In this document: in pieces, positions 1-60,603 of the stretch | Layout: each line of letters opens with the position of its first letter | Numbering within the stretch: the first letter of the stretch is position 1 | Assembly (NCBI GenBank): GCA_015066205.1 | Contig: SVOV01000011.1 | Span: forward strand, 1 to 60,603 | Direction of reading: 5' to 3' | Source: Oscillospiraceae bacterium | Lineage (GTDB): Bacteria; Bacillota; Clostridia; Oscillospirales; Acutalibacteraceae | Length of the DNA: 60,603 nucleotides | Notes under the pieces: model-generated | What the model was told of the DNA's origin: nothing | The model's database searches: none | Seen by the model: only the letters and a program-made list of their open reading frames with translations | Program-made: the position numbers and the translations under genes

Positions 1-150
1 CAAAGTGAATTGCGGAATATTGTTTCAAATGATGAAAGGGTTATCGTTGATACATTTCTTGATTTGAAAAATGGCGGAACGGTAGACTTCAACTTGATGT
101 CTGAAACTTTGTTTGATTGGTCAAAGAAATGGATTGCTGATAATAATTGA
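1..150 (+). CDS. C-terminal end of an unidentified protein (partial)
   Basis: Frame 1 is open from the first base to a TGA at 148-150 and gives 49 residues ending SKKWIADNN. The start lies outside the window. The fragment is hydrophilic with no membrane segment and I recognise no motif. Codon use looks coding (VDTFLDLKNGG). Function unknown. Confidence 0.45.
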   Translation, partial: QSELRNIVSNDERVIVDTFLDLKNGGTVDFNLMSETLFDWSKKWIADNN

Positions 151-541
151 GCAAATTCCAATTTATCGAGCTATTAATGAATTATAAACACGGTTCTAAA
201 ATGAGAAGTGCTGCCAAGGCCCCATGGACGAAAGTTCTTGGGGCTTACTTCTTGCTTATTACTTCTACACTTTCTTTTCCATTTATCTGGGGCTTTGGAA
301 AGTAATAAGTAATTGGTAAGAGGTAATAAGTTAGTTTTGCAAGGCGTTGCCTTGCATTTTTTATGCTAAAATGATATAGTTTTATCAAGAAGGGTGTTAA
401 TATTATGGCAGACAGTCCGTTGATAACATAATCTAAAGAATTTGTTTTACAGATAATTAATGTTTGCAATTATATATTACTTATAGCCTCAATAAATACA
501 GATAAAGTTAAGTTGAATAAATAATTACAGGGTGTTATATT
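151..541. other. Intergenic stretch with one clear hairpin
   Basis: I see no convincing gene. A GGCCCC...GGGGC inverted repeat lies near 212-241 and a strong terminator-like hairpin at 339-361. A start-like context at about 395-440 (AAGGGTG then ATG) opens only an eight-residue frame, MADSPLIT, which may be the remnant of a truncated gene. The base composition and fragments suggest a decayed accessory region. Confidence 0.4.
339..361 (+). terminator. Rho-independent terminator
   Basis: Perfect 7-bp stem GCAAGGC (339-345) and GCCTTGC (349-355) with a GTT loop, followed by ATTTTTT. No intact gene ends immediately upstream, so it probably served a lost gene. Confidence 0.6.
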
Positions 542-820
542 ATGAAAGAATGGTATGATGTTTATAAAAATCTGGATTTATTATCAGGAAAGATTGAGTT
601 TATATTGGAAGATGACCAAGATATGATTGAAATCCATTATCATGATGGTATGTTAATCGATGTAGGATACATAGAAGATTTGCAGTCATATTATATTACT
701 GTTGTTTCTACTGACGATGAAAAAGGCTGGGAAAAACCTTTAGAAGAAATTGAGGTCAAAAGTAAAGATAACCTTTATGAAAAGATACAAGAAACTATTT
801 ATAAATATTGCAAATCATAA
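542..820 (+). CDS. Small acidic hypothetical protein
   Basis: A 92-residue soluble, acidic protein starting MKEWYDVYKNLDLL, with no signal peptide or membrane segment. The ATG follows a weak GGGTG site. I do not recognise the family. Its size, acidity and position among other orphan genes resemble polymorphic-toxin immunity proteins, but that is inference. Odd: after the TAA at 818-820 the same frame stays open and coding-like to a TAA at 914-916 (NIDGKTTDAIIVSLEHKD and onward), so the gene may have been shortened by a nonsense change. Confidence 0.55.
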   Translation: MKEWYDVYKNLDLLSGKIEFILEDDQDMIEIHYHDGMLIDVGYIEDLQSYYITVVSTDDEKGWEKPLEEIEVKSKDNLYEKIQETIYKYCKS

Positions 821-916
821 AACATAGACGGAAAGACTACAGATGCTATTATTGTTAGTTTAGAGCACAAAGATAATTATTCTGTTATTGTAGGGTTATA
901 TTATATGTACAGCTAA
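821..916 (+). pseudogene. Possible severed C-terminal segment of the 542-820 gene
   Basis: These 31 codons plus stop lie in the same frame as the preceding gene, directly after its TAA. They read as normal protein (DAIIVSLEHKDNYSVIVGLY). There is no start codon or ribosome site for independent translation. Either a longer ancestral gene acquired a stop or this is chance; only a homologue of about 123 residues would settle it. Confidence 0.25.
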
Positions 917-949
917 AGATTTCATTAAGATATTCGGGAGATGATAATT

Positions 950-1462
950 TTGGGCTATGAAGGCTCTTGGAGTGGGATGCGGAAATACCTCGAAAAAGAA
1001 ATGCTTGCAGATTGTCTCAAAGGCAGAGTAAGATACGGCTGCACTACTTATGTCGGTATGGACGGTTGTAAAATTTTTGAGGTTAGTATTGATGGTAAAC
1101 AAGTAAAGCGTTTTTCTTGGGAAACTGTAAACAGTTATTTTGTTGAAAAAGGATATAAATCAATTGAGAAGCCCTTTGGTGCTATTGAGTATTGGGATGA
1201 ATTCTGGTCTTTGTTAGATAAATATCCTTTAAATGAGAGAACGGAATATAAAGACAGTGAATTTTCTGATGCGTTAGCTAAATATCGCAATCAGGAAATA
1301 AAAAGCAGTATTGAGTCTGATAACCCTATTGTAAGAATGTTTGCTATACTTGACCGTCGTTTAGGTAAGCGTACACTTGAAAAATTGAAAGATACTTTAA
1401 AAGATCAGCCTGAATGGTTAAAACAGTTTTATATTTTAAGATTTAAGGCCGAAAATTTGTAA
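950..1462 (+). CDS. SF0329-like small protein of unknown function
   Basis: About 170 residues. The N-terminal pattern SWSGMRKYLEKEML, then LKGRVRYGCTTY, then FEVSIDGKQV resembles what I remember of the SF0329 family (W-S-x-L-K-x-x-L-E, then L-x-G-R-V-x-Y-x-x-T-x-Y), a family without known function often found near toxin-immunity genes. Start choice: an ATG at 941 touches the GGGAG site (936-940), so the in-frame TTG at 950, nine bases downstream of it, is preferred. The protein is soluble with a helical C-terminal half. The family assignment is from memory. Confidence 0.55.
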   Translation: MGYEGSWSGMRKYLEKEMLADCLKGRVRYGCTTYVGMDGCKIFEVSIDGKQVKRFSWETVNSYFVEKGYKSIEKPFGAIEYWDEFWSLLDKYPLNERTEYKDSEFSDALAKYRNQEIKSSIESDNPIVRMFAILDRRLGKRTLEKLKDTLKDQPEWLKQFYILRFKAENL

Positions 1463-1464
1463 AT

Positions 1465-1590
1465 TTATGCGGTTCTGTAATAAGACACATAGCTAAAGAG
1501 ATTTACAGATTTTATTATTCTTTTTATGATTCTTTACAAAAAGGAACAAAAGATGATTTTATTGCTTTTTTTAAAAGAAAAAGGGATTGA
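1465..1590 (+). pseudogene. Orphan C-terminal gene fragment
   Basis: A different frame from the preceding gene is open and coding-like: LCGSVIRHIAKEIYRFYYSF, continuing to FFKRKRD and TGA at 1588-1590. There is no start or ribosome site. It could be the tail of a gene whose front was lost, or the preceding gene's real C-terminus after a frameshift near 1450-1465. Function unknown. Confidence 0.3.
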
Positions 1591-1621
1591 AATTTCATAA
1601 TAATAAAAGGGGAGAGCTATT

Positions 1622-2881
1622 ATGATAAAGAGCGCTAAATTTAATACAGATGTGCTTGTTCTCGGAAGCGGGCCCTCCGGTTTTGCGGCGGCTTATACAG
1701 CTGCCAAAAACGGCGCAAGAGTAATACTTGTTGAACAAAACGGTGACGTGGGCGGTATTTCTACATCGGGACTTATGAGTCACTGGACAGGCAGCTGTGA
1801 CAGTCCTCTTTATTTTGATATTCTTAAAAGGTCCTCCGAAAATAATGAGGGGGAATTTAAGAATCAGATCACAAACCTGATTGATCCTGAAAAGCTTAAA
1901 ACACTTTATCTTGAAATGCTTTGTGAGGCCGGCTGTAAAACTATGCTTTACACTATTGCTGAATATGCAATCTGTGACGGTGATAAAGTTCTCGGCGCTA
2001 CTGTTATAAATAAATCCGGAAAAACTGATATATATGCTAAGGTCATTATTGATGCAACAGGTGACGGTGATATTGCCGCAAGAGCAGGTGCTGAATTTGT
2101 TCTTGGCCGTGAAAACGATAATAAAATGCAGCCCGCTACTCTTATGTTCAAGGTTGGCGGTGTTGATTATTCAAGAGCTGTTTTTTTAGGCTCATTTGAA
2201 TCAACCTATGAAACACCTGACGGAGAGCTTCAGGCTCTTGCAAAAGAGCATATTCCGTATCCGGCAGGGCATATCCTTACATATAAATCAACACTTCCGG
2301 GTGTTGTTACCTGTAATATGACTAATGCCGTTGAAATTGACGGCACTATTGCTGCTGATCTCACAAAAGCCACACTTGTCTGCAGAAGACAAATGGATGA
2401 CATTGTAAAGTTTTTGCGTGACTTTGTACCGGGATATGAAAACTGTTTTATTCTCAGCTCCGCTTCTCTTATCGGTATCCGAGAAACAAGACATTTCAAG
2501 GGAAAATACACTTTGAATGAACAGGATATTCTTGAAGCTAAAGTTTTTGAAGATTATGTAGTAAAAAATGCTTATTTTAATTTTGATGTTCATAATATAA
2601 CCGGTGCCGGACTTGATAAAACAGGTGCTCAAAAGCATTTTTCTCAGAAAAACGGCTATACAATTCCTTACCGTTGTCTGATTCCTGAGATTAAAGAAAA
2701 CCTTCTTTTGTGCGGAAGAAATATTTCAGGAACTCATATGGCGCATTCAAATTTCAGAGCAATGCCAATCTGTGTCGGAATCGGTGAAGCCGCGGGCGCG
2801 GCGGCATATATATCCGCTTCACAACAGCGAGAGCTCAATGCTATTGATGCAAGTGAAATAAGAGCTATTGTAGGAATATAA
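1622..2881 (+). CDS. FAD-dependent oxidoreductase (FAD_oxidored family)
   Basis: 419 residues. An N-terminal Rossmann fold carries GSGPSG (residues 15-20) and the acidic ribose-binding E38, followed by GDVGGISTSGLMSHW, typical of the FAD_oxidored family (pfam12831). The C-terminal FAD motif LCGRNISGTHMAHSNFRAMP completes the cofactor site. These cytoplasmic flavoproteins oxidise small substrates and often accompany carbohydrate catabolism genes, but no neighbour shows the substrate here. ATG at 1622 follows a good GGGGAGAG site. Length is normal. It is the only metabolic enzyme in an islet of small orphan genes. Confidence 0.85.
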   Translation: MIKSAKFNTDVLVLGSGPSGFAAAYTAAKNGARVILVEQNGDVGGISTSGLMSHWTGSCDSPLYFDILKRSSENNEGEFKNQITNLIDPEKLKTLYLEMLCEAGCKTMLYTIAEYAICDGDKVLGATVINKSGKTDIYAKVIIDATGDGDIAARAGAEFVLGRENDNKMQPATLMFKVGGVDYSRAVFLGSFESTYETPDGELQALAKEHIPYPAGHILTYKSTLPGVVTCNMTNAVEIDGTIAADLTKATLVCRRQMDDIVKFLRDFVPGYENCFILSSASLIGIRETRHFKGKYTLNEQDILEAKVFEDYVVKNAYFNFDVHNITGAGLDKTGAQKHFSQKNGYTIPYRCLIPEIKENLLLCGRNISGTHMAHSNFRAMPICVGIGEAAGAAAYISASQQRELNAIDASEIRAIVGI

Positions 2882-2942
2882 ATATTAGTTTGCTTTTATT
2901 TTATTACGCTGCAATTCAGAATAAATTATAGGAGAATGTTTA

Positions 2943-3341
2943 ATGGCTGTCTGGCAGGTTTCATTTTTCTTAGTTAAAGATAAAGGTGTTATTGATTTTA
3001 CATATTCAGCTTTTGTGACATCGTTAAAAAGTATAGAATCTGTTTTTCCTGAAGAAAAGAGCTGGTGTAAGACTATTAAACAATATGGCGAGCTTGATTC
3101 TACCTGCTTGGAAATTGATACTGAAGATGGTTCAATATCCGTAAGAATTGATCTGCGCAGTATTACAAAAGAAGAGTTACAAATTCTTTGTGATTTCATA
3201 AAGGAAAATCATTTTCTTATTAAATATAATGAAGCTATTTATGAAGGCAGTATAGATTCTTTTCTTGAAATATTCAGAGTGTCAGACGCAAACAGGTTTT
3301 TGTCAGCACCTGTTGCTTATTTTGAAGAAATCTGCGAATAA
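2943..3341 (+). CDS. Hypothetical protein, immunity-like
   Basis: 132 residues, soluble, mixed alpha/beta, starting MAVWQVSFFLVKDKG. ATG follows a good TAGGAGA site at about 2929-2935. I do not recognise the family. The N-terminal sequence (W-x-V-x-F-F-L-V) and size resemble small immunity-type proteins of Clostridia, and the next two genes are also small orphans, but no toxin gene is visible. Function unknown. Confidence 0.6.
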   Translation: MAVWQVSFFLVKDKGVIDFTYSAFVTSLKSIESVFPEEKSWCKTIKQYGELDSTCLEIDTEDGSISVRIDLRSITKEELQILCDFIKENHFLIKYNEAIYEGSIDSFLEIFRVSDANRFLSAPVAYFEEICE

Positions 3342-3384
3342 GTGCTTAATTTGGTATGATAGTTAGTATATTTGCGGAGACAGT

Positions 3385-3653
3385 ATGTTTCCGTATGCTT
3401 TAGACGGTGCAATAGTCTTTTTTTTGCATCAGAAGAAAGCTTCGGAGCTTTATATGATACTGATGGTAATGAGGTTTCACGGATTAAGTATTTTGCAATA
3501 TGCAAATATGATAACAGTGAAGAGTATTATTTATTCAAATACAATGAGAAATTTGAGGTTGAGTCAGATTCTTTGTTTGATTCAATAGAAATATGTATGG
3601 TATCGGCATCTGTTTCATATAGACGAGAAATAATCCGGAAAATTAATCTATAG
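3385..3653 (+). pseudogene. Frameshifted small gene, homologue of the gene at 46261-46533
   Basis: The ATG at 3385 has a good GGAGA site (3376-3380) and opens MFPYALDGAIVFF. At a run of eight T (3418-3425) the frame must change; the other frame then continues as ASEESFGALYDTDGNEVSRI to a stop at 3651-3653. The joined protein (about 89 residues) aligns along its whole length with the 90-residue protein at 46261-46533: IKYFAICKYDNSEEYYLF here, IRYLAICKYENDTSYYLF there. So the gene is real but interrupted. The T run could be a sequencing error, a mutation or a slippage site. The TTG frame opening at 3372 has no ribosome site of its own. Confidence 0.65.
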
Positions 3654-3672
3654 GAGAGTAAGTTCAGCTGAA

Positions 3673-4275
3673 ATGAAGAATTACCGAAAATATTCAAAAA
3701 CAGACGGATATATAAAAAATCAGTATATCCGTATAAAAAACGAAAGGATTTCTGTATTAATTAAAATTTCAACTGTTGTGGTGCCGATAGTCTTATTTCT
3801 TATTTTTTATGCTTCACTTGTTCTAACTACACCTGTTCCCGAAAAATGGGAACGGTCTGAAATCATTTATTCTGATATTTATAATGATTATCATATGGGA
3901 TATTATTCTGATTTCCTAAATACCGTCGATGAAGGAAGCTTTGTATTACCTGTCGGTTACGAAAAAATTGAGGAGCTGAACCGTCAGCTGATGCCCGGTA
4001 AGAGTTATTCTATTGTGTACACTGAAACATTATTTTCAAGAATAATTAATTCTTTATCTGATGATAGTAAAGAGTATATAAAAATGGAAGATGCTGTGGA
4101 AAAATGGAAAAAAGAGAGAAGAGAGCTGTCAATAGCTTCTGCAATATGCGTCTTTTTGTTGATTTCAGGTATTATCTTGAGTTATACATTATGGTGTAAG
4201 CCTGAAAGAGAGCAGATTAATAAGATTAAATTAAAAATTAATACCAGAACAGCAAAAGCAAGAAAACAAAATTGA
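3673..4275 (+). CDS. Two-pass membrane protein, hypothetical
   Basis: 200 residues. A basic N-terminus precedes a membrane segment at about residues 30-52 (ISTVVVPIVLFLIFYASLVL). A polar loop of about 100 residues follows, then a second segment at about 153-172 (SIASAICVFLLISGIILSY) and a basic tail. Both ends should be cytoplasmic with the loop outside. The loop has no motif I know. The AGGAGA site near 3652 is rather far from the ATG. It lies 19 bases after the frameshifted gene and just before a strong terminator, so it may be co-transcribed with it. Confidence 0.6.
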   Translation: MKNYRKYSKTDGYIKNQYIRIKNERISVLIKISTVVVPIVLFLIFYASLVLTTPVPEKWERSEIIYSDIYNDYHMGYYSDFLNTVDEGSFVLPVGYEKIEELNRQLMPGKSYSIVYTETLFSRIINSLSDDSKEYIKMEDAVEKWKKERRELSIASAICVFLLISGIILSYTLWCKPEREQINKIKLKINTRTAKARKQN

Positions 4276-4302
4276 AATTACAGTAATTAAATATCAGACA
4301 GA

Positions 4303-4337
4303 CAGATATTCTTTCTTGGAATATCTGTTTTCTTTTT
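4303..4337 (+). terminator. Rho-independent terminator
   Basis: Perfect 9-bp stem CAGATATTC (4303-4311) and GAATATCTG (4319-4327), 7-base loop, then TTTTCTTTTT. It closes the accessory islet before the ABC exporter. Confidence 0.8.
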
Positions 4338-4419
4338 AATATCAATATAAATTCTTGCTTTATTCATATATATGTGTTAAAATAATTTGCAATTAAAACC
4401 AATGAAAGGAAGCTTTCAA

Positions 4420-5202
4420 ATGCTTAACAGGGCAATTCAGGATCTGAAAAAATATTTCAGATATTCTGTGGTATCCGCAAAATCAAAGCTTAAAGCTGAG
4501 GTTGCCAATTCATACCTGAATTGGCTTTGGTGGATTCTGGATCCGCTTTGCTTTATGCTTATATATACCTTTATTTTCGGCTTCGTTTTTGATGCAAAGG
4601 AGCAGCATTTTCCCGTTTTTATTTTTATCGGACTTACAATGTGGGATTTTGTGAATAAGACACTTCTCGGCAGTGTAAAAACAATTAAGCTTAATAAGGC
4701 TATTGTGTCAAGAGTCTATTTTCCGAAGTTTATTCTTGTCCTCTCTAAAATCTGGATCAACGGATTTAAGATGATGATATCATTTGGCGTTGTTGTACTT
4801 CTGATGATTATAAGTAAAGTTCATTTATCTTTGAATGTTTTGTTTTTTATCCCGATTCTTTTGATATTAGTATTATTTACTTTTGGTTGCTCGTGTATAG
4901 TGATGCACTACGGTGTATATGTTGAGGATCTCAGCAATGTTCTTAATATTTTTATGAGATTTGTTTTTTATGCCACGGGAATATTTTATAATATTGAGAC
5001 GAGAATACCTCAGTTTGGCGGTTTACTAAACAAAATAAATCCTGTAGCTTTTCTTATTACATCTATGCGTCAATGTCTTATTTACGGCTCAACTCCGGAC
5101 TGGAAGCTTTTGCTTTTATGGTTTACCGTAAGTGTTATTTTAGTGATTCTCGGATTAAGAAAAATATATAAAGAAGAAAACAGCTATGTAAAAGCTATCT
5201 GA
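4420..5202 (+). CDS. ABC-2 type polysaccharide export permease (Wzm/TagG-like)
   Basis: 260 residues with about six membrane segments. The N-terminal region RAIQDLKKYFRYSVVSAKSK, then NSYLNWLWWILDPLCFMLIY, is typical of permeases that flip undecaprenyl-linked polysaccharide or teichoic acid across the membrane. Start choice: ATG at 4420 lies 8-10 bases after AAAGGAAG; the upstream in-frame TTG 4387 and ATG 4402 have no site. The ATPase subunit follows 18 bases downstream, so the two form a transporter. The five-gene (-) operon ending just beyond it contains polymer-modifying enzymes, which supports export of a wall glycopolymer. Confidence 0.88.
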   Translation: MLNRAIQDLKKYFRYSVVSAKSKLKAEVANSYLNWLWWILDPLCFMLIYTFIFGFVFDAKEQHFPVFIFIGLTMWDFVNKTLLGSVKTIKLNKAIVSRVYFPKFILVLSKIWINGFKMMISFGVVVLLMIISKVHLSLNVLFFIPILLILVLFTFGCSCIVMHYGVYVEDLSNVLNIFMRFVFYATGIFYNIETRIPQFGGLLNKINPVAFLITSMRQCLIYGSTPDWKLLLLWFTVSVILVILGLRKIYKEENSYVKAI

Positions 5203-5220
5203 TTTTAAGAGGGAAGCGTT

Positions 5221-5949
5221 ATGTCTGAATTTGCAATTGAGGTTGAAAATCTCAGTATATCTTATAAAGGTCTGAAATCCTACTCTATAAAAAAGAATCT
5301 TCTGAGAAGAAAACGCTCCGAAAAGGAAGAGTTCAGAGCAGTAAAAAATTTGAGCTTTAAGCTTAAAAAGGGTGAAATACTCGGAATTGTCGGTAAGAAC
5401 GGTAGCGGTAAGAGTACCTTATTAAAAGCTATTGCAGGTATTTTTACTCCTGATGAGGGCAGTATCGATCTTCACGGAAATTCAATTTCTCTTCTTGCTA
5501 TCGGTGTCGGCTTTATTAAAGAGCTTACAGGCAGAGAAAACATACTTCTTTCGGGAATGCTTCTCGGTTTTACCGAAAAAGAAATTAAAAGCCGGACTGA
5601 CGAAATTATTGAGTTTTCGGAGCTCGGTGATTTTATTGATAAGCCCGTAAGGACTTATTCGAGCGGTATGTATTCAAAGCTTTCTTTTGCTATAACTGCC
5701 ATTCTTGAAACCGATATTATTCTTATTGACGAGGTTTTGAGCGTAGGTGATGCCCGTTTTCGTAAAAAAAGCTATGCGAAAATGAAAGAGCTTATTAATC
5801 AGAATGACAGAACTGTTGTTATTGTATCTCATGATAATAAAACCCTTATTGATCTTTGTGATAAGCTTTTATGGATCAATGACGGTGAAGTGATGCAGTT
5901 CGGTGAGACAAAAGCTGTATTGTCCGCATATGAAAAATATGTAGGATAA
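5221..5949 (+). CDS. ABC polysaccharide export ATPase (Wzt/TagH-like)
   Basis: 242 residues, partner of the upstream permease. Walker A GKNGSGKST (residues 58-66), signature YSSGMYSKL, Walker B DIILIDEVLSVGD and the switch histidine in VIVSHD are all present. The insertion LLRRKRSEKEEF before the P-loop is common in this subfamily. The protein ends soon after the nucleotide-binding domain, so it lacks the C-terminal glycan-binding domain of some Wzt proteins; chain-end recognition, if any, must lie elsewhere. GGGAAG lies before the ATG. Confidence 0.92.
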   Translation: MSEFAIEVENLSISYKGLKSYSIKKNLLRRKRSEKEEFRAVKNLSFKLKKGEILGIVGKNGSGKSTLLKAIAGIFTPDEGSIDLHGNSISLLAIGVGFIKELTGRENILLSGMLLGFTEKEIKSRTDEIIEFSELGDFIDKPVRTYSSGMYSKLSFAITAILETDIILIDEVLSVGDARFRKKSYAKMKELINQNDRTVVIVSHDNKTLIDLCDKLLWINDGEVMQFGETKAVLSAYEKYVG

Positions 5950-5964
5950 AAAATATATATAAAT

Positions 5965-6007
5965 AACAGCACAAAACTTACTGTGAAAAGTAGTTTTGTG
6001 CTGTTTG
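5965..6007. terminator. Bidirectional terminator between convergent operons
   Basis: AACAGCACAAAACTTACT (5965-5982) pairs with AGTAGTTTTGTGCTGTT (5989-6005) with one small bulge. The stem can serve both the exporter (+) and the TupA operon (-). Confidence 0.7.
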
Positions 6008-6033
6008 TTTTATGTATAACGAAACTGTTATTT

Positions 6034-8118
6034 TCAGTTGTTTTCAGCCTGATCCATAAGATAGGAGATATCAAGCATTTCACCAAGCTTGAAATCCCAT
6101 GCTTTAGGCTCGAAGCGTAAAAACAATCCGGGTGTAAAAGTCATTTCGCCGACAAAAATCTCCCCGTCCTGATTATAAAAATCAATTCGAACAAAGGGGA
6201 AGTCCTTGCAGAGAGTTTCTGCCATTTCATACATCTTTTCGAGATTTGCAGGCTTTTCGGGAGCGGTGGACGAGAATTTGCCTGCACGACGGAAGGGAAG
6301 AACATTCCAATCTCTGTCAACAAAGGTACGGGACTGATTCTTTGAGCCTCTTTCCTTGACTATCATTGAAAACTTGACCTTACCGTTACAGCAGTAGAAT
6401 TTGTAATCGTCAAGATACTGATTATCACCAATTTCAAGGAATTCTTCAATTACAATAAGTGGCTTTTCGGGTTTTTCATCAGTTATACACATATTATTGT
6501 AATAATATGAAGACCAAGGATAAAGCCAGGTTGATATTACAGCTTTGAGCTGGTCAATGTCGATTTTTCTCTTATCCTGTACAAGAATAACCTCATTGGC
6601 ACCCCATCCTTCATTGGCTTTGACTACAAAGCGTTGGGGGAGTGCTTCAAAATCAATGTCATTGACATTGTCATACGCACCGATCAAGGGAACAACATGC
6701 TCGTAACCTACGCGTTCACCGATCCAGTCTTTAGCAAGAGCTTTGTCGGAGGCAATTTTATGATCAGGGTGCTTATAGTGAAGAGCGAGCCACAAAAGCT
6801 TTTCATTGTAGCTCTGGGGATTGTCAAGATTCGGGAAGTATTTCAGCTGCTTATAGCCTTTTTGTTCACAATAGTGCTTTTTCATATCCATTGTGATTTT
6901 TTCTTCCATCATATATGCCATTCTGGGCGGAAGAACATCAAACTCAGGAGCAGGTAAATATGCATCCTTTTTGTTTGTTTTTATCAGCTTACTTGTGCGA
7001 AGCTGTATTCCGTTGATTCCTGCATATCTGTAACCGTTAAAATTCTGAAAATAAACAGGAAAACGAATAACGTTAAATAATGTTATATAATGCTTTTTAG
7101 AGTATGCATCGTGTCGGATGAAATTTCTTCTGAACTCTGTAAGCGCCGCTTTTGTTTTTCTGTTTGCCTTTGCACAAGCTATACGGGCAGATTCAAAATG
7201 AAGAGGCTTGTCTGTAATCATTTTTTCAGGAAGCTCAAACCATTCACCGAATTTATAGTCCCACTCAACAGGCTCAAAGGGGAGAAGACCTCCGCCTGAA
7301 TAGAATGTCATTTCACCGAGATAAATTTTATCGCCTACCTCATAAAAATCAACACGCACAAAGGGGAAAGGCTTTGCGAGCTTTTCTGCAAGTTCTACCA
7401 TTTTGTCGTAATTACGGGGTTTGGGCGGCAGGGGATTGGCGTGTCTTGTATTGCCGTAAGTAAAAGGAAGATAATTGAAATCTCTGTCAAAGAAATCAAA
7501 TGTTACATCATTAGAGCTACGGTCTGTAGCAATAAATAATGCTTTAACTTCTCCGTTGAATGTGAAGAATTTATAGTCATAAACCTGACCGTCTATCTGT
7601 TCAAGATACTCTTCCGCATATACAACAGGTTTTGCGTGCTTGAAGCCCCAGTTAAAGAACTGATAATAAGAATTTCTGTCGGGCTTCATCCACATTTTAA
7701 GGGTTCTGCGGGTATCATCGTAGTCAAGCTCTGATTTATCCTTAACAATTATATTATAACCGCTTGACCAGTTGACTTTCAGAACAAAGCTGTCGGGAAG
7801 AGCATCAAAATCGATATCATCAGGATCGTCCCAGCTTGCAATCGTCGGGACATAGTAGCCTTCACCTATCGTGTCTTTAACATAGTCTTTTACAGCAAAT
7901 TTATCACTGCAGACCGTTATCAGGGGATTCTGATAATAGAGCTTTGTCCACATTATTTTCTCATTGAATGTTTTTGGATCGTCAAGATTCATTTCATAAC
8001 CGACGCGCCTGAGGAAAGCCTCGCCGAGAATTTCTTTTTTCTTTTCTTCTGTCAGAAGAACACCTAATTCATAATGTTCTTTTTTGACATCTTTTGATCC
8101 TATGTAATTAGAAGCCAT
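6034..8118 (-). CDS. Tandem TupA-like ATP-grasp protein (two fused domains)
   Basis: 694 residues, about twice the family length. Two TupA-like ATP-grasp domains (pfam14305) lie at about residues 20-310 and 415-690. Each repeats the signatures: NEKIMWTKLYYQNP and NEKLLWLALHYKHP; SDKFAVKDYV and SDKALAKDWI; FPFVRVDFYEVGDKIYLGEM and FPFVRIDFYNQDGEIFVGEM. ATP-grasp ligases activate a carboxylate with ATP and join it to an amine. TupA is named from the teichuronopeptide of alkaliphilic Bacillus. It is cytoplasmic and last in a five-gene (-) operon. The linker at about 340-390 resembles the N-terminal extension of the next gene's product. Two unequal domains suggest two joining steps or one inactive domain. 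GGAGAG lies before the ATG. Confidence 0.85.
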   Translation of the reverse strand: MASNYIGSKDVKKEHYELGVLLTEEKKKEILGEAFLRRVGYEMNLDDPKTFNEKIMWTKLYYQNPLITVCSDKFAVKDYVKDTIGEGYYVPTIASWDDPDDIDFDALPDSFVLKVNWSSGYNIIVKDKSELDYDDTRRTLKMWMKPDRNSYYQFFNWGFKHAKPVVYAEEYLEQIDGQVYDYKFFTFNGEVKALFIATDRSSNDVTFDFFDRDFNYLPFTYGNTRHANPLPPKPRNYDKMVELAEKLAKPFPFVRVDFYEVGDKIYLGEMTFYSGGGLLPFEPVEWDYKFGEWFELPEKMITDKPLHFESARIACAKANRKTKAALTEFRRNFIRHDAYSKKHYITLFNVIRFPVYFQNFNGYRYAGINGIQLRTSKLIKTNKKDAYLPAPEFDVLPPRMAYMMEEKITMDMKKHYCEQKGYKQLKYFPNLDNPQSYNEKLLWLALHYKHPDHKIASDKALAKDWIGERVGYEHVVPLIGAYDNVNDIDFEALPQRFVVKANEGWGANEVILVQDKRKIDIDQLKAVISTWLYPWSSYYYNNMCITDEKPEKPLIVIEEFLEIGDNQYLDDYKFYCCNGKVKFSMIVKERGSKNQSRTFVDRDWNVLPFRRAGKFSSTAPEKPANLEKMYEMAETLCKDFPFVRIDFYNQDGEIFVGEMTFTPGLFLRFEPKAWDFKLGEMLDISYLMDQAENN

Positions 8119-8142
8119 ATTTTCTCTCCGTTTTTCCGGTAT

Positions 8143-9210
8143 TTACATACCTGGTAGTTTAATATATTCACCTAATTTATAATCCCATTCCTCCGGTTCA
8201 AAGGGAAGAATTCCTCCGCCGGAATAGAATGTCATTTCACCAACATAAATTTTATTGCCTGTTTCATAAAAATCGACTCTGACAAAAGGAAAGGGTTCAG
8301 CCAAAATTTCAGCGCACCTTATCATTTCATCAAAAAACTTCGGTTTTTCAAGATTATCAGCATTTTTTCTTCCGCCGTAAGTAAAGGGAAGTCGATTAAA
8401 ATCGGGATCAAAGAACGTATAAGTAAGCTTTCCGTCTTTTTGCCTGTCGGTTGCAATAAACAGGAATTTGACCTTACCGTTACAGCAGTAAAACTTGTAA
8501 TCATAAAGCTGTCCGTCAAACTGCTCCATATATTCCTCAGCATAAACGACAGGCTTCATATTTTTGTAGCCCCAGTTAAATGCCTGAAAATAGCTGTTCT
8601 GTCCGGGTTCCATCCAGAATTTTATCTTTTCGACTGCATCAGCTTTCTTCAGCTTCGATTTGTCCTTGACGATTATGTTATAACCGCTTGACCAGTTAAC
8701 TTTCATCACAAACTTATCGGGAAGAACTCCGAAATCAATATCGTCTGCATTGTCCCAGCTTGCAATGGTAGGAACTACATAGCCTTCGCCTAATTTTTCA
8801 GTAACATAATCTTTAACTGCAAATTTATCGCAACAGGTTGTAACAAGAGGATTATGATAATTTAGCTTGATCCAGAAAATCTTTTCGTTCATTGTTTTCG
8901 GATTATCAAGATCAGGCGTATATCCGAGCTTTTCTTCAAAAATCGATACAGCAATTTTCCGTATTTTTTCATCTGTCAGCTGGTCATTAAGCATATAATT
9001 TACCTTAGCCTGATTGACGAAAATTTTGTCAAGATATTTATTGATAAAAGGTATGCGGAGTGTAATTCCGAAAAATTTATAAAGCTTACGGTTATCACGG
9101 ATAATTGTTTCAAAGGGAATATTGATTCCGAATATCCGAAATATTTTTTTGTCACCGTTTACTTTAACCTTATAAGGAATTCTTACAGGACCGAGATTTA
9201 TATAATTCAT
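8143..9210 (-). CDS. TupA-like ATP-grasp protein
   Basis: 355 residues. An N-terminal extension of about 70 residues (IRIFGI-type beta repeats) precedes one TupA-like ATP-grasp domain with NEKIFWIKLNYHNP, CCDKFAVKDYV, NWSSGYNIIVKDKSKL and FPFVRVDFYETGNKIYVGEM. The domain is closely related to the N-terminal domain of the fused protein 24 bases downstream, so the pair arose by duplication. Role by family: ATP-dependent amide or peptide bond formation on a surface polymer precursor. The ATG at 9210 has GGAGAAT upstream, five bases after the previous stop. Confidence 0.85.
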   Translation of the reverse strand: MNYINLGPVRIPYKVKVNGDKKIFRIFGINIPFETIIRDNRKLYKFFGITLRIPFINKYLDKIFVNQAKVNYMLNDQLTDEKIRKIAVSIFEEKLGYTPDLDNPKTMNEKIFWIKLNYHNPLVTTCCDKFAVKDYVTEKLGEGYVVPTIASWDNADDIDFGVLPDKFVMKVNWSSGYNIIVKDKSKLKKADAVEKIKFWMEPGQNSYFQAFNWGYKNMKPVVYAEEYMEQFDGQLYDYKFYCCNGKVKFLFIATDRQKDGKLTYTFFDPDFNRLPFTYGGRKNADNLEKPKFFDEMIRCAEILAEPFPFVRVDFYETGNKIYVGEMTFYSGGGILPFEPEEWDYKLGEYIKLPGM

Positions 9211-9215
9211 AAGTG

Positions 9216-10256
9216 TTATTCTCCGACAATTTCAGTAAGAAATCTGTTTAATGCGTATATGTACCATTTCTGATCTCCTGTCATTTCAGAAATATGGTCA
9301 GCTTTTATCTCCTTATGGAGAGGTCCCGTCCAGTCCTTAAGCCATTCACCCATGGGTCTCGGAAGCGGAGTCTTTTCAGGAACGGGAATATCAGGATAAA
9401 GCTTGCAGAAGAGTTCTTTTATAATGTATTTACCGTCGCCGTTTCGAATTCGCACCAAATCCAAAGGAATACCGAGGATCGATGATGCATAAGGGGAAAA
9501 GAAATTAATATTTCCGAGGTTGCACGCATTATTATAAAATCCGAGGGAAACATCATATTCAAAAGCATTGAGAAAGCCGAAAACATCAACATATCCGGCT
9601 TCATCACAATGAGGAATTATCGGATCCTGAATAACGCGAGGTTCACGCAGAGCCTTTGTGACATCAACGAATGAAAAACGCTCTGTGAATTCCTCAAGAG
9701 TCCAATCCCTTGACAGGAGCTTACTGTGACCGCCGTAAATTATATCCGCTGTTTCGCCGAATATTAGTGTTTTGATTCCGTCACATTTGGCTTGAAGAGC
9801 CGCTTTATAAACCTGAACCTCAATAGAATGGATGGGACATCCCTTATTTTTCATAAGAGGTACAGTGAAATCTTCGAAATCTTTCCACTCAATTTCGATA
9901 ACTTTATGCTTAAGTCGGTTGATATCAGCATATTTTTTTGCCGCTGCAGTTTCATCAATTCCGCCCTCAGATTTACAATGAAGAGTGTAGGTCTGAGTTC
10001 CCTCCGGAAGATAGGATGCAAGAATTGCGGAGTCCATACCGCTGCTGAGCATCAGAGCAACAGGACCATTGTTGAGAACAGTGTTCATTTCTTTATTCAG
10101 ATGTGCATCAAGCTCTTGAGATGAACAAATCGGGGTGCGCTTTGAGTCATTTTTATAAAACCATGGGTTCAGCTCATCCGAAAACCTGCGGTCGTGGTCA
10201 ACAATTGCTCGGTACATGAGATATGAATTCATGCAAAAATTAAGATCGGTCTGCAT
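9216..10256 (-). CDS. Asparagine synthase-like amide synthetase lacking glutaminase
   Basis: 346 residues. The PP-loop motif SSGMDSA (residues 71-77) and GETADIIYGGH mark the ATP-pyrophosphatase synthetase domain of AsnB-type enzymes. The N-terminal glutaminase domain, with its catalytic Cys2, is absent; the first 60 residues are only a short lead-in. The enzyme therefore likely uses free ammonia, a partner glutaminase, or an amino-sugar or amino-acid nucleophile. Its place between a cytidylyltransferase and ATP-grasp ligases suggests amidation of a polymer precursor rather than asparagine supply. GGAG lies before the ATG and four bases separate it from the upstream gene. Confidence 0.82.
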   Translation of the reverse strand: MQTDLNFCMNSYLMYRAIVDHDRRFSDELNPWFYKNDSKRTPICSSQELDAHLNKEMNTVLNNGPVALMLSSGMDSAILASYLPEGTQTYTLHCKSEGGIDETAAAKKYADINRLKHKVIEIEWKDFEDFTVPLMKNKGCPIHSIEVQVYKAALQAKCDGIKTLIFGETADIIYGGHSKLLSRDWTLEEFTERFSFVDVTKALREPRVIQDPIIPHCDEAGYVDVFGFLNAFEYDVSLGFYNNACNLGNINFFSPYASSILGIPLDLVRIRNGDGKYIIKELFCKLYPDIPVPEKTPLPRPMGEWLKDWTGPLHKEIKADHISEMTGDQKWYIYALNRFLTEIVGE

Positions 10257-10260
10257 AAAA

Positions 10261-10680
10261 CTAATCTCCGTTTCTCAGGTGCTTAAGTGCTTTTGATATC
10301 TGGGTGGAGGATATATTTTTTGTATAAGGGAAATACACAATTCTGATTCCGGCTTCTTCAAATTGTTTCTCATAATCCTGCCATTTTTCGCTGTTATACC
10401 AGTCATCGCCGACGAACATAACATTTGCTTTTAGTTTTTTGCACATTTCAAGCTTATCCATATTTTCCTGTGCAACAACGGCATCAACAAATCTGATATT
10501 GCGGACGATCTCAATACGGTCATTAAACGGGATTACGGGAGTTTTTCCTTTATATTTGACAAGCTCGTCAGTGCTCACTCCGACAATGAGCTTATCGCAC
10601 ATACCTTTTGCGTTTCGCAAGAGATTAAGATGTCCTACATGAAACAAATCAAAGACACCTGCTGTATATCCGATGATCAT
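10261..10680 (-). CDS. TagD-like cytidylyltransferase
   Basis: 139 residues, a full-length single-domain nucleotidyltransferase. HVGH (14-17) after GVFDLF is the HxGH ATP/CTP motif; VGVSTDEL and the C-terminal ISSTQI match the RTxGISTT-type motif of glycerol-3-phosphate cytidylyltransferases. The reaction is CTP plus a phosphorylated alcohol giving a CDP-alcohol. Substrate could be glycerol 3-phosphate, phosphocholine or phosphoethanolamine; the sequence alone does not decide. It overlaps the licD stop by one base (TAATG), with AGGAGG inside the end of licD, so the two are translationally coupled and the CDP-alcohol probably feeds the LicD transferase. Confidence 0.85.
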   Translation of the reverse strand: MIIGYTAGVFDLFHVGHLNLLRNAKGMCDKLIVGVSTDELVKYKGKTPVIPFNDRIEIVRNIRFVDAVVAQENMDKLEMCKKLKANVMFVGDDWYNSEKWQDYEKQFEEAGIRIVYFPYTKNISSTQISKALKHLRNGD

Positions 10681-11537
10681 TACATTTCCTCCTGTGAATC
10701 GAATTCAATTATATGGGGAAGATGTCCGTATCTTTTGTCTTCATCGGGAATTGTTTTATAATCCCCGTACTGTGCACTGAGATAGGCATCGAAATTTCTC
10801 GGAACGGGCATCTGAAAATCCTCGAAGGGGAGGGTTGCGATGGGATAAAGATCATTGATCTTAACTCTCAGACGTCTTCGTACTATATGAGATATTTCCT
10901 TACATTTTTTATTATTAAACATCTGTACACTGCTGTCCAATAACTTAAAAAGAAAAGATTTCGGTACAGGTGCGAGCAAATAGTGCAGAGCTTTTCTTAT
11001 TACGGTTTTATAATTCTCTTTTCTTTCAAATCTCGAGCTGCAGACGGTTTTAAGAGATTTACTGAGATAAAGCTGATAAAGGAATCGGCAAAGCTTAAAA
11101 TGCAGCTTCTTTAAAATCGGATTATCGGGTACATTGTCAAAGGGAAAAATGTCAATAAATAATCCGTGATGAATATTAAGGTTTCTGAGATAATACTCAA
11201 CAAACTTAGTGTTGTCTTTTCTTACTTTTGAGAAATAAAAGGGGGATTGCTTTTCTGTAAAGAAAGATTGAAGAAAATAACCGTCAGGCAATTCAACAGA
11301 TGCATACTTTAAGAATGCATCGTAATCTTTACGGGGCATAGCAATGTCAATATCGTCATCCCAAGGAATAAATCCCTGATGGCGAACAGCGCCGAGAACA
11401 GATCCTCCGACAGCGAAATATGTAAGATTATGTTTTTTACAGATAATGTCAATTTCTTTAAGAATTTTTAATTCATTACAATGAATATTTGAAAGTATCT
11501 CTTTGTAATCCTGATTATTAGCATTAGTTGACATCAT
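10680..11537 (-). CDS. LicD-family phosphotransferase
   Basis: 285 residues. GGSVLGAVRHQGFIPWDDD (44-62), continuing through IDIAMPRKDYD, is the nucleotidyltransferase-fold active site of LicD proteins, with the metal-binding WDDDID. LicD enzymes move phosphocholine or another phospho-alcohol from a CDP carrier to a surface glycan. It is the first gene of the operon and is followed by a cytidylyltransferase that can make the donor. Cytoplasmic, no membrane segment. The two N-terminal Met codons leave the exact start uncertain. The intergenic region to the divergent dockerin gene holds the promoter region. Confidence 0.87.
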   Translation of the reverse strand: MMSTNANNQDYKEILSNIHCNELKILKEIDIICKKHNLTYFAVGGSVLGAVRHQGFIPWDDDIDIAMPRKDYDAFLKYASVELPDGYFLQSFFTEKQSPFYFSKVRKDNTKFVEYYLRNLNIHHGLFIDIFPFDNVPDNPILKKLHFKLCRFLYQLYLSKSLKTVCSSRFERKENYKTVIRKALHYLLAPVPKSFLFKLLDSSVQMFNNKKCKEISHIVRRRLRVKINDLYPIATLPFEDFQMPVPRNFDAYLSAQYGDYKTIPDEDKRYGHLPHIIEFDSQEEM

Positions 11538-11873
11538 TAATGCACCGACTTACTTATGTATAATATTACAAAATATTATTATAACATTTTATGTGCATTT
11601 TTCAAGTATCTTAAAGAGATTTTTATAAAAAAACGAAATTTTGAGCTAAATCAATAAACATTTTTTTGTAATATTAATTGTCAATTAACTTATTAGTGTT
11701 GTAATATTGTCGGACAATACACTATTTTGTAAAATCTGCAGGATAAAATTATGGTATAGACATTTTTTTATGTTTGTGGTATTATAAAAATGGCTATATG
11801 TTTGCTGATGTTAGTTATTTAACTTTTTGGCGAAAAAATCAAATTTATAGCTTCAGACAACGGAGGTAGAAAA
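11538..11873. promoter_or_regulatory. Divergent control region with two perfect palindromes
   Basis: This AT-rich 336-bp region separates the (-) surface-polymer operon from the (+) dockerin genes. It holds two 15-base palindromes of the same 7-1-7 geometry: TTAATTGTCAATTAA (11674-11688) and TATTGTCGGACAATA (11705-11719). The second is flanked by TAGTG and CACTA. Both are plausible operator sites between divergent promoters. No gene is visible here. Confidence 0.45.
11757..11785 (+). promoter_or_regulatory. Sigma-A-type promoter for the dockerin gene
   Basis: TAGACA (11757-11762), 17-base spacer, TATTAT (11780-11785) with an extended TG one base before the -10. It lies 88 bases upstream of the ATG at 11874. 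Confidence 0.5.
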
Positions 11874-14800
11874 ATGTTTTCAAACTATCTGAAAAAATCT
11901 ATTTCATTATTTCTGACTCTTCTGATGGTCATTTCTGTAATGTCCGTTCAGGTTTCTGCATCAGAAATAAGCGATGATTCTGTTACTCAGACTGAGATGT
12001 TAACAGAGAAAATGCCTGATTTTAAGGCATCCCGTGCTTTAAGTGATTCTTCTATCGGTGTGACGATTAATAGGACTTCTACTTTTGGCAGTTTTTCACA
12101 TACAACTAACGGCAACAAAATTACTGTTGTTGCAGACAGCGGTCTTGTGAATCAAGCAAAGGGAACTGTTACAATCACTAATAATAAAAGCACATCAGTT
12201 TTGCTTTCATTCTGTTATACTGTTTCCGGAAGTAAGGGCTTCGTTAGCGGCACTATTTCAGGAAAGTCCGGAGTATATAATGCTGTACTTGCTAAAGGAG
12301 CATCTTTAACCTTTACTTTTGATTCCGGTGCACTTAATGCTGATGCAACACTTTATATTGAAAATTTAAGTGCAAAAGCTATCGTATCAGGCCCTGCCAA
12401 TGTCAATGTAATTTATAATCCTGATTTTGGTACTGTAAGCGGTGCCGGCGAGAATGTGGGTACAGCCGGAAGCAGAGTTACTGTTACAGCTTCTGCAAAA
12501 TCAGGCAGTAAATTTTTAGCCTGGACTGATGAAAACAATATGATTCTTTCAAAATCAGCATCATATTCTTTTACAGCTACAGGAAATGATACATTAAAGG
12601 CTTTATTTACAAATCCGAACGGCGAAGCTTATTTTACCGCAGGAAATTACTATCACAGCGATCTTAACAAAGCTGCTGCTGCAACTTCTTTAGTTGTTCC
12701 TGTTGCCGACGGTGTGCTTGCTGCAGGTAATTACACCATTCCTGCAGGTGTTACTCTTCTGATTCCCAGAGATTCTGCTAATTCTATTGAGAGAAGCACT
12801 CCTATAGGAATTGATAAAGAGGCGAATCCTTATGTAACCCCTACAGCATTCCGTACACTGAAAATGGCTGACGGTGCTAAAATTACCGTAAACGGTGAAA
12901 TATGTGTTGCCGGTTTACAGTATGCGGGCGGTACCGGTCAGGTTATGGGCGGTGTTTATGGACCCGTAGGATTCATCAGAATGGAAGCCGGAAGCAAGAT
13001 TACCGTTAATAATAATGCAAAGCTTTATGCATGGGGCTACATTGTTGGCTCAGGCGAAGTTGAGATCATGAGAGGCGGTACAGTTTATGAATCCTTCCAG
13101 TCTACTGACTGGCGAGGCGGTACTGCTACAAGTGCTCTTGCAATGGACGAAAATAATCATGTATTCCCCATGACACAGTATTATGTTCAGAATATTGAGG
13201 TTCCTATGAAAATCAATGCAGGTGCCTTTGAAAAGGGTTACTCCTGCACAACTGTAACTCCTGTTTCTCTGTTAGGTGTTAAGGGTGCCGAGGTTCCCTT
13301 TATCGGCTCGGGTGATTCTAACCTCTTTACCATTGATTCAGGTTATATTATCAAGGACTATGATGAGGCTACAGACCGTCAGAACTATAAGGTTTACGGA
13401 AGCCTTTCAATGAAAAAAATCAGAGTTTCGATGGCAGCAGGTTTGCTGGGTTCAACAATTACTCTTGACTCCAGCAAATATGTGCTTCCTATCACAAATA
13501 ACCTTACAGTTGAGGTATTCAGCGGTACAATCAACATTACTCAGGATATATGCTTCCTTCCCGGATCGGCAATTATTGTTCATCAGGGTGCAACAGGTAA
13601 CCTTGCAGACGGAAAGAGTGTATTTGTTTATGATGTCGATGAATGGGGCGGTTATGTCGGACCCGGAAATGCAAAGGTAATTCCCTTGCCCTTTGCTCCC
13701 GGCAGAATAGCAAACCGTGCACCGCTTTCTGACGCAAAAATTCAGATAGACGGTACAGTCAACGCTTCCTCCGGCTTCCTTTATACAACAAAGAGCGGTG
13801 CTATTGTTACAAGCACCGGTACCGGAAGAGTTATTATGAAGAACGGTACTGCAACCGAAACATATCAGATTTCTCAGGTTAATACAGATACAAGCAATGT
13901 TGCAATTCCCGTAGTTGTTGCAAAGCTTCAGAATGTTGACGGCACTACAACTAATCCCGCAAAGGAAATCAATCCCAAGGCAGGCACAATTTATACATAT
14001 ACCGACGGTAAATGGGTTGCTAAGTGCAGAAACTCAACCTGTGAAACTAACGGTCAGCCTACTTGCGCTGAAGCTCTTCCTTGTAAGTTCTGTGCTCAGA
14101 TGATTAAGCCCGGTCACAAGTATACATCTACAGTAACTTCTCCTGCAACTTGTGTCGATGAAGGTGTCCGCACCTTTACATGCTCAGGATGTAATGATGA
14201 ATATACAGAAAAGATCCCTGCAACAGGTGTACATACCTACACAGATGAGATAACAACACCTGCATACTGTACGACAGACGGTGTGCGTACATATACCTGT
14301 ACTGTTTGTGAAGATTCATACACTGAAAAAATTGATGCAACAGGTCATACTACTGTTATTGATATTGCAGTTGCTCCCACTTGTACCGAAACAGGCTTAA
14401 CTGAAGGTTCACACTGTTCGGTTTGTAATGAAATTCTTGTACCTCAGGAAACAGTTGAAGAAACAGGCCACACTCCCGTGACAGATATAGCTGTAGCTCC
14501 TACTTGTACCGAAACAGGTCTGACAGAGGGTTCACACTGTTCAGTTTGTAATGAGATTCTTGTACCTCAGGACACAGTTGAAGAAACAGGCCACACTCCT
14601 GTGACTGATATTGCAGTAGCTCCTACTTGTACCGAAACAGGTCTGACAGAGGGTTCACATTGTTCTGTATGTAATGTTGTTCTTTCAGCGCAGGAAACAG
14701 TTCCCGCAACAGGCCATAGCTATAAAGAATCTGTTACAACTCCCGCTACTTGTGTAGCTGACGGTGTCCGCACATTTACCTGCGAAGCTTGCTCTGACAC

Positions 14801-15392
14801 GTACACAGAGAAGATACCTTCTCTTGGCGGTCATAAGCTTAACTGGACTGAAACTAAAAAGCCTACAGCTTTTGAAGAGGGCGTAAGTACAGGTAAGTGT
14901 TCAGTTTGTGGCTATACTGAAACAAAAGCTATTGCTAAGCTTCTTATAATTGATGTAAAGCCTGAAAGTGATGAAGCAGTAAAGATTATCGAAAGCGGCT
15001 CTGTTATTGCTTTTGAAAAGATCTCGGTTGATACCTTCCTTAAGGAGATAACTGAAAAGTCAGAAATTGTATCACAGGATGGTAAAACAGTAGCATCTGA
15101 TGCTGATATTTCATCAGGTATGAAGATCGTTCTTAAGAATGATTCCGGCAAAATTGTTGATGAAAAGACAATAATTGTTCCCGGAGATGTAGACTGTGAC
15201 GGTTCTATTTCAGCATCTGATGCCCGTGCAGCGCTTCGCAGATCAGTTGGTCTTGATGTTTTAAAGGATTTCCAGGAAACAGCAGCTGATGTTAACCGTG
15301 ACGGTAAAATTACCTCTATGGACGCAAGAGAAATTCTTCGTGCATCTGTAGGTCTTGTTGATAAGAAAGATTTCTTTAATAATATTAAATAA
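11874..15392 (+). CDS. Large secreted dockerin protein with Cys-rich tandem repeats
   Basis: 1172 residues. Signal peptide (residues 1-30: MFSNYLKKSISLFLTL, then VQVSASE). A beta-rich N-terminal half includes an InlB-B/Listeria-type repeat near 170-245 (VTASAKSGSKFLAWTDENN). Residues 720-1020 hold repeats of about 41-45 residues, each with paired cysteines (PTCTETG and HCSVCN), three of them nearly identical. The C-terminus (about 1103-1166) is a type I dockerin: two calcium loops, DVDCDGSISASDAR and DVNRDGKITSMDAR, each with LRxSVGL. It likely docks to a cell-surface cohesin and acts as an adhesin or glycan-binding protein; no catalytic domain is recognised. GGAGGTAG lies before the ATG. Its signal peptide and ribosome site match the next gene's. 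Confidence 0.8.
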   Translation: MFSNYLKKSISLFLTLLMVISVMSVQVSASEISDDSVTQTEMLTEKMPDFKASRALSDSSIGVTINRTSTFGSFSHTTNGNKITVVADSGLVNQAKGTVTITNNKSTSVLLSFCYTVSGSKGFVSGTISGKSGVYNAVLAKGASLTFTFDSGALNADATLYIENLSAKAIVSGPANVNVIYNPDFGTVSGAGENVGTAGSRVTVTASAKSGSKFLAWTDENNMILSKSASYSFTATGNDTLKALFTNPNGEAYFTAGNYYHSDLNKAAAATSLVVPVADGVLAAGNYTIPAGVTLLIPRDSANSIERSTPIGIDKEANPYVTPTAFRTLKMADGAKITVNGEICVAGLQYAGGTGQVMGGVYGPVGFIRMEAGSKITVNNNAKLYAWGYIVGSGEVEIMRGGTVYESFQSTDWRGGTATSALAMDENNHVFPMTQYYVQNIEVPMKINAGAFEKGYSCTTVTPVSLLGVKGAEVPFIGSGDSNLFTIDSGYIIKDYDEATDRQNYKVYGSLSMKKIRVSMAAGLLGSTITLDSSKYVLPITNNLTVEVFSGTINITQDICFLPGSAIIVHQGATGNLADGKSVFVYDVDEWGGYVGPGNAKVIPLPFAPGRIANRAPLSDAKIQIDGTVNASSGFLYTTKSGAIVTSTGTGRVIMKNGTATETYQISQVNTDTSNVAIPVVVAKLQNVDGTTTNPAKEINPKAGTIYTYTDGKWVAKCRNSTCETNGQPTCAEALPCKFCAQMIKPGHKYTSTVTSPATCVDEGVRTFTCSGCNDEYTEKIPATGVHTYTDEITTPAYCTTDGVRTYTCTVCEDSYTEKIDATGHTTVIDIAVAPTCTETGLTEGSHCSVCNEILVPQETVEETGHTPVTDIAVAPTCTETGLTEGSHCSVCNEILVPQDTVEETGHTPVTDIAVAPTCTETGLTEGSHCSVCNVVLSAQETVPATGHSYKESVTTPATCVADGVRTFTCEACSDTYTEKIPSLGGHKLNWTETKKPTAFEEGVSTGKCSVCGYTETKAIAKLLIIDVKPESDEAVKIIESGSVIAFEKISVDTFLKEITEKSEIVSQDGKTVASDADISSGMKIVLKNDSGKIVDEKTIIVPGDVDCDGSISASDARAALRRSVGLDVLKDFQETAADVNRDGKITSMDAREILRASVGLVDKKDFFNNIK
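14343..14711 (+). repeat. Three 123-bp in-frame tandem repeats
   Basis: Units start at 14343, 14466 and 14589, each encoding 41 residues from GHT through APTCTETGLTEGSHCSVCNE. The second and third are nearly identical in DNA, suggesting recent duplication or gene conversion. More diverged copies flank the array. Repeat number could vary between strains. Confidence 0.85.
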
Positions 15393-15402
15393 ATCTCAGT
15401 TT

Positions 15403-15440
15403 CAAAGCTCTGTATCTGACGGTACGGAGCTTTGTTTTTC
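15403..15440 (+). terminator. Rho-independent terminator
   Basis: CAAAGCTCTGT (15403-15413) pairs with ACGGAGCTTTG (15424-15434, one mismatch), followed by TTTTTC. It separates the two dockerin genes, which are therefore probably transcribed independently. Confidence 0.75.
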
Positions 15441-15524
15441 TCCTGTTTATAATTTCATTGACTTTTATCAAAAATTATGATACCTTATTAATAAAAATAT
15501 TTATTATTTTTTGGAGGTAGAAAA

Positions 15525-18500
15525 ATGTTTTCAAATTGTTTGAAAAAATCTCTTGCTTTTCTGCTGACCCTGATGATGGTAATTTCGGTTGCCCCCGTTC
15601 AGGTTATAGCTGCAGAAATTGCAGAGTATTCAGATGAATGTGAACATGTCTGGGATGACGGACATTTATCTGTTTTACCCGATTGTGTAACTGAAGGTGT
15701 AAGAGAGTTCACCTGTATCCTGTGTTTGGACTCTAAAACTGAGCCTGAACCTGCGCTCGGTCACGATATTGAAAAACACGAGGGCAAAAAGCCCACATAT
15801 ACATCTGCAGGTTGGGAACCCTATGAAACCTGTAAAAGATGCGAAGAATATAACACTTTCGTCTCTATTCCCGCACTCGGTGAACCCGAAATTACGGATT
15901 TTGATGAATTCATAGAAAATCTTCCTATTCTTGAAGAAATTGCAGATACCTATGTAAAAAAGGTGGCTCCCGGTAAGGACCCCGCTATGCTTATTATTAA
16001 GTATATCCGTACAGGTGTAGACCGTTACAATTCCGGCTCATGGAACATTATGGCCGGATATGAAGATGCTGATTTTGCTTCTTATGTAAAAAAATATGAA
16101 GATGAATATAATGAGGCTCTCGCTGATGGCGAAGAAAAGATGAAGGTGACAGGCCTTAAGAATATTCATGAATTCGATCTTCCCAACGGTGATTTTGCAG
16201 ATATCGGCCATGTTTTCGGTTCAATGGATATCACTTATACTAATAAAAACAGTGAAGATCATATGGACGTTTCAGGTTGGGCAGGAGATACTGTTGACCT
16301 TATGAGTCTTGTTGACCTGTTCGGTGTTAAATCCACCGATATCGAAGACATTATTGTCGAAATCAACGAAAAGTATTTCCTTAAGTATGAAGAGGAATTT
16401 AAAGACAATGAAGAATATGAGGAAGAGACTTTTGAAGGAACTTTCAGCCAGACTGACATTGAAGGTGACCTTGATGCCTTCTATATTATGCAGCAGCTTC
16501 TTGGTTCTGAATATGAAAACGGCACTCTTACCGAAATTTTCTCAAATTATATGACTCATGAGCTTAATAATAAGCAGAGAGCAAAGTATTTCCTGGATAA
16601 CCGTCTTGACGGTGTCAGCCTTCGTTCGGATGTCAGAGATGCTGTTTATAATGAAGTTGTTGCAAACGGAGTTGTAATGACTCTTGAAGGCACCCGTCCT
16701 TTTAAAACCGATAATATTACTCTGCTCAGAAAGGCCTGCTGTTATGTTTTTGCAGATTTTATCTGTAAGCTCGGCGGTGATTTTACCGAGATAAAAGAAA
16801 ATACCCTTTATGATGTCTTCCAGACAGAAACTCTTACTCTTGCCCCCGGAATCGTACAGAAGATCAACTATGCAAACACTACTGACGGTAAGACAATGGT
16901 ATTCTATACAGCAACCGGCGATATTACTAAAGATAATGTTAATGTTTATGCCAACTATAACAATAATGATCCTGCAGGCGGATGGGCTATGCAGAGAGTT
17001 ATTGATCAGGCAAATGCCGCACAGAATAAGTACGGCGATCCCGAAAATGAGAATTATATCGAAAATTTCAATGTTATAGCAAGTATCAACGGTGCCGGAT
17101 ATGATATGTATACAGGTGAGCCCAGCGGTATTCTCGTTATGAACGGAGTAACATATCATCCTATTAATGCTGACGGTTTCTTTGGTATTCTTGATGACGG
17201 AACCGCAATGATCGGCACAATGGAAGAGTTTATGGCTCTTCAGGCTGAGCGTCCCGGTTGTGTCAAGGAAGCAATTGCTACCTTTGGCGGTCTTATCAGA
17301 AACGGTGAAATCGTTGCTACTGACGGCGGAGACCGTGCAAGCCGTACTGCTGTAGGCATTACTGCTACAGGTAAGGTTGTATTTATGGTTCTTGACGGAC
17401 GTCAGGGGGACCTTTCCTGCGGCGGTAATATGAGAGAAATTGCTCAGATAATGTATGAAGCAGGCTGTGTTATTGCCGGTAACCTTGACGGCGGCGGATC
17501 AAGTACCTATGTTGCCAAGCAGCCCGGTGATGAAGAGCTTACTGTTGTAAGTAAGCCTTCCGACGGTATATCCCGTTCAGTTTCAACCTCTCTTTATATG
17601 GTTTCTACCGCTCCCGACTCAACAGCATTTGACCGTGCTGTTATCGAAAGCGATTACGCTTATTTTACTGTAGGTGCCTCCGATACATTTACAGCAACTG
17701 CTGTAAGTGCGACAGGTAATCAGGTCGAAATGCCTGAAGGCGTTGAATGGGCTGTTTCTGACGAGGCTGTCGGTTCTATCACATCCGACGGTGTATTCAC
17801 AGCAACGGCAAAGGGTTCTGCACAGATCCTTCTTAAGCTTGACGGTGTTGTTGTAGGATACAAGAATATTAATGTTGTTGATCCTGATAATGTGTATTTT
17901 GAAAAGGCTAAAATGAATGCCATCTACGATGTTCCCGTAACCTTGCCTGTAAGAGTTGCTTTTGAAGGTAAGGCTGTTGCATTTGTCGATACTGATGTTG
18001 TAATCAGTGTCGCAGATCCTTCACACGGAACAATTGTCGGTTTTACATTTACAGGTAATGAGGCATCGGGGCTCAGATTAATTACTGTAACAGCTGCTCT
18101 TACAAAAGATACTTCAATTACAGGTACAATGAATCTTGCAATGTACACCAAGGATGAAGCAAGCTTTGAATTTGAAAATGCTGACGGCGGTGAGCATCAG
18201 TTAGCATGGATCCGTGAGGTTACAAATTCTTCCAAAGAGGGCGCTAACTCCTATTGGGCAATTGATAAGACGCAGCCGATGGAGGCCTATTATACCTTTG
18301 CAATGGATATGAGCTATCTCGAGCTTCCCGCACAGCTTCAGGATCTTACTTATATGCTTCCCGGTGCCGATGTCGAAGGAAACAATACAGCCTGGAGCTT
18401 CCTGCTTCAGCTTGCTGAGCGTATCAGTGTTCTTACCGAGGTTACTCCCGTTATTTACTTTGATAAGAGTGTTGATATTGATATTTCAAAGCTTTCCATC

Positions 18501-20450
18501 AATACTGAGTATTTCTCACTTAAGGAAGCCAAGTTAGATACTGAAGAAAATTGTCTGACGCTTGTTCTCAAGTGGAACAGACAGGTAAAGCCCATCGATA
18601 TTGCCGCTGCAAATCCCTTATGTATTCTTACGGGTATTAAAATGACCCCCAAGGATGATGCGGCTTGGACATCAAGCAAATCACTTGTTATTACTAACAA
18701 GGGTCGTATTGATTATGATGTTTATCTTCGTGCAAATGCTCTCTATTCATTCTCAAGCAAGCCTGAAAATCAAGAAACTTACGGACTTTATCCCTTCCAG
18801 AATATCCGTGAAGACGGTGTTCAGGAAAACGGAGGACATTTTGCCTCTACATATAAAGTCTTCGAAGACCAATTTACTCTTCATAACGGAGAAAAAGAAG
18901 GTTGGGTCATTGAAGGCGATGGTTTTGTATACTATGAAAACGGTGTAAGGTATCTCGGTATCAAAGAAATTGACGGACTTTATTATGATTTCGGAGATGA
19001 CGGTGTTAACCTCGGACAGAAGCCTTATACAGGTGCCATGAAAGAGGAAAACGGAGATGAGTTCTGGCTTGTAAACGGTAAAAAGTATACCGGCTGGATG
19101 ATTCGTGATATGAAGGATGTTGCTTATTACAACCCTGAAACAGGTCTTCGTGAAAAACTCATTGCCGATGAAGTTCCCTCAACCTGTATCATTGACGGTC
19201 ACTGTATATATACATCTGAATCCGGTGCTGTAAAGCGTATTGATTATGATGATGCCGCCGGTCACGAATATGTACAGCAGGAAGACGGCTCAAATGTCTG
19301 CTCAATATGCGGATATGTACGGATTGAGATGACAGAGGCAACTGTTACTCTCAGCTACTATACAACAACATATACAGGAACTGCGAAAACGCCCACAACA
19401 ACAGCTGTTGCGGCTGACGGCAGAGTTCTTACGAAGCTCGGTCAGGTATCGCACTATGACTATTATACAAACTATTCTAACAATATAAATGTCGGTACTG
19501 CTTATGTTAAGCTTACTGCTATGAAGTACGGTAAATATCAGAATCTTCTTACTTGGAGAGGTAATGCCGCAGGAACTGTGACTGTAACATTTGAAATTAG
19601 ACCCGATGTGCCTGCAAATGTTTCACTTACTGAGATTGACGATAAGGTCGTATTAGAATGGAGCAAAGCTTTAGCACCGGATGTTACTTATGTTATTTAT
19701 TCCTCTGAAGACGGTATTACATGGACTGAAGAAGCTGAAACAACTGAGCTTACTTACGCTCTTGATACTGATAAAGCCATAAATAAGCTCTTCTGTATAG
19801 GCACCCGTAAGGTCGTTGACGATAAGACATATGAATCTATTCAGAATTCCAAGAGCGTGTCAATGGACACAATAGCAGTAAGTTCTGCTATAAATAATGA
19901 AGGTAAGCCCATCTTCTCATGGAATGAGATCACTAATGCAACCGAATATCAGGTATATCGTTCCGAGAGTGCAAACGGAAAATATGTACGCGTACTGAAA
20001 ACTACCGGAACAACTTATACTCATATTTCTGCTGTTGCCGATAAGACTTATTATTACTATGTAAAGGCTGTTCTTGATGACGGAACGGAAATCAAGGGTG
20101 ATATCATATCCGCTACAACCTGCAGTGAGCATAATTATGAGTGGGTAATTACCAAGCCCGCAGAGGTTGGTGTAAACGGCGTTGAATCTTATATTTGTAA
20201 CAAATGTAATGATGTGAAGGAGACTAAAGAAATTCCGGCGCTTCAGCCTGAATATGCTCCCGGTGATGTTGATATGGACGGAGATATCAAGGCCGCTGAT
20301 GCAAGGCTTGCTCTTCGATATTCAGTTAACCTTGAAGAACTCACTGAAACACAGATCAAAGCAGCTGATGTTGACGGTAACGGTGAGGTAAAAGCCGGAG
20401 ATGCGCGTCTTATTCTTCGAGCATCCGTAGGACTTGAAACTCTCAACTAA
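15525..20450 (+). CDS. Secreted NAGPA-type phosphodiester glycosidase with dockerin
   Basis: 1641 residues. Signal peptide (1-30), a Cys-pair repeat near 40-120, then a phosphodiester glycosidase (NAGPA, pfam09992) core at about 440-700: FNVIASINGAGYDMYTGEPS, TDGGDRASRTAVGIT, GNLDGGGSSTYV, DGISRSVSTSLYMVS. These enzymes remove sugar-1-phosphate diesters (eukaryotic uncovering enzyme; bacterial relatives act on cell-wall glycopolymers). Next come a Big2-like domain (VEWAVSDEAVGSITSDGVF, about 740), choline-binding-like aromatic repeats (about 1120-1210), two fibronectin III-like domains (about 1360-1530) and a C-terminal dockerin (about 1580-1640). It acts outside the cell. Sitting next to a LicD/TagD-like operon, a phosphate-linked wall polymer is a plausible substrate. 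Confidence 0.85.
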   Translation: MFSNCLKKSLAFLLTLMMVISVAPVQVIAAEIAEYSDECEHVWDDGHLSVLPDCVTEGVREFTCILCLDSKTEPEPALGHDIEKHEGKKPTYTSAGWEPYETCKRCEEYNTFVSIPALGEPEITDFDEFIENLPILEEIADTYVKKVAPGKDPAMLIIKYIRTGVDRYNSGSWNIMAGYEDADFASYVKKYEDEYNEALADGEEKMKVTGLKNIHEFDLPNGDFADIGHVFGSMDITYTNKNSEDHMDVSGWAGDTVDLMSLVDLFGVKSTDIEDIIVEINEKYFLKYEEEFKDNEEYEEETFEGTFSQTDIEGDLDAFYIMQQLLGSEYENGTLTEIFSNYMTHELNNKQRAKYFLDNRLDGVSLRSDVRDAVYNEVVANGVVMTLEGTRPFKTDNITLLRKACCYVFADFICKLGGDFTEIKENTLYDVFQTETLTLAPGIVQKINYANTTDGKTMVFYTATGDITKDNVNVYANYNNNDPAGGWAMQRVIDQANAAQNKYGDPENENYIENFNVIASINGAGYDMYTGEPSGILVMNGVTYHPINADGFFGILDDGTAMIGTMEEFMALQAERPGCVKEAIATFGGLIRNGEIVATDGGDRASRTAVGITATGKVVFMVLDGRQGDLSCGGNMREIAQIMYEAGCVIAGNLDGGGSSTYVAKQPGDEELTVVSKPSDGISRSVSTSLYMVSTAPDSTAFDRAVIESDYAYFTVGASDTFTATAVSATGNQVEMPEGVEWAVSDEAVGSITSDGVFTATAKGSAQILLKLDGVVVGYKNINVVDPDNVYFEKAKMNAIYDVPVTLPVRVAFEGKAVAFVDTDVVISVADPSHGTIVGFTFTGNEASGLRLITVTAALTKDTSITGTMNLAMYTKDEASFEFENADGGEHQLAWIREVTNSSKEGANSYWAIDKTQPMEAYYTFAMDMSYLELPAQLQDLTYMLPGADVEGNNTAWSFLLQLAERISVLTEVTPVIYFDKSVDIDISKLSINTEYFSLKEAKLDTEENCLTLVLKWNRQVKPIDIAAANPLCILTGIKMTPKDDAAWTSSKSLVITNKGRIDYDVYLRANALYSFSSKPENQETYGLYPFQNIREDGVQENGGHFASTYKVFEDQFTLHNGEKEGWVIEGDGFVYYENGVRYLGIKEIDGLYYDFGDDGVNLGQKPYTGAMKEENGDEFWLVNGKKYTGWMIRDMKDVAYYNPETGLREKLIADEVPSTCIIDGHCIYTSESGAVKRIDYDDAAGHEYVQQEDGSNVCSICGYVRIEMTEATVTLSYYTTTYTGTAKTPTTTAVAADGRVLTKLGQVSHYDYYTNYSNNINVGTAYVKLTAMKYGKYQNLLTWRGNAAGTVTVTFEIRPDVPANVSLTEIDDKVVLEWSKALAPDVTYVIYSSEDGITWTEEAETTELTYALDTDKAINKLFCIGTRKVVDDKTYESIQNSKSVSMDTIAVSSAINNEGKPIFSWNEITNATEYQVYRSESANGKYVRVLKTTGTTYTHISAVADKTYYYYVKAVLDDGTEIKGDIISATTCSEHNYEWVITKPAEVGVNGVESYICNKCNDVKETKEIPALQPEYAPGDVDMDGDIKAADARLALRYSVNLEELTETQIKAADVDGNGEVKAGDARLILRASVGLETLN

Positions 20451-20462
20451 TCAATAATTATA

Positions 20463-20498
20463 AAACAGCCTTCGGTTCTCCCGTTGGCTGTTTTTTTG
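20463..20498 (+). terminator. Rho-independent terminator
   Basis: AAACAGCC (20463-20470) pairs with GGCTGTTT (20486-20493), followed by a T run. It ends the NAGPA-dockerin transcript. Confidence 0.8.
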
Positions 20499-20608
20499 GC
20501 TATTGTTATTAAAAACTGTTGAATGTAAAGTTTTTATATTATGAAATATCTTGATTTAATCTGACTTATTGTATATAATATGATTAATCTTTTTTAAGGA
20601 GTAAATTT

Positions 20609-21799
20609 ATGAAAACGATTCTATCCTTTGTTCTTGTTTTATTTATGATGATCGGTACATTTTTTGGCAGTTTTACGGAAAAAGCACCTGATCTTGTTAC
20701 TGATGAAAATGCATTAACTTCAGTTGAGCTTGGTTCTGAAGAGAAAGCATTGCTTAAGCTGATTTTTGAATCAGAAACAGCGTGGCTTGCATCATTACAG
20801 CTTGATAACGGCGCTATTCCTATGACATCCGCGAAAAACGGTATATTAACGATGAATCCGTATTTTGCTGATTTTGCGGCTCTCGCTCTGCTTGATAATG
20901 CTCAAAAATACGGTGACAATGTAAAAAAGTATATAGAATGGCATTTCTCGCACCTCAATTCAGCAAAAAGCGACTATAACAATCTTGACGGAACAATTTA
21001 TGATTATAATATTACTGTTGAAAACGGTTCTGTTGTAAAAGAAGAAATTGCCGTGAAAGACGGCAAGAATTCATATGACTCAACTGATTCATATGCTGCT
21101 ACCTTCCTTATGGTTCTTGATAAATATCAGAAGGTAACAGGTGATACTGAGCTTATATTTTCAAACAGTGATGATATTGCAAGAATTACCGATGTTATTT
21201 TTGCAACACTTAATATGGGACTTACTTATGCAAAGCCTGATTATAAGGTTAAATATCTTATGGATAACTGTGAGGTATATGACGGTATTCTTGCCGCAGA
21301 GTCTTTGTTTGATAATGTGATCTGTAAAAACTCTGATGCTTATAAGATGTATCTTCTCAAGTGTAGATATGCTTCAGGTTGGATTTCTCAGAATATTGAA
21401 AATACTCTCTGGAATGTCGATGGCGGTCATTATGAAGCAGCAGTATTCACTGACGGTAAGCCTGCTTTCCAATTCTCCTGGGATGAGTATTATCCCTCTG
21501 CTACAGCACAGTTATTCCCGATTATGCACGGACTGATTGCTTCTGATTCCGTAAGAGCTGTAAATCTATATAACAGATTCTCGGATGAGTATGATTGGCA
21601 GAGTTTTGATATTCCTGATGATTTTTACTGGGGAAGTAATGTATATGTTGCAGCTATGATGAACGATGTGGAAGCAGTTATGGAATATATGCTGAATTAT
21701 TCTTCCTTATTAATAAATCACTCTTATCCTCTTTATAACGCTGATGCTGCAAAGGTTGCTATGGCAGCAAAGTTAATTCTTGAAAAAGCTGAAGCTTAA
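20609..21799 (+). CDS. Secreted six-hairpin-like protein, function unknown
   Basis: 396 residues. Signal peptide (residues 1-21, FVLVLFMMIGTFFGSF). The mature part is rich in Trp, Tyr and helical repeats with SAKNGILTMNPYFADFAALA, SYDSTDSYAATFLMVL and a late WDEYYPSATAQLFP, the spacing expected of an alpha/alpha toroid (six-hairpin glycosidase-like) fold. The DSTDSYAA segment could hold an acidic catalytic residue. I cannot place it in a glycoside hydrolase family. It follows the two dockerin proteins but lacks a dockerin. AAGGAG lies before the ATG and a terminator follows, so it is its own unit. Confidence 0.6.
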   Translation: MKTILSFVLVLFMMIGTFFGSFTEKAPDLVTDENALTSVELGSEEKALLKLIFESETAWLASLQLDNGAIPMTSAKNGILTMNPYFADFAALALLDNAQKYGDNVKKYIEWHFSHLNSAKSDYNNLDGTIYDYNITVENGSVVKEEIAVKDGKNSYDSTDSYAATFLMVLDKYQKVTGDTELIFSNSDDIARITDVIFATLNMGLTYAKPDYKVKYLMDNCEVYDGILAAESLFDNVICKNSDAYKMYLLKCRYASGWISQNIENTLWNVDGGHYEAAVFTDGKPAFQFSWDEYYPSATAQLFPIMHGLIASDSVRAVNLYNRFSDEYDWQSFDIPDDFYWGSNVYVAAMMNDVEAVMEYMLNYSSLLINHSYPLYNADAAKVAMAAKLILEKAEA

Positions 21800-21812
21800 C
21801 AGATAAGTTTTG

Positions 21813-21846
21813 TGCGGGGCTCTTAATCTTGGGTCCCGCATTTTTT
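21813..21846 (+). terminator. Rho-independent terminator
   Basis: TGCGGG (21813-21818) pairs with CCCGCA (21835-21840), followed by TTTTTT. A partial inner pairing extends the stem. Confidence 0.7.
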
Positions 21847-21903
21847 ATTGACTTTAATATTTTATGTGTTAAAATATTTTTATCAAGAATTTAGAGGTAA
21901 GGT

Positions 21904-22974
21904 ATGGAAATTTTTACTTATATAATGATAGGAATTGCAGTAATAGCTGCTGTTGACAGAATTATTGGCAATAAAATCGGAATCGGTGCTGAACTTGAAA
22001 AGGCTGTTTCTATGATAGCACCGCTTGCACTTTCTATGGCAGGTATACTTGTACTTGCACCGACCTTGTCATTCTATCTTAAACAAATTCTTGATGCGTT
22101 TCCGTCTTTTTTTGATTTTTCTGTTATTCCGTCGTTGATTCTTGCAAATGATATGGGCGGAGCCCATCTCTCTCGTGATTTGGCTGCAAACGAAACATTG
22201 GGATATTTTAACGGTCTTATCACAGCTTCAATGATAGGTGCAACTGTTTCATTCACAATACCTTTCTCAATTCAGGTTACGAAAAAAGAGATTCATTCTG
22301 ATATATTTTTCGGTATTTTGTGCGGTATGATAACAATTCCGGCAGGACTTTTAGTTTCAGGTCTTATATGCGATATACAATTCAAAGATCTTATTATTAA
22401 TATGATACCGTTGATTGTTCTTGTTATTATTATTGCCGTCGGAATTCTGAAATTTGAAAAAATCACAATTAAACTCTTCTCAATATTGGCATTAATTATA
22501 AAAGCGATCGTAACTCTCGGTCTTATTCTCGGAATTATCAGTTATCTTACAGGAAAATCTTTATTACCGCATATGGGGAATCTTACAGATGCTATGGACA
22601 TCATTATAAATATAATGTGTATTATGGCAGGTGCATTACCTTTGTTTTTTATTCTTAAGAAAATACTGACACCCTTACTTAAAATATTAAGTAAAAAGAT
22701 GAATATAAACGAAGTATCAGCATTTGGATTTCTTACAACAATCGGAACTTCAGTTCCGACATATGAAATGATGAATGAGATGGATAAAAGGGGAGTCATA
22801 CTTAATGCCGCTTTTTCTGTCAGTGCATCTTTTACTTTTGTAGATCATCTTGCTTTTTGTATGTCATTCAACGAAAAATTTATCCTTCCTATGATCATTG
22901 CAAAAATTATTTCCGGCATATCTGCTGTAATTTTTGCACTATTCCTGTTAAAACGCAGAATTATAACTAATTGA
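21904..22974 (+). CDS. EutH-like ethanolamine permease
   Basis: 356 residues with about ten membrane segments. The N-terminal IAVIAAVDRIIGNKIGIGAE, the central LILANDMGGAHLSRDLAANE and the segment GLITASMIGATVSFTIPFSI match the EutH family, which admits ethanolamine across the membrane. Length is slightly below the usual 370-410. No other eut gene (eutBC lyase, shell proteins) is visible, so this is an orphan eutH. It overlaps or nearly touches the phosphoesterase gene downstream, suggesting a two-gene operon. GAGGTAAGGT lies before the ATG. Confidence 0.82.
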   Translation: MEIFTYIMIGIAVIAAVDRIIGNKIGIGAELEKAVSMIAPLALSMAGILVLAPTLSFYLKQILDAFPSFFDFSVIPSLILANDMGGAHLSRDLAANETLGYFNGLITASMIGATVSFTIPFSIQVTKKEIHSDIFFGILCGMITIPAGLLVSGLICDIQFKDLIINMIPLIVLVIIIAVGILKFEKITIKLFSILALIIKAIVTLGLILGIISYLTGKSLLPHMGNLTDAMDIIINIMCIMAGALPLFFILKKILTPLLKILSKKMNINEVSAFGFLTTIGTSVPTYEMMNEMDKRGVILNAAFSVSASFTFVDHLAFCMSFNEKFILPMIIAKIISGISAVIFALFLLKRRIITN

Positions 22975-22982
22975 GGTTCATT

Positions 22983-23810
22983 ATGGAAATTATTAAGAAT
23001 TACATTCATATCGGAATAAAAGAACCTTTTTGCGTACTTCACGCAAGTGATACTCATCTTACATTCTGCGATGAAAGAAATGATCAAAGAAAAATTGAGC
23101 TTTCGAAAAACAGATCTGACAGCTTTCCCAATGCAGAAGCTGATCTTCAATTTATCAAAGAAAAGGCGACAGCTGATAAGCGTACTGTAATATATACAGG
23201 TGATATGATAGATTTCGTGTCAGAGCTTAATATAGAAAAAGCAAAAGAATTCTCCGATTCCGTTGATTGTTTTATGGTTGCCGGAAATCACGAATTCAGT
23301 CTTTATGTAGGTGAAGCTAAAGAGGACGATGCTTACAGAAATCAAAGTCTTTCAAAGATACAGTCAGCATTTAAAAATAATATAAGATGCTCTTCAAGAA
23401 TAATCGGCGGTGTTAATTTTATTGCAGTTGATAATTCATATTATTTAATTGATAAAAAACAGCTTGATTTTATAAAAACTGAAACTGAAAAAGATTACCC
23501 TGCTATTCTTCTTGTTCACACTCCTTTATATTCAAAGGACTTATATGACTTTTCAAGGAACGGCAGCGATTCGCCTGCATATCTGATGTCGGTGCCTGAT
23601 GAATTAATGTCCGATTATTCCTGTCATCGTTATGAACAGCAAAAAGAAGACAGTGTTACGGCTGATGCTTATTCTTATATAGTAAATTGCAAAAATATAA
23701 GAGCTATTTTTGCCGGTCATCTGCACGAAAACTATGATGGATTAATAAATAACAGAATTCTTCAGATAGTCACCGGTCTTTCAACATTAAGAGAAATATA
23801 CATTGATTGA
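22983..23810 (+). CDS. Metallophosphoesterase (calcineurin-like)
   Basis: 275 residues. Metal-binding motifs in order: HASDTHLTF (D-x-H), TGDMIDF (GD), AGNHEFS (GNHE), LLVHTPLYS, and AGHLHENYDG (GHxH). This is a complete dinuclear metallophosphoesterase. No signal peptide, so it acts in the cytoplasm. Start choice: ATG at 22983 has GAGG (22973-22976) upstream; the TTG at 22971 overlapping the eutH stop is less likely. With eutH upstream, it might act on ethanolamine-phosphate compounds, but that is inference. Confidence 0.85.
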   Translation: MEIIKNYIHIGIKEPFCVLHASDTHLTFCDERNDQRKIELSKNRSDSFPNAEADLQFIKEKATADKRTVIYTGDMIDFVSELNIEKAKEFSDSVDCFMVAGNHEFSLYVGEAKEDDAYRNQSLSKIQSAFKNNIRCSSRIIGGVNFIAVDNSYYLIDKKQLDFIKTETEKDYPAILLVHTPLYSKDLYDFSRNGSDSPAYLMSVPDELMSDYSCHRYEQQKEDSVTADAYSYIVNCKNIRAIFAGHLHENYDGLINNRILQIVTGLSTLREIYID

Positions 23811-23845
23811 TTCTGTTAAAATTTTTAATTTTTCAATAGTTTATA

Positions 23846-23874
23846 TTGACATTTTCCGATTTCTTGTGTATAAT
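23846..23874 (+). promoter_or_regulatory. Consensus promoter of tRNA-Ala
   Basis: TTGACA (23846-23851), 17-base spacer, TATAAT (23869-23874): a perfect sigma-A consensus, 50 bases upstream of the mature tRNA. Confidence 0.85.
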
Positions 23875-23923
23875 TAAGATTGTGCTTAAGAGCAATGCTT
23901 TTATGCACAACTAATATACAAAT

Positions 23924-23999
<76 letters not shown>

Positions 24000-24000
24000 A

Positions 24001-24036
24001 GAAAAATCCGTAATCGTAATGATTGCGGATTTTTCT
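24001..24036 (+). terminator. Terminator after tRNA-Ala
   Basis: GAAAAATCCGTAATC (24001-24015) pairs with GATTGCGGATTTTTC (24021-24035) with one mismatch; the T run is within the 3' arm. The stem starts two bases after the CCA. Confidence 0.8.
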
Positions 24037-24112
24037 TATATGCGGATTTATTGAAATTCTTTTCCGCTTGTGGTATACTTTAGAATAATCGATGTTTTAC
24101 GGAGGATATATT

Positions 24113-24823
24113 ATGCAGTTGAATATTGTTAATGAATCATCTTATAAAAATCTGAAAATTATTTGTAATGGCAAAACTTTTTCTTTAAACAAGGAAAATG
24201 CAATTACAAGTTTAGATATTGACAATAGCACTAATGTTGAAATACAGGTTTTTGAAAAGAATAGAGTTTTATTAAATCTTTTGTTTGCTCTTGTTGATGG
24301 TTTTGTTGATGGCGAAAGTGTTATAAATTCTCTTGTGTGTGATCTTTCTTTTGATTTTTGTGAAACTGATGATTTGCAAACATTGATTATAAAGGATTTA
24401 GAGTATAGAGATGATAAGAACGGATACGTATATGAATCAGTTTACATTGAAAACATCAATGTCAGTAATTTGGTTTATCGTTTAACAAATACAGCTAAAA
24501 CACGTAAGAAAGCCTTGTTTTATTATGTTTTTATTGTTTCATGGCTACCATTTATTTTAGCTTTATTAGGCTATTATTTCCTAGTGAAAGGAAATGTATT
24601 AGCTATACTTGCCAGCATTTTGATACTCTTTGTGTTTGCGATTCCTAGTTGGAAAAAGGCGTCACGAGTAAAAAAATACTATAGCAATGAATTTGCGAAT
24701 GAAAAATTAAATGCTGAATATAATAAAATAATAACAAAGAACAATAAGAACGATATGCCTAAAGATATTATAGGTAAGGCAACTTATAAGGCATTAGATT
24801 TGTTGTTTAAAAAGAAGAAGTAA
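24113..24823 (+). CDS. Hypothetical membrane protein
   Basis: 236 residues. The N-terminal half is a soluble beta-rich region (KIICNGKTFSLNKEN, VEIQVFEKN). Two membrane segments follow at about 140-180 (ALFYYVFIVSWLPFILALLG; VLAILASILILFVFAIPSW), then a basic tail of about 55 residues. Start choice: GGAGG (24101-24105) sits eight bases before ATG 24113, ruling out the ATG at 24092. I do not recognise a family. It lies alone between an intact tRNA-Ala and the next tRNA-like copy, with its own terminator, and looks like inserted DNA. Confidence 0.6.
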   Translation: MQLNIVNESSYKNLKIICNGKTFSLNKENAITSLDIDNSTNVEIQVFEKNRVLLNLLFALVDGFVDGESVINSLVCDLSFDFCETDDLQTLIIKDLEYRDDKNGYVYESVYIENINVSNLVYRLTNTAKTRKKALFYYVFIVSWLPFILALLGYYFLVKGNVLAILASILILFVFAIPSWKKASRVKKYYSNEFANEKLNAEYNKIITKNNKNDMPKDIIGKATYKALDLLFKKKK

Positions 24824-24830
24824 CATGCAA

Positions 24831-24870
24831 CAACCCGAGCAGAGCCTAAAAAACTCTACCCGGGTTTTTC
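24831..24870 (+). terminator. Rho-independent terminator
   Basis: CAACCCG with AGAG pairs with CTCT and CGGGTT (about 24831-24865), followed by TTT. Two stacked short stems are separated by a small bulge. Confidence 0.6.
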
Positions 24871-24873
24871 TGT

Positions 24874-24960
24874 TTACGCCACCTTATCAATACCCACCAT
24901 AAACTGCTCGAAGTCAATATTGAATTGAACTTTCAGTTTATACCCTCGACAAACCTCAAC
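24874..24960 (-). pseudogene. C-terminal gene remnant, possibly a serine recombinase
   Basis: On the minus strand 28 codons plus stop read VEVCRGYKLKVQFNIDFEQF then MVGIDKVA. No start is present. The beta-strand pattern (I/V-E-V-x-x-G-Y-K-L-x-V-x-F-N) resembles the extreme C-terminus of large serine recombinases as I remember them. If so, it is the scar of an integrated element beside a duplicated tRNA end. Too short to be certain. Confidence 0.25.
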
Positions 24961-24971
24961 CCGAAATTTGT

Positions 24972-25051
24972 GGGGTGCGTTTTTGCGTGTATCGGGAGAG
25001 CGCTTGAATGGCAGTCAAGAGGTCAGGGATTCGCCCCCCTATGCTCCACCA
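24972..25051 (+). pseudogene. Degenerate tRNA-Ala-like copy
   Basis: The 3' two thirds match the tRNA-Ala at 23924: GGGAGAGCGCTTGAATGGCA, then GTCAAGAGGTCA, ending CTCCACCA. The anticodon arm CTTGA/TCAAG with GGC is intact. The 5' part has been replaced by GGGGTGCGTTTTTGCGTGT, and the T arm (GGGATTCGCCCCCC) and acceptor stem no longer pair well. No consensus promoter is evident. It reads as a pseudo-tRNA or attachment-site duplicate. Confidence 0.65.
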
Positions 25052-25187
25052 AAACTCTGTACACATTAGTCTGCAGAGTTTTATTATATATAGCTTTATT
25101 GAAATGCTGATATATTTGTGTTACAATCTTTACTGTAATACATCTGACGGATATACAGATAATGTTTATAAATATTAAGGAGAAAAA

Positions 25188-26504
25188 ATGAAGCCTAATA
25201 TTATTTTATATTTTTCTGATCAACAGCGCTGGGACACTCTGAACAGTAAACTGATGCCTAATGTCTGGGAATTAGGAGAAGAAGGAGTGCTGTTTGAGAA
25301 TTCTTTTACTTGCCAGCCGGTTTGCGGCCCTGCCCGTGCCTGTTTGCAGACAGGTCAGTTTGCAACTGAAAACCGTTGCTATTGGAACGGGATTGCTTTG
25401 AAAGAAGATACAAAAACTTTAGCTGATTATTTCAATGAAAACGGCTATGATACAGCGTATATCGGAAAATGGCATCTCGCTTCAGACCGTTATGCAGGCA
25501 TCGGTGTTCATTGTGAAAAAACAGCTGTTCCGAAGGAAAGACAAGGCGGTTATAGATACTGGCGTGCGGCAGATGTTCTGGAGTTTACCTCACACGGTTA
25601 TGACGGATATGTTTTTGACGGTAACGGTAATCAGATTGATTTTAAGGGTTACAGAGCGGATTGTATAAATGACTTTGCGGTTGAATATGTAAATAACCAT
25701 AGTGGTGAAAAGCCTTTCTTTATGTTTGTTTCACAGCTTGAGCCACATCACCAGAATGACAGAGGTCATTTTGAAGGACCAACAGATAAAGTTGATGATT
25801 TTCGTGACTATCCTTTACCGGAGGATTTAACATTTCTTAAGGGCAATTACAAAGAAGAGTATCCCGATTATCTCGCTGCTATTCATTCCCTTGATGAAAA
25901 TGTCGGAAGGCTTGTTAAAGCTTTGAAGGATAAAGATCAGTATGATAATACGGTTATTGTTTACACAAGTGACCACGGTTGTCATTTTAAAACACGAAAT
26001 GCAGAATATAAACGCAGTTGTCACGATTCGAGTATACATACACCCCTTGTTTTTGGTGGAGGTGCTGTAGATAAAGGCGAGATTAAGAATTGTCTTGTCA
26101 GTCTTATCGACATTCCCCCTACACTTCTGTGTCTTGCAGAAATTGAGATGCCGAAAGCCTGTTCAGGAAATATTCTCCCTGTTAACAGGAAAGATGTTCC
26201 TGAAAGAGATTGTGTTTTTATTCAGATCAGTGAATCACAAGTCGGCAGGGCAGTACGAACAAAGGATTGGAAGTATTCTGCCAAAGCACTCGGATCGGGA
26301 AATATAAAACACAGCGCACGGATTTATTATGATGATTTTTTATATGACCTGAAAAATGATCCTAACGAAAGACATAACCTTGTAAATGATAAAGAATACA
26401 TTGATGCCTTAAGAAAAATGAGAGAGTTACTTGCACGTGAAATGGTTAAAGCCGGTGAGAAAAAACCGATATTTTACAAGCCTTTAAAATCAAAAAGTTT
26501 TTAA
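25188..26504 (+). CDS. Sulfatase-family hydrolase (CGPAR active site)
   Basis: 438 residues. PVCGPARACLQTG places the formylglycine cysteine at C46 in a C-G-P-A-R motif; this variant occurs in phosphonate-monoester-hydrolase-like and many Firmicutes sulfatases, versus C-x-P-S-R in classical ones. Metal and active-site motifs follow: IILYFSDQQRWD, YIGKWHLAS, QLEPHHQN, YTSDHGCHF, HTPLVFGG. There is no signal peptide, so it acts in the cytoplasm, probably on imported sulfated sugars or phosphodiesters. An anaerobic maturase is required but none is seen here. AAGGAG lies before the ATG. It sits alone between two tRNA-like copies. Confidence 0.87.
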   Translation: MKPNIILYFSDQQRWDTLNSKLMPNVWELGEEGVLFENSFTCQPVCGPARACLQTGQFATENRCYWNGIALKEDTKTLADYFNENGYDTAYIGKWHLASDRYAGIGVHCEKTAVPKERQGGYRYWRAADVLEFTSHGYDGYVFDGNGNQIDFKGYRADCINDFAVEYVNNHSGEKPFFMFVSQLEPHHQNDRGHFEGPTDKVDDFRDYPLPEDLTFLKGNYKEEYPDYLAAIHSLDENVGRLVKALKDKDQYDNTVIVYTSDHGCHFKTRNAEYKRSCHDSSIHTPLVFGGGAVDKGEIKNCLVSLIDIPPTLLCLAEIEMPKACSGNILPVNRKDVPERDCVFIQISESQVGRAVRTKDWKYSAKALGSGNIKHSARIYYDDFLYDLKNDPNERHNLVNDKEYIDALRKMRELLAREMVKAGEKKPIFYKPLKSKSF

Positions 26505-26602
26505 CTTTTATGCACTTACTGATAATGCAGAAAATATCAGTATGTATTATAGCTGTACCGTTTTGTGATCGAAGAGTTTTTTTAAGCTTGAAGTGGAGAA
26601 CA

Positions 26603-26684
26603 GGGGGTGCGTTTCTGCCTGTATCGGGAGAGTGCTTGACTGGCAGTCAAGAGGTCATGGGTTCGATCCCCACCGTCTCCACCA
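26603..26684 (+). pseudogene. tRNA-Ala-like copy with enlarged D loop
   Basis: 82 bases ending in CCA. Acceptor stem GGGGGTG/CGTCTCC pairs throughout (with G-U), anticodon stem CTTGA/TCAAG carries loop CTGGCAG (anticodon GGC), and the T arm ATGGG-TTCGATC-CCCAC has four paired bases that differ from the intact gene on both sides. The D region is abnormal: about six extra bases and a weak stem (TTTC/GAGT). It shares the odd GGGGTGCGTTT-TGC-TGTATCGGGAGAG 5' segment with the copy at 24972. It may be a decayed gene, an attachment-site duplicate or an unusual functional tRNA. Confidence 0.6.
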
Positions 26685-26793
26685 CAGCACACTGAGTAAT
26701 TATTTTTTTGCCCGCTTTAAAGTGAATGAGTTTTTTGTTGTCTTTTGAAATACTGTGTGTTTTATAGTATAATGATTAGGGAGGAATGATATC

Positions 26794-27867
26794 ATGTTCG
26801 AATTATCAAATGAACAAAGAATATGCTTTGCACTTAATCCAGTTCGCTCACATTGGGAATGTATTGAGGCCAAAGCCGGTCCCTATGATCAATTCAAGAC
26901 AATTCTTTATCTTGATGGTAATACGGCCGTAAAGTGTATTTTGTCCGGTGATACACAATACCTTGAATACGAGTTATCAGAAGCTGTCAGTTCTGATAGA
27001 AAATACTTGTTGCCTAAAACAGCAAAAGGGAAGGCGGTTCTTCTTTCATCCTCTAACATTTTGAAACGCAAGGGAACCGGTATGCGATTAAGTTATTATA
27101 ATAAGAAAATCTGTTTGTACAGTGAAATTACTGAATGCTCTTATTATTCTGACAGTTATTTGAATGGCAAAATTTACGATATAAGCGAATTTTCTCAATG
27201 GGTTGATAAGTGGTGTTATGAATCAAATATATCAGATAAAGAGGATATACTTGCATTTTCAAAGAAGAAGCGCAAACATGTCCGCTATAAAGAAGGTGAT
27301 GTGTTCCGTTTTAAAATCGGACGCAGATATTACGGTTACGGAAGAATAATTCTTGATTACAACATTATGAGAAAATCTAAGGAACCTTTCTGGGATATTC
27401 TTATGAGTACGCCTGTTGTGTGCAGTGTATATCATATAGTCACAGATCGACCTGATGTTTCAGTTTCCGAATTGAGTATGCTTTGCTCTTTACCTTCAAC
27501 CATAATAACGGATAATTCATTATTTTACGGTGAATTTGAAATTATCGGAAATATTCCGGTTTCAGATGAAGAAGATTACCCGATTATGTATGGTAACAGC
27601 ATTGTTTTTGGTAAAACTGCTGTTTGCTATCAATGCGGAAAAACTTTTCGAATGATTGAAAATAAAACAGCATTGTATCCCCAATTTACTAACAATTCCG
27701 TCTCTTTCAGCTTAAACTTTACTTTAGACATTCTGTTAAAATGTATCAGCGAAAATTCAAATGCTCCGTATTGGACGAATTATAATACATATTGCGTAGA
27801 CACAGACTTACGCAATCCTAAATATGCTGAAAAATTAAAAATTGTAAAAGAACAGTTTGGATTATAA
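26794..27867 (+). CDS. Imm26-like immunity protein
   Basis: 357 residues, soluble. The central RYKEGDVFRFKIGRRYYGYG followed by RIILDYN matches what I remember of Immunity protein 26, a family that neutralises polymorphic or contact-dependent toxins. The N-terminal 150 residues are an extra region (ICFALNPVRSHWECIEAKAG) and a C-terminal region (about 270-357) includes CYQCGKTF. No toxin gene is adjacent, so it may be an orphan immunity gene acquired with the tRNA-linked insertions. GGGAGGA lies before the ATG. The region 27868-28108 downstream has no recognised feature. Confidence 0.6.
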   Translation: MFELSNEQRICFALNPVRSHWECIEAKAGPYDQFKTILYLDGNTAVKCILSGDTQYLEYELSEAVSSDRKYLLPKTAKGKAVLLSSSNILKRKGTGMRLSYYNKKICLYSEITECSYYSDSYLNGKIYDISEFSQWVDKWCYESNISDKEDILAFSKKKRKHVRYKEGDVFRFKIGRRYYGYGRIILDYNIMRKSKEPFWDILMSTPVVCSVYHIVTDRPDVSVSELSMLCSLPSTIITDNSLFYGEFEIIGNIPVSDEEDYPIMYGNSIVFGKTAVCYQCGKTFRMIENKTALYPQFTNNSVSFSLNFTLDILLKCISENSNAPYWTNYNTYCVDTDLRNPKYAEKLKIVKEQFGL

Positions 27868-28108
27868 ATATTTAGTAAGTGCCGGCTGAGAATGCAGCTA
27901 TATACCCGCCGGATTTAATCATTGTTATGAACTATCGGCTATGATAAAAAGTCTATGGTATTTATATTCCGAAATATTTAAAAAATTGAAATCACCTAAG
28001 TTGTTATGCAATGATGATGAAAGTTCTTTACTCTGTCAAAAAATATTGTATTTGAGTTTTAATTCTGTTATACTGTCTTTTAGTTTTGAAATTAACAGGT
28101 GATCAATT

Positions 28109-28912
28109 ATGGAAAACATTGGAATACTTCGCAGTAAAAAGCTTTTTTTATTCGATATGGATGGAACTTTATATCTTGGAAATAAGTTATATGACTTTAC
28201 ACTTGAATTATTGGATATGTTAAAAAAGACAGGAAGACATTATCTTTTTATGACAAATAATTCATCCAAAAGTGTTGATGATTATGTAAAAAAACTGGCA
28301 AGCCTCGGCATTGAAGCTGACAGAAATGATTTTATGACATCTTCACAGGCAACTGCCTTTTATCTTCATAAGCATCACGAAGGTCAAAAGCTTTATGTAT
28401 GCGGAACCCGCTCACTTAAAGATGAGCTAATTAGAGAAGGTTTTTCTGTAACCGAAGATGTTAATGAAACAGAATGTATCGTTATGGGCTTTGACACCGA
28501 GCTTACTTTTCAGAAGCTTCACGATGTCAGCTTTATGCTGCTCACAAGGCCCGAGCTGCCTTATATAGCTACTAATCCCGACTATGTTTGTCCAACTGAA
28601 TTCGGCTCTGTTCCTGACTGCGGAAGCGTTTGCGATATGATATATAATGCCACAAAAAAAAGACCCGTAGTAATAGGTAAGCCGTCTCCTTTGATGCCTC
28701 AACTTGCTATGGAGGCATTAAGGATCAAAGACAGTGAAGCCTGTGTTGTCGGCGACCGTATTTATACTGATATCAAATCAGGACTAAATGCCGGAATTAC
28801 TTCTGTTCTTGTCCTGAGCGGTGAAACTACAAAAGAAATTCTTGATGAAAGCGAAGATAAGCCCCATATTGTTTTAGACAATGCAGGTCAGATTCTTGAA
28901 GCTCTCAAATAA
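28109..28912 (+). CDS. HAD-IIA family phosphatase (NagD-like)
   Basis: 267 residues. Motif I DMDGT (residues 16-20), motif II MTNNSS, motif III lysine in VVIGKPSP and motif IV VVGDRIYTDI are all present; the C2-type cap lies between them. NagD-like enzymes dephosphorylate sugar phosphates, nucleotides or pyridoxal phosphate; substrate not deducible. Cytoplasmic. CAGGTGA lies before the ATG. It is a single gene, closed by a strong terminator shared with the convergent lipase-like gene. Confidence 0.9.
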   Translation: MENIGILRSKKLFLFDMDGTLYLGNKLYDFTLELLDMLKKTGRHYLFMTNNSSKSVDDYVKKLASLGIEADRNDFMTSSQATAFYLHKHHEGQKLYVCGTRSLKDELIREGFSVTEDVNETECIVMGFDTELTFQKLHDVSFMLLTRPELPYIATNPDYVCPTEFGSVPDCGSVCDMIYNATKKRPVVIGKPSPLMPQLAMEALRIKDSEACVVGDRIYTDIKSGLNAGITSVLVLSGETTKEILDESEDKPHIVLDNAGQILEALK

Positions 28913-28918
28913 GTATAT

Positions 28919-28953
28919 AAAAAACAGCGGTTATAAAACCGCTGTTTTTTTAT
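28919..28953. terminator. Bidirectional terminator
   Basis: AACAGCGGTT (28923-28932) pairs perfectly with AACCGCTGTT (28937-28946), flanked by an A run and a T run. It serves the HAD gene and the convergent gene. Confidence 0.85.
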
Positions 28954-30479
28954 AATACGTTAAATAAAGCTCTGAGTTTCTTTAATATGACTGCAAAAAA
29001 TTCTTTAATTTTCTGTAAGAATGAGAAAATACCGTTGTTTTCATTCAATATTTCTTCAGTGTCAGGGATTATTCTGTTTATATCGGAATTATAGATCAGA
29101 AATCTCGGAAACTCTTTAAGAGAATAAACCGTTATTTCTTCTTCACTGTAAAGAATACAGTCAACAAGATGATCTAAATCATCATAATTGTCAGAATGTT
29201 TTGCATATTTGATAAACCAAGTCTTTTCGGGAAACAGACAAGTTGATGCGTCGACCGTTTTATCCGGAGAAATAAACTCCGGAGGAGTATTATTGATAAT
29301 TCCGTCATCAAGTGTTGCGCCATATAAAGCAAATGTTGCACCGAAAGATGAGTTTTTGGAATCAAGAACTCCGTCACTTATCTGCTGCCATTGTGATGTT
29401 GCAGGAATTGATGAATATCCGTATCTTGATATAACTCCGAAATTTCCGTTTCTGTCAGCTTTGAGAAGAAGCTCATCCTTTTTATCCCTGACAAGAGTAT
29501 TGTACTTTTCGATTTTAGACCGGAGCTCTTCCTTGCCTTCAGCACCCTCGGGAATAAAATTAGTAAATGTATATTCCATAGCCTCATCAATATCTTCATC
29601 GGGAACCATTGCCCAGATAGTGAGCCATTTTCCGAAAAGAGGAACTACTACTTCAGGAATGAGCTTGTCACCGAGGTTTTCAAGAATTGTGTTTCCCAGT
29701 GACGCCACAAGACTCCCGAGACCTGCGGCTTCGAGAAGATCAAAAATCTTATCGAGCAGTTCTTCATTGTCAATGCCGTCAACAGCAAAATCTAAAAATG
29801 ACATAAGTGAATCGTTGCTGATTACAATATCTCCCATAAACAGATGGCCTGTATAGCTTTCGCCGTAAATTGCCGTTGTGTTAAAAGCAAGAGCATCAAT
29901 CTTGTCGAATCCGTAAACGGAAAGATATGTCAGAGTTATAATTCCGCCGAGACTGTGACAGTCGATAGCAACCTTCTGAGCTCCTGTGCATTCGAGTACA
30001 TAATTGATGTAATCATTGAGCTTTGCGGCGGATTCAAAGGGATCGGCACGCCAGTCATAATGAAAGATCGTATCGGGATCATTCTTTAATTCTTCAGGAG
30101 TCGGATAATCAAAGATTATTCCTGAACCGTTGGTAATCGAACCGTCGGGATCACTGCAGGAATTTTTGAAAAATTCATATGCAAGAGGTGAAATATCATC
30201 TCCAAGCTTGTCCCAGTTTCTTGTAACGGAAAACTCAAGCAATGCAGGAATGCAATCTTTTACAAGGCCGAGAATCGAATCTGTTGATGGTGGCCAGGTA
30301 ATTTCTGAATCAGGATCAGAAGCATCAACATAGATTTCAGAAGACATAATTCCGGGAACATGTATGTTCGGACATCTTTCAGTTATAAGTTCGGCAGCAA
30401 AAATCGGAGCAGAGGTTAAAACGAGCATCATAACAGCAAGAAACAAAGAGATAAAATGCTTAAATTTTAATTTTTTCAT
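28950..30479 (-). CDS. Secreted lipase/acyltransferase-like alpha/beta hydrolase
   Basis: 509 residues. Signal peptide (residues 1-29, FISLFLAVMMLVLTSAPIFA). HVPGIMSSEIYV near the N-terminus and VAIDCHSLGGIITLTYL near residue 172 form an LCAT/lipase-like alpha/beta hydrolase pattern; the nucleophile serine is in C-H-S-L-G-G, where the first glycine of the usual G-x-S-x-G is a cysteine. A late HSDNYDDLDHLVDC could hold the catalytic histidine. A hydrophobic C-terminal tail (FFAVILKKLRALFNVL) may touch the membrane. It probably hydrolyses lipids outside the cell. GGGAGGAC lies before the ATG. Confidence 0.75.
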   Translation of the reverse strand: MKKLKFKHFISLFLAVMMLVLTSAPIFAAELITERCPNIHVPGIMSSEIYVDASDPDSEITWPPSTDSILGLVKDCIPALLEFSVTRNWDKLGDDISPLAYEFFKNSCSDPDGSITNGSGIIFDYPTPEELKNDPDTIFHYDWRADPFESAAKLNDYINYVLECTGAQKVAIDCHSLGGIITLTYLSVYGFDKIDALAFNTTAIYGESYTGHLFMGDIVISNDSLMSFLDFAVDGIDNEELLDKIFDLLEAAGLGSLVASLGNTILENLGDKLIPEVVVPLFGKWLTIWAMVPDEDIDEAMEYTFTNFIPEGAEGKEELRSKIEKYNTLVRDKKDELLLKADRNGNFGVISRYGYSSIPATSQWQQISDGVLDSKNSSFGATFALYGATLDDGIINNTPPEFISPDKTVDASTCLFPEKTWFIKYAKHSDNYDDLDHLVDCILYSEEEITVYSLKEFPRFLIYNSDINRIIPDTEEILNENNGIFSFLQKIKEFFAVILKKLRALFNVL

Positions 30480-30600
30480 AATTAAGTCCTCCCTTATTTA
30501 TTAAATATAACATTAATAAAAAAAATTGTAAAGTCACATATTATTAATAAATTTGACTTTAGTTATTTTTAGTGATATATTAGTCGGAGGATGTGATGAT

Positions 30601-32967
30601 ATGGAAAATATAATGTATTTCGATAAGCCTGCAAAATTCTGGGAGGAAGCTCTTCCTATCGGTAACGGAAGACTCGGTGCCATGGTATATTCAGGCACTA
30701 AAGAGCTTGTTCTGCAAATGAACGAGATCACCCTTTGGAACGGTGAGCCTTACTCTGCTGCAGATAAAACAGAGGCATATAAGTATCTCCCTGAACTTAG
30801 AGGTCTTATCAATTCAAAAAAATATGAGGAAGCAGCAAAGCTTCTTGATAAAGAATTTATAAATAACGGCGGCGGATTTGAAGCTGCATACTCGGGTTCA
30901 TATCAGACATTCGGTGAACTGTTAATTTCATTTAATTCAAAGCTTGGAAAAATCAAAAATTTCAGAAGAGAACTGAATTTAAGTGATGCTGTCTGTTCCG
31001 ATTCTTTTTCAGCGGGAGCAGTCAGGGTCGAAAGGGAATATTTTTCTTCAAAAGTTGATAACGCTGTATTTATAATGCTTAAAAGTGATGTCAAGGGCTT
31101 CTTCAACTTTGATATTTCGTATCGGTTAGATCACATTGAAGAAATTTCAGCTGAAAGAAATACTTTATCTTTCTGCGGACATTGTGACGGAAATTCCTCA
31201 CATATGGGTTTTGCAGGTGAAATCAAAGTACTGAACATCGGCGGCGATATAGTTCCGCAGGGAGATTCTTTAAGGATCAATTCTGCTGATTCTGTTATAA
31301 TTTGTTTTACAGCGGCGACTGATTATATTCTTGATCAGAGTCTTAATTTCAAAAGCGGAGATCCCGTTAAAAAATGCAATGAAATAATCAGCTGCATTGA
31401 TCTATCGGATTATGAAAGAATAAAAAAAGAACACATAGCTGAATACAGAAACTTATTTAACAGTTCCGTTCTGAATTTATCTTCAGATAATCAGGAGAAT
31501 CTGACTTTACAGAAGAGACTTCGCAAATTCAATAAGTCTCAAAATGATAACGGACTTATTGAATTACTTTTTAATTTCGGTAAATATCTTCTCATTTCCT
31601 GCAGCCGTGAAGACAATGCGTTACCTGCAAATCTTCAGGGGCTCTGGTGTAAAGATTACAAAGCTCCGTGGCACTGTGACTATCACACAAATATAAATCT
31701 ACAGATGAATTATTGGTGTGCAGGTCCGATAAATCTTATTAATTGTACTGAGCCTCTTGCAAAGTTTATTTGTTCATTGCAGAAGAATGGTGCAAAAACA
31801 GCTAAAGCATACTATAATGCACCGGGATGGACTTTATATACTATTTCTAATCCTTGGCTCTGGACATCTCCGGGTTGGGGCGGAGGCTGGTCACAGTACC
31901 CCCTCGGCGGAGCATGGCTTTGTAAGCATCTTGTCGAATATTATAATTTTTCACAGGATAAATCTTTGCTGAATAGTTTTTATGATATTCTTAAGGAAAA
32001 CACTATTTTTAACATTGCAATTCTTTTTGAGGATGAAAACGGATATCTTATGACAAATCCTGCCACATCACCTGAAAATAATTTCCGCGATGATGACGGA
32101 AATGAGGGATGGGTCTGCAAAGGAACTGCAATGGATATCGAAATGCTCTACGAAAATTTTACTGATATGATCGATGTTTGTACAATTCTCGGAAGAGATG
32201 ACGAGCTTAAAACAAAATTACAGGTGCTTTTAAAAAGGCTGAAGCCGTTAAAAATCGGCACTGCCGGTCAGCTTTGTGAATGGGAAGGGGATTGGGATAT
32301 GAATGCACCCGAGCCCCATCACAGACATGTTTCTCACTTATACGGTCTTCATCCCGGCACCATGATTTCTGACGAAAAAACACCTGAACTTGCAGATGCA
32401 TGCAGAAAAACACTTGAGCTCCGCGGAGATGACGGAACAGGCTGGAGTCTCGCATGGAAAATCAACTTTTTTGCGCGTCTTCATGACGGAAATCATGCCG
32501 AAAAGCTTGTAAATCGCCTTTTAAGACCGGTAAAGGACGGATTTGTTATGAGATACAGTAAAGGCGGCGGTGTTTATCCGAACCTTTTCGATGCACATCC
32601 TCCTTTTCAGATAGACGGAAATTTCGGTGCAGTTTCGGGAATATGTGAAATGCTTCTTCAAAGCCATGTCAAGCTTTCCGAAAACAGCTTTTTATATCAT
32701 TTTCTGCCTGCGTTACCTGATAATTGGACATCCGGATCTGTCAGGGATTTTCTTGCTCGAGGAAATTGTACGATATCGCTCGAATGGTCGGACAATAAAC
32801 TTACAAAAGCTTTTGTTAAATCTGCCGAAACAAAAAAACTGTATATAAAAGGATGTTTTAAGGTGCTCTGTAAAGAAGAAAGTGTATATGCAGAGTACTC
32901 AAACGGCATAACTGAATTTACATCTGAAAAGGATACAGAATATTTACTTATACCTGAAAGGAATTAA
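30601..32967 (+). CDS. GH95 family alpha-fucosidase-like glycoside hydrolase
   Basis: 788 residues, normal for GH95. Family signatures in order: EEALPIGNGRLGAMVYSG, LQGLWCKDYKAPWHCDYHTN, INLQMNYW, HRHVSHLYGLHPG, GDDGTGWSLAWKINFFARLH, NLFDAHPPFQIDGNFGA. GH95 inverting enzymes remove alpha-1,2-L-fucose or L-galactose from host and plant glycans. No signal peptide, so imported oligosaccharides are the likely substrate. Start choice: GGAGG at 30586-30590 precedes ATG 30601; the TTG at 30553 has no site. The methionine gene follows after only four bases, an odd pairing. Confidence 0.93.
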   Translation: MENIMYFDKPAKFWEEALPIGNGRLGAMVYSGTKELVLQMNEITLWNGEPYSAADKTEAYKYLPELRGLINSKKYEEAAKLLDKEFINNGGGFEAAYSGSYQTFGELLISFNSKLGKIKNFRRELNLSDAVCSDSFSAGAVRVEREYFSSKVDNAVFIMLKSDVKGFFNFDISYRLDHIEEISAERNTLSFCGHCDGNSSHMGFAGEIKVLNIGGDIVPQGDSLRINSADSVIICFTAATDYILDQSLNFKSGDPVKKCNEIISCIDLSDYERIKKEHIAEYRNLFNSSVLNLSSDNQENLTLQKRLRKFNKSQNDNGLIELLFNFGKYLLISCSREDNALPANLQGLWCKDYKAPWHCDYHTNINLQMNYWCAGPINLINCTEPLAKFICSLQKNGAKTAKAYYNAPGWTLYTISNPWLWTSPGWGGGWSQYPLGGAWLCKHLVEYYNFSQDKSLLNSFYDILKENTIFNIAILFEDENGYLMTNPATSPENNFRDDDGNEGWVCKGTAMDIEMLYENFTDMIDVCTILGRDDELKTKLQVLLKRLKPLKIGTAGQLCEWEGDWDMNAPEPHHRHVSHLYGLHPGTMISDEKTPELADACRKTLELRGDDGTGWSLAWKINFFARLHDGNHAEKLVNRLLRPVKDGFVMRYSKGGGVYPNLFDAHPPFQIDGNFGAVSGICEMLLQSHVKLSENSFLYHFLPALPDNWTSGSVRDFLARGNCTISLEWSDNKLTKAFVKSAETKKLYIKGCFKVLCKEESVYAEYSNGITEFTSEKDTEYLLIPERN

Positions 32968-32971
32968 TAAT

Positions 32972-34258
32972 ATGAGCGAACATAGAATTGAAACTAAATG
33001 TGTGCAGGGCGGATATACTCCCGGTAACGGAGAGCCCCGACAGATACCTATTATACAGAGCACTACATTTAAATATGACACAAGTGAAGATATGGGTAAG
33101 CTTTTCGATCTTGAAGCAAGCGGATATTTTTATTCAAGACTTCAGAATCCTACTTGTGACACAGTAGCAGCTAAGATCTGTGAAATGGAAGGCGGAAGTG
33201 CCGCTATGCTTCTTTCTTCAGGACAGGCTGCAAGCTTTTTTGCTACATTTAACATCTGTGAAAACGGTGGACATATTGTATCATCATCTGCAATATACGG
33301 AGGAACTTATAATCTTTTTGCCGTTACTATGAAGAAGATGGGCATCAGCTGTACATTTGTTGATCCCGATTGCACGGAAGAAGAGCTTGAAGCTGCATTT
33401 ACACCCGAAACAAAGCTTGTTTTCGGTGAAACTATTGCAAATCCCGCTCTTAAGGTGCTTGATATTGAAAAATTCGCGAATGCAGCTCATAAACACGGTG
33501 TTCCTCTTATTATTGATAACACTTTTGCGACACCTGTTCATTGCAGACCTATTGAATGGGGAGCAGATATCGTAACTCATTCAACTACCAAATATATGGA
33601 CGGTCACGGTGCTGCTGTCGGCGGATGTATCGTTGATTCAGGAAAATTCGACTGGATGAAATATGCTGACAAGTACCCCGGACTTTGTACACCCGATGAC
33701 AGCTACCACGGAATAACCTATGCGGAAAAGTTTGGCAAAGAGGGCGCGTTTATCACAAAGGCAACTGCACAGCTTATGAGAGATCTCGGGACAACTCCCT
33801 CTCCCCAAAGCGCTTTTATTCTTAATCTCGGACTTGAAAGTCTTCATGTTAGAATTAAAAGGCACTATGAAAATGCTCTTGCCGTTGCAAAGTTCCTTAA
33901 AAATAACGATAAAATTTCATGGGTCAATTTTTCAGGCCTTGAAGGCGATAAATATTATGAGCTTGCAAAAAAATATATGCCGGACGGAACCTGCGGTGTC
34001 ATCAGCTTTGGTGTAAAAGGCGGAAGGAAAGCAGCTGAAAAGTTCATGAAGGCATTGAAACTCATCGCTATTGAAACTCATGTTGCAGATGCCCGTTCCT
34101 GCTGTCTTCACCCTGCAAATTCTACTCACCGTCAGATGACTGAAGAAGAGCTTATTGCAGCAGGTGTACCCTCTGATCTTGTCCGTTTATCCTGCGGACT
34201 TGAAAACAGTGCCGATCTTATTGATGATATCTGTCAGGCACTTAATACAATATATTAA
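32972..34258 (+). CDS. metY: O-acetylhomoserine aminocarboxypropyltransferase (sulfhydrylase)
   Basis: 428 residues. Cys/Met-metabolism PLP enzyme: [42 protein letters not shown]-type region [14 protein letters not shown], and the PLP lysine in [12 protein letters not shown]. Length over 420 residues and the [20 protein letters not shown] start fit MetY rather than MetB/MetC. It makes homocysteine from O-acetylhomoserine and sulfide. metA follows 11 bases downstream and supplies the acyl-homoserine. AAAGGAA lies before the ATG. Confidence 0.93.
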
Positions 34259-34269
34259 GGAGCAGTTTA

Positions 34270-35205
34270 ATGCCGATTAAAATTCCTAACGAATTACCCG
34301 CAGTAAAAACTCTGACTGAAGAGAATATTTTCGTTATGACAGAAACAAGAGCCATTTCGCAGGACATCCGACCTCTGAAAATTCTTGTGCTAAATCTCAT
34401 GCCGAAAAAAATTGCTACGGAAACTCAGCTTTCACGAATACTCGGAAATACTCCGCTGCAGATTGAAATTGAGCTTATTATGACTGCAAGCCATGTGCCG
34501 ACACATATATCTGCTGAGCATCTTCTTGCTTTTTATAAGACATTCAATGATGTTAAGGATAATTATTATGACGGTATGATAATTACAGGCGCACCTGTTG
34601 AACAGCTGCCCTTTGAAGAAGTTGATTATTGGAATGAGCTTTGCGAGATAATGGAATGGTCAAAAAAGCATGTACACAGTACCTTCCATATTTGTTGGGG
34701 CGCACAGGCTGGACTTTATTATCATTACGGTATTGAGAAATATGATCTTTCCGAAAAAATGTTTGGCGTATTCCCACATAAGGTTGACTACAAACGATCA
34801 ATTCTTTTCAGGGGCTTTGATGATAAATTCTGGGTTCCTCATTCAAGACATACAAGTGTCAGAAGAGAAGATATAGAGAAAGTTGAAAAGCTTCGTATTC
34901 TTGCTTCTTCAGATGAAGCCGGTGTTTATTGTGTTGCAACGGAAAAGGGTAAGCAGGTTTTTGTTATGGGTCATTCTGAATATGATCCTCTGACATTGAA
35001 AGAGGAGTATGACAGAGATGTAGGAAAAGGTCTTGATATCAAGGTGCCTGTCAATTATTTCCCTGATGACGATCCTGCAAAAGAGCCTATAGTCCGTTGG
35101 AGAGCTCACGCCAATCTTTTATATTGTAATTGGCTTAATTATTTCGTTTATCAGACAACACCATACGAAATAAGTGATATTTCTGCCGAAAACAGCAAAA
35201 ATTAA
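34270..35205 (+). CDS. metA: Homoserine O-acyltransferase MetA
   Basis: 311 residues, normal length. [40 protein letters not shown], then HICWGAQAG with the catalytic cysteine, [13 protein letters not shown] and VMGHSEYDP are hallmark MetA segments. It activates homoserine with an acyl-CoA; in Firmicutes MetA usually uses acetyl-CoA, which suits the upstream O-acetylhomoserine enzyme. GGAG lies before the ATG and the spacing shows one operon. Confidence 0.94.
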
Positions 35206-35245
35206 TCAATTTTTAATACTAATGCAGTTGATAACTGATATAAAA

Positions 35246-35287
35246 ACAGTGTATAATGGTTTTACTGTTATACACTGTAATTTTTTT
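35246..35287 (+). terminator. Rho-independent terminator after metA
   Basis: Perfect 11-bp stem ACAGTGTATAA (35246-35256) and TTATACACTGT (35268-35278), then AATTTTTTT. It lies just upstream of the lysozyme start, and TTGATA (35228) with TATAAT (35252, spacing 18) suggests the lysozyme promoter overlaps it. Confidence 0.75.
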
Positions 35288-35296
35288 GAGGTTGAT

Positions 35297-36163
35297 ATGA
35301 AAAGATTTGTTTTTTCAATTATTTTAATATGTCTTATTTTCAGCAGCTGTGCCTTTTTTTCTCATTATGAAGAACCCTCCTATGACCCCATATATGCTAC
35401 TGATGTCAACGGTGAATTTGTTCCGATTCACAAGGATGTAGATGAAAGTAAACTCGACCCTAAGCTTTTTTTTAAAAATAATGACGGGCGTTATTATTAT
35501 TCCGATTCGGGCTTTGTGACAAAAACCGGTATAGATGTTTCTGTTTTTCAGGGAGACATTGACTGGACAGCTGTAAAAGCTGACGGAATTGATTTTGCAA
35601 TGCTCAGAATCGGTTTCAGGGGATATGGTTCAAAGGGTATTATGGAAGCGGATGCTAAGTTTGAAGAAAACTATACTAACGCAAAGAATTCAGGCATTGA
35701 TGTGGGAGTATATTTTTATTCTCAGGCAGTGACATCTGAAGAAGCAAGGGAAGAAGCGAGATTTGTATTAAGCTTGCTCGGTGATAAGGAGCTTGATTTT
35801 CCTGTTGCTTATGACTGGGAATATGTTGATTATGCTGAAGCCAGAACAGCAGGTATGACAAGTGAACAGATAACGCTCTGCGCTCAAGCTTTTTGCGATG
35901 AAATCAGATTGTCCGGCAGGGAAGTAAGCATATATTTCAACAGGGAAATCGGTTATTTTGAATATGATCTGCCAAAGCTTAAGGATATCGATTTCTGGCT
36001 TGCTGAATATTCGGAATATCCCACATTTATCTATAAATTCAATATGTGGCAATACACAGACTCCGGGTCAGTTGATGGTATCAGCTCAAATGTAGATCTT
36101 AATATCTATATTGAACCCATGGCTGTTTCAGATGAAAATATTTCATATGAAACCTACGGATAA
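35297..36163 (+). CDS. GH25 lysozyme-like lipoprotein
   Basis: 288 residues. Lipoprotein signal peptide with lipobox IFSSC (Cys about 18). GH25 domain from about residue 75: TKTGIDVSVFQGDIDWTAVK, FAMLRIGFRGY, VAYDWEYVDY, SIYFNREIGYFEYDL, and the C-terminal FNMWQYTDSGSVDGISSNVD. Catalytic D and E of the D-x-E pair lie in AYDWEY. It should cleave peptidoglycan from the outer face of the membrane. Start choice: ATG 35297 follows GAGGTTG and begins a proper signal peptide; the upstream frame overlapping metA is not used. Confidence 0.88.
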   Translation: MKRFVFSIILICLIFSSCAFFSHYEEPSYDPIYATDVNGEFVPIHKDVDESKLDPKLFFKNNDGRYYYSDSGFVTKTGIDVSVFQGDIDWTAVKADGIDFAMLRIGFRGYGSKGIMEADAKFEENYTNAKNSGIDVGVYFYSQAVTSEEAREEARFVLSLLGDKELDFPVAYDWEYVDYAEARTAGMTSEQITLCAQAFCDEIRLSGREVSIYFNREIGYFEYDLPKLKDIDFWLAEYSEYPTFIYKFNMWQYTDSGSVDGISSNVDLNIYIEPMAVSDENISYETYG

Positions 36164-36246
36164 ACTGTTTTTCGGAATACATTCATTTGTGTTCCGATTT
36201 TTTTGTTAAAAATTTAGCAATTTCATTGAATTGTTAAAATTTTATC

Positions 36247-36274
36247 TTGCATTTACTGATTCATCTGTTATAAT
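36247..36274 (+). promoter_or_regulatory. Promoter of the aconitase X operon
   Basis: TTGCAT (36247-36252), 16-base spacer, TATAAT (36269-36274) preceded by an extended TG. It lies 48 bases upstream of the chosen GTG start. Confidence 0.55.
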
Positions 36275-36321
36275 TACTAATGTAAGTAATAATTAATATT
36301 ACTAAAGAAAGGATGAGTTTT

Positions 36322-37611
36322 GTGGCTGAGATTAAAATTGAACTTACTCCCGAACAGCTCGCTATTCTTAACGGCGAAAAGGGAGAAACAATGGCAAAAA
36401 TTATGAAAACATTGGTTATGTACGGCGAAACCTTCGGCGCTACCAAGATGGTTCCTGTTACAGGTAAGAAGGGACATCTTGTAACAAGCTTCGGCATTAA
36501 GGTTATGAAGCCTGTATATGAGCTTATGGATAGACTTATCAGTGACGGCGTTGTATCCGGACAGCAGTTTTCTGTCGACCCCAAGCCTGTTGATAAAAAT
36601 GTTCCTGCAAGCTTCCTTGAGAATCTTATTTTCAAGAAATTTATGTATTCTGCTCAGGATATGTATGACGGTCAGCTTCAGAAAATGGGACTTGTAAGCG
36701 ACACCGCTTATACTTGTACTTGTTATCTTGACGAAGTAGGAAACACACCTGAGAAGGGTGACATTCTTTCCTGGGCTGAATCGAGTGCTGTTGTATATGC
36801 AAACTCCGTGCTCGGTGCACGCTGTAACAGAAATTCAGGTATTATTGATCTTTTCGGCTCAATAGTAGGCTATGTTCCTTATTTCGGTCTTCTTACTGAT
36901 GAGGGAAGAAAGGCCACATGGATCGTTGAGGTTAAGACTGATAAGATTCCCGAGGCTCAGGTTCTCGGCTCTGCTATCGGTATGAAAGTAATGGAAGATG
37001 TTCCTTATGTAAAAGGACTTGATAAATGGATCGGTAATGAACTTAATGATGATGCTAAGGCTTATCTTAAGGATTTCGGTGCCGCAACTGCATCAAACGG
37101 TGCTGTAGGTCTTTATCATATTGACGGTCTTACTCCTGAAGCTGTTGAAATGGGTGAAGCTCTCATTTCTGAAAATGCACAGGTCTATGTAATCGATGAT
37201 GCCGAGCTTGAAAGAGTCAAGAACAATTATCCTGTTATCTGGAAGGATAAGAATGCAGAACCTAAGCTTTGCTTTATCGGATGTCCCCATCTTACATATT
37301 CTCAGCTTATCGATTGGACAGAAAAGGTTGAAGCAGGTCTTAAGGCTGCAGGAAACAGTAAGGTAGTTATTCCTACGGTGTTTACTGCTGCGCCCACTGT
37401 TGTTGAGAAGTTCAATAAGACAGCATATGCTGCAAGACTTAAGAAGACAGGCGTTATTTTGAGTTACATTTGTCCTCTTATGTATATGAATAATCCTCTT
37501 TGCGGTAAGAAGCCTGTTATAACAAACTCAAATAAGCTCAGAACTTATACAACTTCCCGTTATTATACAAATTCTGATATTCTTGATTGCATCACTAAGG
37601 GGGTTAAATAA
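36322..37611 (+). CDS. Aconitase X catalytic (large) subunit
   Basis: 429 residues. MAEIKIELTPEQLAILNGEK, MYGETFGATKMVPVTGKKGH, VGNTPEKGDILSWAESSAVV, YANSVLGARCNRNSGI, and FIGCPHLTYSQL are aconitase X signatures; cysteines in GARCNR, GCPH and SYICP can hold the iron-sulfur cluster. AcnX enzymes dehydrate cis-3-hydroxy-L-proline or, in archaea, phosphomevalonate. Start choice: GTG 36322 lies eight bases after AAAGGA, whereas ATG 36313 abuts it. The small subunit begins one base after the stop and a DapA-like gene follows, so a hydroxyproline-type dehydration pathway is more likely than an isoprenoid one (inference). Confidence 0.88.
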   Translation: MAEIKIELTPEQLAILNGEKGETMAKIMKTLVMYGETFGATKMVPVTGKKGHLVTSFGIKVMKPVYELMDRLISDGVVSGQQFSVDPKPVDKNVPASFLENLIFKKFMYSAQDMYDGQLQKMGLVSDTAYTCTCYLDEVGNTPEKGDILSWAESSAVVYANSVLGARCNRNSGIIDLFGSIVGYVPYFGLLTDEGRKATWIVEVKTDKIPEAQVLGSAIGMKVMEDVPYVKGLDKWIGNELNDDAKAYLKDFGAATASNGAVGLYHIDGLTPEAVEMGEALISENAQVYVIDDAELERVKNNYPVIWKDKNAEPKLCFIGCPHLTYSQLIDWTEKVEAGLKAAGNSKVVIPTVFTAAPTVVEKFNKTAYAARLKKTGVILSYICPLMYMNNPLCGKKPVITNSNKLRTYTTSRYYTNSDILDCITKGVK

Positions 37612-37612
37612 A

Positions 37613-38053
37613 ATGAAAACATTCAAAGGACGCGTAGTTGTTCCCGGCTCCTGCGAAGCTGAAGCTCTTGTTACCAAGAACGGCTTCAATACTCTTGCAA
37701 GCTTCCAGAAGAGCCTTCAGTTCGGTGATAAGACCGCAAAATGCGGAGATCAGAACAATCCCGACCTTTATAATAAACCTATGGTAGGAACCGCTCTTTG
37801 TCTTCCTCAGACAATCGGTTCAACAACAGGCGGTATGGTACTTTACTGTGCAACTGCAATGAACAGAAGTCCTGCTTGTCTTCTTTTCTCAAAGCCCATT
37901 GACTCTCTTGCTGCAGCAGGTGCAATTCTTTCGGATATCTGGACAGAAAATTCTCTTCCCACTATTGACTGTCTGGGAGATGAATTCCTTGATACTGTAA
38001 AAACAGGTGATAAGATAAAAGTAGAGGAGGACGGTACTGTTACCATTCTTTGA
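37613..38053 (+). CDS. Aconitase X swivel (small) subunit
   Basis: 146 residues. FKGRVVVPGSCEAEALVTKN, KSLQFGDKTAKCGDQNNPDL, CLPQTIGSTTGGMVL and RSPACLLFSKPID are typical of the AcnX small subunit (DUF126), which closes over the active site of the large subunit. The start ATG is one base beyond the large-subunit stop, with AAGGGGG upstream, indicating coupled translation and a 1:1 complex. Confidence 0.88.
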   Translation: MKTFKGRVVVPGSCEAEALVTKNGFNTLASFQKSLQFGDKTAKCGDQNNPDLYNKPMVGTALCLPQTIGSTTGGMVLYCATAMNRSPACLLFSKPIDSLAAAGAILSDIWTENSLPTIDCLGDEFLDTVKTGDKIKVEEDGTVTIL

Positions 38054-38071
38054 TAACTCTACCAATGCACT

Positions 38072-38971
38072 ATGTCTAAATTAACTGAAAATTATGAAGG
38101 CATCTATTCATTGATGCTGACACCTTATAACGATGATCTTTCTGTAGATTATAATGCTTATGAGGAATATGCCGACTGGCAGGTTTCACAGGGAGTCGAA
38201 CATCTTTTTGCTGTCTGCGGAAGCTCTGAAATGGCAAATCTTACTCTTAATGAAAGAGTAAAGCTTGCTGAACTTACTGTTAAGCATAAAGGCAACACAA
38301 CAGTTGTTGCAACTGCTAATATGGAGCCCTCATGGTTCAGTCAGGTCGAAGAAGTAAAAAGAATTACTGCAACAGGTGTTGACGGAATCGTTTTTACAAC
38401 AAAGGGCTTCGGCAATGATCCCGACAGACTTGTAAGTTATGTTGGTGAGCTTAAAGCTTATACGCATCTGCCTGTGTTTATGTATGAGTTTCCAGGTCTT
38501 CAGCCTCACATAATTTCAGGCGAATGCTACGGCAAGCTTGTTAAAGAATGCGGAGTTTACGGTATAAAGGATACGACTTGTACACTTGAAGGCATCAGCT
38601 CAAAGATAGACAATAAGGGGGATTCCTGTGTTATTCAGGCGAATATGCCTTTCCTTTTTGAAGCTTATAAGCTCGGTGCCCGCGGTGTTATGGCTACTCC
38701 CACAGCCTGCGGCGGTGCATTCTTCCAGAGATTCCATGAAGCATTTATGAGCGGCGATATGGAGCTTGCCGAAAAGAGATATAATGAGATTATTCTTCTT
38801 GATAATGCTATTGACAGCGGATTTAATTGTTCCGCCAAGTATCTTGTTAATCTTCAGGGTGTTAAGGGGATGAAAGCTATCAACCGCGGAAAACAGCAGC
38901 TTTCGTCTGCAAGACTTCAGAGTCTTAAGTCATTCCATAACTGGTGTGTTGCCGAAGGCCTGATGAAATAA
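38072..38971 (+). CDS. DapA/NAL-family lyase or deaminase
   Basis: 299 residues, TIM-barrel of the dihydrodipicolinate synthase/N-acetylneuraminate lyase family. Schiff-base lysine in GVYGIKDTT and tyrosine in FMYEFPG (usual Y-N-x-P) fit. The substrate loop AVCGSSEMANLTLNE replaces the usual G-T-T-G-E, so this is not an ordinary lysine-pathway DapA. Adjacent to aconitase X subunits (18 bases), it may be a hydroxypyrroline-carboxylate deaminase or an aldolase acting on the dehydrated product (inference). A strong terminator follows. Confidence 0.82.
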   Translation: MSKLTENYEGIYSLMLTPYNDDLSVDYNAYEEYADWQVSQGVEHLFAVCGSSEMANLTLNERVKLAELTVKHKGNTTVVATANMEPSWFSQVEEVKRITATGVDGIVFTTKGFGNDPDRLVSYVGELKAYTHLPVFMYEFPGLQPHIISGECYGKLVKECGVYGIKDTTCTLEGISSKIDNKGDSCVIQANMPFLFEAYKLGARGVMATPTACGGAFFQRFHEAFMSGDMELAEKRYNEIILLDNAIDSGFNCSAKYLVNLQGVKGMKAINRGKQQLSSARLQSLKSFHNWCVAEGLMK

Positions 38972-38976
38972 GAATA

Positions 38977-39006
38977 TGAGGTCGGTTTTACCGACCTCAA
39001 TTTTTC
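38977..39006 (+). terminator. Terminator of the aconitase X operon
   Basis: Perfect 10-bp stem TGAGGTCGGT (38977-38986) and ACCGACCTCA (38990-38999) with a TTT loop, followed by ATTTTTC. Confidence 0.88.
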
Positions 39007-39009
39007 TAG

Positions 39010-39043
39010 AAAAAGAGAGGGACAAATAAATGTCCCTCTTTTT
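39010..39043. terminator. Terminator of the two-peptide unit (bidirectional)
   Basis: AGAGGGACA (39016-39024) pairs perfectly with TGTCCCTCT (39031-39039). An A run on the left gives a T run for minus-strand transcripts, and a T run follows on the right. It ends the transcript of the two small peptides. Confidence 0.8.
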
Positions 39044-39058
39044 TAATTGCGTATACAA

Positions 39059-39190
39059 TTATTCGCCTGTTGTTTCGTCTGCATCGGGTATAACTGTGGG
39101 TTCTTCTTCACCCTTAAGAGCAGCAACAAGACCTTTGATAGTATCAATGAGATATAAAATAAAATCATAAATCTTCTGTACGAATTCCAT
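39059..39190 (-). CDS. Small amphipathic-helix peptide A (43 aa)
   Basis: 43 residues, with a strong AGGAGG site six to eight bases before the ATG (minus strand). Residues 1-26 (MEFVQKIYDFILYLIDTIKG then LVAALK) form a near-perfect amphipathic helix with hydrophobic residues at 3-4 spacing; an acidic tail follows (GEEEPTVIPDADETTGE). No cysteines, no classical signal peptide, no leader. It is second in a two-gene unit with peptide B, whose N-terminal half is clearly similar (E-x-x-x-K-I at the start; I-K-G/D-L-V-A). Charge pattern and size recall phenol-soluble-modulin-like peptides or membrane-binding microproteins, but no homologue is established. Too short for ordinary gene callers. Confidence 0.75.
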   Translation of the reverse strand: MEFVQKIYDFILYLIDTIKGLVAALKGEEEPTVIPDADETTGE

Positions 39191-39230
39191 TAATCTGACC
39201 TCCTTTATTAAATAATGAAGCGGGGCTTAA

Positions 39231-39329
39231 TTACTTCTTATCGTTTTCTGCACGGATGGAAGCAACTAAATCCTTGATTGTCTGAATAAATCCTTTGATG
39301 AGTTCAACGATTTTGTTAATGATTTCCAT
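39231..39329 (-). CDS. Small amphipathic-helix peptide B (32 aa)
   Basis: 32 residues, with AGGAGG seven bases before the ATG. MEIINKIVELIKGFIQTIKD, then LVASIRAENDKK, can form one continuous amphipathic helix with one hydrophobic face (I, I, V, L, I, F, I, I, L, V) and a Lys/Glu face. It is the promoter-proximal gene of a two-peptide unit; 40 bases separate it from peptide A. The two share a design but differ in length and tail, like paired peptide systems. Role could be membrane-active secreted peptide, membrane-anchoring microprotein or toxin; none is shown. Confidence 0.75.
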   Translation of the reverse strand: MEIINKIVELIKGFIQTIKDLVASIRAENDKK

Positions 39330-39359
39330 AATTGAATCCTCCTTAAGATTTCTGTATAC

Positions 39360-39388
39360 ATAATATCATATCAGAAAAATAATTTCAA
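39360..39388 (-). promoter_or_regulatory. Promoter of the two-peptide unit
   Basis: Minus strand: TTGAAA (39388-39383), 17-base spacer, TATTAT (39365-39360). It lies 31 bases upstream of the peptide B start and nothing else could use it, since the next gene is beyond and ends toward it. Confidence 0.65.
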
Positions 39389-39434
39389 TTAAATTTTGGA
39401 TGTTCACAAAAATTTAACCAAATAGCATAACCAA

Positions 39435-39932
39435 TTACCAATTATAGTCTCTTAACTGACCGAAATTCTGAAGTTCAGGATATTTCCATTGCCGAAGAAC
39501 TTCATATGTTCCTATTGCAACGGCATTTGAAAGATTAAGACTTCTTGCATCTGATATCATCGGAATTCTTACAGTTGTATCAGGATTATTGAACAAAAGC
39601 TCCTCGGGAAGACCTGCTGTTTCTTTGCCGAATACAAGAAAGGTATTTTCCGGATAAACAATATCAGTATGTGTATGCTTGGCTTTCGTTGAAAAATAGA
39701 AAAAATTACCGTCTTTATTCTTACTGAAAAAGTCATCCTGCGAGTCATAATAAGCAATATCAAGAAGATACCAATAATCAAGACCGGCGCGTTTTAGTTT
39801 TTTGTCGTCAACCTTAAATCCCATAGGTTCAACAATATGAAGTCTGGCTCCCGTTGCTGCGCAAGTTCTTGCAATATTTCCGGTATTTTGCGGAATTTCA
39901 GGTTCTATTAAAACAATATTAAGTTCGTGCAT
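39435..39932 (-). CDS. trmL: tRNA (cytidine(34)-2'-O)-methyltransferase TrmL
   Basis: 165 residues, typical SPOUT-fold TrmL length. MHELNIVLIEPEIPQNTGNI, then ARTC, LVFGKETAGLPEELL and IPMISDARSLNLSNAVAIG contain the three SpoU motifs that bind S-adenosylmethionine in a knot. It methylates the wobble base of tRNA-Leu. Start choice: ATG at 39932 with GGAGATAT upstream; the longer frame to 40208 runs through the next gene's region. Confidence 0.93.
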   Translation of the reverse strand: MHELNIVLIEPEIPQNTGNIARTCAATGARLHIVEPMGFKVDDKKLKRAGLDYWYLLDIAYYDSQDDFFSKNKDGNFFYFSTKAKHTHTDIVYPENTFLVFGKETAGLPEELLFNNPDTTVRIPMISDARSLNLSNAVAIGTYEVLRQWKYPELQNFGQLRDYNW

Positions 39933-40014
39933 AAAAATATCTCCTGCTTTTCTGTTAAAAAGATTATAAATAATTTTTAGAAAAAAGTAAATACTATTTT
40001 CGGAGGTGTTAATT

Positions 40015-40203
40015 ATGAATAATTCCAAATATGATACAATGAAGTATATAGGTGCGGCAGTTGCAATAGGAGGAACTATGCTCCTCGGTTCAGGACTTAT
40101 GAGCAGTAATAAATCTATGAAAAAAAAGATGAAAAAAACTGCAAATAAGGCACTTGATGCAGTTGACGGGATCTTAACAGGAATGCAGCATATCGTTAAA
40201 TAA
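40015..40203 (+). CDS. Small basic membrane-anchored protein (62 aa)
   Basis: 62 residues, with GGAGGTG (40002-40008) seven bases before ATG 40015. One hydrophobic segment (IGAAVAIGGTMLLGSGLM, residues 12-29) is followed by a lysine-rich helix (SMKKKMKKTANKALDAVDGI). Such small proteins recur in Firmicutes sporulators with unknown roles; a YtxH-like or coat/membrane function is possible. It is divergent from trmL and precedes the PdaA-like gene by about 90 bases. Confidence 0.65.
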   Translation: MNNSKYDTMKYIGAAVAIGGTMLLGSGLMSSNKSMKKKMKKTANKALDAVDGILTGMQHIVK

Positions 40204-40290
40204 TTCAAGCGGTTTATCCGCTTACATAAATTAATATAAACTTAATTGCCTTGATAAAAAATTTATGATAAAATGATAACGGTGAGAATA

Positions 40291-41277
40291 TTGAAAAAAT
40301 TATTTTGTTTATTAATTGCTATACTTATATTAACATCGTGCAATAATTCTGAAACAGAAATTACAACAGCTTTACCTGAAACAACATCAGAATCTGAAGT
40401 TATCACTACACCTGAGCCTGTTTTTCCTGAAGAAATAACTTCATCTGAAGAGCAGGCTGTCAATAATTCTGATAACGGGAGAGAATTTTTCGGAAGAATC
40501 GATCCTGATTCAAAAACATTTTCAGGATTAACTCCGCTTGATACTATCGAATTTGCTTTGACGGGCGACTATGACGGATTTTCAAAGAAAATGATTTCAC
40601 ATAGCTACGGTGTTGCAAAGAATGAGGTTCCTCACACTATCAGCACCGAAAATCAACAGTTTTTTGATAGCGGTGATTACGATGCATTATGCCTTGATTC
40701 AAAAAGTAACAGCAAGGTATTATATCTGACATTTGACTGCGGTTATGAAAACGGCTATACCTCAAAAATCCTTGATACTCTGAAAGATAAAAATGTTTCT
40801 GCCGCGTTTTTTTGCACTTTACCACAGGTAAAGGATAACAGTGAAATCATAGCAAGAATGATAAATGAAGGTCATATAGTCGGTAATCACAGTGTTAACC
40901 ATCCTGACTTTTCAACTCTAAATAAAAACGATATAATTAGTGAGCTCAAGGTCTTCGATGATTATTTGAGGACCGAATTCGGATATTCATCACTCTATTT
41001 CAGATTTCCTCAAGGTAAATATTCAGAATACTCTATGAAAATAATTAATGATATGGGCTATAAATGTATTTTCTGGTCGTTAGCATACGCCGATTGGGAT
41101 CTGTCCTCTCAAAAGGGTGAAAAATACGCGCATGACACGGTAATGGAAAGAATTCATCCCGGTGCCGTAATACTTCTTCATGCTGTTTCACCTGACAACG
41201 CAAACGCTCTCGGAGATATTATTGATTCCTGCCGCGAAATGGGTTACGAATTCAAATCACTAAATGAATTAAATTAG
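40291..41277 (+). CDS. PdaA-like polysaccharide deacetylase lipoprotein
   Basis: 328 residues. The TTG at 40291 after GGTGAG begins a lipoprotein signal (LFCLLIAILILTSC). A low-complexity Thr/Glu-rich linker leads to the NodB domain: YLTFDCGYENGY (D-C replaces the usual DD pair, as in PdaA), GNHSVNHP (H-x-x-x-H), FRFPQGKYSEY and ILLHAVSPDNANAL. PdaA removes acetyl groups from muramic acid to allow delta-lactam formation in spore cortex. The genomic company of sporulation genes agrees. An upstream ATG at 40273 lacks a site. Confidence 0.85.
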   Translation: MKKLFCLLIAILILTSCNNSETEITTALPETTSESEVITTPEPVFPEEITSSEEQAVNNSDNGREFFGRIDPDSKTFSGLTPLDTIEFALTGDYDGFSKKMISHSYGVAKNEVPHTISTENQQFFDSGDYDALCLDSKSNSKVLYLTFDCGYENGYTSKILDTLKDKNVSAAFFCTLPQVKDNSEIIARMINEGHIVGNHSVNHPDFSTLNKNDIISELKVFDDYLRTEFGYSSLYFRFPQGKYSEYSMKIINDMGYKCIFWSLAYADWDLSSQKGEKYAHDTVMERIHPGAVILLHAVSPDNANALGDIIDSCREMGYEFKSLNELN

Positions 41278-41280
41278 CTT

Positions 41281-41308
41281 ATCGGGTTGAAATTCAACCC
41301 GATTTTCT
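41281..41308 (+). terminator. Rho-independent terminator
   Basis: Perfect stem ATCGGGTTGA (41281-41290) and TCAACCCGAT (41294-41303), followed by TTTC. Confidence 0.75.
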
Positions 41309-41365
41309 ATTTACTTAAATAAATTAATATGATAGAATAAATGTATATTATTGGTAGGTGATATA

Positions 41366-42352
41366 ATGAAACTTGAAGAAATTGACAGAAACGGAACGCT
41401 TCAAGGCTATGTCCTTGTAAAATCCTGTGAGAGAAAATCCGCAAAGAACGGTTCAAATTATCTTGATCTCATAATTACTGACGGTGAAAACGATGTTGTT
41501 GCAAAGATCTGGGATTTCAGAGGGTCACCAGAGGAACAGCCGGCAACGGGGACTATTATTCTTGTTCGCGGTACGCTCAGTCTTTATAATAATCAGCCTC
41601 AGTTCAAAATAGATAAGTTCAGAAATCTTAATGAAAAAGACTGCGTCGATATAAGAGATTTTGTTCCTTCAGCTGTTTACAAAGGTCAGGAAATGTATGA
41701 TGCAATTATTGAAATTGCAAAGTCTTTTACCGATACGGAGCTTAAAAAGCTGACTCTTACAGTTCTTGAAAGATATAAAGATAAGATAATTGACATTCCT
41801 GCTGCCTTTAAGCTTCATCACGCCGTCATCAGCGGTCTTCTGATGCATACTTTATCACTTTGCCGATTAGGAGAAGCAGTGTGCCTTATTTATCCCTCCA
41901 TCGACAGGGATCTTCTGTTATGCGGTGCCATTCTTCACGATATAGCAAAAACAGAGGAATTCTCTCTTGCTCCGACAGGTCTTGTTGACGGATACACCGT
42001 TCGCGGTACTCTTGTCGGACACCTTGTCGGAGGCGCAATGGCAGTCTCCGAAATAGGAAAAGAACTCGGTATTAATGAACATACACTTATGCTTATCGAG
42101 CATATGCTTATTTCCCATCACGGTATTCCCGAATACGGTGCTGCTGTGAGACCTTTATTTCTTGAAGCAGAAGTGCTGTCATCTATAGATACATTTGATG
42201 CCAATGTCTTTGAAATTGAAGATGCTGTAAGAAACATCAATCCCGGCGAATTTACTTCAAGAATGTGGGCACTTGATGACAGAAAATTCTACAACCACGG
42301 AAGAAAACAGGTTACAACTGATGTCAGACTTATTGACAAAAAAGAGGAATAA
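41366..42352 (+). CDS. YhaM-like 3'-5' exoribonuclease (OB-fold + HD domain)
   Basis: 328 residues. N-terminal OB fold (LQGYVLVKSCERKSAKNGSN, then DLIITDG) binds nucleic acid. The HD domain follows with LHHAVISGLLMHTLSL, LCGAILHDIAKTEEF and EHMLISHHG. This arrangement and length match YhaM exoribonuclease, which trims RNA ends. Start ATG 41366 follows GGTGAT; the TTG at 41351 is less likely. DUF2804 gene follows after 18 bases. Confidence 0.87.
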   Translation: MKLEEIDRNGTLQGYVLVKSCERKSAKNGSNYLDLIITDGENDVVAKIWDFRGSPEEQPATGTIILVRGTLSLYNNQPQFKIDKFRNLNEKDCVDIRDFVPSAVYKGQEMYDAIIEIAKSFTDTELKKLTLTVLERYKDKIIDIPAAFKLHHAVISGLLMHTLSLCRLGEAVCLIYPSIDRDLLLCGAILHDIAKTEEFSLAPTGLVDGYTVRGTLVGHLVGGAMAVSEIGKELGINEHTLMLIEHMLISHHGIPEYGAAVRPLFLEAEVLSSIDTFDANVFEIEDAVRNINPGEFTSRMWALDDRKFYNHGRKQVTTDVRLIDKKEE

Positions 42353-42370
42353 TAAAACGGAGGTAATATT

Positions 42371-43417
42371 ATGAATGAAAGAAATCATGAAATAACCCGT
42401 ATACAGCGTTTATTAAAGGAAGACGGTTCATTAAGAGAACCGGGTTGGTCAAGAAAGCTTTATCAGATTTACGACAGAAACGATATCAAGGCACCTAAAT
42501 TCCGTATTAAGGAATGGGATTATTATCTTATTATGTCCGATTCCTTCGGTGTTGCTCTTACCGTATCAGATGACGGATATATAGGTCTTCAGTCAGCAAG
42601 CCTTCTGCTTTTCGGAGATTCGCCTTGGGAGCACACAGAAACGATCCTCAATTTCTTCCCGATGGGAAAGCTTAAAATGCCCTCCTCAACTGATGTAGGT
42701 GATGTTACATATAAGGATAAGCGACTTAATATTTCTTATCTTAAAAAAGAGGGAAGCCGCCGTCTTATCTGTAATTTTAAGAATTTTTATGAGGGCAAGG
42801 ATTTCAGCTGTGATATCACTCTCGATGAGCCTGATATGGATTCACTTGTAATTGCAACCCCTTGGATGGAAGATAAAAAAGCATTTTATTATAACAGGAA
42901 AATCAATTGTATGAGAGCATCGGGCAGTGTTAATTTTGACGGCAAGGAATATGTCTTTGATCCTGCAACTGATTTCGGAACTCTTGACTGGGGCAGAGGA
43001 GTCTGGACATATGATAATACATGGTATTGGAGCTCGGGTAACGCTGTAATTAACGGAAAGCCCTTCGGTTTTAATCTCGGATACGGCTTCGGAGACACAA
43101 CCGCAGCCAGTGAAAACATCATTTTCTATGACGGAAAAGGTCATAAATTTGATGATATCAGCTTTAATATCCCTGTTGGCGCAGACGGAAAAAAGGATTA
43201 TATGTCACCTTGGACTTTTTCATCATCAGACGGAAGATTTGAAGCTGATTTTGTTCCTGTTCTTGACAGAGCTGCAAAAATTGATGTTAAATTTATTATT
43301 ACTGATCAACATCAGGTTTTCGGCAGAATGAGCGGTAAGGCTGTGCTTGACAACGGAGAAATTATTGAATTTAAAGATGTTCTATGCTTTGCCGAGGATG
43401 TTCACAATAAATATTAA
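42371..43417 (+). CDS. DUF2804 domain protein
   Basis: 348 residues over the full family length. The repeated beta-strand pattern with WDYYLIMSDSFGVALTVSDD, TDFGTLDWGRGVWTYDNTWY and GFNLGYGFGDTTAASENIIF is characteristic of DUF2804, a lipocalin-like fold of unknown function. No signal peptide or membrane segment. GGAGGTAATATT precedes the ATG. It lies between YhaM-like and prmA genes with short gaps, so it is probably co-transcribed with them. Confidence 0.88.
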   Translation: MNERNHEITRIQRLLKEDGSLREPGWSRKLYQIYDRNDIKAPKFRIKEWDYYLIMSDSFGVALTVSDDGYIGLQSASLLLFGDSPWEHTETILNFFPMGKLKMPSSTDVGDVTYKDKRLNISYLKKEGSRRLICNFKNFYEGKDFSCDITLDEPDMDSLVIATPWMEDKKAFYYNRKINCMRASGSVNFDGKEYVFDPATDFGTLDWGRGVWTYDNTWYWSSGNAVINGKPFGFNLGYGFGDTTAASENIIFYDGKGHKFDDISFNIPVGADGKKDYMSPWTFSSSDGRFEADFVPVLDRAAKIDVKFIITDQHQVFGRMSGKAVLDNGEIIEFKDVLCFAEDVHNKY

Positions 43418-43428
43418 CGGAGTAATTT

Positions 43429-44355
43429 ATGGAAAACTGGACAGAAATTAAAATTATTGTACCTGTGGAAAGAGTTGATGAAGCGGGTGCTGTTGCATCT
43501 ATGACCGTACCTTACGGCATTTATATTGAGGATTACAGTAATCTTGAAGAAGAGGCTATGGAAATAGCAAAAATAGATCTTATTGACGAAGATTTACTCG
43601 CTAAAGACAGAACAGTGGGAATTGTTCATATTTATATTTCACCTGAAGAGAATCCGCAAGAGGCTGTTTCTTTTATTGAAGACCGACTTACTGCAGAGAA
43701 TATTCAGTATGAAATTGAACTTGGTAACTGTGCCAGGGAAGACTGGGAAAACAACTGGAAGCAGTATTTCAAGCCTATAAATGTAGGAAACAAGCTTCTT
43801 ATAAGACCTGTATGGATCGATGATTATAATGCAGACGGCAGGGTAGTGCTGAATCTTGAACCCGGCATCGCGTTCGGCACAGGCACTCACGAAACAACAA
43901 GACTTTGTCTTGAAGCACTTGAAAATTATATTACAAATGACACCCATATGCTTGATGTCGGTTGCGGAAGCGGTATTTTAAGTGTTGCCGGTATGCTTTT
44001 CGGAGCCCGTGATGTTATCGGAGTTGACATTGATAAGCTCGCCGTAAAGGTAGCTATTGAAAACGGTAAACTCAACGGACTTGAGTATCCCTCTTATAAT
44101 ATGATAGTCGGAAATCTTATTGACCGTGTTTCGGGAACTTTTGATGTTGTAACAGCAAACATTGTAGCTGATGCTATTATTATGCTGACGCCTGATGTTA
44201 AAAAATTCCTCACAAAGGATTCTGTATATATAGTTTCGGGAATTATTGATATCAGGGAAGACGAGGTTCTCTCTTGTCTTGCAGAAAATGATTTTAAGAT
44301 AATAAACAGGCGTACAGAAAACGGTTGGGTCTGTCTTGAGTGTAAACTTAATTAA
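43429..44355 (+). CDS. prmA: Ribosomal protein L11 methyltransferase
   Basis: 308 residues. An N-terminal substrate-recognition domain (WTEIKIIVPVERVDEAGAVA) precedes WENNWKQYFKPINVGNKLLI, GTGTHETTRLCLEALE and the SAM-binding LDVGCGSGILSVAG; TANIVADAII is the N-P-P-Y-like region. PrmA methylates ribosomal protein L11. Eleven bases separate it from DUF2804; GGAG lies before the ATG. Confidence 0.94.
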   Translation: MENWTEIKIIVPVERVDEAGAVASMTVPYGIYIEDYSNLEEEAMEIAKIDLIDEDLLAKDRTVGIVHIYISPEENPQEAVSFIEDRLTAENIQYEIELGNCAREDWENNWKQYFKPINVGNKLLIRPVWIDDYNADGRVVLNLEPGIAFGTGTHETTRLCLEALENYITNDTHMLDVGCGSGILSVAGMLFGARDVIGVDIDKLAVKVAIENGKLNGLEYPSYNMIVGNLIDRVSGTFDVVTANIVADAIIMLTPDVKKFLTKDSVYIVSGIIDIREDEVLSCLAENDFKIINRRTENGWVCLECKLN

Positions 44356-44359
44356 TATA

Positions 44360-44392
44360 AACCCGTTCAGTGAACTCTGAGCGGGTTTTTAC
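44360..44392 (+). terminator. Rho-independent terminator
   Basis: AACCCGTTCAG pairs with CTGAGCGGGTT (one G-U), followed by TTT. It closes the yhaM-like to prmA operon. Confidence 0.78.
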
Positions 44393-44414
44393 TTTTTATG
44401 TATCTCAGGCTTTT

Positions 44415-44448
44415 CTCGACAGACTTTTTATAGTCAGACCGTTATAAT
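44415..44448 (+). promoter_or_regulatory. Possible Spo0A box and promoter of spoIIGA-sigE
   Basis: CTCGACAGA (44415-44423) matches the reverse 0A-box TTCGACAAA at seven of nine positions. TATAAT follows at 44443-44448 with no good -35 at 17 bases, as expected for a Spo0A-activated promoter. It is 28 bases upstream of spoIIGA. Known biology: the Bacillus spoIIG promoter is Spo0A-dependent. Confidence 0.4.
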
Positions 44449-44475
44449 GAAAGAAATGATACAAAGAGGAAAGCT

Positions 44476-45354
44476 ATGCAAACGGTTATATATGCGGATA
44501 TACTTATTTTTCTCAATTCAATAATAACTCTGTTTATTTTACTTATTACATCTGATCTGTTAAAAACTGATATAAGAAGGCTAAGGCTTTTTACGGGTTC
44601 TGTACTCGGCGGAATTTTTTCACTAATTATTCTCGCACCGGAAATGAACTCTATTCTCGTTATAATTACAAGATTTTTGATTAGCTTGATTGTAGTCATT
44701 GTTACATTTAAAACAGATTCATTAAAAACCGTAGTAAAAGCAGTAATTCTCAGCTTTATCATTACAGTTTTGTTTGGCGGAACAGTAAGTTTGATAATGT
44801 TTAATTTTTTTTCAGAGAATATATATGTGAACAATGGATTTATCTATTTTGATATAAATATATTTGTGCTGATAATCTCTATTGTTTCCTTTTATTCATT
44901 ATTCAAGGCTATACATAGATTTTTTATAAAAAAAAGAAAGGTCGATATAATTTACAATGTAGAGCTCAGTTTTAATAGCAATAAAATATTGATTCATGCA
45001 TTGTTTGATACCGGCAATACCATGAAGGACATATATAATAACAAACCTGTAATCCTTTTAAGTATAACAGAAGCTAAAAAGCTACTGAATTACGAGGATT
45101 GTTTAATAATAGAAAATTTTATAACATCTGAAATCTGTACTGATCTGCCGCAAGGTTTTAGGTTGCTGCCTGTAAGAACTTTGGGTTCTGAAAAACTGCT
45201 TCCTGCTTTCACTGCGGACTCAGCAACAGTATTCAATCATAATATCAGAAAAATTATAACCAAACCCAGCATTGTCATTACAAATGACTGCTTTGACAAA
45301 AATGAATATTCTGCTGTCATAAATAATAACGCATTAGGGGAGTATTTAATATGA
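44476..45354 (+). CDS. spoIIGA: Sigma-E processing peptidase SpoIIGA
   Basis: 292 residues. Five N-terminal membrane segments (residues about 5-150, starting [20 protein letters not shown]) precede a soluble aspartic-protease-like domain with [18 protein letters not shown]; the D-T-G aspartate is catalytic. It cleaves pro-sigma-E in the mother cell when signalled from the forespore. It overlaps sigE by four bases (ATGA), the standard coupling of this pair. Confidence 0.93.
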
Positions 45355-46079
45355 AAATCAATAAATTAAATATATTATTAAGTGCTATTTTTACGATAAT
45401 AAACAACAGAAGAAAATATGATAATCTCTTATATCTTAACAGTCCGAGCATATTACCTCCGCCTCTTTCTAAGGCTGAAGAAGAGCTTTGCTATATTGAA
45501 ATTACAAAAGGCAAAGAATCAGCAAGAAATAAACTGATCTTACATAACCTGAGATTGGTTGTTTATATAGCAAAAAAATTTGAATCGTCAGGCGTCCCTA
45601 TTGACGATCTTATATCGATAGGGACTATAGGTTTAATAAAAGCAGTCAAAACCTTTTGCCCGGAAAAGAACATAAAGCTTGCAACCTATGCCAGCCGTTG
45701 TATTGAAAATGAGGTTCTGATGCACTTGAGAAAGATAAGCCATTCAAGAAATGAAATTTCATTGGATGAACCGCTTAATGTTGACTGGGACGGAAATGAG
45801 CTTCTTCTCAGCGACATTCTTTCTACAGAAGATGATACCGTAAGCACATCAATTGAAAGAGAAGATATAATAAGGGTATTGATGGAAAGCCTTGAAAAGC
45901 TTTCAGAAAGAGATAAAAAGATAATTAATTTGAGATTCGGATTAAAATCTGACAAGGAATATACTCAAAAGGAAGTCGCTGATTTGCTCGGAATTTCGCA
46001 AAGCTATATATCACGGATCGAAAAAAGAATTCTTGAACAGCTTAAAAATGAGCTTATGAAACAAAGCATAACAGGTTGA
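45351..46079 (+). CDS. sigE: Sporulation sigma factor SigE (with pro-sequence)
   Basis: 242 residues. A hydrophobic N-terminal pro-sequence ([19 protein letters not shown]) is removed by SpoIIGA. Region 2 reads [20 protein letters not shown] and [17 protein letters not shown], with the -10 recognition helix in [19 protein letters not shown]; region 4 [20 protein letters not shown] binds the -35. It directs mother-cell gene expression. No sigG gene follows, unlike in Bacillus, as the transcription unit ends in a hairpin. Confidence 0.94.
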
Positions 46080-46080
46080 A

Positions 46081-46120
46081 AACAGACAGCCCTCGAAAAA
46101 TTAGGGCTGTCTGTTTATTT
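46081..46120 (+). terminator. Terminator after sigE
   Basis: Perfect 13-bp stem AACAGACAGCCCT (46081-46093) and AGGGCTGTCTGTT (46103-46115), with a modest TATTT tail. Confidence 0.75.
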
Positions 46121-46171
46121 ATCATAACAAATTTATATACTGAATAAATTACATTCAAATCCTTAAGATTT

Positions 46172-46205
46172 AAAAAATACCAAGTCGCGAGACTTGGTAT
46201 TTTTT
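46172..46205. terminator. Perfect bidirectional hairpin
   Basis: AAAAAATACCAAGTC (46172-46186) pairs with GACTTGGTATTTTTT (46191-46205), a 15-bp perfect stem with a GCGA loop. It can end the minus-strand two-gene unit 46261-46883. Confidence 0.8.
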
Positions 46206-46260
46206 GCGAAAGAGCAGTATAACGGTGCGTAAATGGGGCAAAGAAAAGCGAAAAGGTGCG

Positions 46261-46533
46261 TCAGGTCATTGCAATCCATGAAACAGCACAGTTATAGGAA
46301 CTTTGAGCCACACGCATGCATTCATCTGCGCTTTCCCAAGGAGAATCACTCACAACCTCTTGATCTGCATTACAGCCAAAAAGGTAGTACGAAGTATCAT
46401 TTTCATATTTGCAAATAGCAAGATACCGAATCTGCTCTGCTAGCACTCCTGTTGTGTAATATACCTCACCATAACAGTTTTCGGGAGTGTAGTATAAAAC
46501 GCTCGCATTGTCTATCATTTTAGGAAAGTTCAT
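46261..46533 (-). CDS. Small protein of unknown function, intact paralogue of 3385-3653
   Basis: 90 residues, soluble, with conserved IRYLAICKYENDTSYYLFGC and DSPWESADECM and N-terminal MNFPKMIDNASVLYYTPENC. It overlaps the upstream gene's stop by four bases (ATGA), so the two are translationally coupled. A frameshifted homologue is at 3385-3653 in a different context. The family seems a mobile, short, orphan group; function unknown. Confidence 0.72.
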   Translation of the reverse strand: MNFPKMIDNASVLYYTPENCYGEVYYTTGVLAEQIRYLAICKYENDTSYYLFGCNADQEVVSDSPWESADECMRVAQSSYNCAVSWIAMT

Positions 46534-46883
46534 TTCGCATTCTCCTTTGCTGTTCTGCAGGAAGAGATCAGTAATCTACGGATATTTCCACACAGCTTTT
46601 CTGTATATTGATATGTTTGTGCGTCTATTCTTTTGGTTTTGAACATCAGCTTTAGCCAATAGCTTGTTTCGTTCGATTCTTTCAATGCAATCTCTAATTT
46701 TGCGATAAAATCCCTTTTACTCAGTGCGTACTGTGCTTCGTGAATGTTGGCTCCGACTGATGTACCAGCCCTTGCAAGCTGGTCAGTCATGTAGGAACTT
46801 TTGGATGCAGTTACACCGTCTACTATATTCACGATAGCAACTGCAAATTCAAAAGACAAGTCAAGCAATTTATTTTCGGGCAT
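46530..46883 (-). CDS. Four-helix-bundle protein (S23/IVS family)
   Basis: 117 residues, wholly helical. LLDLSFEFAVAIVNIVDGVT, YMTDQLARAGTSVGANIHEA, FIAKLEIALKESNETSYWLK and LLISSCRTAKENAK are typical of the TIGR02436 four-helix-bundle family, first seen in 23S rRNA intervening sequences and common beside mobile or phase-variable DNA. Start choice: ATG 46883 with AAGGTG upstream; the longer frame to 47021 reads into the repeat element. The promoter lies half inside the hairpin element (46906-46934). Confidence 0.88.
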   Translation of the reverse strand: MPENKLLDLSFEFAVAIVNIVDGVTASKSSYMTDQLARAGTSVGANIHEAQYALSKRDFIAKLEIALKESNETSYWLKLMFKTKRIDAQTYQYTEKLCGNIRRLLISSCRTAKENAK

Positions 46884-46905
46884 AAAAGCACCTTCTTTCA
46901 ATGAC

Positions 46906-46934
46906 ATTATACTATAAAATATTACTTTTTTCAA
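46906..46934 (-). promoter_or_regulatory. Consensus promoter anchored in the inverted-repeat element
   Basis: Minus strand: TTGAAA (46934-46929), 17-base spacer, TATAAT (46911-46906). The -35 lies within the element's terminal inverted repeat and the -10 just outside it, so the element supplies half the promoter of the four-helix-bundle gene. Confidence 0.75.
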
Positions 46935-47111
46935 TGATATATCGCTTGCGCAAAATGATATACGGCTATCGCCGCATGATATACTTGCCACGCAAGTATG
47001 ATATAATATCCGTTCCTTCATATGCCGAAGGCATATATCATCCGCCGAAGGTGGATATCATATCGAAGATATATCAACCGTTCCATCAGGAACGGATATC
47101 ATTGAAAAAAG
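46925..47111. mobile_element. 187-bp hairpin-packed inverted-repeat element (MITE-like)
   Basis: Perfect 16-bp terminal inverted repeats CTTTTTTCAATGATAT (46925-46940) and ATATCATTGAAAAAAG (47096-47111) enclose a string of short hairpins separated by GATAT/ATATC links: CGGCTATCGCCG, ACTTGCCACGCAAGT, ATGCCGAAGGCAT, CCGCCGAAGGTGG, ATATCGAAGATAT, CCGTTCCATCAGGAACGG. No protein is encoded. The linkers switch from ATGATAT to ATATCAT near the middle, so the whole is also a weak large palindrome. Confidence 0.6.
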
Positions 47112-47144
47112 TCACCTTTGTCGGTAGACAAAAGTGACTTTTTT
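47106..47144 (+). terminator. Long hairpin at the element edge
   Basis: AAAAAAGTCACCTTTGTC pairs with GACAAAAGTGACTTTTTT (18 bp, one mismatch, GGTA loop). On the minus strand it lies two bases downstream of tRNA-Ser and can terminate it. It overlaps the element's right inverted repeat. Confidence 0.75.
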
Positions 47145-47146
47145 CG

Positions 47147-47234
47147 TGGCGGAGAGTTAGGGATTCGAACCCTAGGTGAGTTTCCCCACACAGCATTTCG
47201 AGTGCTGCACCTTCGACCACTCGGACAACTCTCC
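47147..47234 (-). tRNA. tRNA-Ser (anticodon CGA)
   Basis: 88 bases on the minus strand, beginning GGAGAGT and ending CTCTCCGCCA with encoded CCA. Anticodon stem CAGCA/TGCTG holds loop CTCGAAA (anticodon CGA, serine). The long variable arm (TGTGGGGAAACTCACC region) is diagnostic of tRNA-Ser. T loop GGGTTCGAATCCC is canonical. Confidence 0.92.
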
Positions 47235-47254
47235 ATTTAATATTACAGATATGT

Positions 47255-47283
47255 ATTTTATCAAAAACATAGCTTATTGTCAA
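47255..47283 (-). promoter_or_regulatory. Promoter of tRNA-Ser
   Basis: Minus strand: TTGACA (47283-47278), 17-base spacer, TAAAAT (47260-47255), 21 bases before the tRNA 5' end. Confidence 0.78.
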
Positions 47284-47372
47284 GAAATATGTATCTATAT
47301 TTTAATAAAAATCTATAGATTATAAAATTACTTTGTGATAAAATGGCAATATAATATATCTGAGGTTTATAT

Positions 47373-48266
47373 ATGAATAATACAATTATGCTGATTTCTT
47401 CTATGGCGGCTAATCTTTTCGGCTCTCTTCTCAAGAAAAGGATCAATGATAAATATGAAAAAAATATGTTTTCATATCAGATATATAACGCTGTTGTGTC
47501 TTTATCCTCTGCAGTTAGTCTACTGATTCTGGCTGATAATTTGTCAGTATCTGTTTATACAGTAATCTTGGCAGTTGCTTTTGGAACTATTACACTTGCA
47601 CAGCAGGTTTTTAATCTGTATGCTCTTGAAAACGGGCCTTTATCATATACAACTGTAATAATATCTCTTTCAACACTGATTCCGACCGTCTCAGGGGCAT
47701 TGTTCTGGAATGAAAAAATCTCATTTGTGCAGTATATCGGTATTGCATTTCTTATAATATGCTTTATTCTGTCTGTAAATTTCAAAAATAAAGAAAAATC
47801 CGCAGGCCTAAAATGGCTGCTGTTTTCAGGCTTTGCCTTTATTTCAACGGGGCTTATCGGCATAATGCAGAAGCTGCATCAGACATCGACATATAAGGAT
47901 GAGCTTGATTCTTTTCTGATTATTTCATTCGCTTTTTCATTTCTTATCTCAAGCGTATTGGCATTTGTATTCAGAAATAAGAGAGTTGATGAAAACGGCA
48001 CTTCATCTTCTTCAGTCATTGGATTCATTCCGATAAGTTTAATGCTTCTGAGCGGAGTATTTGCAGCACTGAACAATAAATTCAATTTATTTCTTTCGGG
48101 AGTTCTTGATGCTGCTGTTTTCTTTCCGATAGTAAACGGCGGCGGTTTAATACTTACATCTGTTTCTGCAGTTGTTTTATTCAGAGAAAAACTCACAAAA
48201 TTGCAGATATTCGGAATTATTACGGGAATTATATCTGTAATCCTTATTTGCGATCCCTTTGCTTAA
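47373..48266 (+). CDS. EamA/DMT-superfamily transporter
   Basis: 297 residues with ten membrane segments in two five-helix repeats, the EamA layout. The first repeat ends with ALENGPLSYTTVIISLSTLI then ALFWNEKISFVQYIGIAFLI; the second with AVVLFREKLTKLQIFGIITG. Such proteins export or import small metabolites; substrate unknown. GAGGTTTAT precedes the ATG. It converges on the PHP gene with one base between stops. Confidence 0.85.
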   Translation: MNNTIMLISSMAANLFGSLLKKRINDKYEKNMFSYQIYNAVVSLSSAVSLLILADNLSVSVYTVILAVAFGTITLAQQVFNLYALENGPLSYTTVIISLSTLIPTVSGALFWNEKISFVQYIGIAFLIICFILSVNFKNKEKSAGLKWLLFSGFAFISTGLIGIMQKLHQTSTYKDELDSFLIISFAFSFLISSVLAFVFRNKRVDENGTSSSSVIGFIPISLMLLSGVFAALNNKFNLFLSGVLDAAVFFPIVNGGGLILTSVSAVVLFREKLTKLQIFGIITGIISVILICDPFA

Positions 48267-48267
48267 T

Positions 48268-49116
48268 TCAAATCTTAATTCGAAGCTTTAACAAGTCAAG
48301 TATATCAGCCGGGATCTTCAGATTATCATTCCCTGTGCCAAGCTTAACATCGGGCTTATTCGATCCGTGGAAATCACTTCCGCCGCTTACTGCCAAATTG
48401 AAATGCTTTGCTATTGAGAGTGAGCTTTCTGTCATTAGTGCGTCGTATTTTGAGTGATAACATTCTATGGCATCAAGACCGTACGATAATGCACGCGGTA
48501 AACACTCAATCAATTCTTTTTCACTTAGATTAAGAAGCGGATGTGCAAGTATAGATACCGCTCCTATATCTTTTATAAATTCAAGCGTGTCAAAGAGGTT
48601 TAGTCTTTCGGCAGGAATATAAAAACCGGCTTTTTCTGAAAGCAGGGTCTTAAATGCATGATCTGTTGATTCAGTATAGCCTTTTTCTGTCAGTTCTGCC
48701 GCTATATTAGCTCTGTTTATAAAACCGTTAGGAGTTTTTCTCTTTATTTCAGAATAGTCGATCAGATACCCGGCTTTGTTCAGTTTCTCTGTTAATTCAA
48801 TATTACTGTTTTCCTTTTTTATATTAGCGTCTGTCAAAAATTCATTTATATCAGAATAATACTTCTTTTTAATGAACAGCGCCAGTAAATGTACTTTTTT
48901 AGTGTCAAAATTAACAGAGAATTCAATCCCCGGTACAGCCTCAATTTTTTTGCCTTCCGAGGCTCCCACAAATTCGTTTAATCCGTTGATATTATTATGG
49001 TCACAAAGCGCAACAGCTGATAAATTAAGTTTTGATGCAGCATCAATTATTTCTGCCGGCGAAAAAGTACCGTCAGAATATGTTGAATGAGTATGAAGAT
49101 CACAATATTTATTCAT
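48268..49116 (-). CDS. PHP-domain phosphoesterase
   Basis: 282 residues. CDLHTHSTYSDGTFSP (H-x-H metal site), ALCDHNNINGL (D-H), VPGIEFSVNF, SILAHPLLN and SGGSDFHGSN are the conserved PHP motifs. The length and layout match YciV/RNase AM-like proteins, which hydrolyse nucleotide 3',5'-bisphosphates or trim RNA 5' ends. Cytoplasmic. AGGTGA lies before the ATG. Confidence 0.88.
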   Translation of the reverse strand: MNKYCDLHTHSTYSDGTFSPAEIIDAASKLNLSAVALCDHNNINGLNEFVGASEGKKIEAVPGIEFSVNFDTKKVHLLALFIKKKYYSDINEFLTDANIKKENSNIELTEKLNKAGYLIDYSEIKRKTPNGFINRANIAAELTEKGYTESTDHAFKTLLSEKAGFYIPAERLNLFDTLEFIKDIGAVSILAHPLLNLSEKELIECLPRALSYGLDAIECYHSKYDALMTESSLSIAKHFNLAVSGGSDFHGSNKPDVKLGTGNDNLKIPADILDLLKLRIKI

Positions 49117-49192
49117 TAAATCACCTGTGAAAATTATATTACTATTTTTAACAAAAGTAAATTCTTAATTCAGTTATAGTATTGAAAAGAGT

Positions 49193-50137
49193 GTGGTTAT
49201 TTTGAAAAAAGAAAATAATAATCTGTTATCAGAAGAAAATAAAAGTAAAATATATTATTTGGGGATCGACGGAGGCGGCACTAAAACTGTTTTCAAGCTG
49301 ACAGATTGTAACAACAGAGAAATCGGCACAATAGTAAAAGGACCGTCTAATCCGAATGACATAGGCATAAACAATTGTCTGAATCTATTAAAATGCGGTA
49401 TATATGAAATCTGTAAGGACATTCCTTTTTCTTCTGTAATTATGTTTGCAGGCCTCTCGGGTTGCGGTAATTATCCGAATATTTTTGATTTTTTTAACGG
49501 CTTTGGTTTTTACAGCTTCGATTACGGCACTGATATAGAAAGTCTTATAAGTAACATCAATGAAGAAAAGTATATCCTTGTGATTATGGGAACGGGCTTT
49601 GTAACATTTGCAGTAAACGGTAATACACGGCACAGAATCGGAGGATGGGGACAGTATTTTGATGAAGGCGGATGCGGATACACTTTAGGCAAGGATGCTA
49701 TAGCTGCCGGTCTCTCAGATTTCGACGGAAGCGGAGAAAAAACACTCATAACAAAGCTTATTGAAGATAAGATCGGTGAAAAAGTGAATGAGCATCTCTC
49801 TGTATTTTATCAGAGAGGAAAAAAGTATATAGCTGAATTTGCTGAATGTATTTTTCTTGCAGCTGAACAAAACGACGATAAAGCCATTTATATACTAAAA
49901 AAGAATTGCTTATATGTTGCTGAAAAAATTAATACTGCCATAAATTTAATAAAGGAATCCAACGAAGAAAAAATCCCGATATATTTTTCCGGCGGGCTTA
50001 TTAACAGAAACGATCTTGTTTTTCCGTTGATCAAAAAGAATATAACGGCAGGGGAGTGCAGGTTGATACCTGTTGATTTTGAACCTGTTGACGGCGCATT
50101 AAAATGCGCAATGAAATTAAACGATAACAAAGAATGA
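49193..50137 (+). CDS. BadF/BadG-type amino-sugar kinase (MurK/NagK-like)
   Basis: 314 residues. LGIDGGGTKTVFKLTD is the phosphate-1 motif of the ASKHA kinase fold; VIMGTGFVTFAVNG and IPIYFSGGLINR are the phosphate-2 and adenosine motifs. It likely phosphorylates N-acetylglucosamine or N-acetylmuramic acid. murQ lies 12 bases downstream, so a Clostridium MurK-type role (making MurNAc-6-phosphate for the etherase) is favoured. The start is uncertain: GTG 49193 or TTG 49202. Confidence 0.85.
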   Translation: MVILKKENNNLLSEENKSKIYYLGIDGGGTKTVFKLTDCNNREIGTIVKGPSNPNDIGINNCLNLLKCGIYEICKDIPFSSVIMFAGLSGCGNYPNIFDFFNGFGFYSFDYGTDIESLISNINEEKYILVIMGTGFVTFAVNGNTRHRIGGWGQYFDEGGCGYTLGKDAIAAGLSDFDGSGEKTLITKLIEDKIGEKVNEHLSVFYQRGKKYIAEFAECIFLAAEQNDDKAIYILKKNCLYVAEKINTAINLIKESNEEKIPIYFSGGLINRNDLVFPLIKKNITAGECRLIPVDFEPVDGALKCAMKLNDNKE

Positions 50138-50149
50138 AGGAATAAGCTT

Positions 50150-50947
50150 ATGTTAAATACTGAAAAAAGAAATGAAGCTTCAACGCATATAGATAAAATG
50201 GATTCTCTTTCTATGGTAAAGCTTATGAATGAAGAAAATATGAATGCAGTTAAGTCGCTTGATTATATTCTTCCAGATATAGCAAGAGTATGTGATGCTG
50301 TCGCTGCCTGTCTTGAAAACGGAGGCAGATTATTCTATGTCGGAGCAGGCACCTCAGGCAGAATCGGTGTTTTAGATGCCTCGGAATGTCCGCCGACATT
50401 CGGTGTTTCTCCCGAAACTGTAATCGGTGTCATTGCCGGCGGTGAAAAGTGTCTGACAAAAGCAGCTGAATCTCAGGAGGATAATGCTCAGGCAGGAGAA
50501 GAAGATCTGAAAAGACATAACCTGACTTGCGACGATATTGTCATAGGTATTTCGGCTTCAGGCGGAGCCGCCTATGTTATAGGTGCACTTCAATATGCAA
50601 ATTCCGTAGGCGCTGTCACAGTAAGTATTTCCAATAATTATAACACACCTATGGAAAAGACTGCAAAGCTTTCTTTAGTTGCGGACAGCGGTCCTGAGGT
50701 CGTAACCGGCTCAACAAGGCTTAAGGCAGGAACTACACAAAAACTGATTCTTAATATGATTTCTACAATCGCTATGGTAAAAACAGGTAAGGTATATGAA
50801 AATATGATGATAAATCTCAAGCCTACAAATATCAAGCTTCGTGATAGAATGATTAGAATAGTTTGTGAAATAACGAATTGCGATGAATTTACAGCAGAAA
50901 AGCTTCTTGAAGAAAATAATTGGATAATCCGAGAAGCACTAAAATAA
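50150..50947 (+). CDS. murQ: N-acetylmuramic acid 6-phosphate etherase
   Basis: 265 residues; most MurQ proteins have near 300, so the C-terminal helical part is short. TEKRNEASTHIDKMDSLSMV, LFYVGAGTSGRIGVLDASE, CPPTFGVSPE, GISASGGAAYVIGAL and VTGSTRLKAGTTQK (catalytic Glu in the ASE region) are typical SIS-domain MurQ motifs. It splits MurNAc-6-P into GlcNAc-6-P and lactate during wall recycling. GGAATAAG lies before the ATG. Confidence 0.93.
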   Translation: MLNTEKRNEASTHIDKMDSLSMVKLMNEENMNAVKSLDYILPDIARVCDAVAACLENGGRLFYVGAGTSGRIGVLDASECPPTFGVSPETVIGVIAGGEKCLTKAAESQEDNAQAGEEDLKRHNLTCDDIVIGISASGGAAYVIGALQYANSVGAVTVSISNNYNTPMEKTAKLSLVADSGPEVVTGSTRLKAGTTQKLILNMISTIAMVKTGKVYENMMINLKPTNIKLRDRMIRIVCEITNCDEFTAEKLLEENNWIIREALK

Positions 50948-50952
50948 ACAGT

Positions 50953-50974
50953 GCGGGGTAATATTTTACCCCGC
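50953..50974. terminator. Hairpin between murQ and the convergent gene
   Basis: Perfect 9-bp stem GCGGGGTAA (50953-50961) and TTACCCCGC (50966-50974) with a TATT loop. T runs are weak on both sides. Confidence 0.6.
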
Positions 50975-50979
50975 TAAAA

Positions 50980-52350
50980 TTATACTATATGTTTTAATGT
51001 CATTTTGATCCTGTCGCTGATTCTGACTGTTCCGACTCCGAAAATAGATGTATGTAAAGTATCGCAAAGCGGATCAGTCCATTTTTCAGGAATATTATTA
51101 ATTCCGAAAGCCATACCGAGAACTGAACCGACCGTGGCGGCGTTACAGTCAGTATCAAAGCCTGTTTCAACAGCCATGCATATTGAGCGTCCGAAATCTC
51201 CGTTGCCGTAAAGCAGAGAGGATACTACTATCATTGCATTAGGAATTGTATGACACCAACCATAGCCTGTGTGTTCATCATACTTTGAATGTATGTTGTT
51301 GAAGCATTGCTCCTGTGATACGCCGTTTTCAAAATCCCTTAAAACACTCATAATTTCACAATAAAGTCTTGATGTATAGGGAATCTGAGAAAGACCTCCG
51401 AAAATAATGTCCTTTATGCAATTTGTTTCAGCTGCAACTGCTATCATTGCCGAAACAAACATTTCGCCGTAGATTCCGTTTTTTGTATGCGAAATACGGG
51501 CATCTCTCCAAGCCATCTCTGATGCTCTTTCAGGATTCCCCGGATTTACATATCCGAAATAATCTCCTCTTATCTGTGCACCGATGTATTCGCGGTAAGG
51601 ATTTTTATACATAGCTGAAAGGGGCGGTCTAAAGCCGTTAATAAAATTACAGTAAGCCACTCTTTCTGCAGTAAAATAAGCGTTTCGGGACTGATATCCT
51701 ATCCAGGAGTCTGCTATATCTTCAGATGAAAAGTTTAATCCGTATTTTTCAATGATTTCCTGATAAAGTACGGTGTAATTCGTGTCGTCATCAACTGGCA
51801 TTCCGTCTGAAGTGTCAGCAAAACAATTATTGTTAAAACCGAATTTATAACGGGATTTTGTTTCATCTGTTATATCAGTACTGAGAATATAGCGTTGCAT
51901 AGGGTAATTATCTGTTTCTTTAAGAAAAGGTATAAGCTCATCCGTTCTTATCCCTTCAACAGTTTTTCCTAACATACAGCCGCATATGCGCCCCATCCAA
52001 GCTCCGGTAATTTTATCATTAAGCTTAATAGTATTATTCATTTGATAAGAATGAGCTTTAGTTAACTCTCGGATAGAATTAAGATCAGACGGTTCATTAT
52101 ATGGATAATCGTTTCTCATTTCAGTTTTAGAAACCAGGCTGAATAATCTGTCTCCCTCTTTGTTTTTTTCTTCACAATTATCCATTTCCGAAACTGCAAT
52201 AAACCTATCATTAAATTCAGCAACATCTAACCCTTCATCAATGCATTGTTGAAATTCAGTTAACACATCAGATGAATAAAAATCCCATTCGTTAATTTTC
52301 GTATAGTCAGGTGACATCTGAATGTTAAGTTCATTAAGTTTGAATTTCAT
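50980..52350 (-). CDS. ADP-ribosylglycohydrolase family protein
   Basis: 456 residues. A helical N-terminal extension of about 115 residues precedes the DraG-type core: GAWMGRICGCMLGKTVEGIR, DDDTNYTVLYQ (metal ligands), GEMFVSAMIAVAAET and ETGFDTDCNAATVGS, which supplies the second metal site. Members remove ADP-ribose from proteins, nucleic acids or small molecules; many Clostridial ones of this length have unknown substrates. It is monocistronic. GAGGAC lies before the ATG. Confidence 0.88.
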   Translation of the reverse strand: MKFKLNELNIQMSPDYTKINEWDFYSSDVLTEFQQCIDEGLDVAEFNDRFIAVSEMDNCEEKNKEGDRLFSLVSKTEMRNDYPYNEPSDLNSIRELTKAHSYQMNNTIKLNDKITGAWMGRICGCMLGKTVEGIRTDELIPFLKETDNYPMQRYILSTDITDETKSRYKFGFNNNCFADTSDGMPVDDDTNYTVLYQEIIEKYGLNFSSEDIADSWIGYQSRNAYFTAERVAYCNFINGFRPPLSAMYKNPYREYIGAQIRGDYFGYVNPGNPERASEMAWRDARISHTKNGIYGEMFVSAMIAVAAETNCIKDIIFGGLSQIPYTSRLYCEIMSVLRDFENGVSQEQCFNNIHSKYDEHTGYGWCHTIPNAMIVVSSLLYGNGDFGRSICMAVETGFDTDCNAATVGSVLGMAFGINNIPEKWTDPLCDTLHTSIFGVGTVRISDRIKMTLKHIV

Positions 52351-52685
52351 AGAAAGTCCTCGTCTTATTTTATATTATTTTGAAATTTATATCAGATTAC
52401 TTAAACTGCATTTTTATATATTTTAACATTTTTTGATTAAAAAGTAAATTAAAAGTTTACATTAACTACATTTCAGATAGCATTTTACTGATTTGTTTTA
52501 TATGTTTATTCTCATTTGAATGCTGAATATTATTGTATTTTATATTTTAGTATTTCTGCAGAAACTTGACTAAAACAATGATGTGTGTTATAATTTTTAA
52601 GAAAATATCTAATGGAATCAGCTGTCTGCTCAGGAGGTTGCTTCCATTTTGTTTTTTACAGAAAAATTAGGATGTATGATTTTTT
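52351..52685 (+). promoter_or_regulatory. ktrAB upstream region with promoter and attenuator-like leader
   Basis: An AT-rich stretch without a gene. The promoter is TTGACT (52566-52571), 17-base spacer, extended TGTTATAAT with TATAAT at 52589-52594. The leader then folds AATGGAA (52611-52617) with TTCCATT (52642-52648) followed by TTTTGTTTTTTA, a terminator-like signal 28 bases before the ktrB ATG. The 24-base loop is GC-rich for this region (CAGCTGTCTGCTCAGGAGG). I cannot match it to a known riboswitch. Confidence 0.55.
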
Positions 52686-54044
52686 ATGAGAAAACAACGG
52701 TTTGGAATATCTACAACGCATATAATATTGCTGAGCTTTTTGATTGCGATATTGATAGGTACACTGTTACTTTCGCTCCCCGTAAGTTCAGCAGACGGAA
52801 AAGCGACACCGTTTTTGGATTCACTCTTTACTGCGACAACCTCCGTCTGTGTTACAGGATTGGTGGTAACACCAACCGTTTCATCGTGGAGTCTCTTTGG
52901 TCAGATTGTAATTCTTATATTGATTCAGATTGGCGGTCTGGGTGTTATAACTATTATGTCAGGCCTGATGATACTTTTAAATAAGAAAATGGGAATCAGC
53001 GACAGACTCCTGTTACAAGATGCGTTTAATCTTAATTCTTTATCAGGTCTTGTACGGTTTGTAAAAAAAGTTGTGACAGGAACACTTATCATAGAATGTA
53101 TCGGTGCACTATTTTATATGACAGTATTTATTCCTGAATTCGGAGCAAAAGGAATATGGATATCTGTATTCACTGCCGTTTCGGCCTTTTGCAATGCAGG
53201 GATCGATATCATTGCAGAAAACAGTCTTTGTGATTATGCAATTAACCCTGTTATAAATATAGTTACATGCACACTTATCATCATTGGCGGCATCGGATAT
53301 GTTGTTTGGTGGGATGTGCTCAGAGTATTAAAACGATCAAAAACCAGAAAAGTGAGATTTTTCAGAGATCTTACCTTACATAGCAAAATTGCTGTTACAA
53401 CTTCATTAATATTGATTCTTACGGGTGCGGCTTTAATTTTTATTTTTGAGTATAACAATCCGCAAACTATTGGTAATTATACTTTATTTCAGAAATTGGA
53501 AGTCTCGTTGTTTCAATCTGTTACAACTCGAACTGCCGGCTTTGCTACTTTTGCGCAGAAAAATCTTTCAAACGCAGGTGCTGTTGTATGTTTGCTTTTA
53601 ATGTTTATCGGCGGTTCGCCTGTCGGCACAGCCGGAGGAATCAAAACTGTAACCTTTGCTGTTATTATTCTGGCATCTGTAGCTTCTATTCGTAACAAAT
53701 CAGATGTGGAGGTTTTTAACAGACAATTAACAAAGCAAGCAGTTAACAAAGCAGTCTCGGTTACTTGTATGTCTTTTATTATAATGTTTGCTTCAACTGT
53801 ATTGCTTTCTGCTGTAACGGATGCAAATATATTGGATATTGTTTTTGAAACAGTAAGCGCTACCGCAACCGTAGGTCTTACAAGAAATCTTACCCCGTCA
53901 CTTGGCAGTATAGGTAAACTTATAATTATCATTACTATGTATTTCGGCAGGGTAGGACCTATAACGATAGCTGTTGCATTTAAGCGCAACAAGGATAATC
54001 CGAATAACATTAGAAACCCCATTGAAGAAATCAGTGTCGGTTAA
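52686..54044 (+). CDS. ktrB: Potassium uptake channel subunit, TrkH/KtrB family
   Basis: 452 residues, four M1-P-M2 repeats. The selectivity-filter loops read TSVCVTGLVV, FCNAGIDII, TRTAGFATFA and ATATVGLTRN, each with the single glycine of KtrB-type pores. It moves potassium, usually with sodium, across the membrane. The ATG at 52686 is preceded by a weak, distant AGGA. Its gating partner ktrA follows after 15 bases. Confidence 0.93.
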   Translation: MRKQRFGISTTHIILLSFLIAILIGTLLLSLPVSSADGKATPFLDSLFTATTSVCVTGLVVTPTVSSWSLFGQIVILILIQIGGLGVITIMSGLMILLNKKMGISDRLLLQDAFNLNSLSGLVRFVKKVVTGTLIIECIGALFYMTVFIPEFGAKGIWISVFTAVSAFCNAGIDIIAENSLCDYAINPVINIVTCTLIIIGGIGYVVWWDVLRVLKRSKTRKVRFFRDLTLHSKIAVTTSLILILTGAALIFIFEYNNPQTIGNYTLFQKLEVSLFQSVTTRTAGFATFAQKNLSNAGAVVCLLLMFIGGSPVGTAGGIKTVTFAVIILASVASIRNKSDVEVFNRQLTKQAVNKAVSVTCMSFIIMFASTVLLSAVTDANILDIVFETVSATATVGLTRNLTPSLGSIGKLIIIITMYFGRVGPITIAVAFKRNKDNPNNIRNPIEEISVG

Positions 54045-54059
54045 GAAAGGACAGATTTA

Positions 54060-54710
54060 ATGAGCATTAATAAAACCTATGCCGTGTTGGGTCTCGGAAG
54101 ATACGGAAAAGCCGTTGCAGAGGAGCTTGTGAATAACGGTGCTGAAGTGCTGGCTGTTGACATTGATCAGATGATTGTCAATAATGCGATTGAAGAAATA
54201 CCCGTTTGCAAATGCGCGGATATTACTGACCCCGAATCAATGAAAAGACTCGGAATATCCAATATTGATGTAGTTATTATCGCAATAGCAAGTAATCTTG
54301 AAGCAAGTGTTATGGCAGTAACGCTCTGTAAGGAAGCCGGAGTTCCTACCGTTATAGTTAAATGCGGCAATGAAATGCACCAAAAGATATTAAGCAGAGT
54401 CGGTGCCGATAAGGTGATTTTCCCTGAAAAGGAATCGGGTACAAGACTTGCGAAAAATCTGCTTACATCAGGATTCGCTGAAATGATTGAACTTTCAGAT
54501 GAAGTATCTATGGTTGAACTGGATATAAAAGATGAGTGGGTCGGAAAAACTCTGATTGACCTGAGTCTTCGAAAAAAGTATTCCATTAATGTTGTTGCTA
54601 TACGAAATAATGACAATATCAGTACAACAATAGACCCTGCACAGCCGCTTCTGAAAGGAATGCAGCTTATTGTTATTGCTGATACCATAAAATTACAAAA
54701 ATTGATATAA
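54060..54710 (+). CDS. ktrA: Potassium channel gating subunit KtrA (RCK_N/RCK_C)
   Basis: 216 residues. RCK_N Rossmann domain with VLGLGRYGKAVAEELVNNGA and acidic D in AVDIDQ binds ATP/ADP; RCK_C (about 135-216) in Firmicutes often binds cyclic di-AMP. It forms an octameric ring beneath KtrB. AAGGACAG lies before the ATG. A hairpin follows at 54827. Confidence 0.93.
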   Translation: MSINKTYAVLGLGRYGKAVAEELVNNGAEVLAVDIDQMIVNNAIEEIPVCKCADITDPESMKRLGISNIDVVIIAIASNLEASVMAVTLCKEAGVPTVIVKCGNEMHQKILSRVGADKVIFPEKESGTRLAKNLLTSGFAEMIELSDEVSMVELDIKDEWVGKTLIDLSLRKKYSINVVAIRNNDNISTTIDPAQPLLKGMQLIVIADTIKLQKLI

Positions 54711-54800
54711 TTCTGGAATTTTTCTCATTAATTTCTTAAAAGAAGTGGATATTATTTCCGACTTTTAATCTTTGTATGCCTGTAATTCGCAGGTTAATAC

Positions 54801-54851
54801 ATATTCAAACTGACCGTTTATAGCAAAAGCGAGGTGAATTTTACCTCGCTT
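54801..54851 (+). repeat. Terminator-bearing direct repeat, left copy
   Basis: The 51-base segment from ATATTCAAACTGACC ends in hairpin AAGCGAGGT (54827-54835)/ACCTCGCTT (54843-54851). A closely similar segment occurs at 57252-57301, in the same orientation, on the other side of the blaI-blaR cassette. It also serves as the ktrAB terminator. Confidence 0.65.
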
Positions 54852-54878
54852 AATTTATTTTACACAATAAAAAAACTC

Positions 54879-54926
54879 TTGACAAAGCCAGACTATTGTA
54901 ATAGTATAGACTATAGTAGTAGTCTA
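54879..54926 (+). promoter_or_regulatory. BlaI-type operator/promoter
   Basis: TTGACA (54879-54884), 17-base spacer, TAGTAT (54902-54907). Two dyads overlap and follow the -10: ACTATTGTAATAGT (54892-54905) and TAGACTATAGTAGTAGTCTA (54907-54926). Bases resemble the TACTA/TAGTA half sites bound by BlaI/MecI repressors, so the regulator likely represses its own operon. Confidence 0.7.
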
Positions 54927-54938
54927 TGGAGGATTCGT

Positions 54939-55295
54939 ATGAAAGTGAAACTTTTTGACAGTGAAGTTAAGGTTATGGAAATCATATGGAAGGAAAGCCC
55001 TATTTCCGCGAAAGATATCAGTTTGATCGCCGCCGACACAATCGGATGGAATAAAAACACAACTTATACGATAATAAAAAAGCTGGAAGCAAAAGGTTTT
55101 ATTCATCGCGAAGATCCTGGATTTATCTGTACTCCGCTTGTATCTCAAAATGAAATGCAAAAGTCTGAAATAGCTTCTCTTGTGAAAAAGGTATTTGGCG
55201 GCTCCCGTAAAGCCTTGTTTTCAGCACTCCTCGAAGATGAACCTTTATCTGATGAAGAAATAAATGAGTTACGCAAACTCATTGATAATCTCTGA
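54939..55295 (+). CDS. BlaI/MecI/CopY family repressor
   Basis: 118 residues. N-terminal winged helix: KVKLFDSEVKVMEIIWKESP, ISAKDISLIAA, GWNKNTTYTIIKKLEAKGFI. The C-terminal helices form the dimerisation part cut by BlaR-type proteases. Start ATG 54939 follows GGAGG; the longer upstream frame covers the operator. The gene overlaps the peptidase gene by one base (TGATG), so the two are coupled. Confidence 0.93.
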   Translation: MKVKLFDSEVKVMEIIWKESPISAKDISLIAADTIGWNKNTTYTIIKKLEAKGFIHREDPGFICTPLVSQNEMQKSEIASLVKKVFGGSRKALFSALLEDEPLSDEEINELRKLIDNL

Positions 55296-56215
55296 TGCTT
55301 ATGTTACAAGAAATGTTTTATTGGATATTCAATATGAGTATAACCGCTGCTATTACCGGCGTGATCATAAAGCTTATCAGTCTTATAAAAAAGATACCGA
55401 GAAGAGTAACGGTCTTTCTTTGGATAATTCCTTTTCTCAGAATGGCTGTTCCTTTTGGTCTAAACAGTCCTTATGGTCTGATGTCTTTAATATCAAAGCT
55501 TACTACTAAAACCATCGTTGTGTATCAACCAACTGAAAATATCGCTTTTTCAATGACAAATAGTCTTATGGCTGCAAATACTTATTTCCCGATCACATAT
55601 AAGGTCAATATGCTCGAAGATATTTTTCGTGTAGCCTCGGTTGTGTGGATCATTGTTTCTATGGCAATTCTTCTGATGTTGATAGTTACATATTTTGCGA
55701 CAATTTATGAGATTAAAGATTCAATTCATCTAAAGGATAACATCTATTTATCGGAGAAAATCACGTCGCCTGCAGTTTATGGCATTATAAAGCCTAAAAT
55801 TATTTTGCCTGCATCATATAAAGACATAGATATTGAATTAATTGTAATACACGAGAAAACACACATAAGCAGTTTTGATAATCTGTGGCGAATTATAGCA
55901 TTGCTCATCGTTTCAGTTCATTGGTTCAATCCGTTCAGTTGGTTGTTCTTAAAAGGATTTCTTGCAGATCTCGAGCTTTCTTGCGATGAACGGGTTATTG
56001 CGAAAATCGGAAAAGACCGTGCAAAAGATTATGCCTCGTCTTTGTTGGAAAGCAAACAAGGAGAAACCGTGTTTGCATCCTCTTTTGGCGGTGCAAAAAT
56101 ACTCACACGAATTGAGAATATATTGTCTTTTAAGAAGTTAAGCAGGCTTTCGCTTATAGCATTTATTGCATTGATCGGTGCGATCTTCTATGTCTTGTTA
56201 ACAAATGCCGGATAA
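55295..56215 (+). CDS. BlaR1/MecR1-like M56 peptidase without sensor domain
   Basis: 306 residues with four membrane segments. The zinc motif HEKTH (H-E-x-x-H) in LIVIHEKTHISSFDNLWR and the downstream E in LADLELSCDERV are those of M56 peptidases. The C-terminus stops soon after the last membrane segment (ALIGAIFYVLLTNAG), so the penicillin-binding sensor domain of true BlaR1 is missing; the signal must come from elsewhere, perhaps the multi-pass protein that follows. It should cleave the adjacent repressor. Confidence 0.88.
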   Translation: MLMLQEMFYWIFNMSITAAITGVIIKLISLIKKIPRRVTVFLWIIPFLRMAVPFGLNSPYGLMSLISKLTTKTIVVYQPTENIAFSMTNSLMAANTYFPITYKVNMLEDIFRVASVVWIIVSMAILLMLIVTYFATIYEIKDSIHLKDNIYLSEKITSPAVYGIIKPKIILPASYKDIDIELIVIHEKTHISSFDNLWRIIALLIVSVHWFNPFSWLFLKGFLADLELSCDERVIAKIGKDRAKDYASSLLESKQGETVFASSFGGAKILTRIENILSFKKLSRLSLIAFIALIGAIFYVLLTNAG

Positions 56216-56228
56216 AAGGAGAATTAGT

Positions 56229-57212
56229 ATGAAAATAAATAAGTTTAATCGTTACTATCTTTTTTCTTCCATCGGTGTTTTAATTGCATCGTACTATCCG
56301 TTATCGATGGGGGTTCGTGTGATTACAGATATGATTCTTAACGGAACCGTTATGAAGGAGAACTATCCCAAATACATTATTCCGTACACACCAATAAGTG
56401 TTGCCGTCATTATTGGCGTTCTATTAATGCCCTTGTTTATCAGATTATTAAAAAGATTGGCATTTATCGGCGGGGCTGTTTCTGCAACATTCGTTTTCTT
56501 TGGATCAGAGCTGTTGTTTGAAAAGAAAGTTGTTGTATCCACCGCTGAAACTGTCACAAGGCTTGAAGACTGGCAGATGTATATGTGTTATATACCTCCT
56601 GAGGGTTGGGGAGAAGCTGTAACCACATATAAGACCAAAACTGCAATCGACATCCTTATAGGTGACTATGATCCCGCATTCAAACTGCATTTCTATATTA
56701 TTTCAGTGGTATTGGTTATTACAATCCTGAACAGCTTATATGGCTTCGGGCAAATGATAAAGAACGGCGACAGCAAGCGTCTTAAGTCTTTGATCGTTCA
56801 ATCAGTATGCTCCGTTACATTCCTTGGCCTTTGCATACTTGCCTGTTTTACTGCTTTTTGGAGGGACGGAAGCATTAGCGTATCTCCTTTATCGGCTTCA
56901 TTGATGACGATCTTCTTTGTTATTTTAGGCGTAACTGTTGGCGTGTTTGTCGGGTCATTCCTTTTGGGGAAAAGTAAGATAGTTTCAATTTGGATTCCGT
57001 CAATTGTTGCTTCTTTGATGACGCTTCTTATGTATATCGGTGAAATGTTCTTGCTGAACGGACATTTATATCGCTTTGGCACAGGATTTATTTTTGAGAG
57101 TATTCCCGTAATCATCCTTGCTCCTATTGATATATTAATTATACTTGCATCCGGATTGATAAATTTAATTGTTAGCTATTTTTTGAATTACAAAAAACAC
57201 TCAGATGCATAA
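56229..57212 (+). CDS. Multi-pass membrane protein of the BlaI/BlaR cassette
   Basis: 327 residues with about eight membrane segments and a periplasmic-side loop after segment three (EKKVVVSTAETVTRLEDWQM). I do not know the family. Start ATG 56229 has AAGGAG at 56216-56221; the ATG at 56205 inside the peptidase gene is less likely. It is the only candidate output gene of this operon, so it may be a resistance, export or sensing protein controlled by the repressor (inference). Confidence 0.7.
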   Translation: MKINKFNRYYLFSSIGVLIASYYPLSMGVRVITDMILNGTVMKENYPKYIIPYTPISVAVIIGVLLMPLFIRLLKRLAFIGGAVSATFVFFGSELLFEKKVVVSTAETVTRLEDWQMYMCYIPPEGWGEAVTTYKTKTAIDILIGDYDPAFKLHFYIISVVLVITILNSLYGFGQMIKNGDSKRLKSLIVQSVCSVTFLGLCILACFTAFWRDGSISVSPLSASLMTIFFVILGVTVGVFVGSFLLGKSKIVSIWIPSIVASLMTLLMYIGEMFLLNGHLYRFGTGFIFESIPVIILAPIDILIILASGLINLIVSYFLNYKKHSDA

Positions 57213-57251
57213 TTACGGTATGTTTCTTCTTGATTTAATAATGTGAACATC

Positions 57252-57301
57252 ATATTCTGACCTTTATATAGCAAAAACGAGGTGAATTTCACCTCGTTTT
57301 T
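57252..57301 (+). repeat. Terminator-bearing direct repeat, right copy
   Basis: Similar to 54801-54851: ATATTCTGACC, then TATAGCAAAAACGAGGTGAA and ACCTCG. Its hairpin (57273-57301) is perfect, with 14-base arms around one T, and A and T runs on both sides make it bidirectional. It ends the cassette and the convergent DUF4304-like gene. Confidence 0.65.
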
Positions 57302-57304
57302 GCA

Positions 57305-57769
57305 TTAGAAATTATCTAAAATATATTTTTTGGTTTTGGTGTCAACCGCAAAAAATTCTTCGGCAGGGACAGGGTCTTTTTCGTAATCGACGAGTTTTGC
57401 TCTTCGTTTCTCCAAAGGATTGCGTTCTTCCCACGCTATAAAAGCAATCAAGCGTTCTTTAATAAAAGACTTATTTGTCCATTCTTCGCACCATTGTTCA
57501 AACTTTTGCATTATCTCTTCAGGCGTTGTTTGCTCAATTTGTGTCATCAAATGTCCGTATACTAACTCAGTTGGCAATAATGCATTAATAAAAATTCCTG
57601 GACGGATATAGTAATCTTCTTTTGCATAACAACTGCCTTGAACATAAAAACAAAGAGTAAATTCGCCAATATTTTTTATCCATCTTTTGTTCTTTTTCTT
57701 AAACCCTTGCGCTTTTAGATAAGATTTTGCATAATCAATTAATTTTTCTTCGGGCAAAAAGTGTGTCAC
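57305..57769 (-). CDS. DUF4304-like protein
   Basis: 154 residues, soluble. YLKAQGFKKKNKRWIKNIGE, then FTLCFYVQGS and YYIRPGIFINALLP follow the pattern of DUF4304 (K-x-x-G-F-K-K-K-x-x-x-W then strands), a small family common near toxin-immunity genes. Start is GTG at 57769 with AAGGTGGTGA upstream. Function unknown. Confidence 0.7.
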   Translation of the reverse strand: MTHFLPEEKLIDYAKSYLKAQGFKKKNKRWIKNIGEFTLCFYVQGSCYAKEDYYIRPGIFINALLPTELVYGHLMTQIEQTTPEEIMQKFEQWCEEWTNKSFIKERLIAFIAWEERNPLEKRRAKLVDYEKDPVPAEEFFAVDTKTKKYILDNF

Positions 57770-57889
57770 AAAATCACCACCTTAGATCTATTATAGCAAT
57801 TACTGTTTCAAAAGTAAATCTTGCGGTATAATTCTTCCCTAAATACAGATAATAACAACACAATTTGTAATTTAAGGAGAAATGTATAT

Positions 57890-58432
57890 ATGAAAGCTAC
57901 AGGAATTGTTCGTAGAATAGACGACCTTGGAAGGGTAGTTATTCCGAAAGAAATCCGAAGAACAATGAGAATTCGTGAGGGAGATCCTCTTGAAATTTAT
58001 ACTGATGCAGAGGGTGAAGTAATTTTTAAAAAGTATTCACCTATGGGTGAGCTTGCTGAATTTACTTCTCAGTACTGCGAGGTATTATTTAAAGCAATTT
58101 CTATGCCGGTTTTGATTTCAGACAGAGATCATATCGTCTGCAGTATGGGAGTCACTAAAAAGGATACTGTTGACAAGAGAATTACTTCACAGCTTGAGAA
58201 GATCATGGAGAATAGATCAACATTTATAGCAACAAGTGTAAATGAAAATTCTGTAAAGCCTGTAGAAGGTCTCGATAAAAACGCTTGTATTGCTGTTCCA
58301 ATCATCGGCAACGGCGATATTTCCGGCTGTGTAATAGTTCTGTTTAATGACAAATATGAACTTCCGACTGCATCTGAAATCAAATTAGCAGAGGTTGCGG
58401 CACAATTTTTAGGTAAACAGACAGAAGATTAA
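57890..58432 (+). CDS. spoVT: Stage V sporulation regulator SpoVT
   Basis: 180 residues, normal for SpoVT. N-terminal AbrB-type swapped-hairpin DNA-binding domain MKATGIVRRIDDLGRVVIPK, then EIRRTMRIREGDPLEIY; C-terminal GAF-like domain (about 55-178) with LISDRDHIVCSMGV and CIAVPIIGNGDISGCVIVLF. It tunes forespore sigma-G genes. Start ATG 57890 follows AAGGAG; the upstream extension to 57821 has no site. Confidence 0.94.
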   Translation: MKATGIVRRIDDLGRVVIPKEIRRTMRIREGDPLEIYTDAEGEVIFKKYSPMGELAEFTSQYCEVLFKAISMPVLISDRDHIVCSMGVTKKDTVDKRITSQLEKIMENRSTFIATSVNENSVKPVEGLDKNACIAVPIIGNGDISGCVIVLFNDKYELPTASEIKLAEVAAQFLGKQTED

Positions 58433-58499
58433 GTTATTGTTGAATAAATTACTTGACAAGATTTTTCCATTTTGATATTATAAATTAAAACAAAATGAG

Positions 58500-58585
58500 C
58501 TTGAGGGAGTAGTTTGCGCTATCTCGGCGTGGTATGTCAACATCTTGACTTTCAGTCTGGCATATCTTAAATAACGAGACTCACA
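58500..58585 (+). promoter_or_regulatory. yybP-ykoY-type (manganese) riboswitch
   Basis: The leader contains GGGAGTAG (58505-58512), a central stem with GTCAACATCTTGAC, and AACGAGAC (58573-58580), the two conserved internal-loop strands of the yybP-ykoY aptamer. The 3' strand GAGACTCA also forms the 5' arm of a terminator, so ligand binding should block termination. These riboswitches sense Mn2+ and often precede P-type cation ATPases, as here. Identification is from memory of the consensus. Confidence 0.75.
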
Positions 58586-58616
58586 GACAGTATATCTGTA
58601 CTGAGTCTCTTTTTCG
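58576..58616 (+). terminator. Riboswitch-controlled terminator
   Basis: GAGACTCA (58576-58583) pairs with TGAGTCTC (58602-58609), with an inner ACAGATAT-like stem (CAGACAGTATATCTG), followed by TTTTT. Its 5' arm is shared with the aptamer. Confidence 0.8.
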
Positions 58617-58703
58617 GACTTTAGTACTGATGTTGTGCTGAGGTCTTTTTGTTTTTTCTACAGGTCAAGACCTGAGAAATTATTCTGTAAAGGAGTCAAC
58701 CAA

Positions 58704-60603
58704 ATGAAGTACTACTTGGAAAATGTTGAAAGCGTATTTGAAGAAGTACAGTCAAGTCCCCAAGGCTTAAGTTCTGCCGAAGCTAAGGTTCGAGCTGAAA
58801 AGTACGGTAAGAATAAGCTTGCTGAAGCAAAAAAGGATTCTATCGTCAAAAAGTTCTTTGATCAGATGAAAGACCCTATGATAATTATCCTTATTGTTGC
58901 CGCTGCCATATCTGCTGTTACTGAATACATCGAAGCTTCTTCCGCAGGGCATAGCTTTTTCCCGACAGACACTCTTATTATTCTTGCTGTTGTTATTATT
59001 AATGCTGTGCTTGGTGTTATGCAGGAAAGTAAAGCTGAAAAGGCAGTTGAGGCTCTTCAGAAGATGTCTGCCGCAACAACAAAAACTCTTCGTGACGGCA
59101 AGGTTGAAACAATCAAGAGTGAAGATCTTGTTGTCGGCGATGTAATTCTTCTTGATGCCGGTGACGCTATACCTGCTGACTGTCGAATTTTTGAATGTGC
59201 AAGTATGAAGATCGAAGAAGCAGCTCTTACAGGTGAATCTGTTCCCGTTACAAAGCTTGTTAATGCTCTTATGGGCAAAAAAGAAACAAATGAAATTCCT
59301 CTCGGTGACCGTAAGAATATGGCATATATGGGCTCAACTCTTGTTTACGGACGCGGCAAGGCTGTTGTCTGCGAAACAGGTATGAACACCGAAATGGGAA
59401 AAATTGCAAATGCTATTTCTCTTGCAGAAGAAAGCAAAACTCCTCTTGAAATCAAGCTTGAACAGCTTTCAAGAATACTTACAAAGCTCGTTATCGGCGT
59501 ATGTATCATAATTTTCGGTTATAATGTTGCTATGCATTTCATTTCCGGAAGCGACGCTGAATTCTATCATGTAGCACTCGATTCATTTATTACGGCTATT
59601 GCTCTCGCTGTTGCTGCTATTCCCGAAGGTCTTGTTGCAGTTATGACCATTGTTCTTTCAATAGGCGTTACGAATATGTCAAAGAAAAATGCCATTATTC
59701 GTAAAATGAATGCTGTTGAAACTCTCGGCTGTACACAGATCATCTGCTCTGACAAAACAGGTACACTTACTCAGAATGTTATGACCGTTGTTGACCACTA
59801 TGCAGAAGATGAAGCACTTCTCGCAACTGCAATGGCTCTTTGCACAAATGCAGAGGTTGAAGAAGACGGCAAGAGCACAGGTGAGCCTGATGAGGTTGCT
59901 CTTATTAACTACGCAAAGCAGCTTGATCTCAGAAAGGCTGATCTTGTTGCCGCCAACCCCAGAGTAGGCGAGGTTCCCTTTGATTCAGGCAGAAAGATGA
60001 TGAGTACCGTTCATTCCAAGAATGGAATGTTTGTTCAGTATACAAAGGGTGCTCCCGATGAAATACTTAAGAAATGTAACCGTATTCTTACAGGCGGCAA
60101 GGTAATTGACATTACTGACGAACACCGAGCAAAGATAGCGGAAGAGAATACAAGAATGGGTAATAAGGCTCTTCGTGTATTTGCAGTTGCATTCAAGGAA
60201 TATAATGAAGCTCCCGCAGTTTATGAATCAGCAGAGCTTGAATATGATATGATATTTATCGGCCTTACCGGTATGATCGACCCTGTTCGTCCCGAGGTTA
60301 AGGATGCTATTGTTGAATGCCGCAGTGCAGGTATAACACCTATTATGATCACAGGCGACCACATCAACACAGCAAAGGCTATTGCAAGAGAACTCGGAAT
60401 TCTTTCTGATGATTCTCAGGCTATGATGGGTGCTGAAATCGATAAGTATTCCGATGAGGAATTTGAAAAGATCGTTGAAAATGTATTCGTTTATGCCCGT
60501 GTTCAGCCCGAACACAAAACAAGAATCGTTAATGCTTGGAAGAACAAGGGTTATGTAACTGCTATGACAGGTGACGGTGTTAATGACGCCCCCTCAATTA
60601 AAA
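58704..60603 (+). CDS. P-type cation (Ca2+/Mn2+) ATPase, cut by the window end
   Basis: The first 633 residues are visible; full-length relatives have about 880-900. Cation-ATPase N-domain (YLENVESVFEEVQSSPQGLS), actuator TGES (176-179), transmembrane AIPEGLVAV (P-E-G-L ion site), phosphorylation motif DKTGT (D350), nucleotide-site KGAPDEIL, and hinge MTGDGVNDAPS are all seen. P2A-type pump exporting calcium or, as the riboswitch suggests, manganese. AAGGAGTC lies before the ATG. No frame break up to 60603. Confidence 0.95.
   Translation, partial: MKYYLENVESVFEEVQSSPQGLSSAEAKVRAEKYGKNKLAEAKKDSIVKKFFDQMKDPMIIILIVAAAISAVTEYIEASSAGHSFFPTDTLIILAVVIINAVLGVMQESKAEKAVEALQKMSAATTKTLRDGKVETIKSEDLVVGDVILLDAGDAIPADCRIFECASMKIEEAALTGESVPVTKLVNALMGKKETNEIPLGDRKNMAYMGSTLVYGRGKAVVCETGMNTEMGKIANAISLAEESKTPLEIKLEQLSRILTKLVIGVCIIIFGYNVAMHFISGSDAEFYHVALDSFITAIALAVAAIPEGLVAVMTIVLSIGVTNMSKKNAIIRKMNAVETLGCTQIICSDKTGTLTQNVMTVVDHYAEDEALLATAMALCTNAEVEEDGKSTGEPDEVALINYAKQLDLRKADLVAANPRVGEVPFDSGRKMMSTVHSKNGMFVQYTKGAPDEILKKCNRILTGGKVIDITDEHRAKIAEENTRMGNKALRVFAVAFKEYNEAPAVYESAELEYDMIFIGLTGMIDPVRPEVKDAIVECRSAGITPIMITGDHINTAKAIARELGILSDDSQAMMGAEIDKYSDEEFEKIVENVFVYARVQPEHKTRIVNAWKNKGYVTAMTGDGVNDAPSIK

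Follow-up and report, generated by a model that had tools for sequence, protein, structure and literature searches.

The window, i.e. the whole stretch of 60,603 nucleotides that was analysed, comes from an uncultured relative of ruminant-gut Clostridia. On its minus strand it carries two short genes in tandem, a type 1 microprotein gene of 32 aa (P0003, 39231..39329) and a type 2 microprotein gene of 43 aa (P0002, 39059..39190), whose ATG codons are both preceded, at a distance of 8 nt, by the Shine-Dalgarno sequence AAGGAGG (39338..39344 and 39199..39205, respectively, minus strand). The original prediction had described two frames of 43 and 32 codons with well-spaced AGGAGG sites, framed by a promoter and a terminator, and all of these were present as claimed. 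The promoter (TTGAAA-17-TATTAT, 39360..39388, minus strand) has a TG before the -10 box and a -35 box without terminal ACA, and the intrinsic terminator of the pair has its stem at 39016..39039 on the same strand; the two genes are most likely transcribed from this one promoter. Also on the minus strand, the direct repeat GGTTAA-N5-TGTGAA (39403..39419) matches TGTDAA-N5-TGTDAA at 11 of 12 positions, its first half-site lying 31 bp before the -35 box, and is a putative site for a regulator of the OmpR/PhoB class (WalR/PhoP-like).

The pair stands between trmL (tRNA 2'-O-methyltransferase, 39435..39932, minus strand, start codon of our choice), the conserved upstream neighbour, and a dihydrodipicolinate-synthase-like gene. 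Pfam confirmed these two genes and a PdaA-like gene, together with ten picked other neighbours; the FolD and branched-chain amino-acid transport neighbours were named from their sequence starts. The dihydrodipicolinate-synthase-like gene follows an aconitase X made of two subunits (AcnX and the AcnX swivel domain) within 36313-38971, a set of genes that resembles a hydroxyproline-type catabolic operon. At 40015-40203 lies a 62-aa ORF with a hydrophobic N-terminal stretch, a Lys-rich middle and no Pfam match, and a similar ORF is found near a peptide locus in genome G009 (L043:2300-2488). Elsewhere in the window, a Gut-1 RNA (RF01706; 47030-47104, minus strand) adjoins a tRNA-Ser gene, and a protein of 1641 aa that combines a type I dockerin with a phosphodiester glycosidase domain (15525-20450) suggests a cellulosome-like system.

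Concerning the coding status of the two frames, 56 ORFs of at least 25 aa overlap the 37-42 kb part of the window, and promoter-like sites in the same part are at chance level (7 seen vs. 5.9 in shuffles, sd 2.6). Taken alone, the frames, Shine-Dalgarno sites, promoter and terminator are, as sequence features, little proof, and gene status rests on comparison. The two products are paralogues (13 of 31 residues identical, E 8e-8), and relatives carry homologues of both; besides the window's own genome (G000), the pair itself is present in G017, G014 and G006. These three relatives are public assemblies under the names Oscillospiraceae bacterium, Clostridia bacterium (from water deer caecum) and Clostridia bacterium (from sheep rectum). 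When the window is set against G017, codon positions 1/2/3 differ at 4/0/11 sites in the 32-aa gene (pS 0.58, pN 0.05) and at 10/0/18 sites in the 43-aa gene (pS 0.65, pN 0.15). As a whole, silent change exceeded replacement change per site in 19 of 20 pairwise comparisons, several of whose silent rates are saturated; the exception (G021-G013) has two differences, both replacing. All 18 type 1 sequences share I11, R26 and N29.

Single-query searches of 147 genomes, own genome counted, gave matches in 18 for P0003 and in 22 for P0002 (E<=0.1), the weak rows including matches within long frames. Profiles were built from 18 type 1 and 16 type 2 members, and at E<=0.01 they matched 24/26 and 25/26 genomes of the genus, respectively; since either profile also detects members of the opposite type, the figures count the family as a whole, and some of the very weakest matches fall within long frames. 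Among 250 genomes of the bacterial family, the type 1 profile A2 matched 33 at E<=0.05 and 17 at E<=0.001 (own included), and profile A3 matched 28 at E<=0.05. Among 391 genomes of the class, A2 at E<=0.001 returned a single one, the own genome. Conservation of the frames and codon-biased change, by which the original prediction proposed that it be judged, were thus both found.

As for the products, the hydrophobic moments of the two window peptides were reached by fractions of only 0.0018 and 0.0046 of shuffled sequences. AlphaFold2 modelled residues 2-31 of P0003 as one helix (mean pLDDT 94.6) and residues 2-26 of P0002 as one helix at high confidence, followed by an acidic tail at low confidence. 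Net charges are +1 and -7, respectively, and no secretion signal was seen in the window peptides. This agrees with their earlier description as amphipathic-helix microproteins without signal sequence, and membrane activity of the peptides is plausible. Because of their paralogy, their homologues in relatives, the codon-position pattern, the hydrophobic moments and the modelled helices, the two window frames are confirmed, at the level of sequence comparison, as genuine microprotein genes. Chance frames in an intergenic region, a reading that could draw on the many random ORFs of similar size nearby, are refuted by conservation, the codon-position pattern and the homologues, and their probability is close to nil.

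Neither window gene was recognised at cut-off by Pfam, NCBIfam, PHROGs or PADLOC, with no PADLOC hit at all and one weak PHROGs hit (E 0.051). Searches of solved structures gave weak matches only, the best being an unrelated protein (E 0.029) and a modulin (E 0.12). A viral setting was rejected, since no relative turned up when viral contigs were scanned with A4, the type 2 alignment.

The order trmL, type 1, type 2 on a single strand, followed by the dihydrodipicolinate-synthase-like gene in converging orientation, is shared by the four genomes with the tandem pair (G000, G017, G014 and G006), further ORFs being intercalated between the genes in G017. A tblastn search with TrmL covered 61 stretches, of which 60 were loci and one a 13-kb piece of the window, and matched 18 of them. 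In ten of the 61 a peptide gene follows trmL directly (the window, L154, L155, L156, L164, L175, L186, L188, L192 and L193); each of these ten is from a different genus genome, and six have type 2 alone. Two ORFs separate TrmL from a type 1 peptide in L157, L160, L167 and L169, and one ORF separates TrmL from such a peptide in L198, L200, L201 (here a DegV-family gene) and L202, which belong to other genera. Because the linkage recurs across genus genomes and other genera, the place near trmL is, judging from gene order, old and vertically kept.

This conserved place is one of the points in favour of an intracellular regulator, whose helix would dock onto one membrane-protein or enzyme partner through the R-x-x-N end (type 1) or the acidic tail (type 2). 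The invariance of I11, R26 and N29, which goes beyond what amphipathicity needs, and the lack of a secretion signal point in the same direction. Apart from trmL, directly adjacent at only those ten stretches, no consistent neighbour was seen, however, that might be the partner, and the number of divergent paralogues in each genome speaks for a generic role and not a one-partner one; we consider such regulators unlikely. A type I toxin had also been suggested; such a toxin, single or in tandem, would have an antisense RNA as its repressor, and the shortness and amphipathicity of the peptides would suit it. Nothing found points there: Rfam gave no match at the peptide locus at the gathering threshold, the plus-strand promoter-like site near it reaches only 9/12, which is chance level, and prolonged vertical inheritance at a single place suits such a system poorly. 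We consider it very improbable.

The original interpretation was borne out in part. The pair does recur behind trmL in three relatives, but a closed two-peptide system was not supported, since elsewhere a single type stands by itself, or other peptides form groups of two to four. The pair is not the unit, but a single locus within a dispersed family, with several loci per genome, whose short amphipathic helices often have acidic tails. In the own genome, about 11 such genes were counted at four loci within the 445 kb examined, namely the window pair, three genes at L281 and four at L245 on contig C75, and two at L272 on C40. With the broad profile, kinship proved uneven: the L281 genes scored E 1e-9 to 4e-6, those of L245 0.002 and 0.03 in two cases out of four, and the L272 pair 0.1 and 0.4; for the rest, kinship within the own genome consists in a similar size, start, helix and acidic tail. 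Groups of four genes were also found in G002, G007 and G013. The 64 members found by profile range from 27 to 63 residues; their net charges, from -8 to +4, have a median of -2, and in 60 of them the hydrophobic moment exceeds that of shuffles by more than 1 sd. The longest member (L186) is also the sole cysteine carrier, both features being due to an over-long start choice.

In three related clusters, the first peptide has a start resembling a double-glycine leader (L178:4798-4980, L211:5226-5402 and L212:5796-5984), which the G000 counterpart (L281:11792-11965) lacks. At L211:2346-6243 the cluster is flanked on one side by a pseudouridine synthase gene and on the other by a sigma-70-type sigma factor, after which comes a serpin-domain protein (Pfam), and by appearance L212 and L281:8911-12793 have the same arrangement.

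Repeats of TGTGAA, TGTAAA or TGTTAA with an 11-bp period were first seen by eye upstream of the dispersed peptide genes. With a spacer of 5 and at least 11/12 matches, they occur in 33% of 52 peptide upstreams vs. 1% of 173 control upstreams and 3% of shuffles; with spacers of 2-4 and 6-9, the peptide figure is 0-8%. The control upstreams have the higher G+C content (42% vs. 31%). When control promoters of low G+C were taken, 1/30 reached 10/12, vs. 23/44 peptide promoters. TGTDAA with spacer 5 ranked first among 1440 permuted combinations of half-site and spacer, and the top 12 all had spacer 5. Relative to the -35 box, the best sites concentrate around -23, -32 and -42, at intervals of one helical turn, and a register was defined from these clusters, half-site and register having first been seen in the same set. 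At a promoter score of at least 11, the repeat stands in register in 24/48 peptide promoters vs. 0/73 control promoters. After orthologous loci had been collapsed at the same promoter threshold, with all trmL-linked loci as one group, 15/25 groups had it, whether the first or any member was counted (Fisher 1.8e-11 vs. 0/73), and 12/25 when every member was required (Fisher 6.4e-9 vs. 0/73). An earlier, lenient grouping (any member, L186/L188 kept apart from the trmL group) had given 17/31. Moreover, the -35 box ends in ACA in 0/44 peptide vs. 10/49 control promoters of the TTG type (p 0.0013); the 0/44 applies to that set of 44 promoters, and a caller favouring TTGACA placed boxes with terminal ACA at four peptide loci. 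Such a weak -35 box would suit an activator.

A scan for the repeat followed by TTG and a -10 box, over 778,222 bases (the window and the loci from L154 onward, mostly chosen for their peptides), returned 36 hits, of which 32 lie directly before microprotein genes, one of them (L206) in a frame overlapping a likely gene. Seven of the genes so found were absent from the listing of the profile search (L178, L184, L196, L206, L207, L212 and L245), L245 lying outside that search and the other six loci being covered by it. The promoter is thereby a handle for divergent members, eight genes or groups absent from the first profile listing having been reached in this way. In a less biased set of 845,406 bases (the window and stretches of G000, G006 and G013, with C75 chosen knowing its peptide group), 20 hits were in register and 12 out of register, and three of the 20 stand before microproteins (the window pair, L281 and L285); at 11/12 or better, the same bases gave 8 in register vs. 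0 out. Since only three of 20 in-register hits precede microproteins in this sample, the repeat is not specific to them, and the peptide groups L272 and L307 had no clear repeat site. On these scans, the repeat is a real element, common at peptide loci, and neither exclusive nor universal. Other strong in-register repeat promoters were found at L276:14887, L286:11640, L273:15105, L282:1191, L278:1335 and L272:772; the genes after such repeats, named from sequence, include a ferredoxin-like gene, a binding-protein-like gene and one for a 1569-aa, probably secreted protein, among others, and it is possible that they are further members of the same regulon.

With regard to the regulator, the closest likeness is to WalR/VicR (YycF), whose sites are described, in the excerpts of PMC4168254 and PMC9210968, as TGTWAH-N5-TGTWAH; both share the 6-mer direct repeat, the 5-bp spacer and the TGT-A-A core. 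Compared with the sites given in those excerpts, position 4 is often G at the peptide loci (7/25 and 13/25 sites for the two half-sites). The targets of the repeat are here microproteins, unlike those of the WalR/VicR regulon. At 11/12 or better, TGTWAH-N5-TGTWAH is found in 7/31 locus groups (lenient grouping, any member) vs. 0/73 control promoters, and the broader TGTDAA form fits the peptide loci better. A WalR orthologue was not supported by the curated YycF/WalR model, which none of the 26 genus genomes passed (best per genome 196-244 bits vs. 340), this model being narrow, with only 2/14 control genomes passing; 8-18 regulators per genus genome match it below cut-off. PhoP boxes of B. 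subtilis are similar to the hexamer direct repeat, and a Pho regulon was considered through a link with Pst; it was set aside, as neither pstB (0/26) nor PstS (0/26) exceeded its cut-off in the genus genomes and no box was seen in the promoters of the sub-cut-off PstS-like genes. Because no YycF/WalR and no Pst gene passes its cut-off, the regulator is named by class only. Response regulator genes lie near a peptide gene in G011, G012 (this one confirmed by Pfam) and G015; as such genes are many, their proximity is probably coincidental, and they were not retained as the cognate regulator.

We propose, tentatively and at slightly less than an even chance, that the family consists of membrane-surface microproteins induced together by a regulator of the OmpR/PhoB class. 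Each product would be a single amphipathic helix, to which the longer one adds, in the models, an acidic disordered tail. A response regulator of WalR/PhoP type would bind the repeat and switch the loci on as one response; the helices would then lie on the membrane surface, either from inside or after export, where the mixture of types might change or protect the envelope of the producer, and the acidic tails could keep the peptides soluble or offer a docking site. Against shared control counts the half of the peptide promoters (24/48) without a clear in-register repeat. In its wider form, put forward with a little more reserve, the proposal is of a microprotein regulon of a dozen to several dozen genes per genome, scattered over loci of one to four genes, which one envelope-sensing regulator of WalR/PhoP type would control and whose products would make up a coat of peptides, or a mixture of surfactants, at the membrane. 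Family databases did not recognise the two window genes at their cut-offs, although nearly every genus genome has profile matches, and the promoter element common to many dispersed loci makes them look like one response. Among the titles and beginnings of abstracts that a literature search gave, none looked like an account of these peptides, and none described such a peptide response from several loci for the bacterial family.

The main competing explanation is that of secreted surfactant or antagonistic peptides, similar to modulins or to multi-peptide leaderless bacteriocins, which would be leaderless, exported and active on other membranes; we regard it as doubtful, although it has several points in its favour. 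Like the multi-peptide leaderless bacteriocins aureocin A70 and garvicin KS, the family mostly has no leader and places several different short peptides in tandem, and its groups of four different peptides, as well as the double-glycine-like starts in L178, L211 and L212, would fit such peptides. So would the exporter-type ABC genes (ABC_membrane and ABC_tran) after the type 2 gene in G018 (two genes, L186:549-4177) and G004 (one gene, L188:3144-4919); both type 2 genes sit behind trmL and, read by eye, a terminator-like sequence precedes the ABC genes, which from their position favour an exported over an inner role at these two loci. At the window pair, however, no secretion or immunity genes were seen among the scanned neighbours, which are trmL and the dihydrodipicolinate-synthase-like gene. 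Leaderless bacteriocins have, in the excerpt of PMC6131525, net charges of +3 to +7 and a pI near 11, vs. a family median of -2, and on charge the window pair does not fit that identity. Killing of other cells, while possible, agrees less well with charges that range from near neutral to negative and with the invariant I11, R26 and N29.

Finally, the likeness to modulins that the original prediction had pointed out is real, though weak. The alpha phenol-soluble modulins (NF033425, PF17063) are likewise short and leaderless, form one amphipathic helix, occur as several paralogues and show weak profile similarity, the NCBIfam model PSM_alpha_1_2 matching 3/18 type 1 members (best E 5.7e-5) and 1/16 type 2 members (best E 8.4e-4), and the Pfam model PSMalpha 2/18 type 1 members (best E 6.2e-4). 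The window peptides themselves remain below both curated cut-offs in the case of the 32-aa peptide (22.8 vs. 30 bits and 17.5 vs. 23 bits) and have no match to the PSM models in the case of the 43-aa peptide; they are also longer than modulins, belong to a family in which acidic tails are frequent, and come from another bacterial class. Because of these profile cut-offs and of the charge, the window pair was filed neither under modulins nor under leaderless bacteriocins. Modulins are exported by a Pmt-type transporter, have surfactant and cytolytic activity, and are controlled through a different kind of promoter repeat. If the proposed induction of membrane-surface microproteins is correct, gut bacteria of the Oscillospiraceae type would carry a coordinated programme of membrane peptides that is modulin-like and placed under different control.
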